Source: a virus
IMG/VR virus record: IMGVR_UViG_3300009537_004351
Location: 1 to 41,630 of that record
Length of the DNA: 41,630 nt
Reading direction: 5' to 3' (one strand)
Part shown: positions 1-41,630 of the stretch, piece by piece
Layout of the letters: each line of letters begins with the position of its first letter
Numbering within the stretch: the first letter of the stretch is position 1
The notes under the pieces: generated by a model
Seen by the model: the letters and a program-made list of their open reading frames with translations, nothing else
What the model was told of the DNA's origin: nothing
The model's database searches: none
Position numbers and translations under genes: made by a program

Positions 1-363
1 ATGAATAGAAGAGAGTTTTTTGAAAAGATAATTAGTACTGTATTAGTAATTCCTAACATACCTACTGAAAGTTTACTAGATAAATTTTTCAAGTGGGTTA
101 ACAGTTTTAAAAAACGTTCACTAAAATTTGATAGAATAACAATTCCTAATGTAAGAAGGACTTATCCACCCCTAATTGCTGATAAGCTAGTAAGTGTTCG
201 ACCAATGTTACAACCAACTGGATTGGTTTATTATTTAAGACACAAATATGTAAGGACTCTTAGATTCAAAGATTTTATAGAAAGGGAAATCAATGGGAAC
301 AATGGACGTGGCAATCGTGATGGGAAGCAAGAGCGATCTTCATGCTGTTTCACCTGCGGCTAG
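1..363 (+). CDS. Short protein with a gp23-like capsid motif, probably 3'-truncated
   Basis: 120 residues. Residues 50-80 (NVRRTYPPLIADKLVSVRPM, then QPTGLVYYLR) resemble the conserved N-terminal stretch of T4-like gp23 major capsid proteins, where a V-R-R-x-x-P-x-L-I-A segment precedes a V-x-P-M-x-x-P-T-G motif. A full gp23 has around 500 residues, so this is only a short piece. The reading frame continues 70 bases into purE in another frame, and its last 23 residues (Asn/Gly/Arg, then Cys-rich) look like out-of-frame purE. It may be a remnant cut by arrival of purE, or a genuine short capsid-related protein. The ATG sits at base 1 of the window, so an upstream extension cannot be excluded. 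The motif is seen; the relationship to gp23 is recalled from family knowledge, not searched. Confidence 0.55.
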   Translation: MNRREFFEKIISTVLVIPNIPTESLLDKFFKWVNSFKKRSLKFDRITIPNVRRTYPPLIADKLVSVRPMLQPTGLVYYLRHKYVRTLRFKDFIEREINGNNGRGNRDGKQERSSCCFTCG

Positions 364-787
364 GACTCTCGCTGCACTTGGTCTTACAGTGATGGTAAAG
401 ATATTGAGTGCTCATCGCACTCCAGATATACTAGATGAGTTCATTAAAGAGTGTGAAAAAAGCGAAATTAAGGTTTATATTGCCGCTGCGGGCGGTGCTG
501 CTCACTTGGCTGGCACTATCGCCGCAAAGACTGTAAGACCAGTGATAGGTATTCCAGTCAAAACAGACCTTGGTGGTCTCGATTCACTGCTATCAACTGT
601 TCAGATGCCAAGTGGTGTGCCTGTTGCCACAGTCGCAGTCAACGGAGCTAAAAATGCCGCTTTATTGGCAGCACAAATGATAGCAATTAGTAATCCAGAA
701 TTAACTTTACAACTCTCTAATCTTCGTGCTGAACAACGGCAGGAAGTAATTGATTCTAATGAGGTTTTAGGAGAATATCACTTGTGA
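293..787 (+). CDS. purE: N5-carboxyaminoimidazole ribonucleotide mutase PurE
   Basis: 164 residues, the normal length for class I PurE, which interconverts N5-CAIR and CAIR in de novo purine synthesis. Signature motifs are GSKSD at 11-15, SAHRTP at 39-44 (catalytic His) and AAGGAAHLAG at 65-74, followed by the expected IGIPV and QMPSGVPVATVAV segments. The start at 293 follows an AAAGGG site at about 281-286; a second in-frame ATG lies at 302. Its stop overlaps the next start as GTGA at 784-787, so it is probably co-translated with the exonuclease. A phage purE is an auxiliary metabolic gene presumably supporting nucleotide supply during replication. No PurK or other purine gene is in the window; pyrB lies 7 kb away. 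Confidence 0.95.
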   Translation: MGTMDVAIVMGSKSDLHAVSPAARTLAALGLTVMVKILSAHRTPDILDEFIKECEKSEIKVYIAAAGGAAHLAGTIAAKTVRPVIGIPVKTDLGGLDSLLSTVQMPSGVPVATVAVNGAKNAALLAAQMIAISNPELTLQLSNLRAEQRQEVIDSNEVLGEYHL

Positions 788-1413
788 AATATTTGAGTGT
801 GGATATAGAAACCACAGGTGCTGATCCAAATTATTGTGATATTATTGAATTTGCAGCGGTAGCAGATGATTTAAAAAATCCACTACCGCTAGAGCAATTA
901 AAGACTTTCCAAACTTATCTGCTCAAGGAAAGATATACTGGTGAGCCCTATGCTCTTGCGATACACGCTCATATATTTCACAAAATTGCACATTGGCATG
1001 AAAATGAAATTAATATCACAAAGCAAGAAGCTTTGATGGACAATTTCTATACTTTTCTCACAACTCAGCTAGATTACAAACCAGATAAATTTGGAAGAAT
1101 TCACGTCAATGGTGCAGGAAAGAATTTCTCCAGTTTTGATTTCAGATTTCTAGAAAAACTGCCAAATTCTCATCTTGTTAAATTTCGACACAGGGTACTT
1201 GACCCTGCTATTCTTTATCTTTGCCCAGAAGATGAAGAGCTACAAAGCACTAAAGTTTGTATGCAACGTGCTGGGTTTGATTGGAATCTAATAGCAAAGA
1301 TCATAAATAAACCAGCTAATGAATGTGAGCATACTGCACTTGGAGATGCATTTGCAGTTGTCGAATTAATAAGAAGGAAATTTAAAGATGGTAGAAATGG
1401 TGGGATCAAATAA
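784..1413 (+). CDS. DEDDh-type 3'-5' exonuclease
   Basis: 209 residues with a GTG start overlapping the purE stop. It has the three exonuclease motifs of the RNase T / DnaQ superfamily: Exo I VDIETTG around Asp7-Glu9, Exo II NGAGKNFSSFDFRFL at 109-123 with Asp119, and Exo III HTALGDAFAVVEL with His183 and Asp188. The His five residues before the last Asp places it in the DEDDh subgroup. It would remove nucleotides from 3' ends of DNA or RNA. The polymerase at 14.8 kb seems to have only a degenerate exonuclease region, so this stand-alone enzyme could supply proofreading, but that link is inference. An RNA-processing (oligoribonuclease or RNase T-like) role is equally possible. Confidence 0.88.
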   Translation: MKYLSVDIETTGADPNYCDIIEFAAVADDLKNPLPLEQLKTFQTYLLKERYTGEPYALAIHAHIFHKIAHWHENEINITKQEALMDNFYTFLTTQLDYKPDKFGRIHVNGAGKNFSSFDFRFLEKLPNSHLVKFRHRVLDPAILYLCPEDEELQSTKVCMQRAGFDWNLIAKIINKPANECEHTALGDAFAVVELIRRKFKDGRNGGIK

Positions 1414-1600
1414 TTATTTTAATGAAAGTTGGGTCAAGTTAACAATTTGTGATAATTGCAAGATTGTTGGATTATCTGATCCATGTCATGAATGTGGAGG
1501 TAAAATAAGAAAAGCTATGGGACGATGGGTTTGGGATAGTATACCACCTTGGTATAAATTTTGGGAAGAAGGTAAAGGGCATTGGGAAATTAAACAATAG
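1388..1600 (+). CDS. Small zinc-ribbon-like protein
   Basis: 70 residues. Two Cys pairs, CDNC and CHEC separated by eight residues (21-36), form a likely zinc knuckle, followed by a basic stretch and a Trp-rich C-terminus. The start lies inside the end of the exonuclease gene (26-base overlap) and is preceded by GAAGGAAA at a suitable distance, which supports translation as the last gene of the purE-exonuclease run. It converges with the minus-strand gene that ends at 1590. Function unknown; comparable small zinc ribbons bind nucleic acid or proteins. Confidence 0.6.
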   Translation: MVEMVGSNNYFNESWVKLTICDNCKIVGLSDPCHECGGKIRKAMGRWVWDSIPPWYKFWEEGKGHWEIKQ

Positions 1601-1811
1601 TTTGCTTAACAACTTGAAGTAAAGGGGTGTGTTTAACTAAATAAGCATCAGTGCCATTCACAATTACAAATTCTTTTTTTAAATTATTATCAACTATAAT
1701 TTCTTCCATCTGCTGTCTTAACTGTTCAGCTTCATAATTCAAATCACTGATCTCAGAAGCAATTTCATCTAAACGAATTGCTGCTGCTTTTAAGTCATCT
1801 TGATATGCCAT
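1590..1811 (-). CDS. Small coiled-coil hypothetical protein
   Basis: 73 residues. Residues 5-40 form a regular charged heptad-like helix rich in Ile, Leu, Glu and Gln, probably a coiled coil, followed by a short beta-like segment (EFVIVNGTDAYLV). It is the last gene of a minus-strand run read 2864 to 1590; its ATG shares a base with the stop of the preceding gene at 1811, which argues that it is translated. No recognised family. Confidence 0.6.
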   Translation of the reverse strand: MAYQDDLKAAAIRLDEIASEISDLNYEAEQLRQQMEEIIVDNNLKKEFVIVNGTDAYLVKHTPLLQVVKQTIV

Positions 1812-2122
1812 TATAATACTATATTTTCAAATTTAAATTTTCCGTTAACTTTTTCACCCCACCGTACAGATTTTTGTTTATATTTCCTTCCTAGCCTAAT
1901 CAAATCATTTTTCTTGATATTAAAAACAACAAAAGATAGTTCCTTCATGTTGTTATACTCACCTCGCATCTTCTTGGCAATCAAACCAAGAGCCTTTATA
2001 TCATCTGCCAATTTTAAATTCAAAAAAGCATTTACTTCTGGCTTGATTTTCTTACCATTGGGATTGTGAGCAGTGATCACTCCAATACTTTTGTGTGGAT
2101 TCATAAACTCCTTAAAACGCAT
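1811..2122 (-). CDS. DUF3293-like protein
   Basis: 103 residues. The order of motifs matches the DUF3293 family as I know it: an ITAHNP segment at about 17-22, an Asn before a long helix (EVNAFLNLKLADDI), a G-E-Y-x-x-x-K-E-L-S-F-V-V segment, and a closing LGRKYKQKSVRWGE. Family function is unknown. The N-terminus MRFKEFMNPH resembles the short M-x-F-x-x-(W/F) leaders on several other proteins of this arm. The start overlaps the end of the peptidase gene by 11 bases, so it belongs to the same transcript. Confidence 0.65.
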   Translation of the reverse strand: MRFKEFMNPHKSIGVITAHNPNGKKIKPEVNAFLNLKLADDIKALGLIAKKMRGEYNNMKELSFVVFNIKKNDLIRLGRKYKQKSVRWGEKVNGKFKFENIVL

Positions 2123-2864
2123 GAATCACCAATTTCATCACATCACAGTTAAATTTAGCTCTTCTTGAAAGCGGATGCTTTCCAGGGCTCTCAGTTGTTA
2201 TATAAGGTATATTTTTTTCAAGCAATATTTTATCCTCAATAGTACCACGTACAACATGAGGTAGAGGAATTAATCCATCTACGACTTTATCTCCATATAA
2301 TTCTCCTTCCACTGGCTTTCTAGTTTCACGATTAAATATAGGGAAGAACTTCCTAGCGAGTTCTTTTATATCTTCTGCTATCTGCTTGTGGTGTGAGTAA
2401 TAGCAATAGAAAGATTTTAAGTCAGGGTCTTCATGCAAAGTGTGAAACACTTCTGCTTCATCATTTTGTAGCATTTCCCACAGGCACTTACATTCACCTT
2501 CAAGCTTATTCTTCATAAAATTTCTATTAATATCTATTCTGTCCTTATTTTCTCTAGTTTTTAATTCAAAACCAGAAGGATTAGCAATTGGCATTATAAT
2601 TATACGTTTATCATCGGGGATTTTAATTTTATCTCTTAAAAACTTAAGGATACCATACGGACCACCAGGCTCATCGCCATGTATTCCACTAACAAAAATA
2701 GCTGTACGTTCACCATGAGGATTTATGACAATTCTCATGATTTCGTAGCCGTCATCCATGCTTATCTCTTCAATATCTCCATATCCTTTAGCACTTTCAA
2801 TTAAATTCTTCCTAAAATCTTCGTAATCTTTCTTATTGGCAAGCGAATTAAATTTGTTTACCAT
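2112..2864 (-). CDS. M14-type zinc carboxypeptidase / AstE-AspA-like hydrolase
   Basis: 250 residues. Zinc and catalytic motifs of the M14 / succinylglutamate desuccinylase-aspartoacylase fold are visible: SGIHGDEPGG (His62, Glu65), DINRNF at 111-116, HTLHED around 141-146 as third metal His, and ITTESPG with Glu225 as likely catalytic residue. Such enzymes release a C-terminal amino acid or acyl group; phage members could trim peptidoglycan peptides or modify small metabolites, but the substrate cannot be read from sequence. First gene of a three-gene minus-strand run. No Shine-Dalgarno precedes the ATG; instead a TATATAT box lies eight bases upstream. Confidence 0.82.
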   Translation of the reverse strand: MVNKFNSLANKKDYEDFRKNLIESAKGYGDIEEISMDDGYEIMRIVINPHGERTAIFVSGIHGDEPGGPYGILKFLRDKIKIPDDKRIIIMPIANPSGFELKTRENKDRIDINRNFMKNKLEGECKCLWEMLQNDEAEVFHTLHEDPDLKSFYCYYSHHKQIAEDIKELARKFFPIFNRETRKPVEGELYGDKVVDGLIPLPHVVRGTIEDKILLEKNIPYITTESPGKHPLSRRAKFNCDVMKLVIHAF

Positions 2865-2872
2865 TGTGCAAA

Positions 2873-2879
2873 TATATAT
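2873..2879 (-). promoter_or_regulatory. TATATAT box 8 nt before a minus-strand start
   Basis: Read on the minus strand the bases give GATATATATTTGCACA and then the ATG of the M14-type gene. There is no purine-rich ribosome site. The box resembles a -10 element or a T4-late-type TATAAATA box so close that the transcript would begin at or next to the start codon. Inference from sequence position; one of several similar sites in this arm. Confidence 0.45.
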
Positions 2880-2920
2880 CTATAATGGACAAGAAAACCT
2901 AATTTTGATAAACTCTGTAT

Positions 2921-4345
2921 ATGGACCAAATTGAAGTAAGTAATGATTATAGCTATTTAGTAACCAATAATTCAGAACTTAAAGAAAAACTCTGGAAATT
3001 ACTAAGGTTTAGGAACCGAAATTATTATCACACAAGGCTTTATAAACAGGGAATTTGGGATGGTTACACCAATTTCTTTGACAAAAAAACAGGGAAGTTT
3101 CTGAGTGGTTTGTTGCCAGAAATTGAATTTATTTTAAAGCACTTTAAAGTAGATTATACATTAAAAGACGGCAGACCTAACATCAGTTTATTATATAAAA
3201 ATATTGACAATCAATTTCTTAATAAGTGGCTTCCAAAGGGAGAAAAGCCAATAACCTTAACAGACTATCAAGTAGATTTCATAAATCAAGCAATAAAATA
3301 TAAACGTGGAATTATTAAAGCTCCCACATCAGCAGGTAAAACTTATGTTCTTTTAGGTATCATGAAAGCATTGCCAAAGATGCCAATATTATTTCTTGGC
3401 AATCGGTTGGCAATTACGGGTCAAAACTACGATGAAATGCAAAAATGGGGATTGGAAGACGTAGGCAGGCTTGACAGTAGAAAAAAAGAACCTAATTTGA
3501 TTACTTGTGCTACAGTCCAATCTTTACATTATATTGAAAAACTTCTACCTAAATTTCAAGCTCTTCTAGTGGATGAAGTTCATATGATGATGAGTCCCAG
3601 TTGTATTAGAGCTTACAAAAAACTCAAAGGATGTTCAGTTAGAATTGGATTAAGTGCTACACCATTTAAGTTCGGTGAGAAAGATAAGGTTCAGAAATAT
3701 AGCACCAAGGGATTCTTTGGTGGCGTCTTCATGACAAAGGCGAGTGATTCTGGTGCATTGACAACCGAGTTGTTACAGAGAAGAGGTCGAATATCGAACT
3801 CAAGATGTGTCTTCTACTATATTGACGAACCACAAATTCAATATGATTTATATATGGATGCGGTAACGAATGGCATAGCTCAGTCTTGGCATTTCCATCA
3901 GATCGTCAAAAGGCTTGCTGAATCATTAAAAGGAAGAATTTTGATTTTAGTAGAAAGACTTGCTCATGGAGATGTATTAAATAGCTTAATTCCAAACTCA
4001 CTTTGGGTTCAGGGTAAAGATGACGACGATACAAGAAAATATGTAATAAATGAATTAAAGAAATCAAAGGATAAGGTGGTTGCTATTGCGACTAGGCAGA
4101 TATTTGATACAGGAATTAATGTTTATTTACATTCATTAATTAATGCCGCAGGGGGAAGTGCCTCACATCAAACCGTTCAAATGTTAGGTAGAGGGTTAAG
4201 ATTAGCAGAAGATAAAAGTATATTACATTATTACGATTTTATTTTCAGAATTAATCAATATTTAGAAAGACATTCTTATGAAAGAATTAAGACATTAAAA
4301 GAAGAAAGACACAATGTTATAATTAAGAACGAAATAGATTTTTGA
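2921..4345 (+). CDS. uvsW: UvsW-type SF2 DNA helicase
   Basis: 474 residues. An N-terminal region (1-110) with RNYYHTRLYKQGIWDG and FLSGLLPEIEF matches the accessory domain of T4 UvsW. The helicase core follows: Q-like segment LTDYQVDFINQA, Walker A APTSAGKT from residue 134, DEVH box at 218-221, motif III GLSATPF, and motif VI QMLGRGLR. In T4, UvsW drives branch migration, reverses stalled forks and ends origin-dependent initiation. Its partners UvsX, UvsY and gp32-like proteins occur at 24.9-33.1 kb. Convergent with the SET gene (23-base overlap). Confidence 0.92.
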   Translation: MDQIEVSNDYSYLVTNNSELKEKLWKLLRFRNRNYYHTRLYKQGIWDGYTNFFDKKTGKFLSGLLPEIEFILKHFKVDYTLKDGRPNISLLYKNIDNQFLNKWLPKGEKPITLTDYQVDFINQAIKYKRGIIKAPTSAGKTYVLLGIMKALPKMPILFLGNRLAITGQNYDEMQKWGLEDVGRLDSRKKEPNLITCATVQSLHYIEKLLPKFQALLVDEVHMMMSPSCIRAYKKLKGCSVRIGLSATPFKFGEKDKVQKYSTKGFFGGVFMTKASDSGALTTELLQRRGRISNSRCVFYYIDEPQIQYDLYMDAVTNGIAQSWHFHQIVKRLAESLKGRILILVERLAHGDVLNSLIPNSLWVQGKDDDDTRKYVINELKKSKDKVVAIATRQIFDTGINVYLHSLINAAGGSASHQTVQMLGRGLRLAEDKSILHYYDFIFRINQYLERHSYERIKTLKEERHNVIIKNEIDF

Positions 4346-4832
4346 GATTATACAAATCATAATTTAAAAACCTATCCCATTCGGATAGGCTTTCATTCAA
4401 AAAGTTTAAATTTTCAGAGAACTTTTTGATTTCCTTGCCTATGCTTGGTCCATAATTGCCAACAAGCTCTTCATCTGGATGAATGTCTCTTAGAAACCTG
4501 TAAATAACCTGCCCTGCGTGTTGACTTCTTTTTGGTCCAGGGGCATACTCAATACAGCAGTTTACCAACTTTTGGTCATCACTATGGTTCACCATACCAC
4601 CAAAACCCATAGGTAAAATCTTGGCATTGAACTTTGGTGAGCCAGCAAATTTGTATCTTTTTCCATAGTGAGTACATTGGTCTGTCAAGCTGTCATTTTT
4701 AACGTAGACTCCGATTACCTCTAACCAATCATCTTTCTTCAAGAATTCTTTAGCAAAGCAGCCATAACCAGCATTTGGAAGTGTTGATTCTGCGAGGTAA
4801 TACCTAAGATCGGTCTCATCTACAAACATCAT
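4323..4832 (-). CDS. SET-domain protein
   Basis: 169 residues comprising little more than one SET domain. It has the opening AGYGCFAKEFLKKDDWLEVIG pattern in part (GYGCFA at 22-27), the pseudoknot motif GGMVNHSDD at 78-86 with Asn-Cys-Cys following, and EELVGNYG at 121-128 carrying the Tyr that in family members lines the active site. SET proteins are usually protein lysine methyltransferases using S-adenosylmethionine; no pre- or post-SET cysteine cluster is present. The target is unknown; phage or host proteins are both possible. Last of three minus-strand genes whose stops and starts overlap (4829-4832 and 5086-5088). Confidence 0.85.
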   Translation of the reverse strand: MMFVDETDLRYYLAESTLPNAGYGCFAKEFLKKDDWLEVIGVYVKNDSLTDQCTHYGKRYKFAGSPKFNAKILPMGFGGMVNHSDDQKLVNCCIEYAPGPKRSQHAGQVIYRFLRDIHPDEELVGNYGPSIGKEIKKFSENLNFLNESLSEWDRFLNYDLYNLKNLFRS

Positions 4833-5086
4833 ACTTCAATAAATCCTTTCTCTATAGCATCATTTATTTCTTTTAAGGTGACTTGCTTACCCAAAAACTC
4901 AGACATAGATTTAATAAAGTGTTTTTGAATGTCGCCTACATAATTTTCTTTCATTTCAGGGTCATTCTTGATTACAAATTGGGCTTTTTTGTATTGTTCT
5001 TCGTTTAATCCCCAATCAAAAGCCTCATTATCAACAGCAAGAATTCTCATACCTTGGTGTTCATGAATGGCAATCTTTTTCCGCAT
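4829..5086 (-). CDS. Hypothetical protein between C39-like peptidase and SET gene
   Basis: 85 residues, acidic, predicted mostly helical with no Cys cluster or membrane segment. Its ATG shares a base with the stop of the C39-like gene and its stop overlaps the SET start by four bases, so it is translated from a compact three-gene transcript. Not recognised. The internal stretch DPEMKENYVGDIQKHFIKSM could be an interaction helix. Confidence 0.7.
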   Translation of the reverse strand: MRKKIAIHEHQGMRILAVDNEAFDWGLNEEQYKKAQFVIKNDPEMKENYVGDIQKHFIKSMSEFLGKQVTLKEINDAIEKGFIEV

Positions 5087-5679
5087 TAACTTATTTTAGT
5101 AGCTTTTTTTAACTTTATACCTGACTTTTTGTATCTATTTTTCCAGACTGCGATACCTAAATGATAATAATGTTTGCCATCAGCTTCTATATCATGCCAT
5201 CTTTCATTAAACTCTTTTGTAGTTAGATATCCTCGTTGCCCCAAGTCAATGGATGGGTCTTCGAAATAGAAATGATTTTTATCATAACCTATTGCAACTA
5301 CGTAATGACCACATTTAGCTTTAGGATAAGTACTTTCTCTGCCCCAAGCCTGCATGGAACATATTACAGGCATCCTTTTGTCAAGATGTATTTTTAATCT
5401 CTTTAGAGACATATTGCTTCTGAGAATTGCTTTAAGCCCTAAAGTCTTAGCTCCTTCCACAATATTTTTAGGACAAGTTCCAAGTTTATAAGTAGTATTC
5501 AACAGTTTTCTATAATCCTCTTCCTTTCTATATCCTACTTTAAAATATTTGCAAATAACATGTAATGCTGAAGCACCACAAGAATAACATTTTTGTTGTC
5601 TGATTTGTGGTAATGCTATCTTAATAGCATTTTTTGGAATTTGCTTGTTGTTTTCAAGGCAAGTTCTTGAGCACTGCAT
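5086..5679 (-). CDS. C39-like papain-fold cysteine peptidase
   Basis: 197 residues. The catalytic triad of the C39 / papain-like fold is visible: Cys34 in QQKCYSCGASALH (with an upstream Gln for the oxyanion hole), His125 in KCGHYVVAIGYD, and Asp141 in YFEDPS. The pattern of a C-G-(A/P)-A-S/A-x-x following the Cys is typical of C39-like domains. No transporter is attached and there is no signal peptide, so it is a soluble peptidase, possibly for processing a phage or host protein. First gene of a run with a small unknown and the SET protein. The start has no ribosome site; a TATATA box lies five bases upstream. Confidence 0.85.
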   Translation of the reverse strand: MQCSRTCLENNKQIPKNAIKIALPQIRQQKCYSCGASALHVICKYFKVGYRKEEDYRKLLNTTYKLGTCPKNIVEGAKTLGLKAILRSNMSLKRLKIHLDKRMPVICSMQAWGRESTYPKAKCGHYVVAIGYDKNHFYFEDPSIDLGQRGYLTTKEFNERWHDIEADGKHYYHLGIAVWKNRYKKSGIKLKKATKIS

Positions 5680-5684
5680 ACAAA

Positions 5685-5690
5685 TATATA
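5685..5690 (-). promoter_or_regulatory. TATATA box 5 nt before a minus-strand start
   Basis: On the minus strand GCGTATATATTTGT precedes the ATG of the C39-like gene directly. No Shine-Dalgarno site is seen in the 25 bases before the start. Consistent with a leaderless transcript, as for neighbouring genes. Confidence 0.45.
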
Positions 5691-5757
5691 CGCAAAAAAA
5701 ACCAGATAGAGGCTATTTTTCTACCAATTTACATTAATAGATAATATAAAAAATAGC

Positions 5758-5763
5758 TAAATA
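5758..5763 (+). promoter_or_regulatory. TAAATA box 4 nt before a plus-strand start
   Basis: The sequence AGCTAAATAAAAC leads directly into the ATG at 5768. It resembles the TATAAATA late-promoter element of T4-like phages, and a near-identical arrangement (AGATAAATAAAATAT) precedes the repeat protein at 40527. A further TATAAA lies at 5745-5750. No Shine-Dalgarno site. Confidence 0.4.
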
Positions 5764-5767
5764 AAAC

Positions 5768-6271
5768 ATGCAATTTAAACAATGGCTAGAGCAACAGTCG
5801 CCACAAGTTAGTCCCAAAGAAGGTGGAATTGGATACGGAATATACGAAGAAGAAGCATTTAAAGACTTAAGCACTCTGAAAGCCATTCAACCTTTCGTCC
5901 AAGAAATAGGTAGTAAAGTAGAACGAAATCCCCAAGCTACAGGAGAAAAAGATGATCCTAAATTTTGGAATATAAAATACATACAATTCAATCCTGCTGA
6001 TATAGATCAATTAGAAAAAATTATAAAAGCCGGAATGTGGCATGGTTGGTATTCGTTACTCTGGACACCCAAAGAAATACGGGTTATTTTTAATACGGAT
6101 ACACATAGAATACAAAACACGTCTAAACAAGCAATTCCCACTTTTGATCCCAAACATCTAGCAAACATTGAAGGTTTAGCCAAACAACATGGTCTTGATG
6201 TAGGTTATATGCAAAAGTATTTGGGAAAAGGAATAAGTGATTTTTCTAAAGCCTACAAGGTAGTTAAGTAA
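5768..6271 (+). CDS. Hypothetical protein with M-x-F-x-x-W leader
   Basis: 167 residues, soluble, no known motif. The N-terminus MQFKQWLEQQ is an amphipathic leader shared in style with proteins at 6274, 6700 and 1811; in T4 the internal head proteins carry a comparable MKTYQEF-type capsid-targeting leader. The middle contains a Trp-rich strand pair (MWHGWYSLLWTPKEIRVIF). It converges with the minus-strand gene ending at 6274 with two bases between. A virion location is only inferred from the leader. Confidence 0.75.
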   Translation: MQFKQWLEQQSPQVSPKEGGIGYGIYEEEAFKDLSTLKAIQPFVQEIGSKVERNPQATGEKDDPKFWNIKYIQFNPADIDQLEKIIKAGMWHGWYSLLWTPKEIRVIFNTDTHRIQNTSKQAIPTFDPKHLANIEGLAKQHGLDVGYMQKYLGKGISDFSKAYKVVK

Positions 6272-6273
6272 AT

Positions 6274-6681
6274 TTACAAGGTTTGAGTTCCTGTCATATC
6301 TATTTGTGGCTGAGTTTGGGGTTGAATTCTACCCAAAGGCTGTTCTGTTGGAAGTTTGCCTGGTTGACCTGGCATTTCGGCATCTCCAGTTTCATCTTGA
6401 TCTGGGATATCAGTGGGAACAATTTGATTTAACAACTGTTTAAGCATACTATGTGGATATTCGTTAATCCAACCTTCTAACTTTTCTACTTTTTCTGTGT
6501 CCAATCCCATTCGCTTTATGGCATCTATAACACGTTCCTTGCCTAGTGTGGGTTCTATTTTTTGGTAAAGTCCATCTTTTGATTTGGGATCAAGACCAAG
6601 ATTATCAAGCAATTGTTCTTTTGTTTGTCTTAATTCTTGATCTCGTCTCTGCTCAATCCAAACTTTAAAACTTTTAATCAT
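6274..6681 (-). CDS. Hypothetical protein, helical with Pro/Gln-rich tail
   Basis: 135 residues. It starts MIKSFKVWIEQRR, again the M-x(2)-F-x-x-W leader type. Residues 10-80 are charged and helical; the last 45 are rich in Pro, Gln, Thr and Gly and probably disordered. Its ATG at 6681 is only 18 bases from the divergent ATG at 6700, with one shared TATATA box between them, so the two genes must be transcribed leaderless or nearly so. Family unknown. Confidence 0.7.
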   Translation of the reverse strand: MIKSFKVWIEQRRDQELRQTKEQLLDNLGLDPKSKDGLYQKIEPTLGKERVIDAIKRMGLDTEKVEKLEGWINEYPHSMLKQLLNQIVPTDIPDQDETGDAEMPGQPGKLPTEQPLGRIQPQTQPQIDMTGTQTL

Positions 6682-6686
6682 TGTAC

Positions 6687-6694
6687 ATTATATA
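6687..6694. promoter_or_regulatory. Shared TATATA box between divergent starts 6681 and 6700
   Basis: The 18 bases between the two ATGs contain ATTATATA. Minus strand reads TATAAT, five bases, ATG at 6681; plus strand reads TATATA, five bases, ATG at 6700. No ribosome site exists in either direction. This is the clearest case of the leaderless start type of this arm. Confidence 0.5.
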
Positions 6695-6699
6695 CTAGA

Positions 6700-7485
6700 A
6701 TGAAAGATTTTAATTCTTGGCTTAAAACCGAAGTGGCTAACTTTGGATTGGAAAATATACCAACTAAGTTTAAGCCAACTCCTTATGATGATCCTGCGGC
6801 TAATCATGAAATTGAATATGTAGTTAAACAATTAGGTAAATTAAATTTAGGCTACAAATATCCAATACCAGACTTTTATTTTGGTGAAGTTCAGTGGGGG
6901 AATGCCCCAGGTGCAGTAAGAGTAGATTTTGGACCTTTTGGTGGCTTGAGGGCAGTAATAAGAAAGCGTGTTCATGATTTGTATGGGGAAAATGTGTGGA
7001 TATGTAAAAAAGTGGTGGAAGTTAAGGACAAGTATCTCAAGAATCCAGATTCGCTTATTGCCGAACTTACAGAATTTATAATTGAAACAGATCATGGAGG
7101 CTTAGACGCACCTAGCAACACTTACGAAGGTTTAGAGAGACTTACACTCAAGTTAGCAGGGCATTTGAGAAGGAATACCATACAGCAAATTTTAATATAT
7201 GAGGGCATCAGAAAGGTGGTAGAAAACAAAGACTACATTATCCATTGGGGTGCTACTGGAATGGGAAGGCAGCGACAGGACCAAAAGAGACTCGATCAAT
7301 TTACGGTTCAACTGAAATATGAACAGGATTTGGGATATATCAAAATAGCTGGAAATGAGTTAGGAGATGTAATTGGAAAGCATCGTTGGAAGTATGATCC
7401 TTCTCAATTCTTAGAATTCTTTATGCCTAGCCAAAAAGAAGATGAAGTTCTTGATAGTATTTTGGCTCATTTAAACTCTTACTAA
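6700..7485 (+). CDS. Hypothetical protein with M-x-x-F-x-x-W leader
   Basis: 261 residues from the ATG at 6700 (MKDFNSWLK). An upstream in-frame ATG at 6637 would overlap the divergent gene and destroy the leader, so 6700 is preferred. The middle holds a hydrophobic Gly-rich segment (GPFGGLRAVIRKRVHDLYG), a helix-rich region, and a WGATGMGRQRQDQKRLDQF stretch. No family recognised. It is followed after six bases by the small gene at 7491 and then pyrB, a three-gene plus-strand run. Confidence 0.78.
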   Translation: MKDFNSWLKTEVANFGLENIPTKFKPTPYDDPAANHEIEYVVKQLGKLNLGYKYPIPDFYFGEVQWGNAPGAVRVDFGPFGGLRAVIRKRVHDLYGENVWICKKVVEVKDKYLKNPDSLIAELTEFIIETDHGGLDAPSNTYEGLERLTLKLAGHLRRNTIQQILIYEGIRKVVENKDYIIHWGATGMGRQRQDQKRLDQFTVQLKYEQDLGYIKIAGNELGDVIGKHRWKYDPSQFLEFFMPSQKEDEVLDSILAHLNSY

Positions 7486-7490
7486 TCTTG

Positions 7491-7712
7491 ATGAAAGAGT
7501 TCAGAAAGTTTATAATAGGAGAGAATATCCGCAGTTGGCTTCTTGGAGGTAAGGAAGTAGACAATGATTTTCTCCCATTAATTCCTCCAGAAGTAGAGTT
7601 TGTGATCACAAATGAAAAAGATAATGACAAAAAGGTGAATAAGCTTAAAAAGATTCTAGAGAAGTTGGGATATACAATAGAAGAAATCAGAATCATACTT
7701 AGGAAAAAATAA
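7491..7712 (+). CDS. Small hypothetical protein upstream of pyrB
   Basis: 73 residues from the ATG at 7491 (a TTG at 7488 is the only alternative). Starts MKEFRKFIIGENIRS; the IIGE piece matches the I-x-E cleavage pattern of the T4 prohead protease, though that may be chance. The C-terminal half is a Lys-rich helix pair. Its stop TAA shares a base with the pyrB ATG (TAATG), suggesting translational coupling. Confidence 0.65.
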   Translation: MKEFRKFIIGENIRSWLLGGKEVDNDFLPLIPPEVEFVITNEKDNDKKVNKLKKILEKLGYTIEEIRIILRKK

Positions 7713-8599
7713 TGCACATTCTTTCCACAAAAGATTTACCTGATTCTTATTTAGACAGATTGTATGGTAGAACATTGGATATTGAAAAATATTCATATAG
7801 ATACACTGATGCTCTAAAAGGAAAGGTATTAGCAAATCTTTTTTTTGAAGAATCTACAAGAACTCGCATATCATTTGAGACCGCAATGTATCGATTAGGC
7901 GGTCAAGTTTTGTCACCAAATATTAAAGATTCATCTTTAGTAAAAGGAGAAAGTATTGAGAATATGATTAAAACCATTTCTCAATACGCAGATGTTATCG
8001 TAATACGCCATCCAGTCGAAGGAATGGTTTCAAAACTTGCTAAACACTCAGATGTTCCCGTCATAAATGCTGGAGATGGAGCCAATGAACACCCAACCCA
8101 AGCACTTCTGGATTTACATACAATGTTAAAATTTAATCAAAAGGAATTGTTTGAACGTACAAACTTAATGTTTACTGGAGATTTATTGTATAGTAGGACG
8201 ATTAGATCACTTCTATATCTTATAAAGAGATATACTGACATAAGAGTTTGTTTTGCAAACGATATTGAAGAAAAGAATATTCCTTTTTCCGAATACTTTA
8301 TAGCTGATGAAAAATCTATTCCAGAATTTTTGTCTGCGACTGATATTCTTTACATGACCAGAAATCAAAAAGAAAGACATATTGAAGGTAAAAATGATAC
8401 AAAATTTATTTTGACATCCGAATTAGCAGATACTATGCCAGATCATGCGATTATTATGCATCCGCTCCCTTGTAATGATGAATTGCCAGAGGAAATAAAC
8501 AATAATCCAAGAGCCAAATATTTTGAACAAGTAAAGAATGGTTTGTGGACAAGAATGGCTATTTTATGGTTAATGTTAAGAGACTATGATAACAAGTGA
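7712..8599 (+). CDS. pyrB: Aspartate carbamoyltransferase catalytic chain
   Basis: 295 residues, normal for the PyrB catalytic chain, which joins carbamoyl phosphate and aspartate in pyrimidine synthesis. Visible active-site motifs are FFEESTRTR at 44-52 (carbamoyl phosphate loop), LVKGES, NEHPTQALLDL, GDLLYSRTIRSL, YMTRNQKERH and MHPLPCNDELPEE. The usual Arg after HPLP is Cys, but the residues known to contact substrate in the E. coli enzyme appear retained, so activity is likely. No regulatory chain PyrI is nearby. With purE this indicates that the phage boosts both purine and pyrimidine supply. Convergent overlap of 16 bases with the sulfotransferase gene. Confidence 0.93.
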   Translation: MHILSTKDLPDSYLDRLYGRTLDIEKYSYRYTDALKGKVLANLFFEESTRTRISFETAMYRLGGQVLSPNIKDSSLVKGESIENMIKTISQYADVIVIRHPVEGMVSKLAKHSDVPVINAGDGANEHPTQALLDLHTMLKFNQKELFERTNLMFTGDLLYSRTIRSLLYLIKRYTDIRVCFANDIEEKNIPFSEYFIADEKSIPEFLSATDILYMTRNQKERHIEGKNDTKFILTSELADTMPDHAIIMHPLPCNDELPEEINNNPRAKYFEQVKNGLWTRMAILWLMLRDYDNK

Positions 8600-9144
8600 A
8601 AACCAAAAGCTTTCAAGTCAACTTCATATCTCTGTTTAACCATATCGATAAGTTTTCTATTGTAGTAATATGAATAATGCTTTCTGGTAGTAGTATTGAT
8701 ACGTGGAATATTATCAATTTGAATGTCTAATTTATTTAAAACGTAATTAATATCTTCATCAAATTTTTCTAACTTACCTATAAAGTCCATATTTTTTGGC
8801 ATAAGTTTAGATTGGGATCGGAAATGTATATTTGCTACTTCATCTGGAGTTCTATAAACCATTTCTACAAAATCTTTGAAACTCATATTTGGATCAAAAC
8901 TTAAAACGTTATTTTCTCGTTTATGTACTTTATTGAAATAACATGATACCAATCTGTCAAATGGGTTTCTAATGAAAGCAAACTTGAAGAAGTCGTTATA
9001 TTTGTAAGGTTCATAAGTTAAGTTATAGCCATCTTTATCAAATTTCACATTAGACAAAATACGATATATAGTTCTTGTAGCACATTTCGCAACTCTAAAC
9101 CAAACAAATTTTTTATCATAAGATATTGTTAAATTATACTCCAT
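8584..9144 (-). CDS. Sulfotransferase (carbohydrate, Sulfotransfer_2 type)
   Basis: 186 residues. The 5'-phosphosulfate loop RVAKCATRT at 17-25 and 3'-phosphate motif FIRNPFDRLVS at 57-67 are those of the PAPS-dependent sulfotransferases acting on glycans. The C-terminal segment (NTTTRKHYSYYYNRKLIDMVKQRYEVD) matches the end of this family. It would move sulfate from PAPS to a sugar hydroxyl. A second sulfotransferase lies at 11268, with a glycosyltransferase-like gene and an HD-domain gene between, suggesting surface glycan modification. Start preceded by a TATAAT box rather than a ribosome site. Confidence 0.85.
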   Translation of the reverse strand: MEYNLTISYDKKFVWFRVAKCATRTIYRILSNVKFDKDGYNLTYEPYKYNDFFKFAFIRNPFDRLVSCYFNKVHKRENNVLSFDPNMSFKDFVEMVYRTPDEVANIHFRSQSKLMPKNMDFIGKLEKFDEDINYVLNKLDIQIDNIPRINTTTRKHYSYYYNRKLIDMVKQRYEVDLKAFGFHLLS

Positions 9145-9148
9145 TTTT

Positions 9149-9154
9149 ATTATA
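9149..9154 (-). promoter_or_regulatory. TATAAT box 4 nt before the sulfotransferase start
   Basis: Minus strand reads CATATAATAAAA and then ATG at 9144. No Shine-Dalgarno site. The same bases overlap the ATG of the divergent gene at 9154, so the two starts are ten bases apart. Confidence 0.42.
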
Positions 9155-10071
9155 TGAGTAAAATAAATTTGGTCATTGCTACTTGGTCTGGATTAAGAAG
9201 AGATCAAAGAATACAGAGTCAAGATAAATATTTTATCGAAGATAGAAGCACTTATATTCGAGGACAAATTCACCAACTTAGAACGCTAGCACATAACTTA
9301 GATCAAGTAACAATTGCTGTACCAAATAATCCTAAAGAACCCAAAGAATTTACTGAATTTTTAGATTCTCTCCCTCCTAAAATCAAGAATACACAAATTG
9401 AAATTTTTAGAAGACCAAACGGTGGACATTCTTACGGTTCATTAAATTCAGTATATGAAAAATATACTGATGAATTTGAATATTACATACTTCTTGAAGA
9501 TGATTATGCATTTGTATTAAATCATTTCGAAAAGATAATGATAGAATTAATCGAAGAGCAGAATGGTGATTTGTTGGCACAATCTATTGTGCCAGGCCCA
9601 CATAATATTATTCACGCACCGTTGGGAAATTTTATATGCAAAACAAGTGCTTTAAAATTGATATGGGATCGTTTCGGTCAACTCCCACATGGTCCAACTC
9701 CAGATAAATTATGGACAGATAAAAGGATTTTAGGGGTTCATAAGAATACTAGAAGTTATTCACAACTAGCTTTCAATTATGCATTTGTGGAGTTAGGACT
9801 TAAAATGACAAGTATGAAGAATTATTTTTTAATGCCGAGATGGGGAGTTAATTCTGTATCATGGTGTGGTTTTCATAGGTCTCCTGAATTTCAAAGAAGG
9901 GCGGCATTAGAATATCTTCCTAAAACACAACCAGAAAGAACGATTGATCCAGATGATGTCATAATAGTCCCAATTCAGCTTTTAATTGATCCAAATCTAG
10001 GTAAAGCAAAACATTTTCCAAAAGATTGGCCTAGAAATTGGAAAGCTTGGACTCCTCATAAAGCTGCATAA
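9154..10071 (+). CDS. Glycosyltransferase-like protein (GT-A, DXD-type)
   Basis: 305 residues. The opening INLVIATWSG strand, the variable loop, and ILLEDDYAF at 112-120 (an acidic D-x-D-like metal/nucleotide-sugar site) suggest a GT-A fold glycosyltransferase; the later segment with HGPTPDKLWTDKRILG and MPRWGVNSVSWCGFH could be the acceptor side. No membrane segment. Placed between two sulfotransferase genes, so a role in building or decorating a glycan is plausible. Family assignment is by fold-like motifs only. The ATG follows directly after TATTAT, with no ribosome site. Confidence 0.6.
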   Translation: MSKINLVIATWSGLRRDQRIQSQDKYFIEDRSTYIRGQIHQLRTLAHNLDQVTIAVPNNPKEPKEFTEFLDSLPPKIKNTQIEIFRRPNGGHSYGSLNSVYEKYTDEFEYYILLEDDYAFVLNHFEKIMIELIEEQNGDLLAQSIVPGPHNIIHAPLGNFICKTSALKLIWDRFGQLPHGPTPDKLWTDKRILGVHKNTRSYSQLAFNYAFVELGLKMTSMKNYFLMPRWGVNSVSWCGFHRSPEFQRRAALEYLPKTQPERTIDPDDVIIVPIQLLIDPNLGKAKHFPKDWPRNWKAWTPHKAA

Positions 10072-11256
10072 TTACAAAAGCTCAACCGCTAAATATGGAT
10101 TTTGTAAAGCTGCATAACATTTTATTCTATCATCTAATACTTGCAGTAGTTTTATAAAAAATCTCATCAATCTTGCTGTGATAAATTTCTGATTATTCTC
10201 CACCAAATAATCTAACATAGGTTCTTTATCATAATCTCTTATAAAATCATTTACTACAAAGACCCAATCATCAAATTTGGCTTCTGGTATATTTGCAAAG
10301 AAATGGTCTCTATTATCTTTTACATAAAGATTTCCACCCATGTCTTTTAAAGTTTCAATACTCATTAGTCCCATTATCCTTGTAAAAACACAACCAGAAG
10401 CGTGATAAAAGCAACTTATTTTCTCATTAAAAGGAAAACTATCTGTCTCAATAGCAATCGGTATATTCATACAACGACCTACTCCATATTGAGGAAATCT
10501 ATTAATATTTGTATCGAAACTTTTTTCTGCTCCATGTCTTATCCATACTGAGCTTCTATACTTGTACAAAACCTCTAAGGCAGGGCGAATATTTTTATAA
10601 AATCTATCAATAAGTCTGATTTTATCCATACTAACAAATTCGTTAACATTTGTGGGATTATACCAACTTTTGTGGTTTTCATATCTTTTTAATTCTAAAG
10701 TATCACTGATAACTAAAGGGCATTTGTAGCTTTTAGGATTTGCGTGCGTATATGTTGACTTAATTAAGTTAGGAAAGTGCTCAATGAGCTTAATGTCATG
10801 TTCTTCTTGCTTATAGCCATTACACTTAAGAATATCGTGCAAGAAACATGAAGCTGCTAATTCATCTAGGTCGAATGTGTAATCTGAAAAATTTGATTTA
10901 TAGTCATTATAGTTTACTTTATAATTAGTCAATGTTTCCTTGTTGCACTTACTTAACTTTAAATTTTGCAATTCGTCTTCCAGCAAGCAACACGCAACTA
11001 AGAATGTGCATAAACCATGAAAAAGACCGTGTTCAATATCAACCAGCCAATTTTCGATAAGCTTATGTTTACCTTTAATAAAAAATAAACTATTAAACTT
11101 ACCAGTTTTATGTGCAGCTAATTTTTCAGGACCTGCAATTGACATTCCCTTCTCATAAAAAGTAAATTTTGCAGCACACCGAGGACAAATAGAAAAAATA
11201 CCCATTAAAATAGCTTTTTCTACTAAGTTGGATATTTTTTTGAAGTCATTAATCAT
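10072..11256 (-). CDS. HD-domain phosphohydrolase-like protein
   Basis: 394 residues. An N-terminal CPRC pair (24-27) could be half of a zinc site. The HD pattern is His77/His80 in DIEHGLFHG, His140-Asp141 in CFLHDILK, His153 or His160, and a later Asp in VISDTLELK. HD proteins are metal-dependent phosphohydrolases of nucleotides or phosphoesters; the substrate here is unknown. The C-terminal 200 residues are not recognised. It ends directly against the glycosyltransferase-like gene (10071/10072) and starts 12 bases from the second sulfotransferase, divergently. No ribosome site; a TATATA box lies six bases upstream. Confidence 0.6.
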   Translation of the reverse strand: MINDFKKISNLVEKAILMGIFSICPRCAAKFTFYEKGMSIAGPEKLAAHKTGKFNSLFFIKGKHKLIENWLVDIEHGLFHGLCTFLVACCLLEDELQNLKLSKCNKETLTNYKVNYNDYKSNFSDYTFDLDELAASCFLHDILKCNGYKQEEHDIKLIEHFPNLIKSTYTHANPKSYKCPLVISDTLELKRYENHKSWYNPTNVNEFVSMDKIRLIDRFYKNIRPALEVLYKYRSSVWIRHGAEKSFDTNINRFPQYGVGRCMNIPIAIETDSFPFNEKISCFYHASGCVFTRIMGLMSIETLKDMGGNLYVKDNRDHFFANIPEAKFDDWVFVVNDFIRDYDKEPMLDYLVENNQKFITARLMRFFIKLLQVLDDRIKCYAALQNPYLAVELL

Positions 11257-11262
11257 TTAATT

Positions 11263-11268
11263 TATATA
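11263..11268 (-). promoter_or_regulatory. TATATA box 6 nt before the HD-domain gene
   Basis: Minus strand reads GCATATATAAATTAA and then ATG at 11256, very close to the T4 late element TATAAATA. It overlaps the first base of the divergent ATG at 11268. No Shine-Dalgarno site in either direction. Confidence 0.48.
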
Positions 11269-11903
11269 TGCCTATATGTTTTAAGAGAAAAATCATCTTT
11301 GTCCATATCCCTAGAACTGCTGGAACAAGTTTTGAGCATTTTCTAGGATTAAATAATAAAGAAAGTTGGTGGGATTTAGAGTATAATTATATTACTCCTG
11401 GCTCACCAAAAAAGTCTATTAAGGCTTTACAACATTTATCATACAGTGAATACGTTAATAGAGTTGATAATATTAGGGATTTCTTTATCTTTGCCATAGT
11501 CAGAAATCCTTATACTAGGTTTAAATCTGATTGGAAGTGGAGGAAGACTTTTAAGCATCCTTACACCAAATTTGGAAGAACTTTCGATTATTTCCTAGAT
11601 GAAGCAGAAAAAGTAATTGAGAAAGGATTTTTTAATGAAGATGCTTTCTCTGACCATCTAGCTCCTCAATACAATTTCGTACACGATGAAAATGGCATTT
11701 GTAGAGTTGACCATATAGGAGGATTTGAGGAATTAGGAAAAACGGTAGAACTAATAAGAGAAAAATTTAAAATACAACATCCATCTTTCTTTGGCAAGAA
11801 CAGTACAAAATATGTAGAAGATTTTAATTTGACTGACGATCATAAGGAACGTATATATCGAATGTATAAAATAGATTTTGATACATTTGGATATACTAAG
11901 TAA
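11268..11903 (+). CDS. Sulfotransferase (Sulfotransfer_2 type), second copy
   Basis: 211 residues. HIPRTAGTS at 13-21 is the 5'-phosphosulfate loop and FAIVRNPYTRFKSDW at 75-89 the 3'-phosphate site of PAPS-dependent glycan sulfotransferases; HIGGFEELGKTVELI and the C-terminal YRMYKIDFDTFGY are also typical. It is clearly different from the 8584 gene, so the two probably act at different positions or sugars rather than being a recent duplication. Ends overlap the minus-strand gene at 11896 by eight bases. Confidence 0.87.
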   Translation: MPICFKRKIIFVHIPRTAGTSFEHFLGLNNKESWWDLEYNYITPGSPKKSIKALQHLSYSEYVNRVDNIRDFFIFAIVRNPYTRFKSDWKWRKTFKHPYTKFGRTFDYFLDEAEKVIEKGFFNEDAFSDHLAPQYNFVHDENGICRVDHIGGFEELGKTVELIREKFKIQHPSFFGKNSTKYVEDFNLTDDHKERIYRMYKIDFDTFGYTK

Positions 11904-12597
11904 ACTCATGTGGAAATTCTTCTCTGAAATAATCTTGTACTTCTTGGTTTATTGAAGATTCAAATAATGATAAGTCAGTTTTTATTTTACAATATTTTTT
12001 AATCCAAGGCGACATAAGAGCATAGAAAGGAGAAACTTTACCTAAAGCAATCCATCTTTCCATATCAGTTGCTAACATTATCATTTCCTTCTCTGTTGGA
12101 TAAGAGCTAAACTTTATAGAAAGAAATTCCTTAGTATTTTTTAATTCTTTTTTAATCTTATCAATTGGAACCTTATCGAGATCAACATCTTCTAAAGTTT
12201 GCCTTTTTTGCATTGCATCATACTTTTTCTTCCATATCTTCCATCGAATCCAAGCTTTATCACCTACTAAAATTCCAGGTTCAATCAATGGATGAGTATT
12301 ACCTAACTGGATATGTTTCAGAATTTGAAGTTGAGCTTTAATATAAAGTGAATAATCTGAGAATTTAAGTATACCTTTAGTTTCTCTAGCAAGTTTATAA
12401 CAATACTTAAAAAGTGAAGTTTTTCTTGGGTCAGCTTTTTTTGGAAATTTTGATGTGTGTTTGTAATCAGGAAAATATTTGCGTGACAACTCAAGCCATA
12501 ACAGACCTATTTTATAGGCTGTGGCTTCTAATTCATTCATTTTATATTCAAATATTGGGTCAAAATTATAGTTGGTCATAAAAAGCTGCATTAACAT
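11896..12597 (-). CDS. Hypothetical phage protein, helical
   Basis: 233 residues, rich in aromatic and basic residues, predicted mostly alpha-helical (for example AYKIGLLWLELSRKYFP and DKAWIRWKIWKKKYDAMQ). No motif recognised. The start is uncertain: ATGs at 12597, 12591 and 12579 all lie within the last codons of the upstream methyltransferase gene, and none has a clear ribosome site; 12579 gives the least overlap. Probably co-transcribed with the methyltransferase. Confidence 0.7.
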   Translation of the reverse strand: MLMQLFMTNYNFDPIFEYKMNELEATAYKIGLLWLELSRKYFPDYKHTSKFPKKADPRKTSLFKYCYKLARETKGILKFSDYSLYIKAQLQILKHIQLGNTHPLIEPGILVGDKAWIRWKIWKKKYDAMQKRQTLEDVDLDKVPIDKIKKELKNTKEFLSIKFSSYPTEKEMIMLATDMERWIALGKVSPFYALMSPWIKKYCKIKTDLSLFESSINQEVQDYFREEFPHEFT

Positions 12598-13471
12598 CTG
12601 GATTCACTTCTTTTAATCTTTCATAGGCCTTCTGACAATATTTAATATTTAAATCAATAGAGACTGAATTTCTTCCGGCTAACATTGCAGCAATTGATGA
12701 ACTACCAATTCCACCAAATGGGTCAATAATCCAATCATCTATAAAGGAATACAATTTAATTACTCTCATAGCTAACTCGATTGGAAAAGGACATGGATGT
12801 AACAAATTATTTTTCCGTTTTGCAAATATTTTTTTAACAGGTCTAATTTTCCACACTCCCAATACACTTTCTATAAATTCTTCTTTAGTAATATTATCTT
12901 CTCTTTTATCGTGTTCTCCAGGTTTCTGGAAAACAAAAACATATTCGAATAGGTCAATGATTGAAGGATTTGTAGATTTCAACCAAGAGCCCCACGCAGT
13001 AGAACTTTCTTCCCTACCTTTATACCAGATGTGAAGCCCTCTATATTTATAATTTAATTCCAGACACGCTTTCGAATAAAGTGGCACAATTATAGGCAAG
13101 CGAGAACCCTTATCAATTGAAACATCCCTTATATTGATTACCAATCTGCCACCTGGGATTAATACTTTATCAGCTTTTTCTATAAACTTTCTTAAGAATT
13201 CTATGTATTCACCAATTGGCTTCTTATCGTTATAATCATTTCCGTAATCATGCCCAGCATTATAAGGGGGTGAAGTGAGTATTAAAGATGGTAAAATATT
13301 ATTTTTTATAAGAAAGTCATCAACTCGACTTGAAAAATAATCAGAAAATAGTATACAATGTTGTCCACTAGAAATAGGATTATCTATATTTTTAAATAAT
13401 TCACTAAATTCTCTAATTTGATTATTAAGGTCATTTTCTATTTCTGTTTCTCTTTTTATGATAGAGGTCAT
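12566..13471 (-). CDS. Site-specific DNA methyltransferase (N4/N6 class)
   Basis: 301 residues from the ATG at 13471, preferred over 13528 because an AGGA site precedes it and the longer form would overlap the divergent gene. Motif IV is TSPPYNAG at 66-73 and motif I DPFGGIGSS begins near residue 250, so the order is IV before I (beta-like). The S-P-P-Y form is commonest in N4-cytosine enzymes, with N6-adenine also possible. It would modify phage DNA against host restriction, or act with a partner nuclease; a candidate partner is divergent at 13473. Confidence 0.9.
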   Translation of the reverse strand: MTSIIKRETEIENDLNNQIREFSELFKNIDNPISSGQHCILFSDYFSSRVDDFLIKNNILPSLILTSPPYNAGHDYGNDYNDKKPIGEYIEFLRKFIEKADKVLIPGGRLVINIRDVSIDKGSRLPIIVPLYSKACLELNYKYRGLHIWYKGREESSTAWGSWLKSTNPSIIDLFEYVFVFQKPGEHDKREDNITKEEFIESVLGVWKIRPVKKIFAKRKNNLLHPCPFPIELAMRVIKLYSFIDDWIIDPFGGIGSSSIAAMLAGRNSVSIDLNIKYCQKAYERLKEVNPDVNAAFYDQL

Positions 13472-13472
13472 T

Positions 13473-14090
13473 ATGATTATTCCTATAGTTTCAAACCTAT
13501 TAACTTCTTTAGAACAGTGGTCATACAATGGTAAATTTTTTAGGATTGCTAGAGATAAGTTTAGAGTTCAACCAGCCATAATCCCAGTGATATATAACCA
13601 AATTTACGAGAAGAAGACAATACCAGAAGTTGCAGAGTTGCTAGAATTAAGAGACTGGAAAACCAACTACGGAACTGATATTAACGAACTTGTAAGTATA
13701 ACAAAAGATGATAGTTTAAAGATGGCTGTACGTTCTAAATTATATCAAACCAGAGTTGGCGTTTTAAGAGAGTTACACATAGCTAACAATCTCGCCCTTA
13801 ATGGAATTGAAGTCCATAAAAACGTGGAATTTGACATAGATAAAAATGCAGATTTACTAACTCCCAAATTTAAAACTTATGTACAAGTTGGGCATGATGG
13901 CGAAGGGTCCTGGTTTCATCAACCCAAAAAAGACAAAAAAACTCTAGAATTAACGGAATCATTAGAACCAGGATGGAGAGTAATATCATTTAGAGATGAT
14001 TTTAGATTTCACGAAATAGATTTAACATCCGTTTGTCGATTAACACCATATTTTGGGATAGAAATCAAAGAAATGATATTACCACAATAA
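13473..14090 (+). CDS. Hypothetical protein, possible PD-(D/E)xK-like nuclease
   Basis: 205 residues from the ATG at 13473, which has GAGG five bases upstream; an in-frame ATG at 13458 is less likely. The region GVLRELHIANNLALNGIEV, then NADLLTPKFKTYVQVG, has the helix-strand layout of a PD-(D/E)xK nuclease core (Glu on the first helix, Asp in ADLL, then a Q-x-G where E-x-K is expected). The last catalytic residue is therefore atypical and the call is weak. Divergent, one base apart, from the methyltransferase start: a restriction-modification-like pair is possible but unproven. Confidence 0.6.
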   Translation: MIIPIVSNLLTSLEQWSYNGKFFRIARDKFRVQPAIIPVIYNQIYEKKTIPEVAELLELRDWKTNYGTDINELVSITKDDSLKMAVRSKLYQTRVGVLRELHIANNLALNGIEVHKNVEFDIDKNADLLTPKFKTYVQVGHDGEGSWFHQPKKDKKTLELTESLEPGWRVISFRDDFRFHEIDLTSVCRLTPYFGIEIKEMILPQ

Positions 14091-14179
14091 AATATTGCAC
14101 TTAATTGACAAAAGCTTTATTCTTACAAAACAACTTATTTTCAAACTTTCAAAAAAAACTTTGATATGAACTAATTTTA
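14091..14179. other. AT-rich spacer before the structured region
   Basis: Non-coding, about 90 bases. It contains a TTGACA (14105-14110) but no convincing -10 at the right distance. No gene or ribosome site is seen. Confidence 0.4.
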
Positions 14180-14550
14180 GGGTCATCCCCTAGATGACAT
14201 CAAAGGGATGAAGGCGTGTAAAGCTAAAGATTTTTTTTCAGAGGATTAAATATACACTCTGTTTTTAGCACGTAATGGGCCGACAAGTCGAATGGATACA
14301 TAGCGGCTAGGGTAAATCGTTTCGATTTCCTGATTTTATGAGGGGTGGAATTTCCATCGTGCAAGCGTGCCCCACCGCGAATAAGTGGGGCTAAGAGAAA
14401 GCGTCTGGCAAAAGTGCCACAAAAAAACGAATAAAGAGGTAGCAAGGATTGGCATCTACCACGCTGCTGAACCACTATATGCCTTCCAGTTTATGGAAGT
14501 TACACGTTTTCAGAAGCCTAACTGCCTTCCTCAGGGAAAAAAGATAGGTT
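14180..14550 (+). ncRNA. Candidate large structured RNA, class unknown
   Basis: About 370 bases without a credible gene but with a chain of complementary segments: 14183-14189 with 14205-14211; 14223-14230 with 14262-14269 enclosing 14239-14243 with 14257-14261; 14279-14282 with 14304-14307; 14311-14319 with 14323-14330; 14369-14375 with 14385-14391; a three-way junction closed by 14400-14404 with 14461-14465 holding hairpins 14406-14419 and 14438-14460; 14483-14488 with 14494-14499; and 14515-14520 with 14545-14550. The G+C content is visibly higher than the surroundings. It lies directly upstream of the polymerase gene run. It does not match tmRNA, RNase P RNA or group I/II intron motifs that I can recognise. 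The strand is assumed from downstream genes. Confidence 0.55.
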
Positions 14551-14665
14551 GAGGGTAATATTGAGAGAATTTTCGTCTATAATTTATCTAATAACATATT
14601 ACATATAACTTTAAAAAGTATGTTATTATGATCTAATTTTAATTCTCTTAATATTAGAAACCCTC
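14551..14665. repeat. Long AT-rich inverted repeat (hairpin or cruciform)
   Basis: GAGGGT (14551-14556) pairs with ACCCTC (14660-14665); AATATTGAGAGAATT (14557-14571) pairs with AATTCTCTTAATATT (14641-14655) with one G-T pair; inside, AATAACATA (14590-14598) pairs with TATGTTATT (14619-14627). Only a four-base bulge breaks the outer helix. A competing 13-base pairing exists between 14582-14594 and 14676-14688. It could be a replication origin element, an RNA switch before the polymerase genes, or the 3' end of the structured RNA. Confidence 0.7.
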
Positions 14666-14721
14666 ATTACATAATTTATTAGATAAATATAAAATAAGTT
14701 ATTTACGCAAATTTTTTAGAC

Positions 14722-14750
14722 TTGCCTGTTTTTTGGATTTTCATTATTAT
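14722..14750 (+). promoter_or_regulatory. Sigma70-like promoter for the polymerase run
   Basis: TTGCCT at 14722-14727, spacer of 17 bases, TATTAT at 14745-14750. It would start transcription near 14757, about 30 bases before the polymerase start. Position and spacing are good; no experimental support. Confidence 0.5.
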
Positions 14751-14783
14751 CTGGTGACGTGATTCTGATAATTTTGCCTAAGG

Positions 14784-16100
14784 ATGATCTCCTCTATGGA
14801 GTTGACACAATTTGCAGTGCATTTGAAAAATTTGTTGAATGGAGGTAACTGCATATTTGTGAGATTGGAACCGGAGATTATAGATTTTACAGATGTGGAT
14901 TGTGTATTTAATTTGGTGTTTTGTTCTAAGGACTACGAATTTAAGCTAGAAGTTGATCTAGAAAAACAGTCTCTCAGTCTGTGTGGTTATTTGGGTATGA
15001 TTTTTGAAAATGAAAATCTAGTAATCATTTCTTGGAATATAAAGAATCTTTTTTCCTATCTGTTGGCAAAGACACGTTCTCATTTTTCCTATTCTTGCCA
15101 TTTACTTGATTTAAAAATTTTGGAAGCTTTTTTGGGAATTAACGACAGATGTCCTTCTGATTTTGAAGAAGCTTTAGCAAGGATCAAGTTTGCTGCAAGA
15201 GATGAAGTTTGGAATGAAACAAAATTTATTTATAAAAAAATACATTTACCTCTAATTACTAGGGTAGTTCCCTTATTGGAAACTCAGGGTCTTCTTGACT
15301 CAAGAGATCGTTTAATACGTTACTCTTATTATGAAATTGAAGGGCAAACGGGCGGACGAATGGCTTGTCAGAAAGTATTGAATTCTAGTTTTAACCCCCA
15401 TTCTATTCGTCCCGAAGAACGGGACGCATTTCAACCTAAGGCTTCAGTCTCATCTACTTTTGTTTATTTTGATTATAAACATAATGAAGTAAGTATGCTT
15501 TATTGGTTGACGAAGGATAATAAGTTAGGAGAGTTGCTTGATACTGACGATTTTTATGTAAGCCTTTTTAAGATAATTGCTGGAGTGGATAATGTAAATG
15601 AAAGTCAGAGAACTTTTTGTAAAAATTTGTTCTTGCCTTTGATTTATGGCCAGTCTTATTTTTCCTTAGCTAAATCTTTGGGAATATCAAATGAGTTGGC
15701 AAGAAAATTGGTTGAAAAGATTGCTGGTTTGTTTCCCAATGTTTTTTATTGGATGAATGAAAATAGCAAAAATGATATTTGTTATGATTATTTCAAAAGA
15801 AGGAGAGCTTTTGAAGATAAACGCTGGAAAATTAGGAATTTTCTTGTTCAATCTCCAGCGTCTATTGTGTGTTTAGAGAAGCTAATTGAATTATCTACTA
15901 CTATTCGTGGGTATGGTGATTTGATAGCTCATATCCATGATGGATATCTTTTAAGAGCTAATGATTCCTTGGTGGAAAATTTGTGCTCGATTATTAAAGG
16001 TGTTTTGGAATCCGAATCGGAATTATGTCCTGGCTTGCGATTAAGAACCACGCATAAGTGTGGTAAAACCTTAGCGTCTTTAGAGAATTTAGAAAATTGA
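14784..16100 (+). CDS. Compact family A DNA polymerase
   Basis: 438 residues, much shorter than T7 gp5 (about 700) or Pol I (about 930). All three polymerase motifs are present in divergent form: motif A FVYFDYKHNEVSML with catalytic Asp230, motif B RTFCKNLFLPLIYGQS with Arg276, Lys280, Tyr288 and Gly289, and motif C IAHIHDGYLL with His385-Asp386. A GQTGGRMA segment near 188 matches the T-G-R region before motif A. The N-terminal 130 residues look like a degenerate 3'-5' exonuclease (LVIISWNIKNLFSYL, LLDLKILEAFLG) without acidic catalytic residues. Start 14784 or 14796; AAGGA at 14780-14784 favours 14796 but the spacing is long. It heads the replication gene run. Confidence 0.85.
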   Translation: MISSMELTQFAVHLKNLLNGGNCIFVRLEPEIIDFTDVDCVFNLVFCSKDYEFKLEVDLEKQSLSLCGYLGMIFENENLVIISWNIKNLFSYLLAKTRSHFSYSCHLLDLKILEAFLGINDRCPSDFEEALARIKFAARDEVWNETKFIYKKIHLPLITRVVPLLETQGLLDSRDRLIRYSYYEIEGQTGGRMACQKVLNSSFNPHSIRPEERDAFQPKASVSSTFVYFDYKHNEVSMLYWLTKDNKLGELLDTDDFYVSLFKIIAGVDNVNESQRTFCKNLFLPLIYGQSYFSLAKSLGISNELARKLVEKIAGLFPNVFYWMNENSKNDICYDYFKRRRAFEDKRWKIRNFLVQSPASIVCLEKLIELSTTIRGYGDLIAHIHDGYLLRANDSLVENLCSIIKGVLESESELCPGLRLRTTHKCGKTLASLENLEN

Positions 16101-16138
16101 GTTGAATTTTATTACTTTAGAAAGAATGTGAGGATTTT

Positions 16139-16696
16139 ATGAATAGTATTTCGAATGGTTTTCCGATTACGGATAAGGAATATGAATGTTTAGAAAGGGA
16201 ATTTGGTCAACTTGCTAAATATGCCGCATGGCAATTGTTGAGAAAGAACAGTAATAACAATCACACGGATGAATTTGAAGATGTTAATCAAGAATTAATT
16301 ATGTCGCTTATAAGAGCAGGGTCTTACTATAAAAGGCAAATCTATATTGAAGAGTGTCTTAGTATTGCGAAGCAATATGCTAAAGATGGGTTTGTCAGTT
16401 TCATATTGAGTGAATTAGAGAATTTATGGCATAATAGAACAAGACACGGGGCTAACAGGCAAAAGTTTGGTATGTATCAAGAACAGCTTCTTACACATAT
16501 TATAAAACGGGTTGTACCTAGAAATGAACGGCCTAACAAAAAGAAGCCTTTAAAAATTGATTCTAAATTTGCTACGTATTGCAAGGCAATTGCTTGGAAT
16601 GCTCAGAAAAGTATGGGTAGAAAAATTACTAAAGAGAAAACGATTCGGAGTGGTATCACTAGTCTTTCTGAATTTGATTATCTTGCGGAGGTTTAA
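16139..16696 (+). CDS. Conserved-looking phage protein, possibly sigma-like
   Basis: 185 residues with a GTGAGG ribosome site. A helix-rich segment DEFEDVNQELIMSLIRAGSYY (in part; residues 43-63) resembles region 2 of sigma factors, where an acidic D-x-x-Q-E-x-x-x-x-L-x-x-A pattern is usual, and SKFATYCKAIAWNAQ follows later. If this holds, it could be a gp55-like late sigma factor serving the TATATA-type starts of the left arm. The similarity is weak, and a purely replication-associated protein is equally possible. It sits between polymerase and NUDIX genes on the same transcript. Confidence 0.55.
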   Translation: MNSISNGFPITDKEYECLEREFGQLAKYAAWQLLRKNSNNNHTDEFEDVNQELIMSLIRAGSYYKRQIYIEECLSIAKQYAKDGFVSFILSELENLWHNRTRHGANRQKFGMYQEQLLTHIIKRVVPRNERPNKKKPLKIDSKFATYCKAIAWNAQKSMGRKITKEKTIRSGITSLSEFDYLAEV

Positions 16697-17254
16697 GTGA
16701 TTAATTACGTGGTTAGTTATGCATTTACTGTTGACACTCCTCTTGATAGAAAGCTTGTTCCTTTGATTTTAAAGAAACAACCAGAACATTTAAAGGGAAT
16801 GCTTAATCTCCCTGGTGGCAAGCTTATGGATGATGAAAGTCCCATAGATGGTGCTATTAGAGAGTTAAAGGAGGAAACGGGACTTGATGAGGTGCAGGAA
16901 GTTGATCCAATGGTCTACTATCCTGCTGAATACATGGGGGTAATTCATGGTTCTACTTGTAATATTCATTGTGTAAAAGTTCCTGTGTGTTCTGGCAAAT
17001 TAAATCCAGGTCCAAATGAAATGGAGACTGTAGACTGGTATGAACTTCCACAACTTTATAGTTTGCCAAATTTAATGCCTAATCTTAGAATTGTTATTCC
17101 TTTAATGGAGATTGGTATAAAGGACTGGACTGTTGTAGATACAGGTGGAGATTGGCGACATTCAGACAAACATACGGTTGGATTAACTTTTAAAGGATTG
17201 AAAGAGTGGAATCCACTAGCAGTTACAGTAAGAAGTGTGTTGTATTATGAATAA
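16697..17254 (+). CDS. NUDIX hydrolase
   Basis: 185 residues with a GTG start directly after the stop of the previous gene and a GCGGAGG ribosome site (16686-16692). The full NUDIX box is present: a G-x5-E-x7-R-E-L-x-E-E-x-G-L pattern at about 42-64 (GGKLMDDESP, then AIRELKEETGL). These enzymes cleave nucleoside diphosphates linked to another moiety, for instance oxidised nucleotides, NAD-like cofactors or RNA caps. The C-terminal extension of about 60 residues is unassigned. Its last codons overlap the start of the MoxR gene by eight bases, so it is translated with that cassette. Confidence 0.93.
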   Translation: MINYVVSYAFTVDTPLDRKLVPLILKKQPEHLKGMLNLPGGKLMDDESPIDGAIRELKEETGLDEVQEVDPMVYYPAEYMGVIHGSTCNIHCVKVPVCSGKLNPGPNEMETVDWYELPQLYSLPNLMPNLRIVIPLMEIGIKDWTVVDTGGDWRHSDKHTVGLTFKGLKEWNPLAVTVRSVLYYE

Positions 17255-18326
17255 ATTTCAAGAACTGATTGATAAAAGGGTCTTACCTTTACAAGAGGCG
17301 TTGGAAAAAGTAATCGTTGGCCAACGCCAAGTTATTAGGCGTGTTGTAATGGCATTGTTTGCAGTGGGGCAAAGGGACTTTTTTACAAAAGATGGTAGTC
17401 GTTTTCTCGGCACAGGTCATGTTTTATGTGAGGGTAGTGTGGGTACTGGTAAGACAGTGCTTTGTAAAACGTTGTCTCGTTTACTGGCGGGTAACAACAA
17501 GCGTGTGAGTGGTTTACCGGATGCTTTGGCATCCGATATTACAGGATGTGAGATAATTCTGCTTGACGGTAGTGTTAAGACCGTTCAAGGCCCTTTGTTT
17601 TGTAATATCATGCTTGCGGATGAAATAAATCGTTTTCCTCCGAAGGCACAAAATGCTTTTATTGAGGCACTTGCCGAAGGCTGTGTAACAATTGGCAATG
17701 AGACATTTCGTTTGCAACAGCCATTTTTTTGTTTGGCTACTCAAAATCCAACCGAACAAAAGGGTACGAGTCGTATGCAGGAAGCACTTTCTGATAGATT
17801 TATGTTTAAAGTTATAATGAAAGAAACTACTGAAGAAGAAAAATGTCGCATAGCAGAGGTAACACATCATTTTGATTTGACGAACATTCAGCAGATCATA
17901 ACTACGGATGAGGTTTATGAAGCCAGAGAGCACTTCTTTGATAATACATTTGTTAGCGAGCCTATTCGTCATTATTGTGCAAGGTTGATATATTCTTTGA
18001 ATCATCCTAGAGAATTTGATTTGTTTAATGAAGAATTTGAGGTGCTGGGCGATGACCCTGTTTTTAAACAGAAGCCAGCTTTGAATGATAGGGCAATGTT
18101 GCATTTGGAAGGTGCAGCAATGATGGAGGCTGTAATGAATCGCAGGGATTATGTGTTACCTAGTGATGTTAAGGCGGTTGCAAAAGACGTTTTTCGATGT
18201 AGGTTGATGGTTCTGGAATCAAGTTTACATTTGCTTCTTGATTCCTATCCAAAGAAATATTCATCAGAAACTGAGCTTGTTGATAGTTTAATCGGGGATG
18301 CTTTGAGTGAGGTTGCTATAGTTTGA
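17247..18326 (+). CDS. MoxR-family AAA+ ATPase
   Basis: 359 residues from the ATG at 17247 (a GTG at 17235 is in frame but less likely). Walker A GSVGTGKT at 63-70 in HVLCEGSVGTGKTVLCK, Walker B IMLADEINRFPPKAQNAFIEAL, and the MoxR sensor stretch ATQNPTEQKGTSRMQEALSDRF are unmistakable. MoxR proteins are chaperone-like ATPases that remodel or activate partner proteins, usually VWA-domain proteins encoded next door. First gene of a six-gene Bat-like cassette; its stop overlaps the TTG start of the DUF58 gene (TTGA at 18323-18326). Confidence 0.95.
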   Translation: MNKFQELIDKRVLPLQEALEKVIVGQRQVIRRVVMALFAVGQRDFFTKDGSRFLGTGHVLCEGSVGTGKTVLCKTLSRLLAGNNKRVSGLPDALASDITGCEIILLDGSVKTVQGPLFCNIMLADEINRFPPKAQNAFIEALAEGCVTIGNETFRLQQPFFCLATQNPTEQKGTSRMQEALSDRFMFKVIMKETTEEEKCRIAEVTHHFDLTNIQQIITTDEVYEAREHFFDNTFVSEPIRHYCARLIYSLNHPREFDLFNEEFEVLGDDPVFKQKPALNDRAMLHLEGAAMMEAVMNRRDYVLPSDVKAVAKDVFRCRLMVLESSLHLLLDSYPKKYSSETELVDSLIGDALSEVAIV

Positions 18327-19165
18327 AAAGAAGACGTTTTCGCAATTTAGAATTACTGGCAAAATATCACATCGACACTTTTTCTACTGGCAGTCATCTA
18401 AGCTTACTTAAAGACAAACTTATGGACATAGATACTGTTCGTGAGTACCAGCCAGGCGACAAGAAGCTCGATAGTAAATCTAGTATAAAAACTGGCAAAA
18501 TCATGTCTAGGGTTTTCAATCCAGAAAAATCTATGAATGTTTTTATATTACTGGATTACAGTTCTTCTCAGATGACCAAACATGATGCACCTTTAGTTTC
18601 TTCACTTTATATCGCATATCTTGCTGATATTTTATATGACAAGGTTGGAATTCTGATTTTCGATGATGAAGTGATATCTTTTTCGGAACCTACTGATGAT
18701 CAAACTATCGTTGTTGATTTATTGCGTGATATTTATGAAAAAGATGTTCTGTGTAAGGCGACAAACATAAATGTGGCATTGTCCAAAGTAAGAACTCTTG
18801 AATTAACTAACACTTTATTTGTTTTAATATCAGATTTTTGTTACGATATATCTGATAAAGATTTGAGAATATTGAAACAGATTTCAATGGGTAAAAATAA
18901 CTTCTCAATTTCTTTGGTTTTGTTTAATGAGTTTGAATGGATTTTTAAAGACTGCGGTTTCGATTTTGATTTTTGTGATTTAGAAACCGATACTCATTTA
19001 GAATGGAGTTCTGAAAAAAATGAGGATCACAAAGTTACTTTTAATAACTGGCAAAGGGATTTAAAATCTAAGTTGAGGAAAGTAAGAGTTGAGCCTATTT
19101 TTTTGGAGGTCAATAATGAACGTTTTCTGATGCCATTCATCAGATATATTTCCAGGGGCCAGTGA
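18323..19165 (+). CDS. DUF58 protein with VWA-like MIDAS motif
   Basis: 280 residues, TTG start overlapping the MoxR stop. VREYQPGDKKLDSKSS at 39-54 is the DUF58 hallmark (V-R-x-Y-x-x-G-D), followed by LLDYSSSQM where Asp78, Ser80 and Ser82 form a D-x-S-x-S metal site, and a later LISDFCYD. The whole remainder is VWA-like. DUF58 proteins are the regular partner of MoxR in envelope-related operons of bacteria. No membrane segment. Stop overlaps the next start at 19162-19165. Confidence 0.93.
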   Translation: MKRRRFRNLELLAKYHIDTFSTGSHLSLLKDKLMDIDTVREYQPGDKKLDSKSSIKTGKIMSRVFNPEKSMNVFILLDYSSSQMTKHDAPLVSSLYIAYLADILYDKVGILIFDDEVISFSEPTDDQTIVVDLLRDIYEKDVLCKATNINVALSKVRTLELTNTLFVLISDFCYDISDKDLRILKQISMGKNNFSISLVLFNEFEWIFKDCGFDFDFCDLETDTHLEWSSEKNEDHKVTFNNWQRDLKSKLRKVRVEPIFLEVNNERFLMPFIRYISRGQ

Positions 19166-20547
19166 TGATTGAACTAATTTCTTTTCTAGCAATATTTTTT
19201 GCTGTAGAACGAATCAACGAGATGCCTGTTTATAAACAACAGGATTTTCATTATTTTAATGAAAATGGTAAAGCCCATGCACTACCAGTTCTTCCTAAAA
19301 TCTTCGTAGTATTTGAGGATAGAAATAAATTTTTGAAATTCACCGAAAAGATTTTTGAAATAAAAATGATCGAACCTTATGAAGAAGGTGCGGTCATAAT
19401 ACATTGCAGGAAGCAAAAACACATTTTAGGTCTTTTAAATAAAATATCTCTTGCGGGCTTTAGGTGTGCTCCAATCGTTATATTTGATAATATTGAGTCA
19501 ATTCCTGGTAATACTATTATTCTTGAGCCAAAATCTTCGGTTACTGACTTTCTGATAGTAGATCGAGTTTCTAGAAATATTAAAGCTAATTCAATCCATT
19601 TAAGGAGGTTTGACAAAAGAATTTGTTATTTAGATTTTGAAGGGATTAAATTACCTAAGAATATTTTAGCGGTTGCTAATCTTATCTCGAATGATGATTT
19701 TTGGTTTAAGTGGGCTACACCTGTTTTCCAACCTTTATATGAACCTATTATTGCAACTGCGGAGGTAGAAACCCGTGCAATTACTCACCTGGGTGAACTT
19801 AGAAAGCTAAAAATTAAAGTGGATATTTATGACAATGATATAAAGTTAAGAAAAGACCTCCTCCCAGTTATTGGTCAAGCTAATTTTTTCCCCTCCCCTT
19901 TGTTTGATAATCTTTGGTTAGATACGGAGAATGTTGAAATTGAGGAGTTTGTAAGTCCGTACAAAAAGAGTTATTTAATTTCATATCCTTTTAAGGTTTT
20001 GAATTTTGGTGCTTTTGTTTTTCAAAGATTTAATCTTTTTTATGAGGTTGAAGGTGAAGTCAAACCTCTTGAGATTGATGGCATTTCGTTCTTCATTAAT
20101 AGTATAACAAGGAATAGTGGAATTGATGACATACAACCTATTAGAGACGATTTATCTCTTGTTTCGTATACTGTAACAAGGCCTGATGCTACTAATTTCA
20201 ATTGGTACAAATATCTTTCATTTGGTTCTTTGTTACTAAGTATTCTTGGGGTGGGTTTATTGGGTTGGCTGTTCACTTCACAGATTTATTTCGCTGTTGT
20301 TGCGTTTATATGTAATGTTCATGCAGTACTTGCTGCCAAAGGTGCTTTTCGTTACTTCAGGAATAAAGTTTATCAAGTAAGTCGTAATAAACCAGAAAAC
20401 TGGAGGGAGGCTTATCAAGATATTCTTCGTGATTCTAATCTGTATGAACATCATCATTTGTTTAAAGATGAATTTAAGTCAGAATTAAACAAAATTTATA
20501 TCAAGGATGCTAAGCCAGATTTTGACAAATTACGTAAGTTAATTTGA
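19162..20547 (+). CDS. BatD-like membrane protein
   Basis: 461 residues from GTG 19162 or ATG 19165. The N-terminus is hydrophobic (IELISFLAIFFAV). The segment 208-300 is a beta-rich domain with VGD/VIGQANFFPSPLFDNLW and FEVEGEV-like strands, resembling the beta-sandwich of BatD/MxaA-type proteins. Two membrane helices lie near 356-400 (LSFGSLLLSILGVGLLGWLF and IYFAVVAFICNVHAVLAA), followed by a cytoplasmic tail of about 60 residues. In Bat operons this position is held by BatD. Assignment rests on position, topology and the beta-domain pattern, so the name is tentative. Confidence 0.68.
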   Translation: MMIELISFLAIFFAVERINEMPVYKQQDFHYFNENGKAHALPVLPKIFVVFEDRNKFLKFTEKIFEIKMIEPYEEGAVIIHCRKQKHILGLLNKISLAGFRCAPIVIFDNIESIPGNTIILEPKSSVTDFLIVDRVSRNIKANSIHLRRFDKRICYLDFEGIKLPKNILAVANLISNDDFWFKWATPVFQPLYEPIIATAEVETRAITHLGELRKLKIKVDIYDNDIKLRKDLLPVIGQANFFPSPLFDNLWLDTENVEIEEFVSPYKKSYLISYPFKVLNFGAFVFQRFNLFYEVEGEVKPLEIDGISFFINSITRNSGIDDIQPIRDDLSLVSYTVTRPDATNFNWYKYLSFGSLLLSILGVGLLGWLFTSQIYFAVVAFICNVHAVLAAKGAFRYFRNKVYQVSRNKPENWREAYQDILRDSNLYEHHHLFKDEFKSELNKIYIKDAKPDFDKLRKLI

Positions 20548-21584
20548 TGAATTATCCCTTTTTTTTATTACTTCTGCTTCTGCCCCTTTTATTTTTTGTG
20601 TATAAAGGCAGGAAATTCTTTCTTACTCATGCTTATGTTAGTGCCTTAAGTTTGACTGGGGGAAAAAGTAAATTTAGGCTGAACTATAAATTTTTAAATT
20701 GGTTAGCATTTTTTTTTCTAATCTTAGCAGCTAGTGATATATCTTGGTCTATTACTGAAGTTGTAGAAACACATTTGGTTCATAAGTATATTTTAATTAA
20801 TGATGCATCTGGTTCGATGGTAGATTTTATGCAAAAAAATGGCATAGGTCGAGAGATGCAAGCATTGTTAGATGGAAATAAAAAATTTTTACTTGGATTA
20901 AAAGATGGTAAGCGGAAAGATTATGTTGGTGCTATTGTTTTTTCAAGTAATGCTTTTGTAGTTTCTGATTTAGTTGATGATCCTGAGTTTGTCTTGAAAA
21001 AAATTCTAAGGATAGATTATTCAATCAATCCGTTAGCTGGAGGAACTAATATTAAGAGTGCTATTTGGACTGGCATTTTAATGGCACTAGGAGAGAAAAA
21101 AAATGACAAATTAGAAGTTCGTATGTACGGTGATGAAAACAGATTAATAGAGGACGATTACTTGAAAGGACTCGCATCCAGCAAGCAAAAAGAAGTACAA
21201 GGGACTTCTTTGATAGTTTTTACAGATGGTTTTTTACCTAATCCTGCCGGTAGTAATTTTGATATGTCAATGTTTAAGCTTATGAACTTCTGCGAGATGA
21301 TTGGGATTAGGATATTTTTAATTTCTGTTTCAACTATGGAAATAAATATCGCTTCGTCTATTAAGAAAACTGGTGGGTCTATTATAGTAACTAATGATAT
21401 CAACAGTTCAAAGTTGACAAAGGTATATAAGGATATATTAGACAGTCAAGCTAATGAAATGATAGAAGTTGAACAAGAATCTGATAAATCTTTATCCCAG
21501 TTGTTAGCATTTGTTGCTTTGATATTTTTGTTTTTGGGGATTGTTTTGCAAAATACTTTTAATAGGAATTTTACAGAGGTTTAA
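20544..21584 (+). CDS. BatA-like VWA membrane protein
   Basis: 346 residues, start TTG 20544 or ATG 20547 overlapping the previous stop. Topology: membrane helix at about 4-20, second at 50-66, VWA domain from about 80 to 300, and a C-terminal helix (LLAFVALIFLFLGIVL). The MIDAS is complete: INDASGSM (Asp87, Ser89, Ser91), a Thr in AGGTNI, and an Asp in VFTDG. This is the architecture of BatA/BatB proteins. The domain probably binds metal-dependent partners outside or at the membrane, and its assembly would depend on the MoxR ATPase. Confidence 0.92.
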   Translation: MMNYPFFLLLLLLPLLFFVYKGRKFFLTHAYVSALSLTGGKSKFRLNYKFLNWLAFFFLILAASDISWSITEVVETHLVHKYILINDASGSMVDFMQKNGIGREMQALLDGNKKFLLGLKDGKRKDYVGAIVFSSNAFVVSDLVDDPEFVLKKILRIDYSINPLAGGTNIKSAIWTGILMALGEKKNDKLEVRMYGDENRLIEDDYLKGLASSKQKEVQGTSLIVFTDGFLPNPAGSNFDMSMFKLMNFCEMIGIRIFLISVSTMEINIASSIKKTGGSIIVTNDINSSKLTKVYKDILDSQANEMIEVEQESDKSLSQLLAFVALIFLFLGIVLQNTFNRNFTEV

Positions 21585-21586
21585 GT

Positions 21587-22372
21587 ATGAAAAGGCTTAT
21601 TTTTGGTTCTATGCTTTGTTTTATAGGGACTTATTTATTTATATCTTTTTCATCTAATGCAGATGAGCTTGAAATTGAATATAAAAAACAAAAGGCTATT
21701 TCTAGCGAGCAGACTGCTTATAGCAATATTGCTACTCTTTTGGATTCTGCTGATGATTTACATGATCTTTTGGAGCCACAACGTATTTTGTTACTTGATA
21801 TCCCTAAGGACAAACGAGAAGATATTCAGAGGGTTATTGATCTTAAATACATAATATTTAGTTTTCAAAAAGCTGAAAGAATGCTTGTTAGGGCAAGGAA
21901 GTTGCAAGAAACAATCGATCCGATTAAACCACCTCCACCTCCACCCGAACCTACATGGGAGAATCCTAATCCACCTCCACCGCCACCTGTAAAGTTACAT
22001 CCATTGGTTGAGAGTATGGTCGAGGAGATTATAGCTCTTTATAAAGAGTGTAAGGAAAAGGCGGATCACCTTGTAGAGAAGAAAGACAATCCTAGCTTTA
22101 ATTTCTTACTTAATTATACTAAAGGGGAAATTTATTATAGGCATACGCAACTTTTATCCACTTCCGACAATGTATCAGATTTATTTAATCAAACTGTTAC
22201 CTTTTATAAGATGGCATTGAGAAATAAGCTACGGGACACTGACACTGTAATAAATATTGAGATTCTTATACGCAACAAGGATAGGCTGTTAGCGAATGGA
22301 AGACAGCCATTGGGTCAGCGTAGACGATTGCTAAAACCAAGTGTTGGTATAGGAAGTTCTACAGGGATATAA
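21587..22372 (+). CDS. BatC-like secreted protein with Pro-rich linker
   Basis: 261 residues. Residues 1-26 (MKRLIFGSMLCFIGTYLFISFSSNADE in part) form a signal peptide or membrane anchor. A charged helical region is followed by two proline runs near 115-135, then a helix-rich C-terminal half containing a TPR-like unit (QTVTFYKMALRNKLRDTDTV), as in BatC. The tail GQRRRLLKPSVGIGSSTG is basic and flexible. It sits between two VWA genes, as BatC does in bacterial operons. Two bases separate it from the previous stop. Likely exported; the TPR call is weak. Confidence 0.7.
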   Translation: MKRLIFGSMLCFIGTYLFISFSSNADELEIEYKKQKAISSEQTAYSNIATLLDSADDLHDLLEPQRILLLDIPKDKREDIQRVIDLKYIIFSFQKAERMLVRARKLQETIDPIKPPPPPPEPTWENPNPPPPPPVKLHPLVESMVEEIIALYKECKEKADHLVEKKDNPSFNFLLNYTKGEIYYRHTQLLSTSDNVSDLFNQTVTFYKMALRNKLRDTDTVINIEILIRNKDRLLANGRQPLGQRRRLLKPSVGIGSSTGI

Positions 22373-22373
22373 A

Positions 22374-23405
22374 ATGGGGTTTGATAGAGTCTGGATTTTG
22401 CTGTTTTTAACAGTTGTGCCCGTATTGTTTTTCTTTTTTATGAAAAGTTGGAAATTATTTTCCAAATTTCCTAATCTTTCCACTTTTTTGCACGGAAGTG
22501 TATGTCCATATAAAGGTGAGAGATTGGCTATAGCTATTGTAAGGTTACTAGCATTAACATTTGTGATAATTGGTTTATCTAATCCTTTTTTATATGTAGC
22601 TTCAAAAGAGGATGTATATCACGATGTTAGATTAATTTTTTTAATAGACGTATCTAGATCGATGGCGTATGGTGAAGATATAACTCCTAGTAGATTAAAA
22701 GCTGCTAAAAGGGAAATACGTGAAGTGTATGACTCATTGGATGGAAATTATGAGGCTGCTATTATTCCTTTTGCTGGTGAACCTAACATTTTTTATTGCC
22801 CATTGACTTTTAGTAAAAGTACTTTTTTTGAGATGCTTAAAGAATTGGATGAAACTTATGCTCCAACATTAGGCACCGATTTAATTAGAGTTTTTGATTC
22901 TTTCAAGAGTCATTTTGTCAAAAACGAACGTATTGATAAATCAGGTTTGAATTTAATAATCCTATTGTCAGATGGTGGTAAATCTGACAATGTGGCTCTT
23001 GATAGAAGTAAATTATTGAGTATAGTTAAAGAATTATCTCAAAAGAATTTTAAAGTTTATGCTGTTGGAATCGGTAGTAATGAACCAGTTTCTTTGATTT
23101 TAAGAGATAAAAATGGTGCTTTTATAGATTATCTGAGGGATGGTAATGGTACTCTTATTAAATCTGAATTGGATGAGGATATTTTGCAAAAAATAGCTGA
23201 GCATGGCAATGGTAAGTATGTTAACTTTAATGCTGATAGCAAACTATCCAACTTCATTAAAAATATAGTTTTGGAAAATAGAAAGTCTGCTGGCGAAGTT
23301 GTTGAATATGATAAGCTTTATGTTTATCCATTTTGCTATGCTTTGTCTGCTATTTTAATTTTCCTTGCAGCTTTATATAATAGGAGGTTGCTATGGAAAA
23401 CCTAA
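22374..23405 (+). CDS. BatB-like VWA membrane protein
   Basis: 343 residues, start one base after the previous stop. Membrane helices at about 5-22 and 51-68, VWA domain from about 84, C-terminal helix FCYALSAILIFLAAL. MIDAS residues Asp92, Ser94 and Ser96 in LIDVSRSM, Thr in LGTDL, Asp in LLSDGG are all present. It differs clearly from the 20544 VWA protein, so the two correspond to the BatA and BatB roles rather than a recent duplication. Last cassette gene; its end overlaps the DnaB-type helicase gene by 13 bases, tying the cassette to replication genes on one transcript. Confidence 0.92.
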   Translation: MGFDRVWILLFLTVVPVLFFFFMKSWKLFSKFPNLSTFLHGSVCPYKGERLAIAIVRLLALTFVIIGLSNPFLYVASKEDVYHDVRLIFLIDVSRSMAYGEDITPSRLKAAKREIREVYDSLDGNYEAAIIPFAGEPNIFYCPLTFSKSTFFEMLKELDETYAPTLGTDLIRVFDSFKSHFVKNERIDKSGLNLIILLSDGGKSDNVALDRSKLLSIVKELSQKNFKVYAVGIGSNEPVSLILRDKNGAFIDYLRDGNGTLIKSELDEDILQKIAEHGNGKYVNFNADSKLSNFIKNIVLENRKSAGEVVEYDKLYVYPFCYALSAILIFLAALYNRRLLWKT

Positions 23406-24943
23406 CAGAAAAAGATCAAGCTATTATTGCCCAACTGATTGACCCAGATGTTGAGGCTCAAGCCAAGTACCCTTATAGTTCAGAGTTTCAACAAGTATTG
23501 ATTGGGATGCTTCTTTGCGATAGGTTTTTCTTGTCGCAAAGTTTTGGTCTAATCAAACCACATTATTTTTCAAGCGAAGTGCATCAATTCATTTCTCGTT
23601 TTGTGTTTGACTTTTTTGAAAAATATAAAAATCTGCCAAGTAAGATTTTTGTTCGACAAGGTACTGAGGAGTTCTTGAAGAAAAAATATGCTAATCGAGT
23701 GGATGATTTTGGAGTATTTAGAACAATTTATCTTGGTGAGCTAAAAACGATCTACGATTATTATACCAAGGGTGGTGTTGGCAACTTGATGCCAGGTCTT
23801 GATCCAATTGAAGCTATTTTGGATAAGATTACTACTTTTGCCAAAACCCAAGCAATGAAGACTGCGTTTCATAGGTCCTTGGAGTTGATAAGGAGAAATC
23901 CAGAGGTTGATGAAACTTGGGATCAAGTTAATCAAATCATTAAAGAAGCACAATTGGTTAATCGCAACTTTGATTTTGGCTTGGATTATTTTCAAACTGT
24001 GGAAGAACGATATGAAAGGATGCGTGAGAATGAGCAGTTGACAGAAATTTTTTCTACTGGATTCGATAAGTTGGATAGTGGTTTAGCTGGTGGTGGAATG
24101 GTGCGTGGTGAAATTGGTGCTGTAATGGCACTTCCTGGTAGAGGCAAAAGTCTTAATTTAGTATTGGCAGCTGTTAAAAACATTGCTAGAGGTAAAAAAG
24201 TATTATATGTTACAACTGAGATGAGGCAGGATCGTGTTGCAGTAAGATTTGATGCAATGTTTAGCTTAATTGGTCAGCATAAACTTTTGCAAAATCAAGA
24301 AGAAGTAATGCGTGCTTTGAGAGGTATTATAGAAGAATTTGATGATAAACAAAGACTTGTTGTTAAACAATTCCCTAGTGGAACTGCGGATATAAGCACT
24401 GTTAAAGCTTATCATTCTCAATTGATTATGTTTGGATTTCGTCCCGATCTGGTTATTATTGATTATCCTGGAGATATGAAGGAATATCCAGGAATTAAAA
24501 CCTATGAATCTATGTTTAGATGGATTCGTGATTTGAAAGGCTTTGGTGCGGAAGAGGATCATTGTACCTTGATTGCCATACAGCCTAATAGGGATGCATC
24601 TGAATTGACTATTGATGATTTTATGGATGAAAGTAAACAAGGTGGTTCGTTCGATCAGAATAAGGTTTTTGATGTTTTTTGGACATTGAATCAGATAGCA
24701 GAAGAAAAGAAAGCAGGTATAGGTAGGTTATTTGTAGCAAAAGCTAGAAATGGTAAAGCAAATTATTCTTTTAAGATTTATTATGACTTTAGTAAACAAA
24801 CCTTGATGCTTAGTGAAATAAGTGAGGATAAGTATAAGCGTCTAAGAATTAGTAACCAGAATACAACCTCTGATGATACAGAAAGTATAGTTGATACGGT
24901 TGCTAAGTCTGTTTATGAACCGAGTGAAGGAGAATTAGTATAA
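23393..24943 (+). CDS. Replicative DNA helicase, DnaB/gp41 type
   Basis: 516 residues. An N-terminal helical domain (YPYSSEFQQVLIGMLLCDRF) precedes a RecA-fold motor domain starting near 215 with TGFDKLDSGLAGGGMVRGEIG, Walker A LPGRGKS near 247-253, a TTEMRQDRVAVRFDAM helicase segment and Walker B LVIIDYPGDM. It is the ring helicase that unwinds the phage fork, as T4 gp41. No separate primase is recognised in the window. An AGGAGG-type site lies before the ATG. Followed immediately (shared base at 24943) by the UvsY-like gene. Confidence 0.92.
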   Translation: MENLTEKDQAIIAQLIDPDVEAQAKYPYSSEFQQVLIGMLLCDRFFLSQSFGLIKPHYFSSEVHQFISRFVFDFFEKYKNLPSKIFVRQGTEEFLKKKYANRVDDFGVFRTIYLGELKTIYDYYTKGGVGNLMPGLDPIEAILDKITTFAKTQAMKTAFHRSLELIRRNPEVDETWDQVNQIIKEAQLVNRNFDFGLDYFQTVEERYERMRENEQLTEIFSTGFDKLDSGLAGGGMVRGEIGAVMALPGRGKSLNLVLAAVKNIARGKKVLYVTTEMRQDRVAVRFDAMFSLIGQHKLLQNQEEVMRALRGIIEEFDDKQRLVVKQFPSGTADISTVKAYHSQLIMFGFRPDLVIIDYPGDMKEYPGIKTYESMFRWIRDLKGFGAEEDHCTLIAIQPNRDASELTIDDFMDESKQGGSFDQNKVFDVFWTLNQIAEEKKAGIGRLFVAKARNGKANYSFKIYYDFSKQTLMLSEISEDKYKRLRISNQNTTSDDTESIVDTVAKSVYEPSEGELV

Positions 24944-25434
24944 TGTTGAATGAAAAGGTCTCAGTTTATATTGGTGATGAGAAGATCGATTTAGATAGAG
25001 AGAAATTGTATTTCACGGAATCTAGTTTGAACGAATACATCCAAACTGAAGGTGGTTGGATCGATTATTTTGGAGCAAAGTTGGCTGCTGCTGAGATGGA
25101 TTTGGCTGCCGCTGACCATCAATATGAAGTGATTTACTCAAAGAAATTTACAGAATATAAAGATCAGGGAGGTAGTGACAAATATGTTGAAGCTGCAACT
25201 AAAATTGATCCTGATGTTGAAGCCCATAGGAAGGTCATCATTGTCAAGAAATATACAGTCAGAATGCTTCAACAGCATTTGCGGGCTTGGGATAAAAATC
25301 ACGAGAATGCACAAAGTAGAGGACATTTCTTGAGGAAAGAAATGGATCGTTTAAATAAGGATGTAATCAAATCTGATAATTATTTAGAAAGAAAAATCGA
25401 AGAAGCAGTCAAAGAAGTTGATATTGACTTGTAG
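24943..25434 (+). CDS. UvsY-like recombination mediator
   Basis: 163 residues, close to the 137 of T4 UvsY and similar in layout: an acidic lead-in with LDREKLYFTESS, a long helix (EGGWIDYFGAKLAAAEMDLAAAD), a short K-F-x-x-Y linker, an I-D-P-D-V segment, a second helical part and NAQSRGHFLRKEMDRL, which parallels the A-I-K-S-R-G end of T4 UvsY. UvsY loads UvsX on gp32-coated DNA; both partners are in the window. Resemblance by eye only. The start overlaps the helicase stop (TAATG). Confidence 0.65.
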   Translation: MLNEKVSVYIGDEKIDLDREKLYFTESSLNEYIQTEGGWIDYFGAKLAAAEMDLAAADHQYEVIYSKKFTEYKDQGGSDKYVEAATKIDPDVEAHRKVIIVKKYTVRMLQQHLRAWDKNHENAQSRGHFLRKEMDRLNKDVIKSDNYLERKIEEAVKEVDIDL

Positions 25435-25479
25435 CCTGTCTTTTCCGCATAATGGAATTGATACTGACGGAGGTTGTTA

Positions 25480-25746
25480 GTGGCGGAACTTATGATTTCT
25501 AATAAAGGGATAGCTTTGGTGCAAGAGGTTATGTATCAGGCTAGACTTAGGGAGATGGCAGTATCTTTTGATCCTTGTCATAATTTTACACAAGAAGAGC
25601 TCGATCTTTTTAATGAAGTTGCTTCTAATATAACTGATTTTATGGTAGATGCTTGGGAAACTCATTGTGAGATAGAAGGTGTTAGAGATTTGAAATCTGA
25701 AAAAGCTAAAGAGATTTTCCATAGAATATATGAGAATCAAAACTAA
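25480..25746 (+). CDS. Small hypothetical protein
   Basis: 88 residues from GTG 25480, chosen because GGAGG at 25469-25473 is six bases upstream; TTG 25474 would overlap the spacing and ATG 25492 is too far. Helical and acidic, no cysteine motif or membrane segment; not recognised. Its stop shares a base with the next ATG (TAATG at 25744-25748). Confidence 0.7.
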   Translation: MAELMISNKGIALVQEVMYQARLREMAVSFDPCHNFTQEELDLFNEVASNITDFMVDAWETHCEIEGVRDLKSEKAKEIFHRIYENQN

Positions 25747-26063
25747 TGCCTCTCTATACTGCTATAGTTGATTACAATTCCTGTACCTATTGTGGTGGTT
25801 CTGGTATTTTTGAGAGTAAAGAATGCAAGGAATGTCATAATACGTGGGGGACTACGAACGTAATTCAAGTTGATGCTGAAAATCTCGATGTCGCTATTGG
25901 AAAGATAAAATATAAGCTATTTTTGGATTGCGGTTTTGAAGATAATATGTTAACATCGGAAGATACGATGCCTATTGGCGACTCGGTAAATATTTGGTAT
26001 GTAGACCTATTAGACAAACGAGATCGCTTTTTCATGATTTACATTATTAAAACTGAAAGATAA
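25746..26063 (+). CDS. Small protein with DnaJ-type zinc-knuckle
   Basis: 105 residues. NSCTYCGGSGIFESKECKEC at about 12-31 carries C-x-x-C-G-G-S-G followed by C-x-x-C, the spacing of a DnaJ-like zinc finger repeat, then a beta-rich C-terminal domain. It probably binds zinc and a protein or nucleic-acid partner. Translationally coupled to the previous gene. No full-length family recognised. Confidence 0.72.
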   Translation: MPLYTAIVDYNSCTYCGGSGIFESKECKECHNTWGTTNVIQVDAENLDVAIGKIKYKLFLDCGFEDNMLTSEDTMPIGDSVNIWYVDLLDKRDRFFMIYIIKTER

Positions 26064-26086
26064 CTTTTACTAAAAGGGAGTTAGCA

Positions 26087-26278
26087 ATGGCTAAGTTTTT
26101 TGGTTGGCTTTTCTTCTTTATTATGGGCTTTAGTGTTTGTGGATTTTTCTTTGATTGGGTTGACCTTAGCAAAAATAAGGATGAACAAAGGATTGAATTT
26201 TATTTGAATACTGGAAAAGTATCGAGTGATGTGGGGTGTTGGTATAAGGTAGCATCTGATTTTGTTACCAGTTTTTAA
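26087..26278 (+). CDS. Small membrane or exported protein
   Basis: 63 residues with a good AAAGGGAG ribosome site. Residues 4-22 (FFGWLFFFIMGFSVCGFFF) form one strongly hydrophobic helix, so it is either a single-pass inner-membrane protein or one with an uncleaved signal. The remainder is polar and short. Function unknown; its location after the recombination genes gives no clue. Confidence 0.65.
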   Translation: MAKFFGWLFFFIMGFSVCGFFFDWVDLSKNKDEQRIEFYLNTGKVSSDVGCWYKVASDFVTSF

Positions 26279-26280
26279 CA

Positions 26281-26853
26281 ATGGTTGATCCAATTAATTT
26301 CACAGACTATAATAGAACTGATTTTGAGTTAGAGGAGGCTGCCTTATTTTCAGTTTTAGTGACTGGTAAATCAGCCCTAACTACTGCTAAAAGTCTGAAT
26401 AAATTATTGACATCGACTGGATGGTCTGCTGGACAATCGCCGTTTGCTTTTTTAAAAGAATATAGTTTACTTTTTTTAACACAATTGTTAAGAATGAAAG
26501 GAATTGGTTGTTATAACAGTAAGGCAAAGAGCATTTTTGAGTTAGTTAGAAGTAAAATTGATTTAAGAACTTGTGCTATTGATGAATTAGAAAAGATTCA
26601 TGGGATAGGTCAAAAGACCTCCCGAATGTTTTTATTGCATACTCGCCCAAATGTCCGGTGTGCTGCACTAGACACTCATATCCTTAAATATCTGGCAGAT
26701 AAAGGATATGAAGTGCCAAAAAACACTCCTAGCTCCAAAAAAAAATATAAGGAGCTAGAGAGTGTTTTTTTATCACTTGCAGATAAATCACATATGTCTG
26801 TAGCTGACTTTGATTTATCAATTTGGAGGAAATATAGTAGAAATGGGATATAG
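26281..26853 (+). CDS. HhH-GPD DNA glycosylase / endonuclease III-like
   Basis: 190 residues. The helix-hairpin-helix at 107-113 (HGIGQKT, with Lys112 at the place of the catalytic Lys of endonuclease III) is followed by CAALDTHILKYL, where Asp131 is the catalytic aspartate. The C-terminal iron-sulfur cluster of classical Nth is missing. It would excise damaged or deaminated bases. A strong terminator-like hairpin lies inside the coding region at 26722-26771, and the deaminase gene starts within the last codons. Confidence 0.85.
   Translation: MVDPINFTDYNRTDFELEEAALFSVLVTGKSALTTAKSLNKLLTSTGWSAGQSPFAFLKEYSLLFLTQLLRMKGIGCYNSKAKSIFELVRSKIDLRTCAIDELEKIHGIGQKTSRMFLLHTRPNVRCAALDTHILKYLADKGYEVPKNTPSSKKKYKELESVFLSLADKSHMSVADFDLSIWRKYSRNGI
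26722..26771 (+). terminator. Terminator-like hairpin inside the glycosylase gene
   Basis: AACACTCCTAGCTCC (26722-26736) pairs with GGAGCTAGAGAGTGTT (26751-26766) over 15 pairs with one bulged A, followed by a T run to 26771. It has every hallmark of an intrinsic terminator yet is in frame within codons of the glycosylase. It may attenuate transcription into the deaminase gene, with translating ribosomes preventing folding. Confidence 0.6.
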
Positions 26854-27478
26854 TTTTACTTCGGATCAAATTAAATATTTTATGAAGATGGCTAAGGCAG
26901 TTCAAGATTCTGAGAACCCTTGTTATTCTCGCAGCCTTGGTTCTGTAGTTGCCGATCCTCGCAATGGAGATTTGGTTTCAATTGGACATAATGCTCCTCC
27001 AAAAAATTGTCCTCCATGTGATAATGAGAATTATCTTGGAACTGTAGTTTGGCCGCAATTGACCAAGGATGAAAAAGATGCTCTTGCCCTTGGAGGTCCA
27101 GCCGATGCCGATGATGATTATTTTAGAAGAAAATTTATGTATACTTATAGAAATTGTGGCATCTGTCCAAGGAAATTAATTGGTGCTCCAAGCGGCCAGA
27201 GATTAGAACTTTGCTCATGTTCGCATAGCGAACATAACGCTTGTGTACAAGCTCATAGGGATATAACGGGTTGTTGGATATTTTGTTTTATGGGCGTTCC
27301 TTGTATCGAGTGTTGTAAGACTATCATTAATTCTGGCATTTCTACTGTAGTAGCTATTGATTATGGTCAAGATGAACGTGGTAAGGATGATTATAGTCCT
27401 TATTCATCTCGCTGGCTTCTACATAGAGCAAGAGTTGATCTACGTTTAGAAAAGAAAGGATGGCTTGGACTCGAATAA
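26843..27478 (+). CDS. dCMP deaminase-like protein
   Basis: 211 residues from ATG 26843 (an earlier TTG at 26810 is in frame). Zinc-dependent deaminase motifs are His128-x-Glu130 in CSHSEHNA and MGVPCIECCKT with P-C-x-x-C at 153-157. An insert between them carries additional Cys (CGICPRK, CSCSH) that could form a second zinc site, as in some phage deoxycytidylate deaminases. It would turn dCMP to dUMP for dTMP synthesis. It overlaps the glycosylase end by 11 bases. A related deaminase acting on another nucleotide is possible. Confidence 0.85.
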   Translation: MGYSFTSDQIKYFMKMAKAVQDSENPCYSRSLGSVVADPRNGDLVSIGHNAPPKNCPPCDNENYLGTVVWPQLTKDEKDALALGGPADADDDYFRRKFMYTYRNCGICPRKLIGAPSGQRLELCSCSHSEHNACVQAHRDITGCWIFCFMGVPCIECCKTIINSGISTVVAIDYGQDERGKDDYSPYSSRWLLHRARVDLRLEKKGWLGLE

Positions 27479-27522
27479 AGAATTTGAATGGCATCCTTCC
27501 AATTGATAAAATAAAGAATGGA

Positions 27523-27819
27523 TTAACCAACAACAGGTAAAGAAAATTTTCCATCAGGCACTTCTACAACTTTTAGTTGTGAACAAGCATGAATTCGCCG
27601 TCCATTCTCCCAATAATAACAACAGCGACCACATTTAATACAAAACTCTTCTATTTCCTGCTGGGTATTTAATTTAAGTTGCTCTTCTAAAGTTCTCAAT
27701 TCTTTGGTTTCTTGATTATAGAACTGACAATCTTCAAATATATCATTTCCATCATTCCAGGGATAATAGCGACAGCATTCTGGACGATTTTTATAAACTT
27801 GGCAAAGATGTAGTTTCAT
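27523..27819 (-). CDS. CxxCxxCC metal-chelating protein with permuted YkgJ-like order
   Basis: 98 residues, lone minus-strand gene. It contains CQVYKNRPECCRYYPW at 6-21 and CIKCGRCCYYWENGRRIHAC at 60-79. Both pieces are signatures of the YkgJ family (zinc/iron-chelating), but in ordinary members the C-x-x-C-G-x-C-C piece comes first and the C-x-x-Y-x-x-R-P-x-x-C-R piece last. Here the order is reversed, joined by a charged helix. No continuation in another frame was seen downstream. Role unknown. Confidence 0.75.
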   Translation of the reverse strand: MKLHLCQVYKNRPECCRYYPWNDGNDIFEDCQFYNQETKELRTLEEQLKLNTQQEIEEFCIKCGRCCYYWENGRRIHACSQLKVVEVPDGKFSLPVVG

Positions 27820-27844
27820 ATCTAAAAAATAGTATTGTTAAACA

Positions 27845-28059
27845 TATCTATTTCGTAGTCTCTTGTAAATTTTGCAGAGAACAACGTGGCGGCTGCCCAT
27901 AAGAATGCTGCATCGTTGCTGTAAAATAGGTGATTCGGCTTTTATGGATACAGGATGGTTTGAGCCACTGTGTAAGCCAATTTCCGATAGAGTGATAAAA
28001 AGCTCGGAAAACTCTAATCGTGATTTGGATCGTGTCTGAATTGTGATTAGAGTTTTTTT
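27845..28059 (+). ncRNA. Candidate small RNA ending in a terminator
   Basis: About 215 bases without a supported gene. It contains CAACG/CGTTG pairing around 27885-27920, a seven-base helix TTTCCGA (27981-27987) with TCGGAAA (28004-28010), and a strong terminator at the end. The small minus-strand frame across it lacks a family or ribosome site. A plus-strand RNA is the simplest reading, but the promoter was not located. Confidence 0.35.
28008..28059 (+). terminator. Intrinsic terminator
   Basis: AAAACTCTAATC (28008-28019) pairs perfectly with GATTAGAGTTTT (28045-28056), continuing into a T run to 28059. The 25-base loop is long. Its 5' arm shares three bases with the adjacent TTTCCGA/TCGGAAA helix. 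Confidence 0.7.
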
Positions 28060-28062
28060 GTA

Positions 28063-28091
28063 TTGATTCATTTTGATTTTTTGATTACAAT
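28063..28091 (+). promoter_or_regulatory. Sigma70-like promoter
   Basis: TTGATT at 28063-28068, 17-base spacer, TACAAT at 28086-28091; predicted start near 28098, just upstream of the AAAGGGAG ribosome site of the exported-protein gene at 28116. Confidence 0.55.
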
Positions 28092-28115
28092 TTCACTGTC
28101 TAAAGGGAGATTGTA

Positions 28116-28430
28116 ATGGAAAAGCTCATACCTTTATTTTTATTTTTTACTTCAAACCTTTTAGTTGCCGACCCTAATAAGTTAGTTGATTACGATAAGA
28201 TTACAATTGATTTTAAAAATAAAGTTGTTTTGATTGAAGGTGAAGTACCGACTTCTGGGTGGAAGATTTATACTAAGGTTGATAATGATAGTGTTTTGAT
28301 TTATGGTGACGCTCCAGAAATTGGTGCTGCTATTATAACTTATTATAAGTTGAAATTTGATTTTAATAAATTGAAACATAAAACTTTTGTTATAGTTGGT
28401 AAAACTAGAAAAATAAGTGTAACTCATTGA
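28116..28430 (+). CDS. Small exported beta-rich protein
   Basis: 104 residues with a clear ribosome site. Residues 1-18 (MEKLIPLFLFFTSNLLVA) form a signal peptide with probable cleavage after Val-Ala. The mature part is rich in beta-forming residues (KITIDFKNKVVLIEGEV, KTFVIVGKTRKISV) and has no Cys. Probably periplasmic or secreted; family unknown. It has its own promoter and a preceding terminator, thus a separate transcription unit. Confidence 0.75.
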   Translation: MEKLIPLFLFFTSNLLVADPNKLVDYDKITIDFKNKVVLIEGEVPTSGWKIYTKVDNDSVLIYGDAPEIGAAIITYYKLKFDFNKLKHKTFVIVGKTRKISVTH

Positions 28431-28557
28431 ATCTTTTTTTAAGATTTGTACTCTAAATAATATAGACAGTGCGTTAATTGGCTGTCTTTATGACTGGCGT
28501 TAAGCAGTCATTTTACTAAGTGCAATGGTGCATTAGTTTTAAGAAAGGAGAAGTAAA
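28431..28557 (+). promoter_or_regulatory. Structured leader of the Hsp20 gene
   Basis: Three consecutive hairpins: AGACAG (28464-28469) with CTGTCT (28482-28487); ATGACT (28490-28495) with AGTCAT (28506-28511); ACTAAGTGCA (28515-28524) with TGCATTAGT (28529-28537), one G bulged. The ribosome site AAGGAG (28545-28550) lies just outside the last one. No clear -35/-10 pair was found. Confidence 0.45.
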
Positions 28558-29067
28558 ATGAGTAGAGATTTAGTAAGTCGTTTAAACAATCTTAGAGAGG
28601 AATTCTTTTATCCTCTAGAAAGTCAATTCAATAAGTTTTTTGATGAATTTTTCTCCAATGATTTTGGAGTTAACATGATCAAAGGACGTTCTAATTATCC
28701 TAAACTTGATGTCATGACTGCTGATGGCAAATGGGTGGTTGAAGTCCATATCCCAGGGATAGATGGGAAAGACTTGGAGGTCGAAATTTTGCCGCAAAAA
28801 AGCCACGATTCGCAGGGTGTTACAATCGAAGAAAGGTTGCTCAAAATATCAGGCCGTCAAAGTGATGAGCAATATGATAAGGGGGCCACCTGGCAAGTAA
28901 AGGAGCTTAGGCGTTCTTCATTTGAAAGGTCGCTGGTACTTCCTGATTATGTGCAAGGCGAGCCAGATGCTACGATGAAGGATGGTGTTCTCAAACTTGT
29001 TTGGAATGTGCCAGAATTAAAAGCTCCAGAAAAGAAAACAATTTCTATTAAGTACATGGATAGATAA
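28558..29067 (+). CDS. Hsp20 / alpha-crystallin small heat-shock protein
   Basis: 169 residues. The alpha-crystallin domain covers about 45-165, with YPKLDVMTADGKWVVEVHIPG, then LLKISGRQ, FERSLVLPDYV and the hallmark A-x-M-K-D-G-V-L-K-L-V-W in the last third. The N-terminal arm is aromatic and charged, as expected for oligomerising members. It would hold unfolding proteins, possibly assisting virion assembly or protecting replication proteins. A strong terminator follows at 29114. Confidence 0.93.
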   Translation: MSRDLVSRLNNLREEFFYPLESQFNKFFDEFFSNDFGVNMIKGRSNYPKLDVMTADGKWVVEVHIPGIDGKDLEVEILPQKSHDSQGVTIEERLLKISGRQSDEQYDKGATWQVKELRRSSFERSLVLPDYVQGEPDATMKDGVLKLVWNVPELKAPEKKTISIKYMDR

Positions 29068-29086
29068 ATCGTCCACCTTTTTTAGC

Positions 29087-29102
29087 CTCGACAATTGTCG
29101 AG
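29087..29102. repeat. Perfect 16-base palindrome
   Basis: CTCGACAATTGTCGAG, immediately downstream of the Hsp20 stop and 11 bases before a terminator. Could be a protein-binding site or a small second hairpin of the terminator. Confidence 0.6.
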
Positions 29103-29113
29103 TTAATAATAGG

Positions 29114-29149
29114 CCTGCTACTCTTATTAAAGAGTAGCAGGTTTTTTTT
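29114..29149 (+). terminator. Strong intrinsic terminator after Hsp20
   Basis: CCTGCTACTCTT (29114-29125) pairs with AAGAGTAGCAGG (29130-29141), a 12-pair stem with a four-base loop, followed by eight T. The T run touches the ATG of the next gene at 29150. Confidence 0.9.
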
Positions 29150-29770
29150 ATGAAAATAGAAAAATTAAAAGAATTAATCGATGCTAAACTTTCTAAGCGA
29201 ATACTCACAGGTAGAATTTTGCTGAGCAATATGTGTCTACCAGACGAAGAATTTAAGGAACTTCCTAGTTTTACTGAGCCTAGATTTTATAGTTTTTATT
29301 ACTATCTTGGTACACTTATTCAACCCAAGAATTTATTTGAGTTGGGATTTGATTTAGGTTTGTCAACTTCTTGCTTTTTGAAGGGTTGTAAAACAGTTGG
29401 TAATTTTCTAGCTTTTCGTGAATTAAAAGAAGAGGAGCACTATTCGCCAAGACTTGGTTTTAGAAATATAAAGGTTAATTATAAGAAAGACTTCAATATA
29501 CATATTGGCACATTGATCGATGAAGAATTTATTGCTTTATTTAAATCTACAAAATTTGATTTAGCTTTTATAAATCAGAAGGCAAGTTATGATAAATACA
29601 GGCTGTTTTTTGACTTTATATGGCCACAAATTTCTTCAGAAGGATTTATAATTATGGATTATTTGAATAATCAACCTTCTAAAGATGCTTATTTAGATTT
29701 TTGCAAAGCTGTAAATAGGAATCCAGTTATTATTGAAACTAGGTATGAAGTTGGAATTATTCAAAAATAA
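29150..29770 (+). CDS. Class I SAM methyltransferase-like protein
   Basis: 206 residues. LFELGFDLGLSTS near 63-75 resembles motif I (E-x-G-x-x-x-G-x-S-T) of class I methyltransferases of the Methyltransf_24 type, and FDLAFINQKASYDKY plus SEGFIIMDYLNN match later strands with the D-x-A-F-I-(D/N) pattern. The usual second-site Asp is replaced by Asn, so activity is uncertain. The annotated ATG directly abuts a terminator T run and has no ribosome site; no later ATG keeps motif I and a good site, so expression may depend on read-through. Confidence 0.62.
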   Translation: MKIEKLKELIDAKLSKRILTGRILLSNMCLPDEEFKELPSFTEPRFYSFYYYLGTLIQPKNLFELGFDLGLSTSCFLKGCKTVGNFLAFRELKEEEHYSPRLGFRNIKVNYKKDFNIHIGTLIDEEFIALFKSTKFDLAFINQKASYDKYRLFFDFIWPQISSEGFIIMDYLNNQPSKDAYLDFCKAVNRNPVIIETRYEVGIIQK

Positions 29771-29785
29771 TTTAGAAAGGCAATT

Positions 29786-30484
29786 ATGGGGTACGAAGTT
29801 TTATATCAATATCGTGAGAAATTAGAGTCTGGTGAATATAACAAAGAAGAGGTTAAAGAGTTCCACAGGAATATTGGTGAACCTTTTGAAGACGTGTCGT
29901 TAGAAAAATTAGCATCTATAATTATGGCTCAATTAGCTCGCCGCGATTTGTGGGTAATCAGTGTCAAGATTTACGAATATAAAAAACAAGAATTAACCTT
30001 CAGGGAGACTAAGGGTGGTATTGTTATAAAAAATAAAAAGTTTAGCTTAGATCAAGGGATTAATCTTGTAATGGAAGATATCCAAGAGGCTCCTTCTCCT
30101 AAATTTAACCATGCTATGAATTCAGTTTCTGAACAGCTAACAACACAAAAAAAGCGTCCTGTAAAATGGGTGACGCTTGATCCTGATATTCCTAATTTAC
30201 ATAAGGTTAAACAGAGTGGTTTGGCATTTAAACCAGATGTTAAGTATCCAGTATTTGAGATTAAGCCACATCCTAGTAAGGTTGGTGTTAACATTTATAC
30301 AATGTGGGACGATAATAAACGTGAAGTAGCTGTAATGGATGAATATTTTGTGCCAGCACAAGCTAATTTGCAGTTTGGAGCATTATTTAAAGACGAAGGT
30401 GGTGGTAATGTGACTCCTAATTCTAGCCCCAAGCTGTCTTTTGAAGGTTCTGTGAATACGCCTATGCCAGATATAAGAGGTTAA
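29786..30484 (+). CDS. Hypothetical phage protein
   Basis: 232 residues with AGAAAGG upstream. Residues 1-60 are helical and charged, the middle is beta-like (LWVISVKIYEYKKQELTFRET), and the C-terminal 90 residues are Pro-rich with a flexible end. Not recognised. One base separates it from the next gene; together they precede the gp32-like gene, suggesting a role in replication or packaging, which is only contextual. Confidence 0.72.
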   Translation: MGYEVLYQYREKLESGEYNKEEVKEFHRNIGEPFEDVSLEKLASIIMAQLARRDLWVISVKIYEYKKQELTFRETKGGIVIKNKKFSLDQGINLVMEDIQEAPSPKFNHAMNSVSEQLTTQKKRPVKWVTLDPDIPNLHKVKQSGLAFKPDVKYPVFEIKPHPSKVGVNIYTMWDDNKREVAVMDEYFVPAQANLQFGALFKDEGGGNVTPNSSPKLSFEGSVNTPMPDIRG

Positions 30485-30485
30485 T

Positions 30486-30767
30486 ATGAAAAAAAAAGAA
30501 CAACGAAAACTTTCGAAAAGAAAGGAAAGGGAAAAGAAGGTTAAGGATAAAGTACGTTTGATTAGGGCTGATAAGAGAAAAGCTGAAAAAAAGGCAAGAG
30601 ACCTGGAGTGGAAATATCGAGAAAAGAAAGAGCCTATTGTTAAACATAAAAGTCCTGATGCAGATCAACAAATTATTTCGCAATTAAAGCATAATGTAGA
30701 AATATTAGAAGCATTAGATCAAGAGGCTTCTAAGGAATCAGAGCAAGTTTCCATTTCTGGAAATTAA
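30486..30767 (+). CDS. Small lysine-rich coiled-coil protein
   Basis: 93 residues. Residues 2-55 are almost entirely Lys, Arg and Glu (MKKKEQRKLSKRKEREKK and similar), a long basic helix; the last 35 residues are acidic. It could bind nucleic acid. Family unknown. The next gene has its own promoter, so it is probably the end of this unit. Confidence 0.65.
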   Translation: MKKKEQRKLSKRKEREKKVKDKVRLIRADKRKAEKKARDLEWKYREKKEPIVKHKSPDADQQIISQLKHNVEILEALDQEASKESEQVSISGN

Positions 30768-30786
30768 TTTTTTTTTAAAAGATTTA

Positions 30787-30815
30787 TTGACTCATTGTTC
30801 GATTTATTTTATAAC
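30787..30815 (+). promoter_or_regulatory. Sigma70-like promoter for the gp32-like gene
   Basis: TTGACT at 30787-30792, spacer exactly 17 bases, TATAAC at 30810-30815; predicted start about 30822, 20 bases before an AGGAGA ribosome site at 30839-30844. The best promoter in the window. Confidence 0.65.
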
Positions 30816-30853
30816 GGTCTTATTACTTGATTTTAACTAGGAGATAATTAACT

Positions 30854-31876
30854 ATGGCTCAGAACTATGACTCGGTAGATTTAAATGAACTTCTTGAAGA
30901 AGTTAATCGTCTTAATTCCTCTGGGGATGGCGGTGCTTCTGATTATTTAAATAATTTTGTACAAATGCCTGATAAAGAAGGCTTTGTTGTTGTTAGAATT
31001 CTTCCTCCTGTCAAGGGTAAGAAGCTTTATTGTGCTACTAGAACACATCGTCTTGGCACGTCAACTCGACCTCGTAATCTTCACTGTCCGCGTGAGCTAA
31101 CAACTATAAATAAGCGGGTAATGTGGTTAGATGTTGATAGAAAGAGACCTTGCCCTGTTTGTAAATATTGTAGGGAATTATGGGATGAATCGGAACTGGA
31201 AGAAACAGACAAGCAACATTCCGAAGAACTAAAGGACCTCTATAGAAAAATTAAGGCTATGGAGCGGTATTATTATAATGCTATAGTCCGTCAGGAAGTG
31301 AATAGGAGTACTGGTGCAACGGAAGTAAATGTAGGTCCTAAGATTTTATCTGTAGGGAAGACTTTACACGAAAGAATTGTTCGTGCTCTTGTTGGAAATC
31401 CTGATACTGATGAAAAGCCCATCCGTCCTAATGTCCTTGATTTTAAGGAAGGTCGTGACTTCAAGATTATCAAGAAGATTCGATCTACGGGCAAGAATAA
31501 ATGGGGCAATTATGATGCATCGGTTTTCCTAGACCCATCTCCATTAGGGAATCCAGATGAGATAAAAGAGTGGCTGGCAAATATGCATGACGTTGCTGCA
31601 CTGAGAGTTGTCAAGTCTAATGAAGATATAAAGGTTGAACTTCAGAAGTATCTTGGCATTATATCTCAAGATGAAGATGATGATACAGATTATAATCCTG
31701 CCGATTTCCAAAAGTCTGTTCAAACTCTTGAGCAACAGGTAGATCAAGCTAAAACAGCTTCATTACCTCCTGTCACCGAAGAGAAAAGTCTTGAAGAAAG
31801 ATTAGAAGATGCCGTGTCTGGTGAGGATATGCCACTCGATGCAGATGAAATTCTAGAAGAATTACGAAACGTCTAG
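30854..31876 (+). CDS. gp32-like single-stranded DNA-binding protein
   Basis: 340 residues (T4 gp32: 301). The start of the OB-fold core EGFVVVRILPPVKGKKLY, a zinc site with LHCPREL and CPVCKYC at about 75-106, and RYYYNAIVRQEV are characteristic of T4-like gp32. The C-terminal 70 residues are strongly acidic (Asp/Glu clusters), as required for partner contacts in gp32. It coats single-stranded DNA for UvsX, UvsY and the polymerase. Preceded by its own promoter and followed by a perfect terminator, so it forms a monocistronic unit with high expected expression. Confidence 0.9.
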   Translation: MAQNYDSVDLNELLEEVNRLNSSGDGGASDYLNNFVQMPDKEGFVVVRILPPVKGKKLYCATRTHRLGTSTRPRNLHCPRELTTINKRVMWLDVDRKRPCPVCKYCRELWDESELEETDKQHSEELKDLYRKIKAMERYYYNAIVRQEVNRSTGATEVNVGPKILSVGKTLHERIVRALVGNPDTDEKPIRPNVLDFKEGRDFKIIKKIRSTGKNKWGNYDASVFLDPSPLGNPDEIKEWLANMHDVAALRVVKSNEDIKVELQKYLGIISQDEDDDTDYNPADFQKSVQTLEQQVDQAKTASLPPVTEEKSLEERLEDAVSGEDMPLDADEILEELRNV

Positions 31877-31883
31877 CCTTACC

Positions 31884-31912
31884 GCCCCGACTTCGGTCGG
31901 GGCACTTTTTTT
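31884..31912 (+). terminator. Intrinsic terminator with TTCG tetraloop
   Basis: GCCCCGAC, TTCG loop, GTCGGGGC, then a T run at 31906-31912. It separates gp32 from the recombinase gene. Confidence 0.93.
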
Positions 31913-31929
31913 ACACTTTGAGGAGACTT

Positions 31930-33102
31930 ATGCCTAAACAGAAGAAAAATGACGATCTATTTGCGGAGTTAGCCGAGGATTTTGGCGGTGAAGTTTTAAA
32001 TGCCATTCCACCAGTAAAGTTCTTTGTAGATACAGGTAATCTTGCTTTAAATTATATTTGTAGTGGTAAGTTCATGGGAGGTGGTGTTCCTGCTGGGAAG
32101 ATTATAGAATTATATGGACCTGAATCATCAGGCAAGAGTTTGTGGGGCATGAACATATTAAGGGGCACACAAGCCATTGGTGGTATCCCAGTTCATCTGG
32201 ACTGTGAAAACGCTGTAAATAGTGAGTTTGCAGCTAAGGCGAGTCACATTGATTTGTCGAAGATAGTAAGATTTGCTCCAGATTGTTTAGAAGCAGTATT
32301 TGCTAAAATTTTTAACATTATTCGTAAGGTTAGAGAGAAGGATACTGAACGTCCATTAGTGTTCGTTTATGATAGTATTGCAGTTTCGCCAAGTGAAAGA
32401 GAATTAAGAGAAACAACTGTGTCAGAGAATCCAACTCCTACTGAGTGGAAACAAAAGGTTGGTTCCAAGGAGCAGCCAGGAGAAAGAGCCAAGATTATCA
32501 ACAGAGAGCTTCGTAAATTGGAAGCTTTGCTGGAGAAGAACAATGCTACACTTGTGGTTATGAACCAAACACGTAAAAAAATAGGTGTATTTATGGGTTC
32601 GGATGAGACAACTACAAGTGGCGAGGCTTTGAAATTTTATGCAGGTTTGAGATTAAGAACTTCGACTCAGAAAAAGATCGATAATAAAAAATTAGGGACA
32701 CTTATTGGGGTTAATTTAAAAATAAAGAATGTTAAAAATAGAATATTCAGGCCTTTTGCTGAAGTAGAGGGAGTTCAGCTTTATTTTGAAAAAGGTGTTA
32801 ATCCATTAAGTGGTCTTTTAACTTGCTTGGAACAGGCTGAAAGAATTGAAAAAGTTAGCAATGGAGTGTATAAAGTATTGGAACCTTGGGCTGCTGGGCA
32901 GGAAATAAAGTTTAGGGGTAGTAAGGCTAGAAATGATGTTGATGCCGAAACTTTGTTGAAATGTCCAGCTTTGATAGACGCTAAAGATGAACAAGAAGTT
33001 AAGGACTATCTTGCTTTATTTGGCGAAGCAATTGATCAAGGAATGAGCGAAGATGTTGAAGAAATTGATGTTGAAAGGGGCGAAGGGGAGTTCATGGATT
33101 AG
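31930..33102 (+). CDS. uvsX: UvsX/RecA recombinase
   Basis: 390 residues from ATG 31930, preceded by AGGAG at 31921-31925 (a TTG at 31918 is in frame but not needed). Walker A GPESSGKS at 63-70 follows the G-x-x-P-A-G-K-I-I-E-L-Y strand; a Walker B-like LVFVYDSIAVSP, an NQTRKKIGV segment and SGEALKFYAGLRL are RecA-type. It forms filaments on single-stranded DNA for recombination-dependent replication, with the UvsY-like and gp32-like proteins. Acidic tail. Convergent with the gene ending at 33099. Confidence 0.93.
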   Translation: MPKQKKNDDLFAELAEDFGGEVLNAIPPVKFFVDTGNLALNYICSGKFMGGGVPAGKIIELYGPESSGKSLWGMNILRGTQAIGGIPVHLDCENAVNSEFAAKASHIDLSKIVRFAPDCLEAVFAKIFNIIRKVREKDTERPLVFVYDSIAVSPSERELRETTVSENPTPTEWKQKVGSKEQPGERAKIINRELRKLEALLEKNNATLVVMNQTRKKIGVFMGSDETTTSGEALKFYAGLRLRTSTQKKIDNKKLGTLIGVNLKIKNVKNRIFRPFAEVEGVQLYFEKGVNPLSGLLTCLEQAERIEKVSNGVYKVLEPWAAGQEIKFRGSKARNDVDAETLLKCPALIDAKDEQEVKDYLALFGEAIDQGMSEDVEEIDVERGEGEFMD

Positions 33103-33575
33103 ACCATCTTATATTTTCCACCGCCTATTTTGATAATCTCATATCCGTCTTTTTCTAGCTTCTCCTTGACCATTCTTACGTGATTGCACAAACAGGCGGT
33201 TGTTAATTTCTTACCTTTAAATGTCTTCTTTAATTCTTTCAGTGATACTATTTTCCCAGCTAAGAACTGATCTCTTATATGATCTCTAATTTTTATTGCA
33301 TTTTGCAGGATATTTTGTCTAAGTTTCCTTTTTTGTTTAATCCTTACTTCTAGTAATTCATAATCTGCTTTCATTTTATATGTTTTATCGCAGAGTGCAG
33401 GAGCTAGTTCTGCCAATTCTAAAATTTCAACGTCTTTGGTTTTGACCACTGATATTTCGGCATTAAAGAGTTTTGAGAACTCTATTAGTTGATTATAATT
33501 TCTTATATGTGTGAACAGTTGGCGTTCATCTTTGGTTTTGATCATTAAGCATTTAGAAGATTTTTTGACCGTCAT
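33099..33575 (-). CDS. Hypothetical protein with winged-helix-like C-terminus
   Basis: 158 residues (or 148 from the ATG at 33545, which begins MIKTKDERQLFTH). The C-terminal part IVSLKELKKTFKGKKLTTACLCNHV followed by a Gly-rich hairpin (IIKIGGGKYKMV) has the helix-turn-helix plus wing layout. The N-terminal half has a beta-rich start and a long charged helix. A regulatory or DNA-associated role is plausible but unproven. The only minus-strand gene between 28 and 39 kb; converges with the recombinase gene. Confidence 0.72.
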   Translation of the reverse strand: MTVKKSSKCLMIKTKDERQLFTHIRNYNQLIEFSKLFNAEISVVKTKDVEILELAELAPALCDKTYKMKADYELLEVRIKQKRKLRQNILQNAIKIRDHIRDQFLAGKIVSLKELKKTFKGKKLTTACLCNHVRMVKEKLEKDGYEIIKIGGGKYKMV

Positions 33576-33620
33576 TTAGCCCTCAGCATTAAAATTGAAA
33601 TTAATATTAATGTTTTTGTG

Positions 33621-33649
33621 TTGAAAAGTCAATTTATTTTTGTTAAAGT
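33621..33649 (+). promoter_or_regulatory. Promoter giving a leaderless amidoligase transcript
   Basis: TTGAAA at 33621-33626, 17-base spacer, TAAAGT at 33644-33649. The expected start seven bases later is base 33656, the A of the ATG. No ribosome site is present. Confidence 0.5.
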
Positions 33650-33655
33650 TTAAAA

Positions 33656-34651
33656 ATGATTTATTTTGATTCTTGTCGGAGATTTGGGGTAGAGATTGAA
33701 ATTAATGCTTTTGATGGAAAAAGCAAGCCCGATTTTGATGGACTTCCTGACGGAATCTACTATGTAGGAAATTTAGTTTTACAGACAGTTAAAGATTATG
33801 TTGAAGTTAGGAGATGGGGTCATACAAATTGGGAAAAAACGAATGGTTATTGGGTGGTTAAACCAGATCATAGTTGTGGAATAGAGATTTGTTCTCCAGT
33901 TTTAAAAGGTTGGCATGGATTAAAAGAAGTTTGTAAAGTTTCAGATGCTCTGGCAAAAAACAATAAAATTAAAGCTGATTCTCGCTGTTCATTTCATCTT
34001 CATGTTAATATATCTGATTTTACTGTAGAACAATTAGCCAATATCTTAAGGTTGTGGATTAAGTGCGAACCTGTCTTTATGGATGCGGTTCCAGATTATA
34101 GGAAAAATAATAAATATTGTCAGTTTATAGGTTTGTGGGATTGGCTTCAGCACGATAGTATCTTATCTTCAGAAGAATTGGTAGAATTATTAGGGAGGAT
34201 TAAATATACAACATTAAACACTTATCAGATATTCAGGGGTAAGCGATCTACTATAGAATTTAGAATTCCAGAAAATACAGTTTGTCTTAATGCTTATGAT
34301 ATTAAAAATTGGGTTAGACTTCTAATTTATTTTACAGAGAAGGCAAAAGACATACGATCAAAAGATTTTTCTTGGCTTGATCCAAATGAGGTTTTCGTGT
34401 TGTTGGGATTTGATAGGTCGGATTTGTCGGAAGCCATGCTACAGGTAAAGAATTGGTTTTTAGCCAAACTATTATCTAATATAAAATCTGGAATGAAGGG
34501 TGCGTTTTCTATGAAAGGACGCAGATATGCAGCAAGGCAAATTCTTGCGATAACTAAGGAGAATATGGAATTAAGTGATTGGAAATTTTGGGAAATTTTA
34601 AAACCTAAGGATATAACGAATCAGGTCTATAGTGATAAGTATAAACTTTAG
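33656..34651 (+). CDS. Amidoligase-like protein (glutamine synthetase fold)
   Basis: 331 residues. FGVEIEIN at 10-17, PDHSCGIEICSPV at 70-82, CSFHLHVNISDFT at 111-123 and STIEFRIPEN near 196-205 are the metal/ATP-binding strands of the putative amidoligase family, which is related to glutamine synthetase and forms amide bonds to peptides or proteins. Bacterial and phage members often sit beside glutamine amidotransferase or cyclotransferase genes; none is seen here. It might modify peptidoglycan, host protein or a phage metabolite. Promoter immediately upstream gives a leaderless transcript. Confidence 0.8.
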   Translation: MIYFDSCRRFGVEIEINAFDGKSKPDFDGLPDGIYYVGNLVLQTVKDYVEVRRWGHTNWEKTNGYWVVKPDHSCGIEICSPVLKGWHGLKEVCKVSDALAKNNKIKADSRCSFHLHVNISDFTVEQLANILRLWIKCEPVFMDAVPDYRKNNKYCQFIGLWDWLQHDSILSSEELVELLGRIKYTTLNTYQIFRGKRSTIEFRIPENTVCLNAYDIKNWVRLLIYFTEKAKDIRSKDFSWLDPNEVFVLLGFDRSDLSEAMLQVKNWFLAKLLSNIKSGMKGAFSMKGRRYAARQILAITKENMELSDWKFWEILKPKDITNQVYSDKYKL

Positions 34652-34658
34652 TTCATTA

Positions 34659-34672
34659 ACTCTATATAGAGT
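34659..34672. promoter_or_regulatory. 14-base palindrome before the next gene
   Basis: ACTCTATATAGAGT is a perfect inverted repeat eight bases before the ATG at 34681. Either an operator, or a TATATA-type box like those of the left arm. Confidence 0.45.
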
Positions 34673-34680
34673 GGGGTAGT

Positions 34681-35139
34681 ATGAATCCATTTCACAGGAA
34701 CCTAAAGGATTTGGTTAAACAGATAAAATCATTTGCTGATTTTTTGATGCCTTATAATTATCCACAGGCACCTCAATCTGATGAAGATGATATTTGCATT
34801 CTAAAAACCAATGAAGTTTATATTGATGGGTATAGTTTAATACTTTACTTTAATAAGGCGGAGTTTGTTGATTGTTATGCTGAAAGTTTGCAGATAAGTG
34901 GAAAATATTTTCCTTTCTTACCCTTTTCTCTTGTTTGTAAGATAGGCAAGGCTTTTCTTGGTGATGAATGTTTGGCTTTAGCTGAAGTGATTAGAGATAG
35001 TAGGAAGATTTATTGTTGGAACCTTTTGACTACGAAGGTTGGGAAGCCAGTATCAAATCCTTATTATGGTAACAACCTCAGGAATTATGAGGGGTTGGAA
35101 TATAATTATTTAAATCCTAAGGAAGTAACTTTTTATTAG
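34681..35139 (+). CDS. Hypothetical protein
   Basis: 152 residues, no recognised motif. Contains a beta-rich middle (EVYIDGYSLILYFNKAEFVD) and a C-terminal Tyr/Asn-rich piece (SNPYYGNNLRNYEGLEYNY). GGGG just upstream could serve as a weak ribosome site. It follows the amidoligase-like gene by 29 bases and may be its partner, but nothing in the sequence proves it. Confidence 0.7.
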   Translation: MNPFHRNLKDLVKQIKSFADFLMPYNYPQAPQSDEDDICILKTNEVYIDGYSLILYFNKAEFVDCYAESLQISGKYFPFLPFSLVCKIGKAFLGDECLALAEVIRDSRKIYCWNLLTTKVGKPVSNPYYGNNLRNYEGLEYNYLNPKEVTFY

Positions 35140-35190
35140 AATTGACAAATATATAGATTACAGTTCTCTTTCATTTCAGTGAGGTTCAGG

Positions 35191-35490
35191 ATGACAAATC
35201 GAAAGATTCAAGCGTTACTAATTAATCACTTACAAAAACACGGTTCTGTGGAGCTTTTGTTGCCAAGTAATATAACTGTTGAGATTGGTGTTAATCAGCT
35301 TGATAGAAACGGTGATTTGGTAAATGTTGATGATTATTGTTGGGTGACAACAAGCCAACAAGATAAAATGACGATTCTAGATTCCTACAATCTTGGTTTA
35401 AGATATTCTCATGATCAAAGGATGGTCTTACTTGAAGATGTATTTACTAATGAAGAAGGGGAAGAGATAAAAAGACTAGACGTGGTTTAG
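35191..35490 (+). CDS. Small hypothetical protein
   Basis: 99 residues from ATG 35191, with GAGG six bases upstream; a GTG at 35179 in the same frame is rejected because it would place the ribosome site inside the gene. A helix with an LQKHGSVELLLP segment is followed by beta-like parts. Not recognised. Confidence 0.7.
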   Translation: MTNRKIQALLINHLQKHGSVELLLPSNITVEIGVNQLDRNGDLVNVDDYCWVTTSQQDKMTILDSYNLGLRYSHDQRMVLLEDVFTNEEGEEIKRLDVV

Positions 35491-35537
35491 CCTTTTTATT
35501 ATAATTTTGTTTTTAGGCTTCTGTATGAGGTATTAAA

Positions 35538-35798
35538 ATGAAGAAGTTTGAGTCGGTTATTAGGACTTACCTATCTGGTTTGTCATTTGATGAGTTAAGA
35601 TTTTTAGCTATTAGATTTACAGACCGTATAGGTTCTGATATAGCAGAAGTGACTGAATTTCTGTCTAAATCTCCAGAAATGGATAGATTTCTGTTGACGG
35701 CCAGGAATGCAGAGGAATTTTATGATATGCTTGATTTAATTCATACTTACGTAGAAAAAGAATTTTATAGAAGGACTCCTGAAGTTGTAGAAGCTTAG
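35538..35798 (+). CDS. Small hypothetical helical protein
   Basis: 86 residues with GAGG upstream. Three helices predicted, without motifs; aromatic residues in the C-terminal part suggest a compact domain. Not recognised. Followed by a perfect hairpin at 35811-35837. Confidence 0.7.
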   Translation: MKKFESVIRTYLSGLSFDELRFLAIRFTDRIGSDIAEVTEFLSKSPEMDRFLLTARNAEEFYDMLDLIHTYVEKEFYRRTPEVVEA

Positions 35799-35810
35799 GA
35801 AGTTTTGTAT

Positions 35811-35837
35811 AATGGGAGGGATTCTATCCCTCCCATT
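35811..35837 (+). terminator. Perfect hairpin, possible terminator
   Basis: AATGGGAGGGAT, three-base loop, ATCCCTCCCATT. The stem is very strong but lacks a T run (CAATTT follows), so it could be an mRNA-stabilising or processing element instead. Confidence 0.55.
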
Positions 35838-35856
35838 CAATTTATAAAGGTAAGGT

Positions 35857-38800
35857 ATGCCACCTCTCATTAAAGTAGGAGATCAACCTGAGCTTATTCC
35901 CACTAGTAAATTTCCATATGGCAAGTTCATTTTTGAAAATTTTAATCCAGTTCAGAGTCGATTATTTGAATTTTATGATAAAGATTATAATTGTATTATA
36001 GCAGCAGCCACTTCATCTGGCAAAACTGCAATTTCTGAAATGGTTCTCAGTTATGAAATAAGAATGAACAGGACAAAGGGAATTTATGTTTGTCCATTAA
36101 AAGCACTTGCACAAGAGAAATATGATGAGTGGACTTCAAAGAATCATCATTTTAATGATTTAAATATTTCTATTTGTACAGGTGATTATCAATTAACTGA
36201 GAGAAGGAAAAAGGAATTAGAAAATGCAGATTTGATTATAATGACTGCTGAAATGACAAACAGCAGAGTAAGAAATTTCAAGTCAGAAAAAAGTCAATTT
36301 TTAAAAGAAGTTGGGACACTTGTGGTGGACGAGTTACATCTTTTAGGTGTTCCAAATCGTGGTGACCATCTCGAAGTGGGTTTAATGAAGTTCACCGAGG
36401 TGAATCCATCTTGTAGAATAATTGGTCTGTCTGCCACAATGCCGAATGTAGATGAGATATCCAGTTGGACAAGTTATGTTCTCAATAAAAAACAGACAGT
36501 TCTTATCACTTCTAATTATCGTCCATGCCCACTTTACATACATTATGAAAAGTATGAAGAGGGTTTTAGTTATGATGAAAAAGAAAGGCAGAAAGTAAAT
36601 TTAGCATTAGAAATAGTTGAATATTATTCAGAAGATAAGTTTCTAATATTTGCTCATACTAAGAGAACTGGCAATATGATGAAAGAGGCGTTGATAGACT
36701 CTGGAATAAATGCTGAGTTTCACAATGCTGATTTAGGCAAAGCAGAAAGGATAAAATTAGAGAGCAAATTTAAAAATGATCCTAAGTTTAGAGTTATTAT
36801 AGCGACAAGTACTTTAGCGTGGGGTTGTTATAAATTTGGCAGTTTAATTCAAATGGCGTCTGGTGTATTGATTCCTGTAGAGGAAGTTACAGTTGGCGAT
36901 CATGTTTTGGCTTTTGATGGTAATGAGTTTAAATCCAAAAAAGTTTTAAGAGCGGCTGAAAAAACTGCAAAAATGGCTTACAAAATTACTTTGCAGACTG
37001 GAGAGGTATGCGAAGTTGATTCTGAACATATTTTTTATGGTGCAATTAGGAGAAATAGTCCTGATTGGATTTCTGTTAAGGATTTGAGAGTTGGTGATTT
37101 CTTAGCTGTCCCTAAAAGATTTTCGTTTAATGAAAATCTGGAATTTTCAGATTTAGGGTATGCTTTTGGATACAGTGCTGGAGATGGTTGTTTATGTATG
37201 TGTGGATTTCACGCAAATGGTGAAGCTAAGTATTCACTAGACATATGTGCTGGAAGTGAGGATGTCGAACATTTGCTTTATGTTAAAGACATTTTGTCTA
37301 AGGTTTTAGAATATCCAATTCCAGACATAAAAGAAGATAGCAATGGCGTGTGGCATATACGGTGTGAAGCCAAACAAGTTACCGATAGATTTTTAGGAAT
37401 AGTGTCCATTGGTCGCACAAAACATAAATTAACTGTTCCTATTTTCATACAGGAGAATAGATGTGTCCTTAGGAGTTATTTGAGTGGGTTATTTGATGCT
37501 GACGGCGGTGTGGTGAATCATAACAATGGTAATTTTTCTTTAGAATTGACAAGTATTAGTAAGGTTTTGATTTCTCAGGTGCAACAGCTTTTGCTTACAT
37601 TTGGGATCAGGTCTTCTATTGGCAGGAAGCGAGTTAAAAACACTATAATCAATGGTAGATTTCAATTTGCTAGAAGGAAATATATTTATCGTCTTAGAAT
37701 ATACAATCAATTTGCTAAAATCTTCGCTAATAAAATAGGATTTAAATTAGAAAGAAAAAGAAATGATCTTTTTAATTTCGTATTAAATGCCAACAGTTGT
37801 CATAATACAAAATCTATTATACCCGTAAGAGATTTGATAAAAATTCATGCTGATGCAAACGGCGTTTCTTCCACTACGATGTGTAATTCTGTTGGCAATA
37901 GAGCTTGGAGTATATTGAATGTAAAGGAGCTTACTCGATCTACGATAGAGAAGATATTGAAAAAGTTTCCTAAACATTCTAAGTTGAACGAAGTTTACAA
38001 TTCTGATTTGTTATGGTCTAAAGTAATAAAAGTAGAAAAGGTAAAAGGCGGTAAATTCAAAGAAATAGAAGTTGAAGATTTGAATTGTTATGTAGCTGGC
38101 GGTATTTTGTCTCATAATTGCAATCTTCCAGCAAGAAGAGTTATTATACTAGGAGTTCACCGTGGGCTTGAAGAAGTTGCTGTCTACGACATTTCCCAAA
38201 TGATAGGCAGGAGTGGCAGACCTACCTTTGATCCAGCAGGCGATGCCTATGTACTACTTCCTGAAAAAACATTTGATATGCATAAATTGAGATTGAAAAA
38301 ACCCAATATGATTACATCTCAAATGTTGGAACAGCAAGGTGGCCAATATAAAATACTAGCTTTTCATATTGTAAGCGAAATTCATCAAGAAAATATTCAA
38401 TCACGAGATGATGTTAAACATTGGTTCTCTCGTAGTCTTGCTTGCTGGCAGACAAGTGATATTCCTAAAGATATAGTGGATCATACACTCGATTCCCTGA
38501 AAAAGTGTGGAGCAGTTTGGGAAGAAGAAAACATACTCACTGCTACTTCAATAGGCAAAATTTCCAGTATGTTTTATTATTCTCCTTTCGATGTGTCTGA
38601 TTTAAAAAAGAACTTTAATTTACTTTTTGACGAACATAAGGAAGAAGATGATTACTGGCTGTCAATGGTATTAGGTAACTTAGATACTCATCGTTTTGGA
38701 ATAGTTAGTAGGAATGAAAGAGATGAAATGTATTCCTACGCTGTTAGATTGAACAATACTTTTGGTCAAGGAACTGTTTGGGAACCTGCCATTAAAGCCT

Positions 38801-39177
38801 CCTATGCCTATTATTTATTGTTAAATGGAAAAAGCAGTGTTCCCTTTGGCAGTCTTTGCCGAGGTTTTCAATTTGACTTCCCAAGATTATCACAAGTGTT
38901 AAAATCACTTGATGGGTATACAGGGAAGTGGGGAAAGAGAAAGTGGTTTGATGAACTTGAGCTTAGGATTAGGTATGGAGTCAAAGGTCATCTTGTTCGT
39001 CTTTGTCAATTACCAGATGTAGGTAAAGTAAGAGCCGTAAAGTTGTGGGATGCTGGTATATGTGATTTGATAGATGTTTTAAATAATCCAGTTAGGGTGC
39101 GGTCTATTCTAAAAATGAAGCCAGAAAAAATTGAAAACATCTTGGCAGAAGCTAAAAAGTTATCGTTTCTTTCTTAG
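35857..39177 (+). CDS. Ski2/Hel308-type SF2 helicase with in-frame intein
   Basis: 1106 residues as read, 675 after removal of a 431-residue intein. Helicase motifs: Walker A ATSSGKT at 51-57, DELH box in LVVDELHLLG, GLSATMPN, then motif V TSTLAWG continuing after the intein as CNLPARRVIILG, and motif VI QMIGRSGRPTFD. The C-terminal part contains a helix-hairpin-helix-like end (LCQLPDVGKVRAVKLWDAG), as in Hel308. It would act on replication forks or recombination intermediates. The last 18 bases overlap the minus-strand Cys-rich gene. Only with splicing does motif V become complete. Confidence 0.92.
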   Translation: MPPLIKVGDQPELIPTSKFPYGKFIFENFNPVQSRLFEFYDKDYNCIIAAATSSGKTAISEMVLSYEIRMNRTKGIYVCPLKALAQEKYDEWTSKNHHFNDLNISICTGDYQLTERRKKELENADLIIMTAEMTNSRVRNFKSEKSQFLKEVGTLVVDELHLLGVPNRGDHLEVGLMKFTEVNPSCRIIGLSATMPNVDEISSWTSYVLNKKQTVLITSNYRPCPLYIHYEKYEEGFSYDEKERQKVNLALEIVEYYSEDKFLIFAHTKRTGNMMKEALIDSGINAEFHNADLGKAERIKLESKFKNDPKFRVIIATSTLAWGCYKFGSLIQMASGVLIPVEEVTVGDHVLAFDGNEFKSKKVLRAAEKTAKMAYKITLQTGEVCEVDSEHIFYGAIRRNSPDWISVKDLRVGDFLAVPKRFSFNENLEFSDLGYAFGYSAGDGCLCMCGFHANGEAKYSLDICAGSEDVEHLLYVKDILSKVLEYPIPDIKEDSNGVWHIRCEAKQVTDRFLGIVSIGRTKHKLTVPIFIQENRCVLRSYLSGLFDADGGVVNHNNGNFSLELTSISKVLISQVQQLLLTFGIRSSIGRKRVKNTIINGRFQFARRKYIYRLRIYNQFAKIFANKIGFKLERKRNDLFNFVLNANSCHNTKSIIPVRDLIKIHADANGVSSTTMCNSVGNRAWSILNVKELTRSTIEKILKKFPKHSKLNEVYNSDLLWSKVIKVEKVKGGKFKEIEVEDLNCYVAGGILSHNCNLPARRVIILGVHRGLEEVAVYDISQMIGRSGRPTFDPAGDAYVLLPEKTFDMHKLRLKKPNMITSQMLEQQGGQYKILAFHIVSEIHQENIQSRDDVKHWFSRSLACWQTSDIPKDIVDHTLDSLKKCGAVWEEENILTATSIGKISSMFYYSPFDVSDLKKNFNLLFDEHKEEDDYWLSMVLGNLDTHRFGIVSRNERDEMYSYAVRLNNTFGQGTVWEPAIKASYAYYLLLNGKSSVPFGSLCRGFQFDFPRLSQVLKSLDGYTGKWGKRKWFDELELRIRYGVKGHLVRLCQLPDVGKVRAVKLWDAGICDLIDVLNNPVRVRSILKMKPEKIENILAEAKKLSFLS
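36826..38118 (+). mobile_element. Intein with LAGLIDADG homing endonuclease
   Basis: 431 codons, residues 324-754 of the helicase. Begins with Cys (CYKFGSLIQMASG), has the G-D-H-V-L-A-F-D block A pattern, two LAGLIDADG motifs (LGYAFGYSAGDG at 433-444, YLSGLFDADG at 541-550), and ends with CYVAGGILSHN followed by Cys755 of the host protein. Terminal His-Asn and +1 Cys are correct for splicing. It lies in motif V, a strongly conserved helicase site, as usual for inteins. Both endonuclease motifs keep their acidic residues, so homing may still work. Confidence 0.95.
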
Positions 39178-39921
39178 AAGTTTCTTCTTTCTATATTGAA
39201 CTCTTCTGATAAGCTCTAATTTGTCCATTACAATAATTGGTCTTCCTGTTCGTGGGTTTATCCTTAGCTTTCCAGTCATTGGATCAATTTTCCTTCTAAA
39301 TAGAGGTCTTTTCCTCATTGGGGCGAACCCTGTAGCAATTGTTGAATCAGTTGGACAACATCCTGGTTGAATTCCTATTGGTTCACATCGGCAGCATGGA
39401 TCAGCAGGATCGGAGCATATTGTTACTATGATCTCTTGAGCATCGCAAACAAATACAGGTGGCGGCAAACCATTAATTAGTACCGTAAAGGTCAAACAGC
39501 CTTCCAATTCAACTGTAGGTGGTGCTGTGACGTAGCCGTTGCCAACTGATAGGATTTTACCGTCACATATTTCTATACAACAGCATGGGCAATCCATGCC
39601 ACCACATTTAATTGGAACACAAACTGTTTGACAAGGAACTGAGCATGGAAGGGTAGCAGGCCCAAGTATGAATCTTCCGTCTGCCGAGAGTACTGGTTTA
39701 TCACTAAATTTAGGTATCTCTTGAGGCGGCGGTAGATTAAAAGGGCTAAATGGTAAATTAAAATCACAGCCTTCTGGATTTATGGTTGGATCAAATGGGC
39801 CACCACAGTCAAAAAGTACTGCGACTATACCAAAACAAGGTGGTGGACAGCACTTGCATTCGCAACCGCAAACACCACCTGAACCACGTTTGAAGGGGCC
39901 AGTGCAGCCAAAACTCATCAA
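39160..39921 (-). CDS. Cysteine- and proline-rich protein
   Basis: 253 residues with about 26 Cys, almost all in the first 190, many as CC, CPCCC or C-x-C (for example VCGCECKCCPPPC near 18-29). Gly/Pro-rich spacers alternate with beta-like stretches (CLTFTVLINGLPPPVFVC). The last 60 residues have no Cys and are very basic (RKRPLFRRKIDPMTGKLRIN, closing KKKLLRKKR). AAGGG lies nine bases before the ATG. It may be a disulfide- or metal-stabilised virion protein; the neighbouring plus-strand protein also has regularly spaced Cys. No signal peptide. Confidence 0.75.
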   Translation of the reverse strand: MMSFGCTGPFKRGSGGVCGCECKCCPPPCFGIVAVLFDCGGPFDPTINPEGCDFNLPFSPFNLPPPQEIPKFSDKPVLSADGRFILGPATLPCSVPCQTVCVPIKCGGMDCPCCCIEICDGKILSVGNGYVTAPPTVELEGCLTFTVLINGLPPPVFVCDAQEIIVTICSDPADPCCRCEPIGIQPGCCPTDSTIATGFAPMRKRPLFRRKIDPMTGKLRINPRTGRPIIVMDKLELIRRVQYRKKKLLRKKR

Positions 39922-39940
39922 AAAAGTCCCTTAATTCTCC

Positions 39941-40210
39941 TTAATTTCTTCCCTTTTTATCACCGAAAAAATCTTTTGGATATTCAATTTTAACAACGCC
40001 ATCTCCAGCAGGCTCCCCAGTTTCAGGGTCTACTACGAACCAACGAACCTGCTCCACAGGTATTCCTAATTCGTCCATGTGGCAATTGTCTTCTGGGAAA
40101 ACGGGAAGATGATACTGCTCCCCTTCGATTAGGATGGCAACTTTGCAGATGCCCTTCTCTTTGTTATACAGTAAACAATTTCTACACTTCGGTTCTATTT
40201 TCTTTTCCAT
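39941..40210 (-). CDS. Small Cys-containing phage protein
   Basis: 89 residues. C-R-N-C-x(7)-G-I-C near 9-22 and a later NCH form a likely metal site; EGEQYHLPVFPEDNCHMDELG is a loop-rich part; acidic C-terminus. A GGAG site lies nine bases upstream. Placed between the RHH-like and Cys-rich genes, all on the minus strand, so a common late unit is plausible. Not a family I can name. Confidence 0.7.
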   Translation of the reverse strand: MEKKIEPKCRNCLLYNKEKGICKVAILIEGEQYHLPVFPEDNCHMDELGIPVEQVRWFVVDPETGEPAGDGVVKIEYPKDFFGDKKGRN

Positions 40211-40261
40211 TCATTCATTCTCCAAATTGTGCAAAAAAACCTCCGTAGTTCAAATTAAAAT

Positions 40262-40429
40262 TTAACCATTCTTACATTTATCTTTATTTTCATTCGTGTA
40301 CTGACGCATTAATTCTCTAATGACTTCAGATACAGTCTTGTAATTTTCGTCGCATTTCTTTTGGAATTGCTTGAAAAGAGATGGTTGAACTCGAACTACT
40401 AGGTCTTTTTCTACTCTTTCTTTCCGCAT
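40262..40429 (-). CDS. Ribbon-helix-helix (CopG/Arc-like) DNA-binding protein
   Basis: 55 residues from ATG 40429. EKDLVVRVQPSLFKQFQKKC followed by YKTVSEVIRELMRQY is the strand-helix-helix of RHH regulators (V-x-V-x-P-x-L-x-x-x-F, then S-E-V-I-R-E-L). An upstream ATG at 40471 would add 14 hydrophobic residues without sense, so the short form is preferred. It probably dimerises and represses a nearby promoter; a perfect palindrome overlaps its own start. Confidence 0.78.
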   Translation of the reverse strand: MRKERVEKDLVVRVQPSLFKQFQKKCDENYKTVSEVIRELMRQYTNENKDKCKNG

Positions 40430-40441
40430 ATACAATGTATA
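40429..40441. promoter_or_regulatory. Palindrome overlapping the RHH gene start
   Basis: TATACAATGTATA is a perfect inverted repeat around a central A. On the minus strand it gives TATACA six bases before the ATG, so it may act both as promoter box and as operator for self-control. Confidence 0.45.
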
Positions 40442-40514
40442 GAGTATGCCCAGACAATTTTTTTTAACCAAAAAACTTTTAAGTTTAGACTTTTTAATTT
40501 TTCTGGTTAATAGA

Positions 40515-40520
40515 TAAATA
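40515..40520 (+). promoter_or_regulatory. TAAATA box 6 nt before the repeat-protein start
   Basis: AGATAAATAAAATAT and then ATG at 40527, closely matching the site before 5768 and the T4 late TATAAATA element. No ribosome site. Confidence 0.42.
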
Positions 40521-40526
40521 AAATAT

Positions 40527-41630
40527 ATGCCAGAGTTAAGACACGTATATGTAGTTAATCCGATTCAGTTGAGTGGTGGCAATATCGTCATTAGCAATGT
40601 CGATATTGGTAATGTAGGCGTTTGTGGTGATCCTCATCCTGATGTGTTTACAGTACAAGGTTGTACAGGAATGCAGCCAGTGGAAGTTACTGGAACTGTC
40701 GATCTTAATGAACCTATTGATGTTAATATTGTAGGTCAACCAGTCAGTGTTATTGGTGATTTTGCAGCTAGTGTAGTTTTACCAACAGGCACTTGTGGAA
40801 TACCTGATCCTGAAGTTTTAACTGTTCAGGGTTGTTCTGGCATGGTTCCATTTGATGTCAATGTTGTAAGTATAATTGAGCCAATTGATGTTAATATCGT
40901 CAATCAACCCGTAAGTGTCATTGGTGATTTTGCAGCTAGTGTTACACTGCCGACTGGTGTATGTGGTGATCCTGATCCTGAAGTTTTGACCGTTCAGGGT
41001 TGTTCAGGAATGGTTCCATTTGAGGTAGTTGTAGCTGCTCCAGTAAGCATTATAGAGCCTATTGATGTTAATGTACTTAACGCTGGAACTTGTGGAACAC
41101 CTGATCCTGATGTATTTACGGTTCAAGGTTGTGCAGGAATGACACCTGTGAGCGTTACAGGTACAGTTGATCTTGATGAACCTATTAGTGTTATAGGTGA
41201 TTTTAAAATAGGCACAGGCACTTGTGGAACACCCGATCCTGAAGTTCTCACCATTCAAGGTTGTGCAGGAATGGTTGATCTTGATGTTAATATCACCAAT
41301 CCTGAAGTCGGCGTTAGTGTCACCAATGTAGGTACTTGTGGCACTCCTGATCCTGATGTATTTACGGTTCAAGGTTGTGCAGGAATGACACCTGTGAGCG
41401 TTACAGGTACAGTTGACCTTGATGAACCAGTTGATGTTAATATTGTTAGCCAGCCTATAAGTGTTATTGGTGATTTTGCAGCTAGTGTAGTTTTACCAAC
41501 AGGTACTTGTGGAACACCTGATTCTGAAGTTTTAACCGTTCAGGGCTGTTCAGGAATGACACCTATAAGTGTTATTGGTGATTTTGCAGCTAGTGTAGTT
41601 TTACCAACAGGCACTTGTGGAATACCTGAT
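40527..41630 (+). CDS. Repeat protein with paired cysteines, probable virion/fibre protein (partial)
   Basis: Open from the ATG at 40527 to the window end, 368 codons with no stop. It contains seven full and one partial copies of a unit with consensus CGTPDPEVLTVQGCAGM; the two Cys are always 12 residues apart. Copies are joined by beta-strand stretches such as EPIDVNIV, QPVSVIGDF and AASVVLPTGTC. Such V-x-V-x-G strand repeats are typical of phage fibre, decoration or adhesin proteins. DNA copies are nearly identical over 60-70 bases. Late-type TAAATA box upstream. The open frame, repeat consistency and start are seen; the virion role is inferred. Confidence 0.8.
   Translation, partial: MPELRHVYVVNPIQLSGGNIVISNVDIGNVGVCGDPHPDVFTVQGCTGMQPVEVTGTVDLNEPIDVNIVGQPVSVIGDFAASVVLPTGTCGIPDPEVLTVQGCSGMVPFDVNVVSIIEPIDVNIVNQPVSVIGDFAASVTLPTGVCGDPDPEVLTVQGCSGMVPFEVVVAAPVSIIEPIDVNVLNAGTCGTPDPDVFTVQGCAGMTPVSVTGTVDLDEPISVIGDFKIGTGTCGTPDPEVLTIQGCAGMVDLDVNITNPEVGVSVTNVGTCGTPDPDVFTVQGCAGMTPVSVTGTVDLDEPVDVNIVSQPISVIGDFAASVVLPTGTCGTPDSEVLTVQGCSGMTPISVIGDFAASVVLPTGTCGIPD
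40746..40808 (+). repeat. 63-base direct repeat, first copy
   Basis: Identical to 41568-41630; a third copy at 41460-41522 differs at two bases. All encode the VIGDFAASVVLPTGTCG segment of the repeat protein. Confidence 0.9.
41568..41630 (+). repeat. 63-base direct repeat, last copy at the window end
   Basis: Identical to 40746-40808. The window stops exactly within this repeated stretch, so the sequence beyond could be a further repeat unit. Confidence 0.9.

Follow-up and report, generated by a model that had tools for sequence, protein, structure and literature searches.

The bat operon, first found in Bacteroides fragilis, has been linked to the aerotolerance of Bacteroides, and to our knowledge the role of the bacterial Bat complex has been unsettled since its discovery in that species. 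The occurrence of a similar set of genes in viral DNA raises the question of whether a phage may own and use a Bat-type system or only carries a piece of bacterial sequence. We examined such a locus in a stretch of 41,630 nucleotides (hereafter the window), which corresponds to positions 1 to 41,630 of the IMG/VR virus record IMGVR_UViG_3300009537_004351.

Organization of the cassette

Six consecutive open reading frames (ORFs), all on the plus strand, occupy positions 17247-23405 of the window. They and their two neighbors are as follows:

16697..17254, plus strand: NUDIX hydrolase, left neighbor outside the cassette (Pfam NUDIX, 8.1e-13)
17247..18326, plus strand: MoxR-family AAA+ ATPase, 359 aa (Pfam AAA_3, 3.3e-38, and AAA_lid_2)
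18323..19165, plus strand: DUF58 protein, 280 aa, TTG start (Pfam DUF58, 3.7e-18)
19165..20547, plus strand: gene 3, 460 aa, modestly similar to a bacterial gene between duf58 and batA
20547..21584, plus strand: BatA-like VWA protein (gene 4), 345 aa
21587..22372, plus strand: BatC-like helical protein, predicted to be exported or membrane-anchored (gene 5), 261 aa
22374..23405, plus strand: BatB-like VWA protein (gene 6, VWA2), 343 aa
23393..24943, plus strand: DnaB-like replicative helicase, right neighbor outside the cassette (PHROG 19, 4.3e-60)

The overlaps that the initial annotation had described at both edges of the cassette are present, with 8 nt shared by NUDIX and MoxR and 13 nt by VWA2 and DnaB; MoxR and DUF58 overlap by 4 nt, and the remaining junctions are within 4 nt. 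Judging from this packing, the cassette may be expressed as a single transcript. The promoter and terminator scan detected no excess over shuffled sequence (promoter-like sites, 43 versus a shuffle mean of 48.4). The MoxR gene starts with ATG at 17247, and an alternative GTG lies at 17235.

Homology of the cassette proteins to bacterial Bat proteins

When the six phage proteins were compared with eight families using HHalign, each of them scored its own counterpart first, the weakest being genes 3 and 5. Sequence comparison strongly supports the homology, gene by gene, of these real ORFs to the moxR-duf58-g3-batA-batB-batC members of the Bacteroidota operon, and profile searches matched the MoxR, DUF58, and VWA families, as expected from the earlier reading of the locus as a Bat-type cassette. 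HHalign gave 100% for MoxR against bat-operon MoxR and 99.8% for DUF58 against its Bacteroidota counterpart. At the level of identity, MoxR shares 70-74% with phage homologues and only 35-40% with Bacteroidota MoxR, and the bpMoxR profile gave 14.6 bits, under its 27-bit cut-off. Its Walker A (GSVGTGKT, ~17433-17456) and Walker B (LADEIN, ~17613-17630) motifs are intact and kept across phage homologues; in two phages, the P-loop of MoxR harbors an intein. The DUF58 protein, whose gene adjoins that of MoxR, has no predicted transmembrane (TM) helix and contains the VREYQPGD motif and a MIDAS-like DYSSS site (~18554-18568), both of which are conserved in phage homologues. The Walker motifs, the V-R-x-Y-x-x-G-D signature, and the three DxSxS sites pointed out previously are all present and conserved across phage homologues.

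Assignment of genes 4, 5, and 6 as BatA-, BatC-, and BatB-like is borne out by HHalign (99.1%, 91%, and 100%, respectively). Gene 4 scored higher with BatA than with BatB (97.9%); its VWA_2 match of 27.1 bits is just above the 27-bit cut-off, and all six homologues also match. It carries a MIDAS motif (DASGS, ~20802-20816) and retains the T and D sites. Gene 6 matched VWA_2 (2.5e-11) and VWA (1.6e-10) in Pfam; its nearest NCBIfam profile was VWA_BatB_Lepto (Leptospira BatB, 1e-21), ahead of BatA (3.7e-10), and it has an N-terminal double-TM domain and an invariant MIDAS motif (DVSRS, ~22647-22661). Both VWA proteins thus have the full MIDAS set of DxSxS, T, and D residues. Three TM helices were predicted in each VWA protein, with helices at both ends as originally proposed, in a predicted layout identical in phage and bacterial forms, and the VWA domains are predicted to be periplasmic. 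No peptidase match indicative of a metallopeptidase fusion was found in either protein. Gene 5 begins with a hydrophobic segment, in agreement with the signal peptide suggested before. It has no Pfam match, and no significant Pfam TPR match was obtained in individual members. However, its AlphaFold2 model (pLDDT 79) is all-helical with a TPR-like second half, and its HHalign score for BatC (E 1e-6) is followed by only 26% for BatE, so that profile and model together point to a diverged BatC. This 26% was also the best score of the BatE profile among the cassette genes, and no BatE was found in the cassette.

Gene 3 had been considered BatD-like, a designation that we withdraw. It scored only 5% against the BatD profile, and BatD (PF13584) was absent at E 0.1 from eight phage records, all of which may be fragments, although two of them also hold a terminase. 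Instead, its best profile was the unnamed bacterial gene between duf58 and batA (HHalign 54%, E 1.3e-4), with the match lying over the Ig-like part, which suggests modest homology to that gene. A TM helix was predicted in 7/7 members. Our reading of the strand and helix order (AlphaFold2 pLDDT 73) gives an N-terminal hydrophobic segment, two putative ferredoxin-like folds, an Ig-like beta domain, a TM region, and a cytosolic helical tail. Gene 3 has no Pfam match, and Foldseek searches against the PDB returned nothing below 0.001 for either gene 3 or gene 5. With BatD and BatE missing, the cassette is not the complete Bat set that it had been taken for.

Distribution and evolution of the cassette in phages

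Scans that used VWA2 or DnaB as single proteins returned no matches, and alignment-based searches were needed to find relatives. These revealed five further phage records (L002, L003, L004, L005, and L007; up to 595 kb) with a complete cassette and unchanged gene order, which confirms that the six genes travel together. Partial cassettes were seen where the contigs of L009, L011/L012, and L122 end. Arcicella MoxR genes (L015 and L016) are not bat-operon genes, and two 5-kb 'Bacteriophage sp.' records (MT838533 and MT838234; 25-40% match) were left out as they may be bacterial bat fragments.

In most members, the cassette lies between NUDIX and DnaB. Many relatives retain PolA, NUDIX, and DnaB without it, and in several of them NUDIX adjoins DnaB; its absence from relatives is firm at this shared site but provisional genome-wide, because the records may be fragments. 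A 436-kb phage also has none at the shared site and carries the whole cassette ~145 kb away from its replication genes. The replication genes of this phage reject grouping with other cassette phages (AU 0.025), whereas in the cassette tree a basal position is not rejected (AU 0.13). Given the latter result, the cassette could be old, with several losses and a single relocation, instead of having entered the 436-kb phage by horizontal transfer. Placement within a replication module had been proposed to indicate an early function. Although the placement itself holds in most members, the tie of an early function to replication is weakened by the many relatives that share the module without the cassette and by the phage that keeps the cassette elsewhere. 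Sister phages that lack the cassette complete genomes of similar size, so a large phage does not as a rule require it.

Selection on the cassette is purifying, with dN/dS of ~0.04-0.12, close to the 0.03-0.06 of DnaB (calculated only from pairs with unsaturated dS, several saturated pairs being left out). Together with its recurrence in phages, this agrees with the earlier view of an established function and not a passenger. The strong selection that holds the genes together in distant phages indicates that the phage probably uses a Bat-type machine during infection.

Possible function of the cassette

We lean, if only somewhat, towards the view that this phage-owned operon encodes one trans-envelope AAA+/VWA machine acting, in the manner of bacterial Bat, on the envelope of the infected cell; homology is strong, the mechanism outlined here is likely, and the purpose is tentative. 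In such a machine, MoxR would form a cytosolic ATPase ring engaging DUF58 as a soluble VWA-like adaptor. By analogy with NorQ/NorD, a mechanism model for MoxR/VWA pairs in which NorQ engages the VWA finger and the C-terminus of NorD (PMC13036017), the ring might also engage the tails that gene 3 and BatA are predicted to extend into the cytosol. A pull or twist could then pass via the membrane helices to the two periplasm-facing VWA domains, with the Ig-like gene 3 product and the TPR-like BatC serving as a periplasmic scaffold, and the VWA metal sites might retain or let go of clients among the host envelope proteins. The most likely use, offered tentatively, would be to sustain the folding or assembly of the infected cell's envelope proteins as a very large phage replicates and remodels its host, in other words envelope maintenance or modification that benefits the phage. 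A bolder proposal is that the six genes encode an autonomous AAA+ machine across the envelope, separate from host Bat and reduced by the lack of BatD and BatE, which passes from one phage lineage to another as a block of six genes, rebuilds or protects the periplasmic face of the infected cell, and represents the first viral Bat-type complex; this is conceivable, but we consider it more doubtful than otherwise.

The initial annotation had put forward superinfection exclusion, envelope stress, membrane-associated replication, and lysis control as candidate roles. Other explanations were weighed against these data. The machine might alter envelope proteins or receptors and thereby block the entry of competing phages. 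An accessory conflict gene set would fit the scattered occurrence of the cassette across the wider clade and its two genomic sites, all of its predicted action is at the envelope, and Al-Shayeb 2020 (PMC7162821) suggested that, in huge phages, membrane-localized proteins may influence how susceptible the cell is to other phages. However, PADLOC gave only weak generic AAA matches for MoxR (DolB, 4.6e-6) and none for the other five proteins, the low dN/dS and high MoxR identity among phages are unlike those of fast-evolving conflict genes, and six genes would be costly for simple exclusion, which makes superinfection exclusion or inter-phage conflict an unlikely purpose. A still smaller chance is given to a chaperone that aids membrane-linked head or tail assembly. 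Precedents for this exist in the MoxR-vWA pairs of jumbo phages (PMC7824862) and in p618/p892 of Acidianus two-tailed virus (PMC4124505), but the same phages have a separate MoxR-like AAA+ adjoining a DUF2201_N metallopeptidase, a pair also common to relatives lacking the Bat cassette; furthermore, most members have the cassette among replication genes and not structural ones, and its VWA domains should, by prediction, face the periplasm.

The clear homology to a host-type operon could also mean that phage subunits replace or poison those of host Bat. One or two subunits would suffice for that, whereas the full set is kept with an intact ATPase and metal sites; in addition, phage BatA ends in an invariant TEV while bacterial BatA mostly has RRLP-like ends, and phage BatC does not share the KDW end of bacterial BatC, suggesting a self-contained complex. 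We regard such interference as improbable, and slightly more so a membrane platform anchoring the phage replisome or DNA: the packing between NUDIX and DnaB, with the overlap into DnaB in the window, would suit it, but the many relatives with PolA, NUDIX, and DnaB that lack the cassette and the distant location in the 436-kb phage do not. Least credible of all is a bacterial passenger or assembly chimera devoid of phage function. Although homologous operons are common in bacteria, all phage copies group in a single clade, with a branch of ~2.3 substitutions per site between them and the bacterial ones, dN/dS is low, and a terminase is present on two cassette-bearing records. Identical junctions also recur in LR756511.1 and in several metagenomes that were assembled independently, which rules out the chimera. 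The refuting conditions that the initial annotation had set itself (failed profile searches, no recurrence of the order, a chimera) were all resolved in its favor. The envelope-acting machine remains our preferred reading. If it is true, a huge phage would operate a machine that is driven by ATP and spans the inner membrane of its host, which the literature searched does not describe for any phage. Retention of six genes under purifying selection without BatD and BatE would further define a minimal core (MoxR, DUF58, gene 3, BatA, BatB, and BatC) that could be expressed and tested as one unit.

Comparison with known systems

Among the closest cellular systems, the Bacteroidota bat operon (moxR-duf58-g3-batA-batB-batC-batD-batE) begins, like the cassette, with MoxR and DUF58 followed by the probable gene 3 counterpart and BatA, and it has the same VWA membrane layout and MIDAS motifs. 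In contrast, the phage cassette places BatC before BatB, its gene 3 has two extra N-terminal alpha/beta domains, the C-terminal tails differ, and it is phage-carried. Loss of bacterial bat/moxR alters heat and oxidative stress resistance (PMC11834572), whereas a Leptospira bat mutant resembled the wild type in growth and appearance (PMC3557215). The spirochaete bat clusters (Leptospira; Borrelia BB0170-BB0176) share MoxR, DUF58, and two membrane VWA proteins with the phage set, and the VWA domain of Borrelia BB0173 is in the periplasm (PMC5700661); however, these clusters are cellular, retain BatD, and have their TPR parts fused differently.

Among viruses, group 2.2 jumbo phages possess a MoxR-vWA(metallopeptidase) chaperone pair (PMC7824862), which likewise combines a phage-encoded MoxR-type AAA+ with a VWA-type partner but consists of two proteins with a peptidase fusion and has no DUF58 or membrane VWA proteins; a separate pair of the MoxR-vWA type coexists with the Bat cassette in two cassette-bearing phages. 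In Acidianus two-tailed virus, a viral MoxR ATPase also works with a VWA protein (p618/p892, PMC4124505), but this archaeal virus system is RavA-like, is a virion component in tail development, and lacks both DUF58 and the Bat set. NorQ-NorD and RavA-ViaA, which pair a MoxR AAA+ with a VWA partner and offer a model for force transfer, are soluble two-protein systems with known clients and lack DUF58 and Bat proteins. MoxR-VWA pairs in phages are already known (PMC7824862). The literature searched contained no phage with a Bat-type operon, and relative to it what is new here is a Bat-type six-gene operon in very large uncultivated phages.

Gene content and identity of the cassette proteins

This 41.6-kb fragment of an uncultivated virus from IMG/VR encodes a T4-like replication set (DnaB-like helicase, family A polymerase, UvsX-like recombinase, single-strand binding protein, and UvsW-like helicase) and the following features:

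5086-5679 (-): Peptidase C39-like protein (1.5e-11), with a weak PHROG match to endolysin
12566-13528 (-): DNA methylase, N6_N4_Mtase family (4.8e-34)
16139-16696: 185-aa protein without Pfam match, 67-72% identical among cassette phages
17247-23405 (+): packed six-gene cassette, flanked by a NUDIX gene and DnaB

The 185-aa protein adjoins PolA in ~30 phage contigs and is a good clade marker gene.

Pfam search of the window proteins assigned MoxR (AAA_3), DUF58, and two VWA proteins (VWA1 and VWA2, genes 4 and 6) to the cassette, in agreement with the initial annotation, whose listed motifs were all found and are kept across homologues; genes 3 and 5 had no Pfam match. We collected ~23 Bacteroidota bat operons, which have a near-uniform order (MoxR-DUF58-g3-BatA-BatB-BatC-BatD-BatE, g3 being an unnamed gene), and ran profile-profile comparisons of every phage family against the eight bacterial ones. 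Phage MoxR and DUF58 matched their bacterial counterparts at 100% and 99.8%, VWA1 matched BatA at 99.1% (BatB, 97.9%), gene 5 matched BatC at 91% (BatE, 26%), and VWA2 matched BatB at 100% (BatA, 99.9%). Gene 3, initially annotated as BatD-like, matched g3, located between duf58 and batA, at 54% versus 5% for BatD, and PF13584 (BatD) was not found in the eight phage records searched. The ranking was unchanged with a smaller bacterial set, and NCBIfam, an independent source, scores VWA2 as BatB ahead of BatA. Considering these own-counterpart matches and the NCBIfam ranking, the phage cassette is, as judged by sequence comparison, homologous to the bat operon as a whole.

Occurrence and evolution of the cassette

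A neighbourhood survey showed that the six-gene order recurs, as had been anticipated, and is complete in phage records L002 (341 kb), L003 (187 kb), L004 (39 kb), L005 (436 kb), and L007 (LR756511.1, 595 kb), with terminase present in L002 and L007. Contig ends cut the cassette in L009, L011/L012, and L122; five of the six genes are visible in L011, its MoxR not being seen because a different gene stands upstream of DUF58. NUDIX precedes the cassette wherever the left flank is visible, and the cassette ends at DnaB in every record showing that flank except L005, in which NUDIX adjoins DnaB in the replication module and the cassette lies ~145 kb off on the same contig. In ~20 further loci PolA, the 185-aa protein, and DnaB are shared with no cassette between them, and whole-record searches (254, 343, 381, and 527 kb records among them) detected neither cassette MoxR nor VWA2.

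The cassette tolerates insertions between its genes (L011, L002, and L003), including small genes in L002 and L003. An inserted TnpB/Cas12f1-like gene (PF07282, 2.8e-11) separates the BatA-like gene from the BatC-like gene at L011:4068-5840, and the MoxR-DUF58 interval at L003:11068-12347 contains three additional short ORFs, of which one encodes 242 aa without Pfam match.

Phage cassettes form one clade, with a branch of ~2.3 substitutions per site to bacteria. For the 436-kb phage, grouping with the other cassette phages is rejected by the replication genes (AU 0.025), and the cassette tree does not separate transfer from old relocation in this phage (AU 0.13); in either case, the cassette genes remained together. 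In close pairs, dN/dS was 0.06 for MoxR, 0.08 for DUF58, 0.04-0.06 for VWA1, 0.09-0.12 for gene 5, and 0.08-0.11 for VWA2 (gene 3 was saturated), compared with 0.03-0.06 for DnaB. MoxR identity between phages is 70-74% where that of DnaB is 52-55%. In two phages (L004:8804-10876 and L005:8768-10876), MoxR is a single ORF of 691-702 aa with an in-frame intein (~330 aa; Hint and LAGLIDADG domains) exactly in the Walker A P-loop (GTGK/C...HN/T). Indispensable sites are a typical location of inteins.

Membrane layout and possible function

VWA1 and VWA2 each carry three helices, near residues 1-25, 50-70, and 315-340, a layout like that of BatA/BatB and of Borrelia BB0173, whose VWA domain is periplasmic (PMC5700661). 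MoxR and DUF58 have no predicted membrane helix and should be cytosolic. The gene 3 model (pLDDT 73) has a pair of ferredoxin-like folds and an Ig-like domain, plus a long helix and a helical tail; that of gene 5 (pLDDT 79) is anchored, helical, and TPR-like. The NorQ-NorD pair has a VWA finger inserted into the AAA+ pore, with the C-terminus of the partner in contact with the ring (PMC13036017). A comparable arrangement would make DUF58, together with the gene 3 and VWA1 cytosolic tails, candidate contacts of MoxR.

Depending on the species, bacterial Bat/MoxR mutants either have a stress phenotype or lack one (PMC11834572, PMC3557215). We favour a putative role in maintaining or modifying the envelope of the infected cell; the main rival is that the cassette excludes competing phages. 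Two cassette phages have, apart from the cassette, another MoxR-like AAA+ paired with a DUF2201_N metallopeptidase, the kind of pair that has been put forward as acting in virion assembly (PMC7824862), and the peptidase gene is also present in relatives without the cassette; this makes an assembly role for the cassette itself less likely. Such second MoxR-like AAA+ genes adjoining the metallopeptidase, arranged as in the jumbo phages of that study, are located at:

L143:4454-7212
L144:4509-7498

Comparison with known systems

MoxR-vWA pairs in phages are already known; in the literature on MoxR, DUF58, and jumbo/huge phages covered here (main texts of open-licence papers), we found no Bat-type operon in a phage, and the main text of Al-Shayeb mentions neither MoxR nor VWA (PMC7162821). 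Compared with the Bacteroidota bat operon, the phage set, initially described as complete, is missing BatD and BatE, and its BatB and BatC are swapped. Bacterial BatA lacks the invariant TEV found at the C-terminal end of the phage BatA tail.
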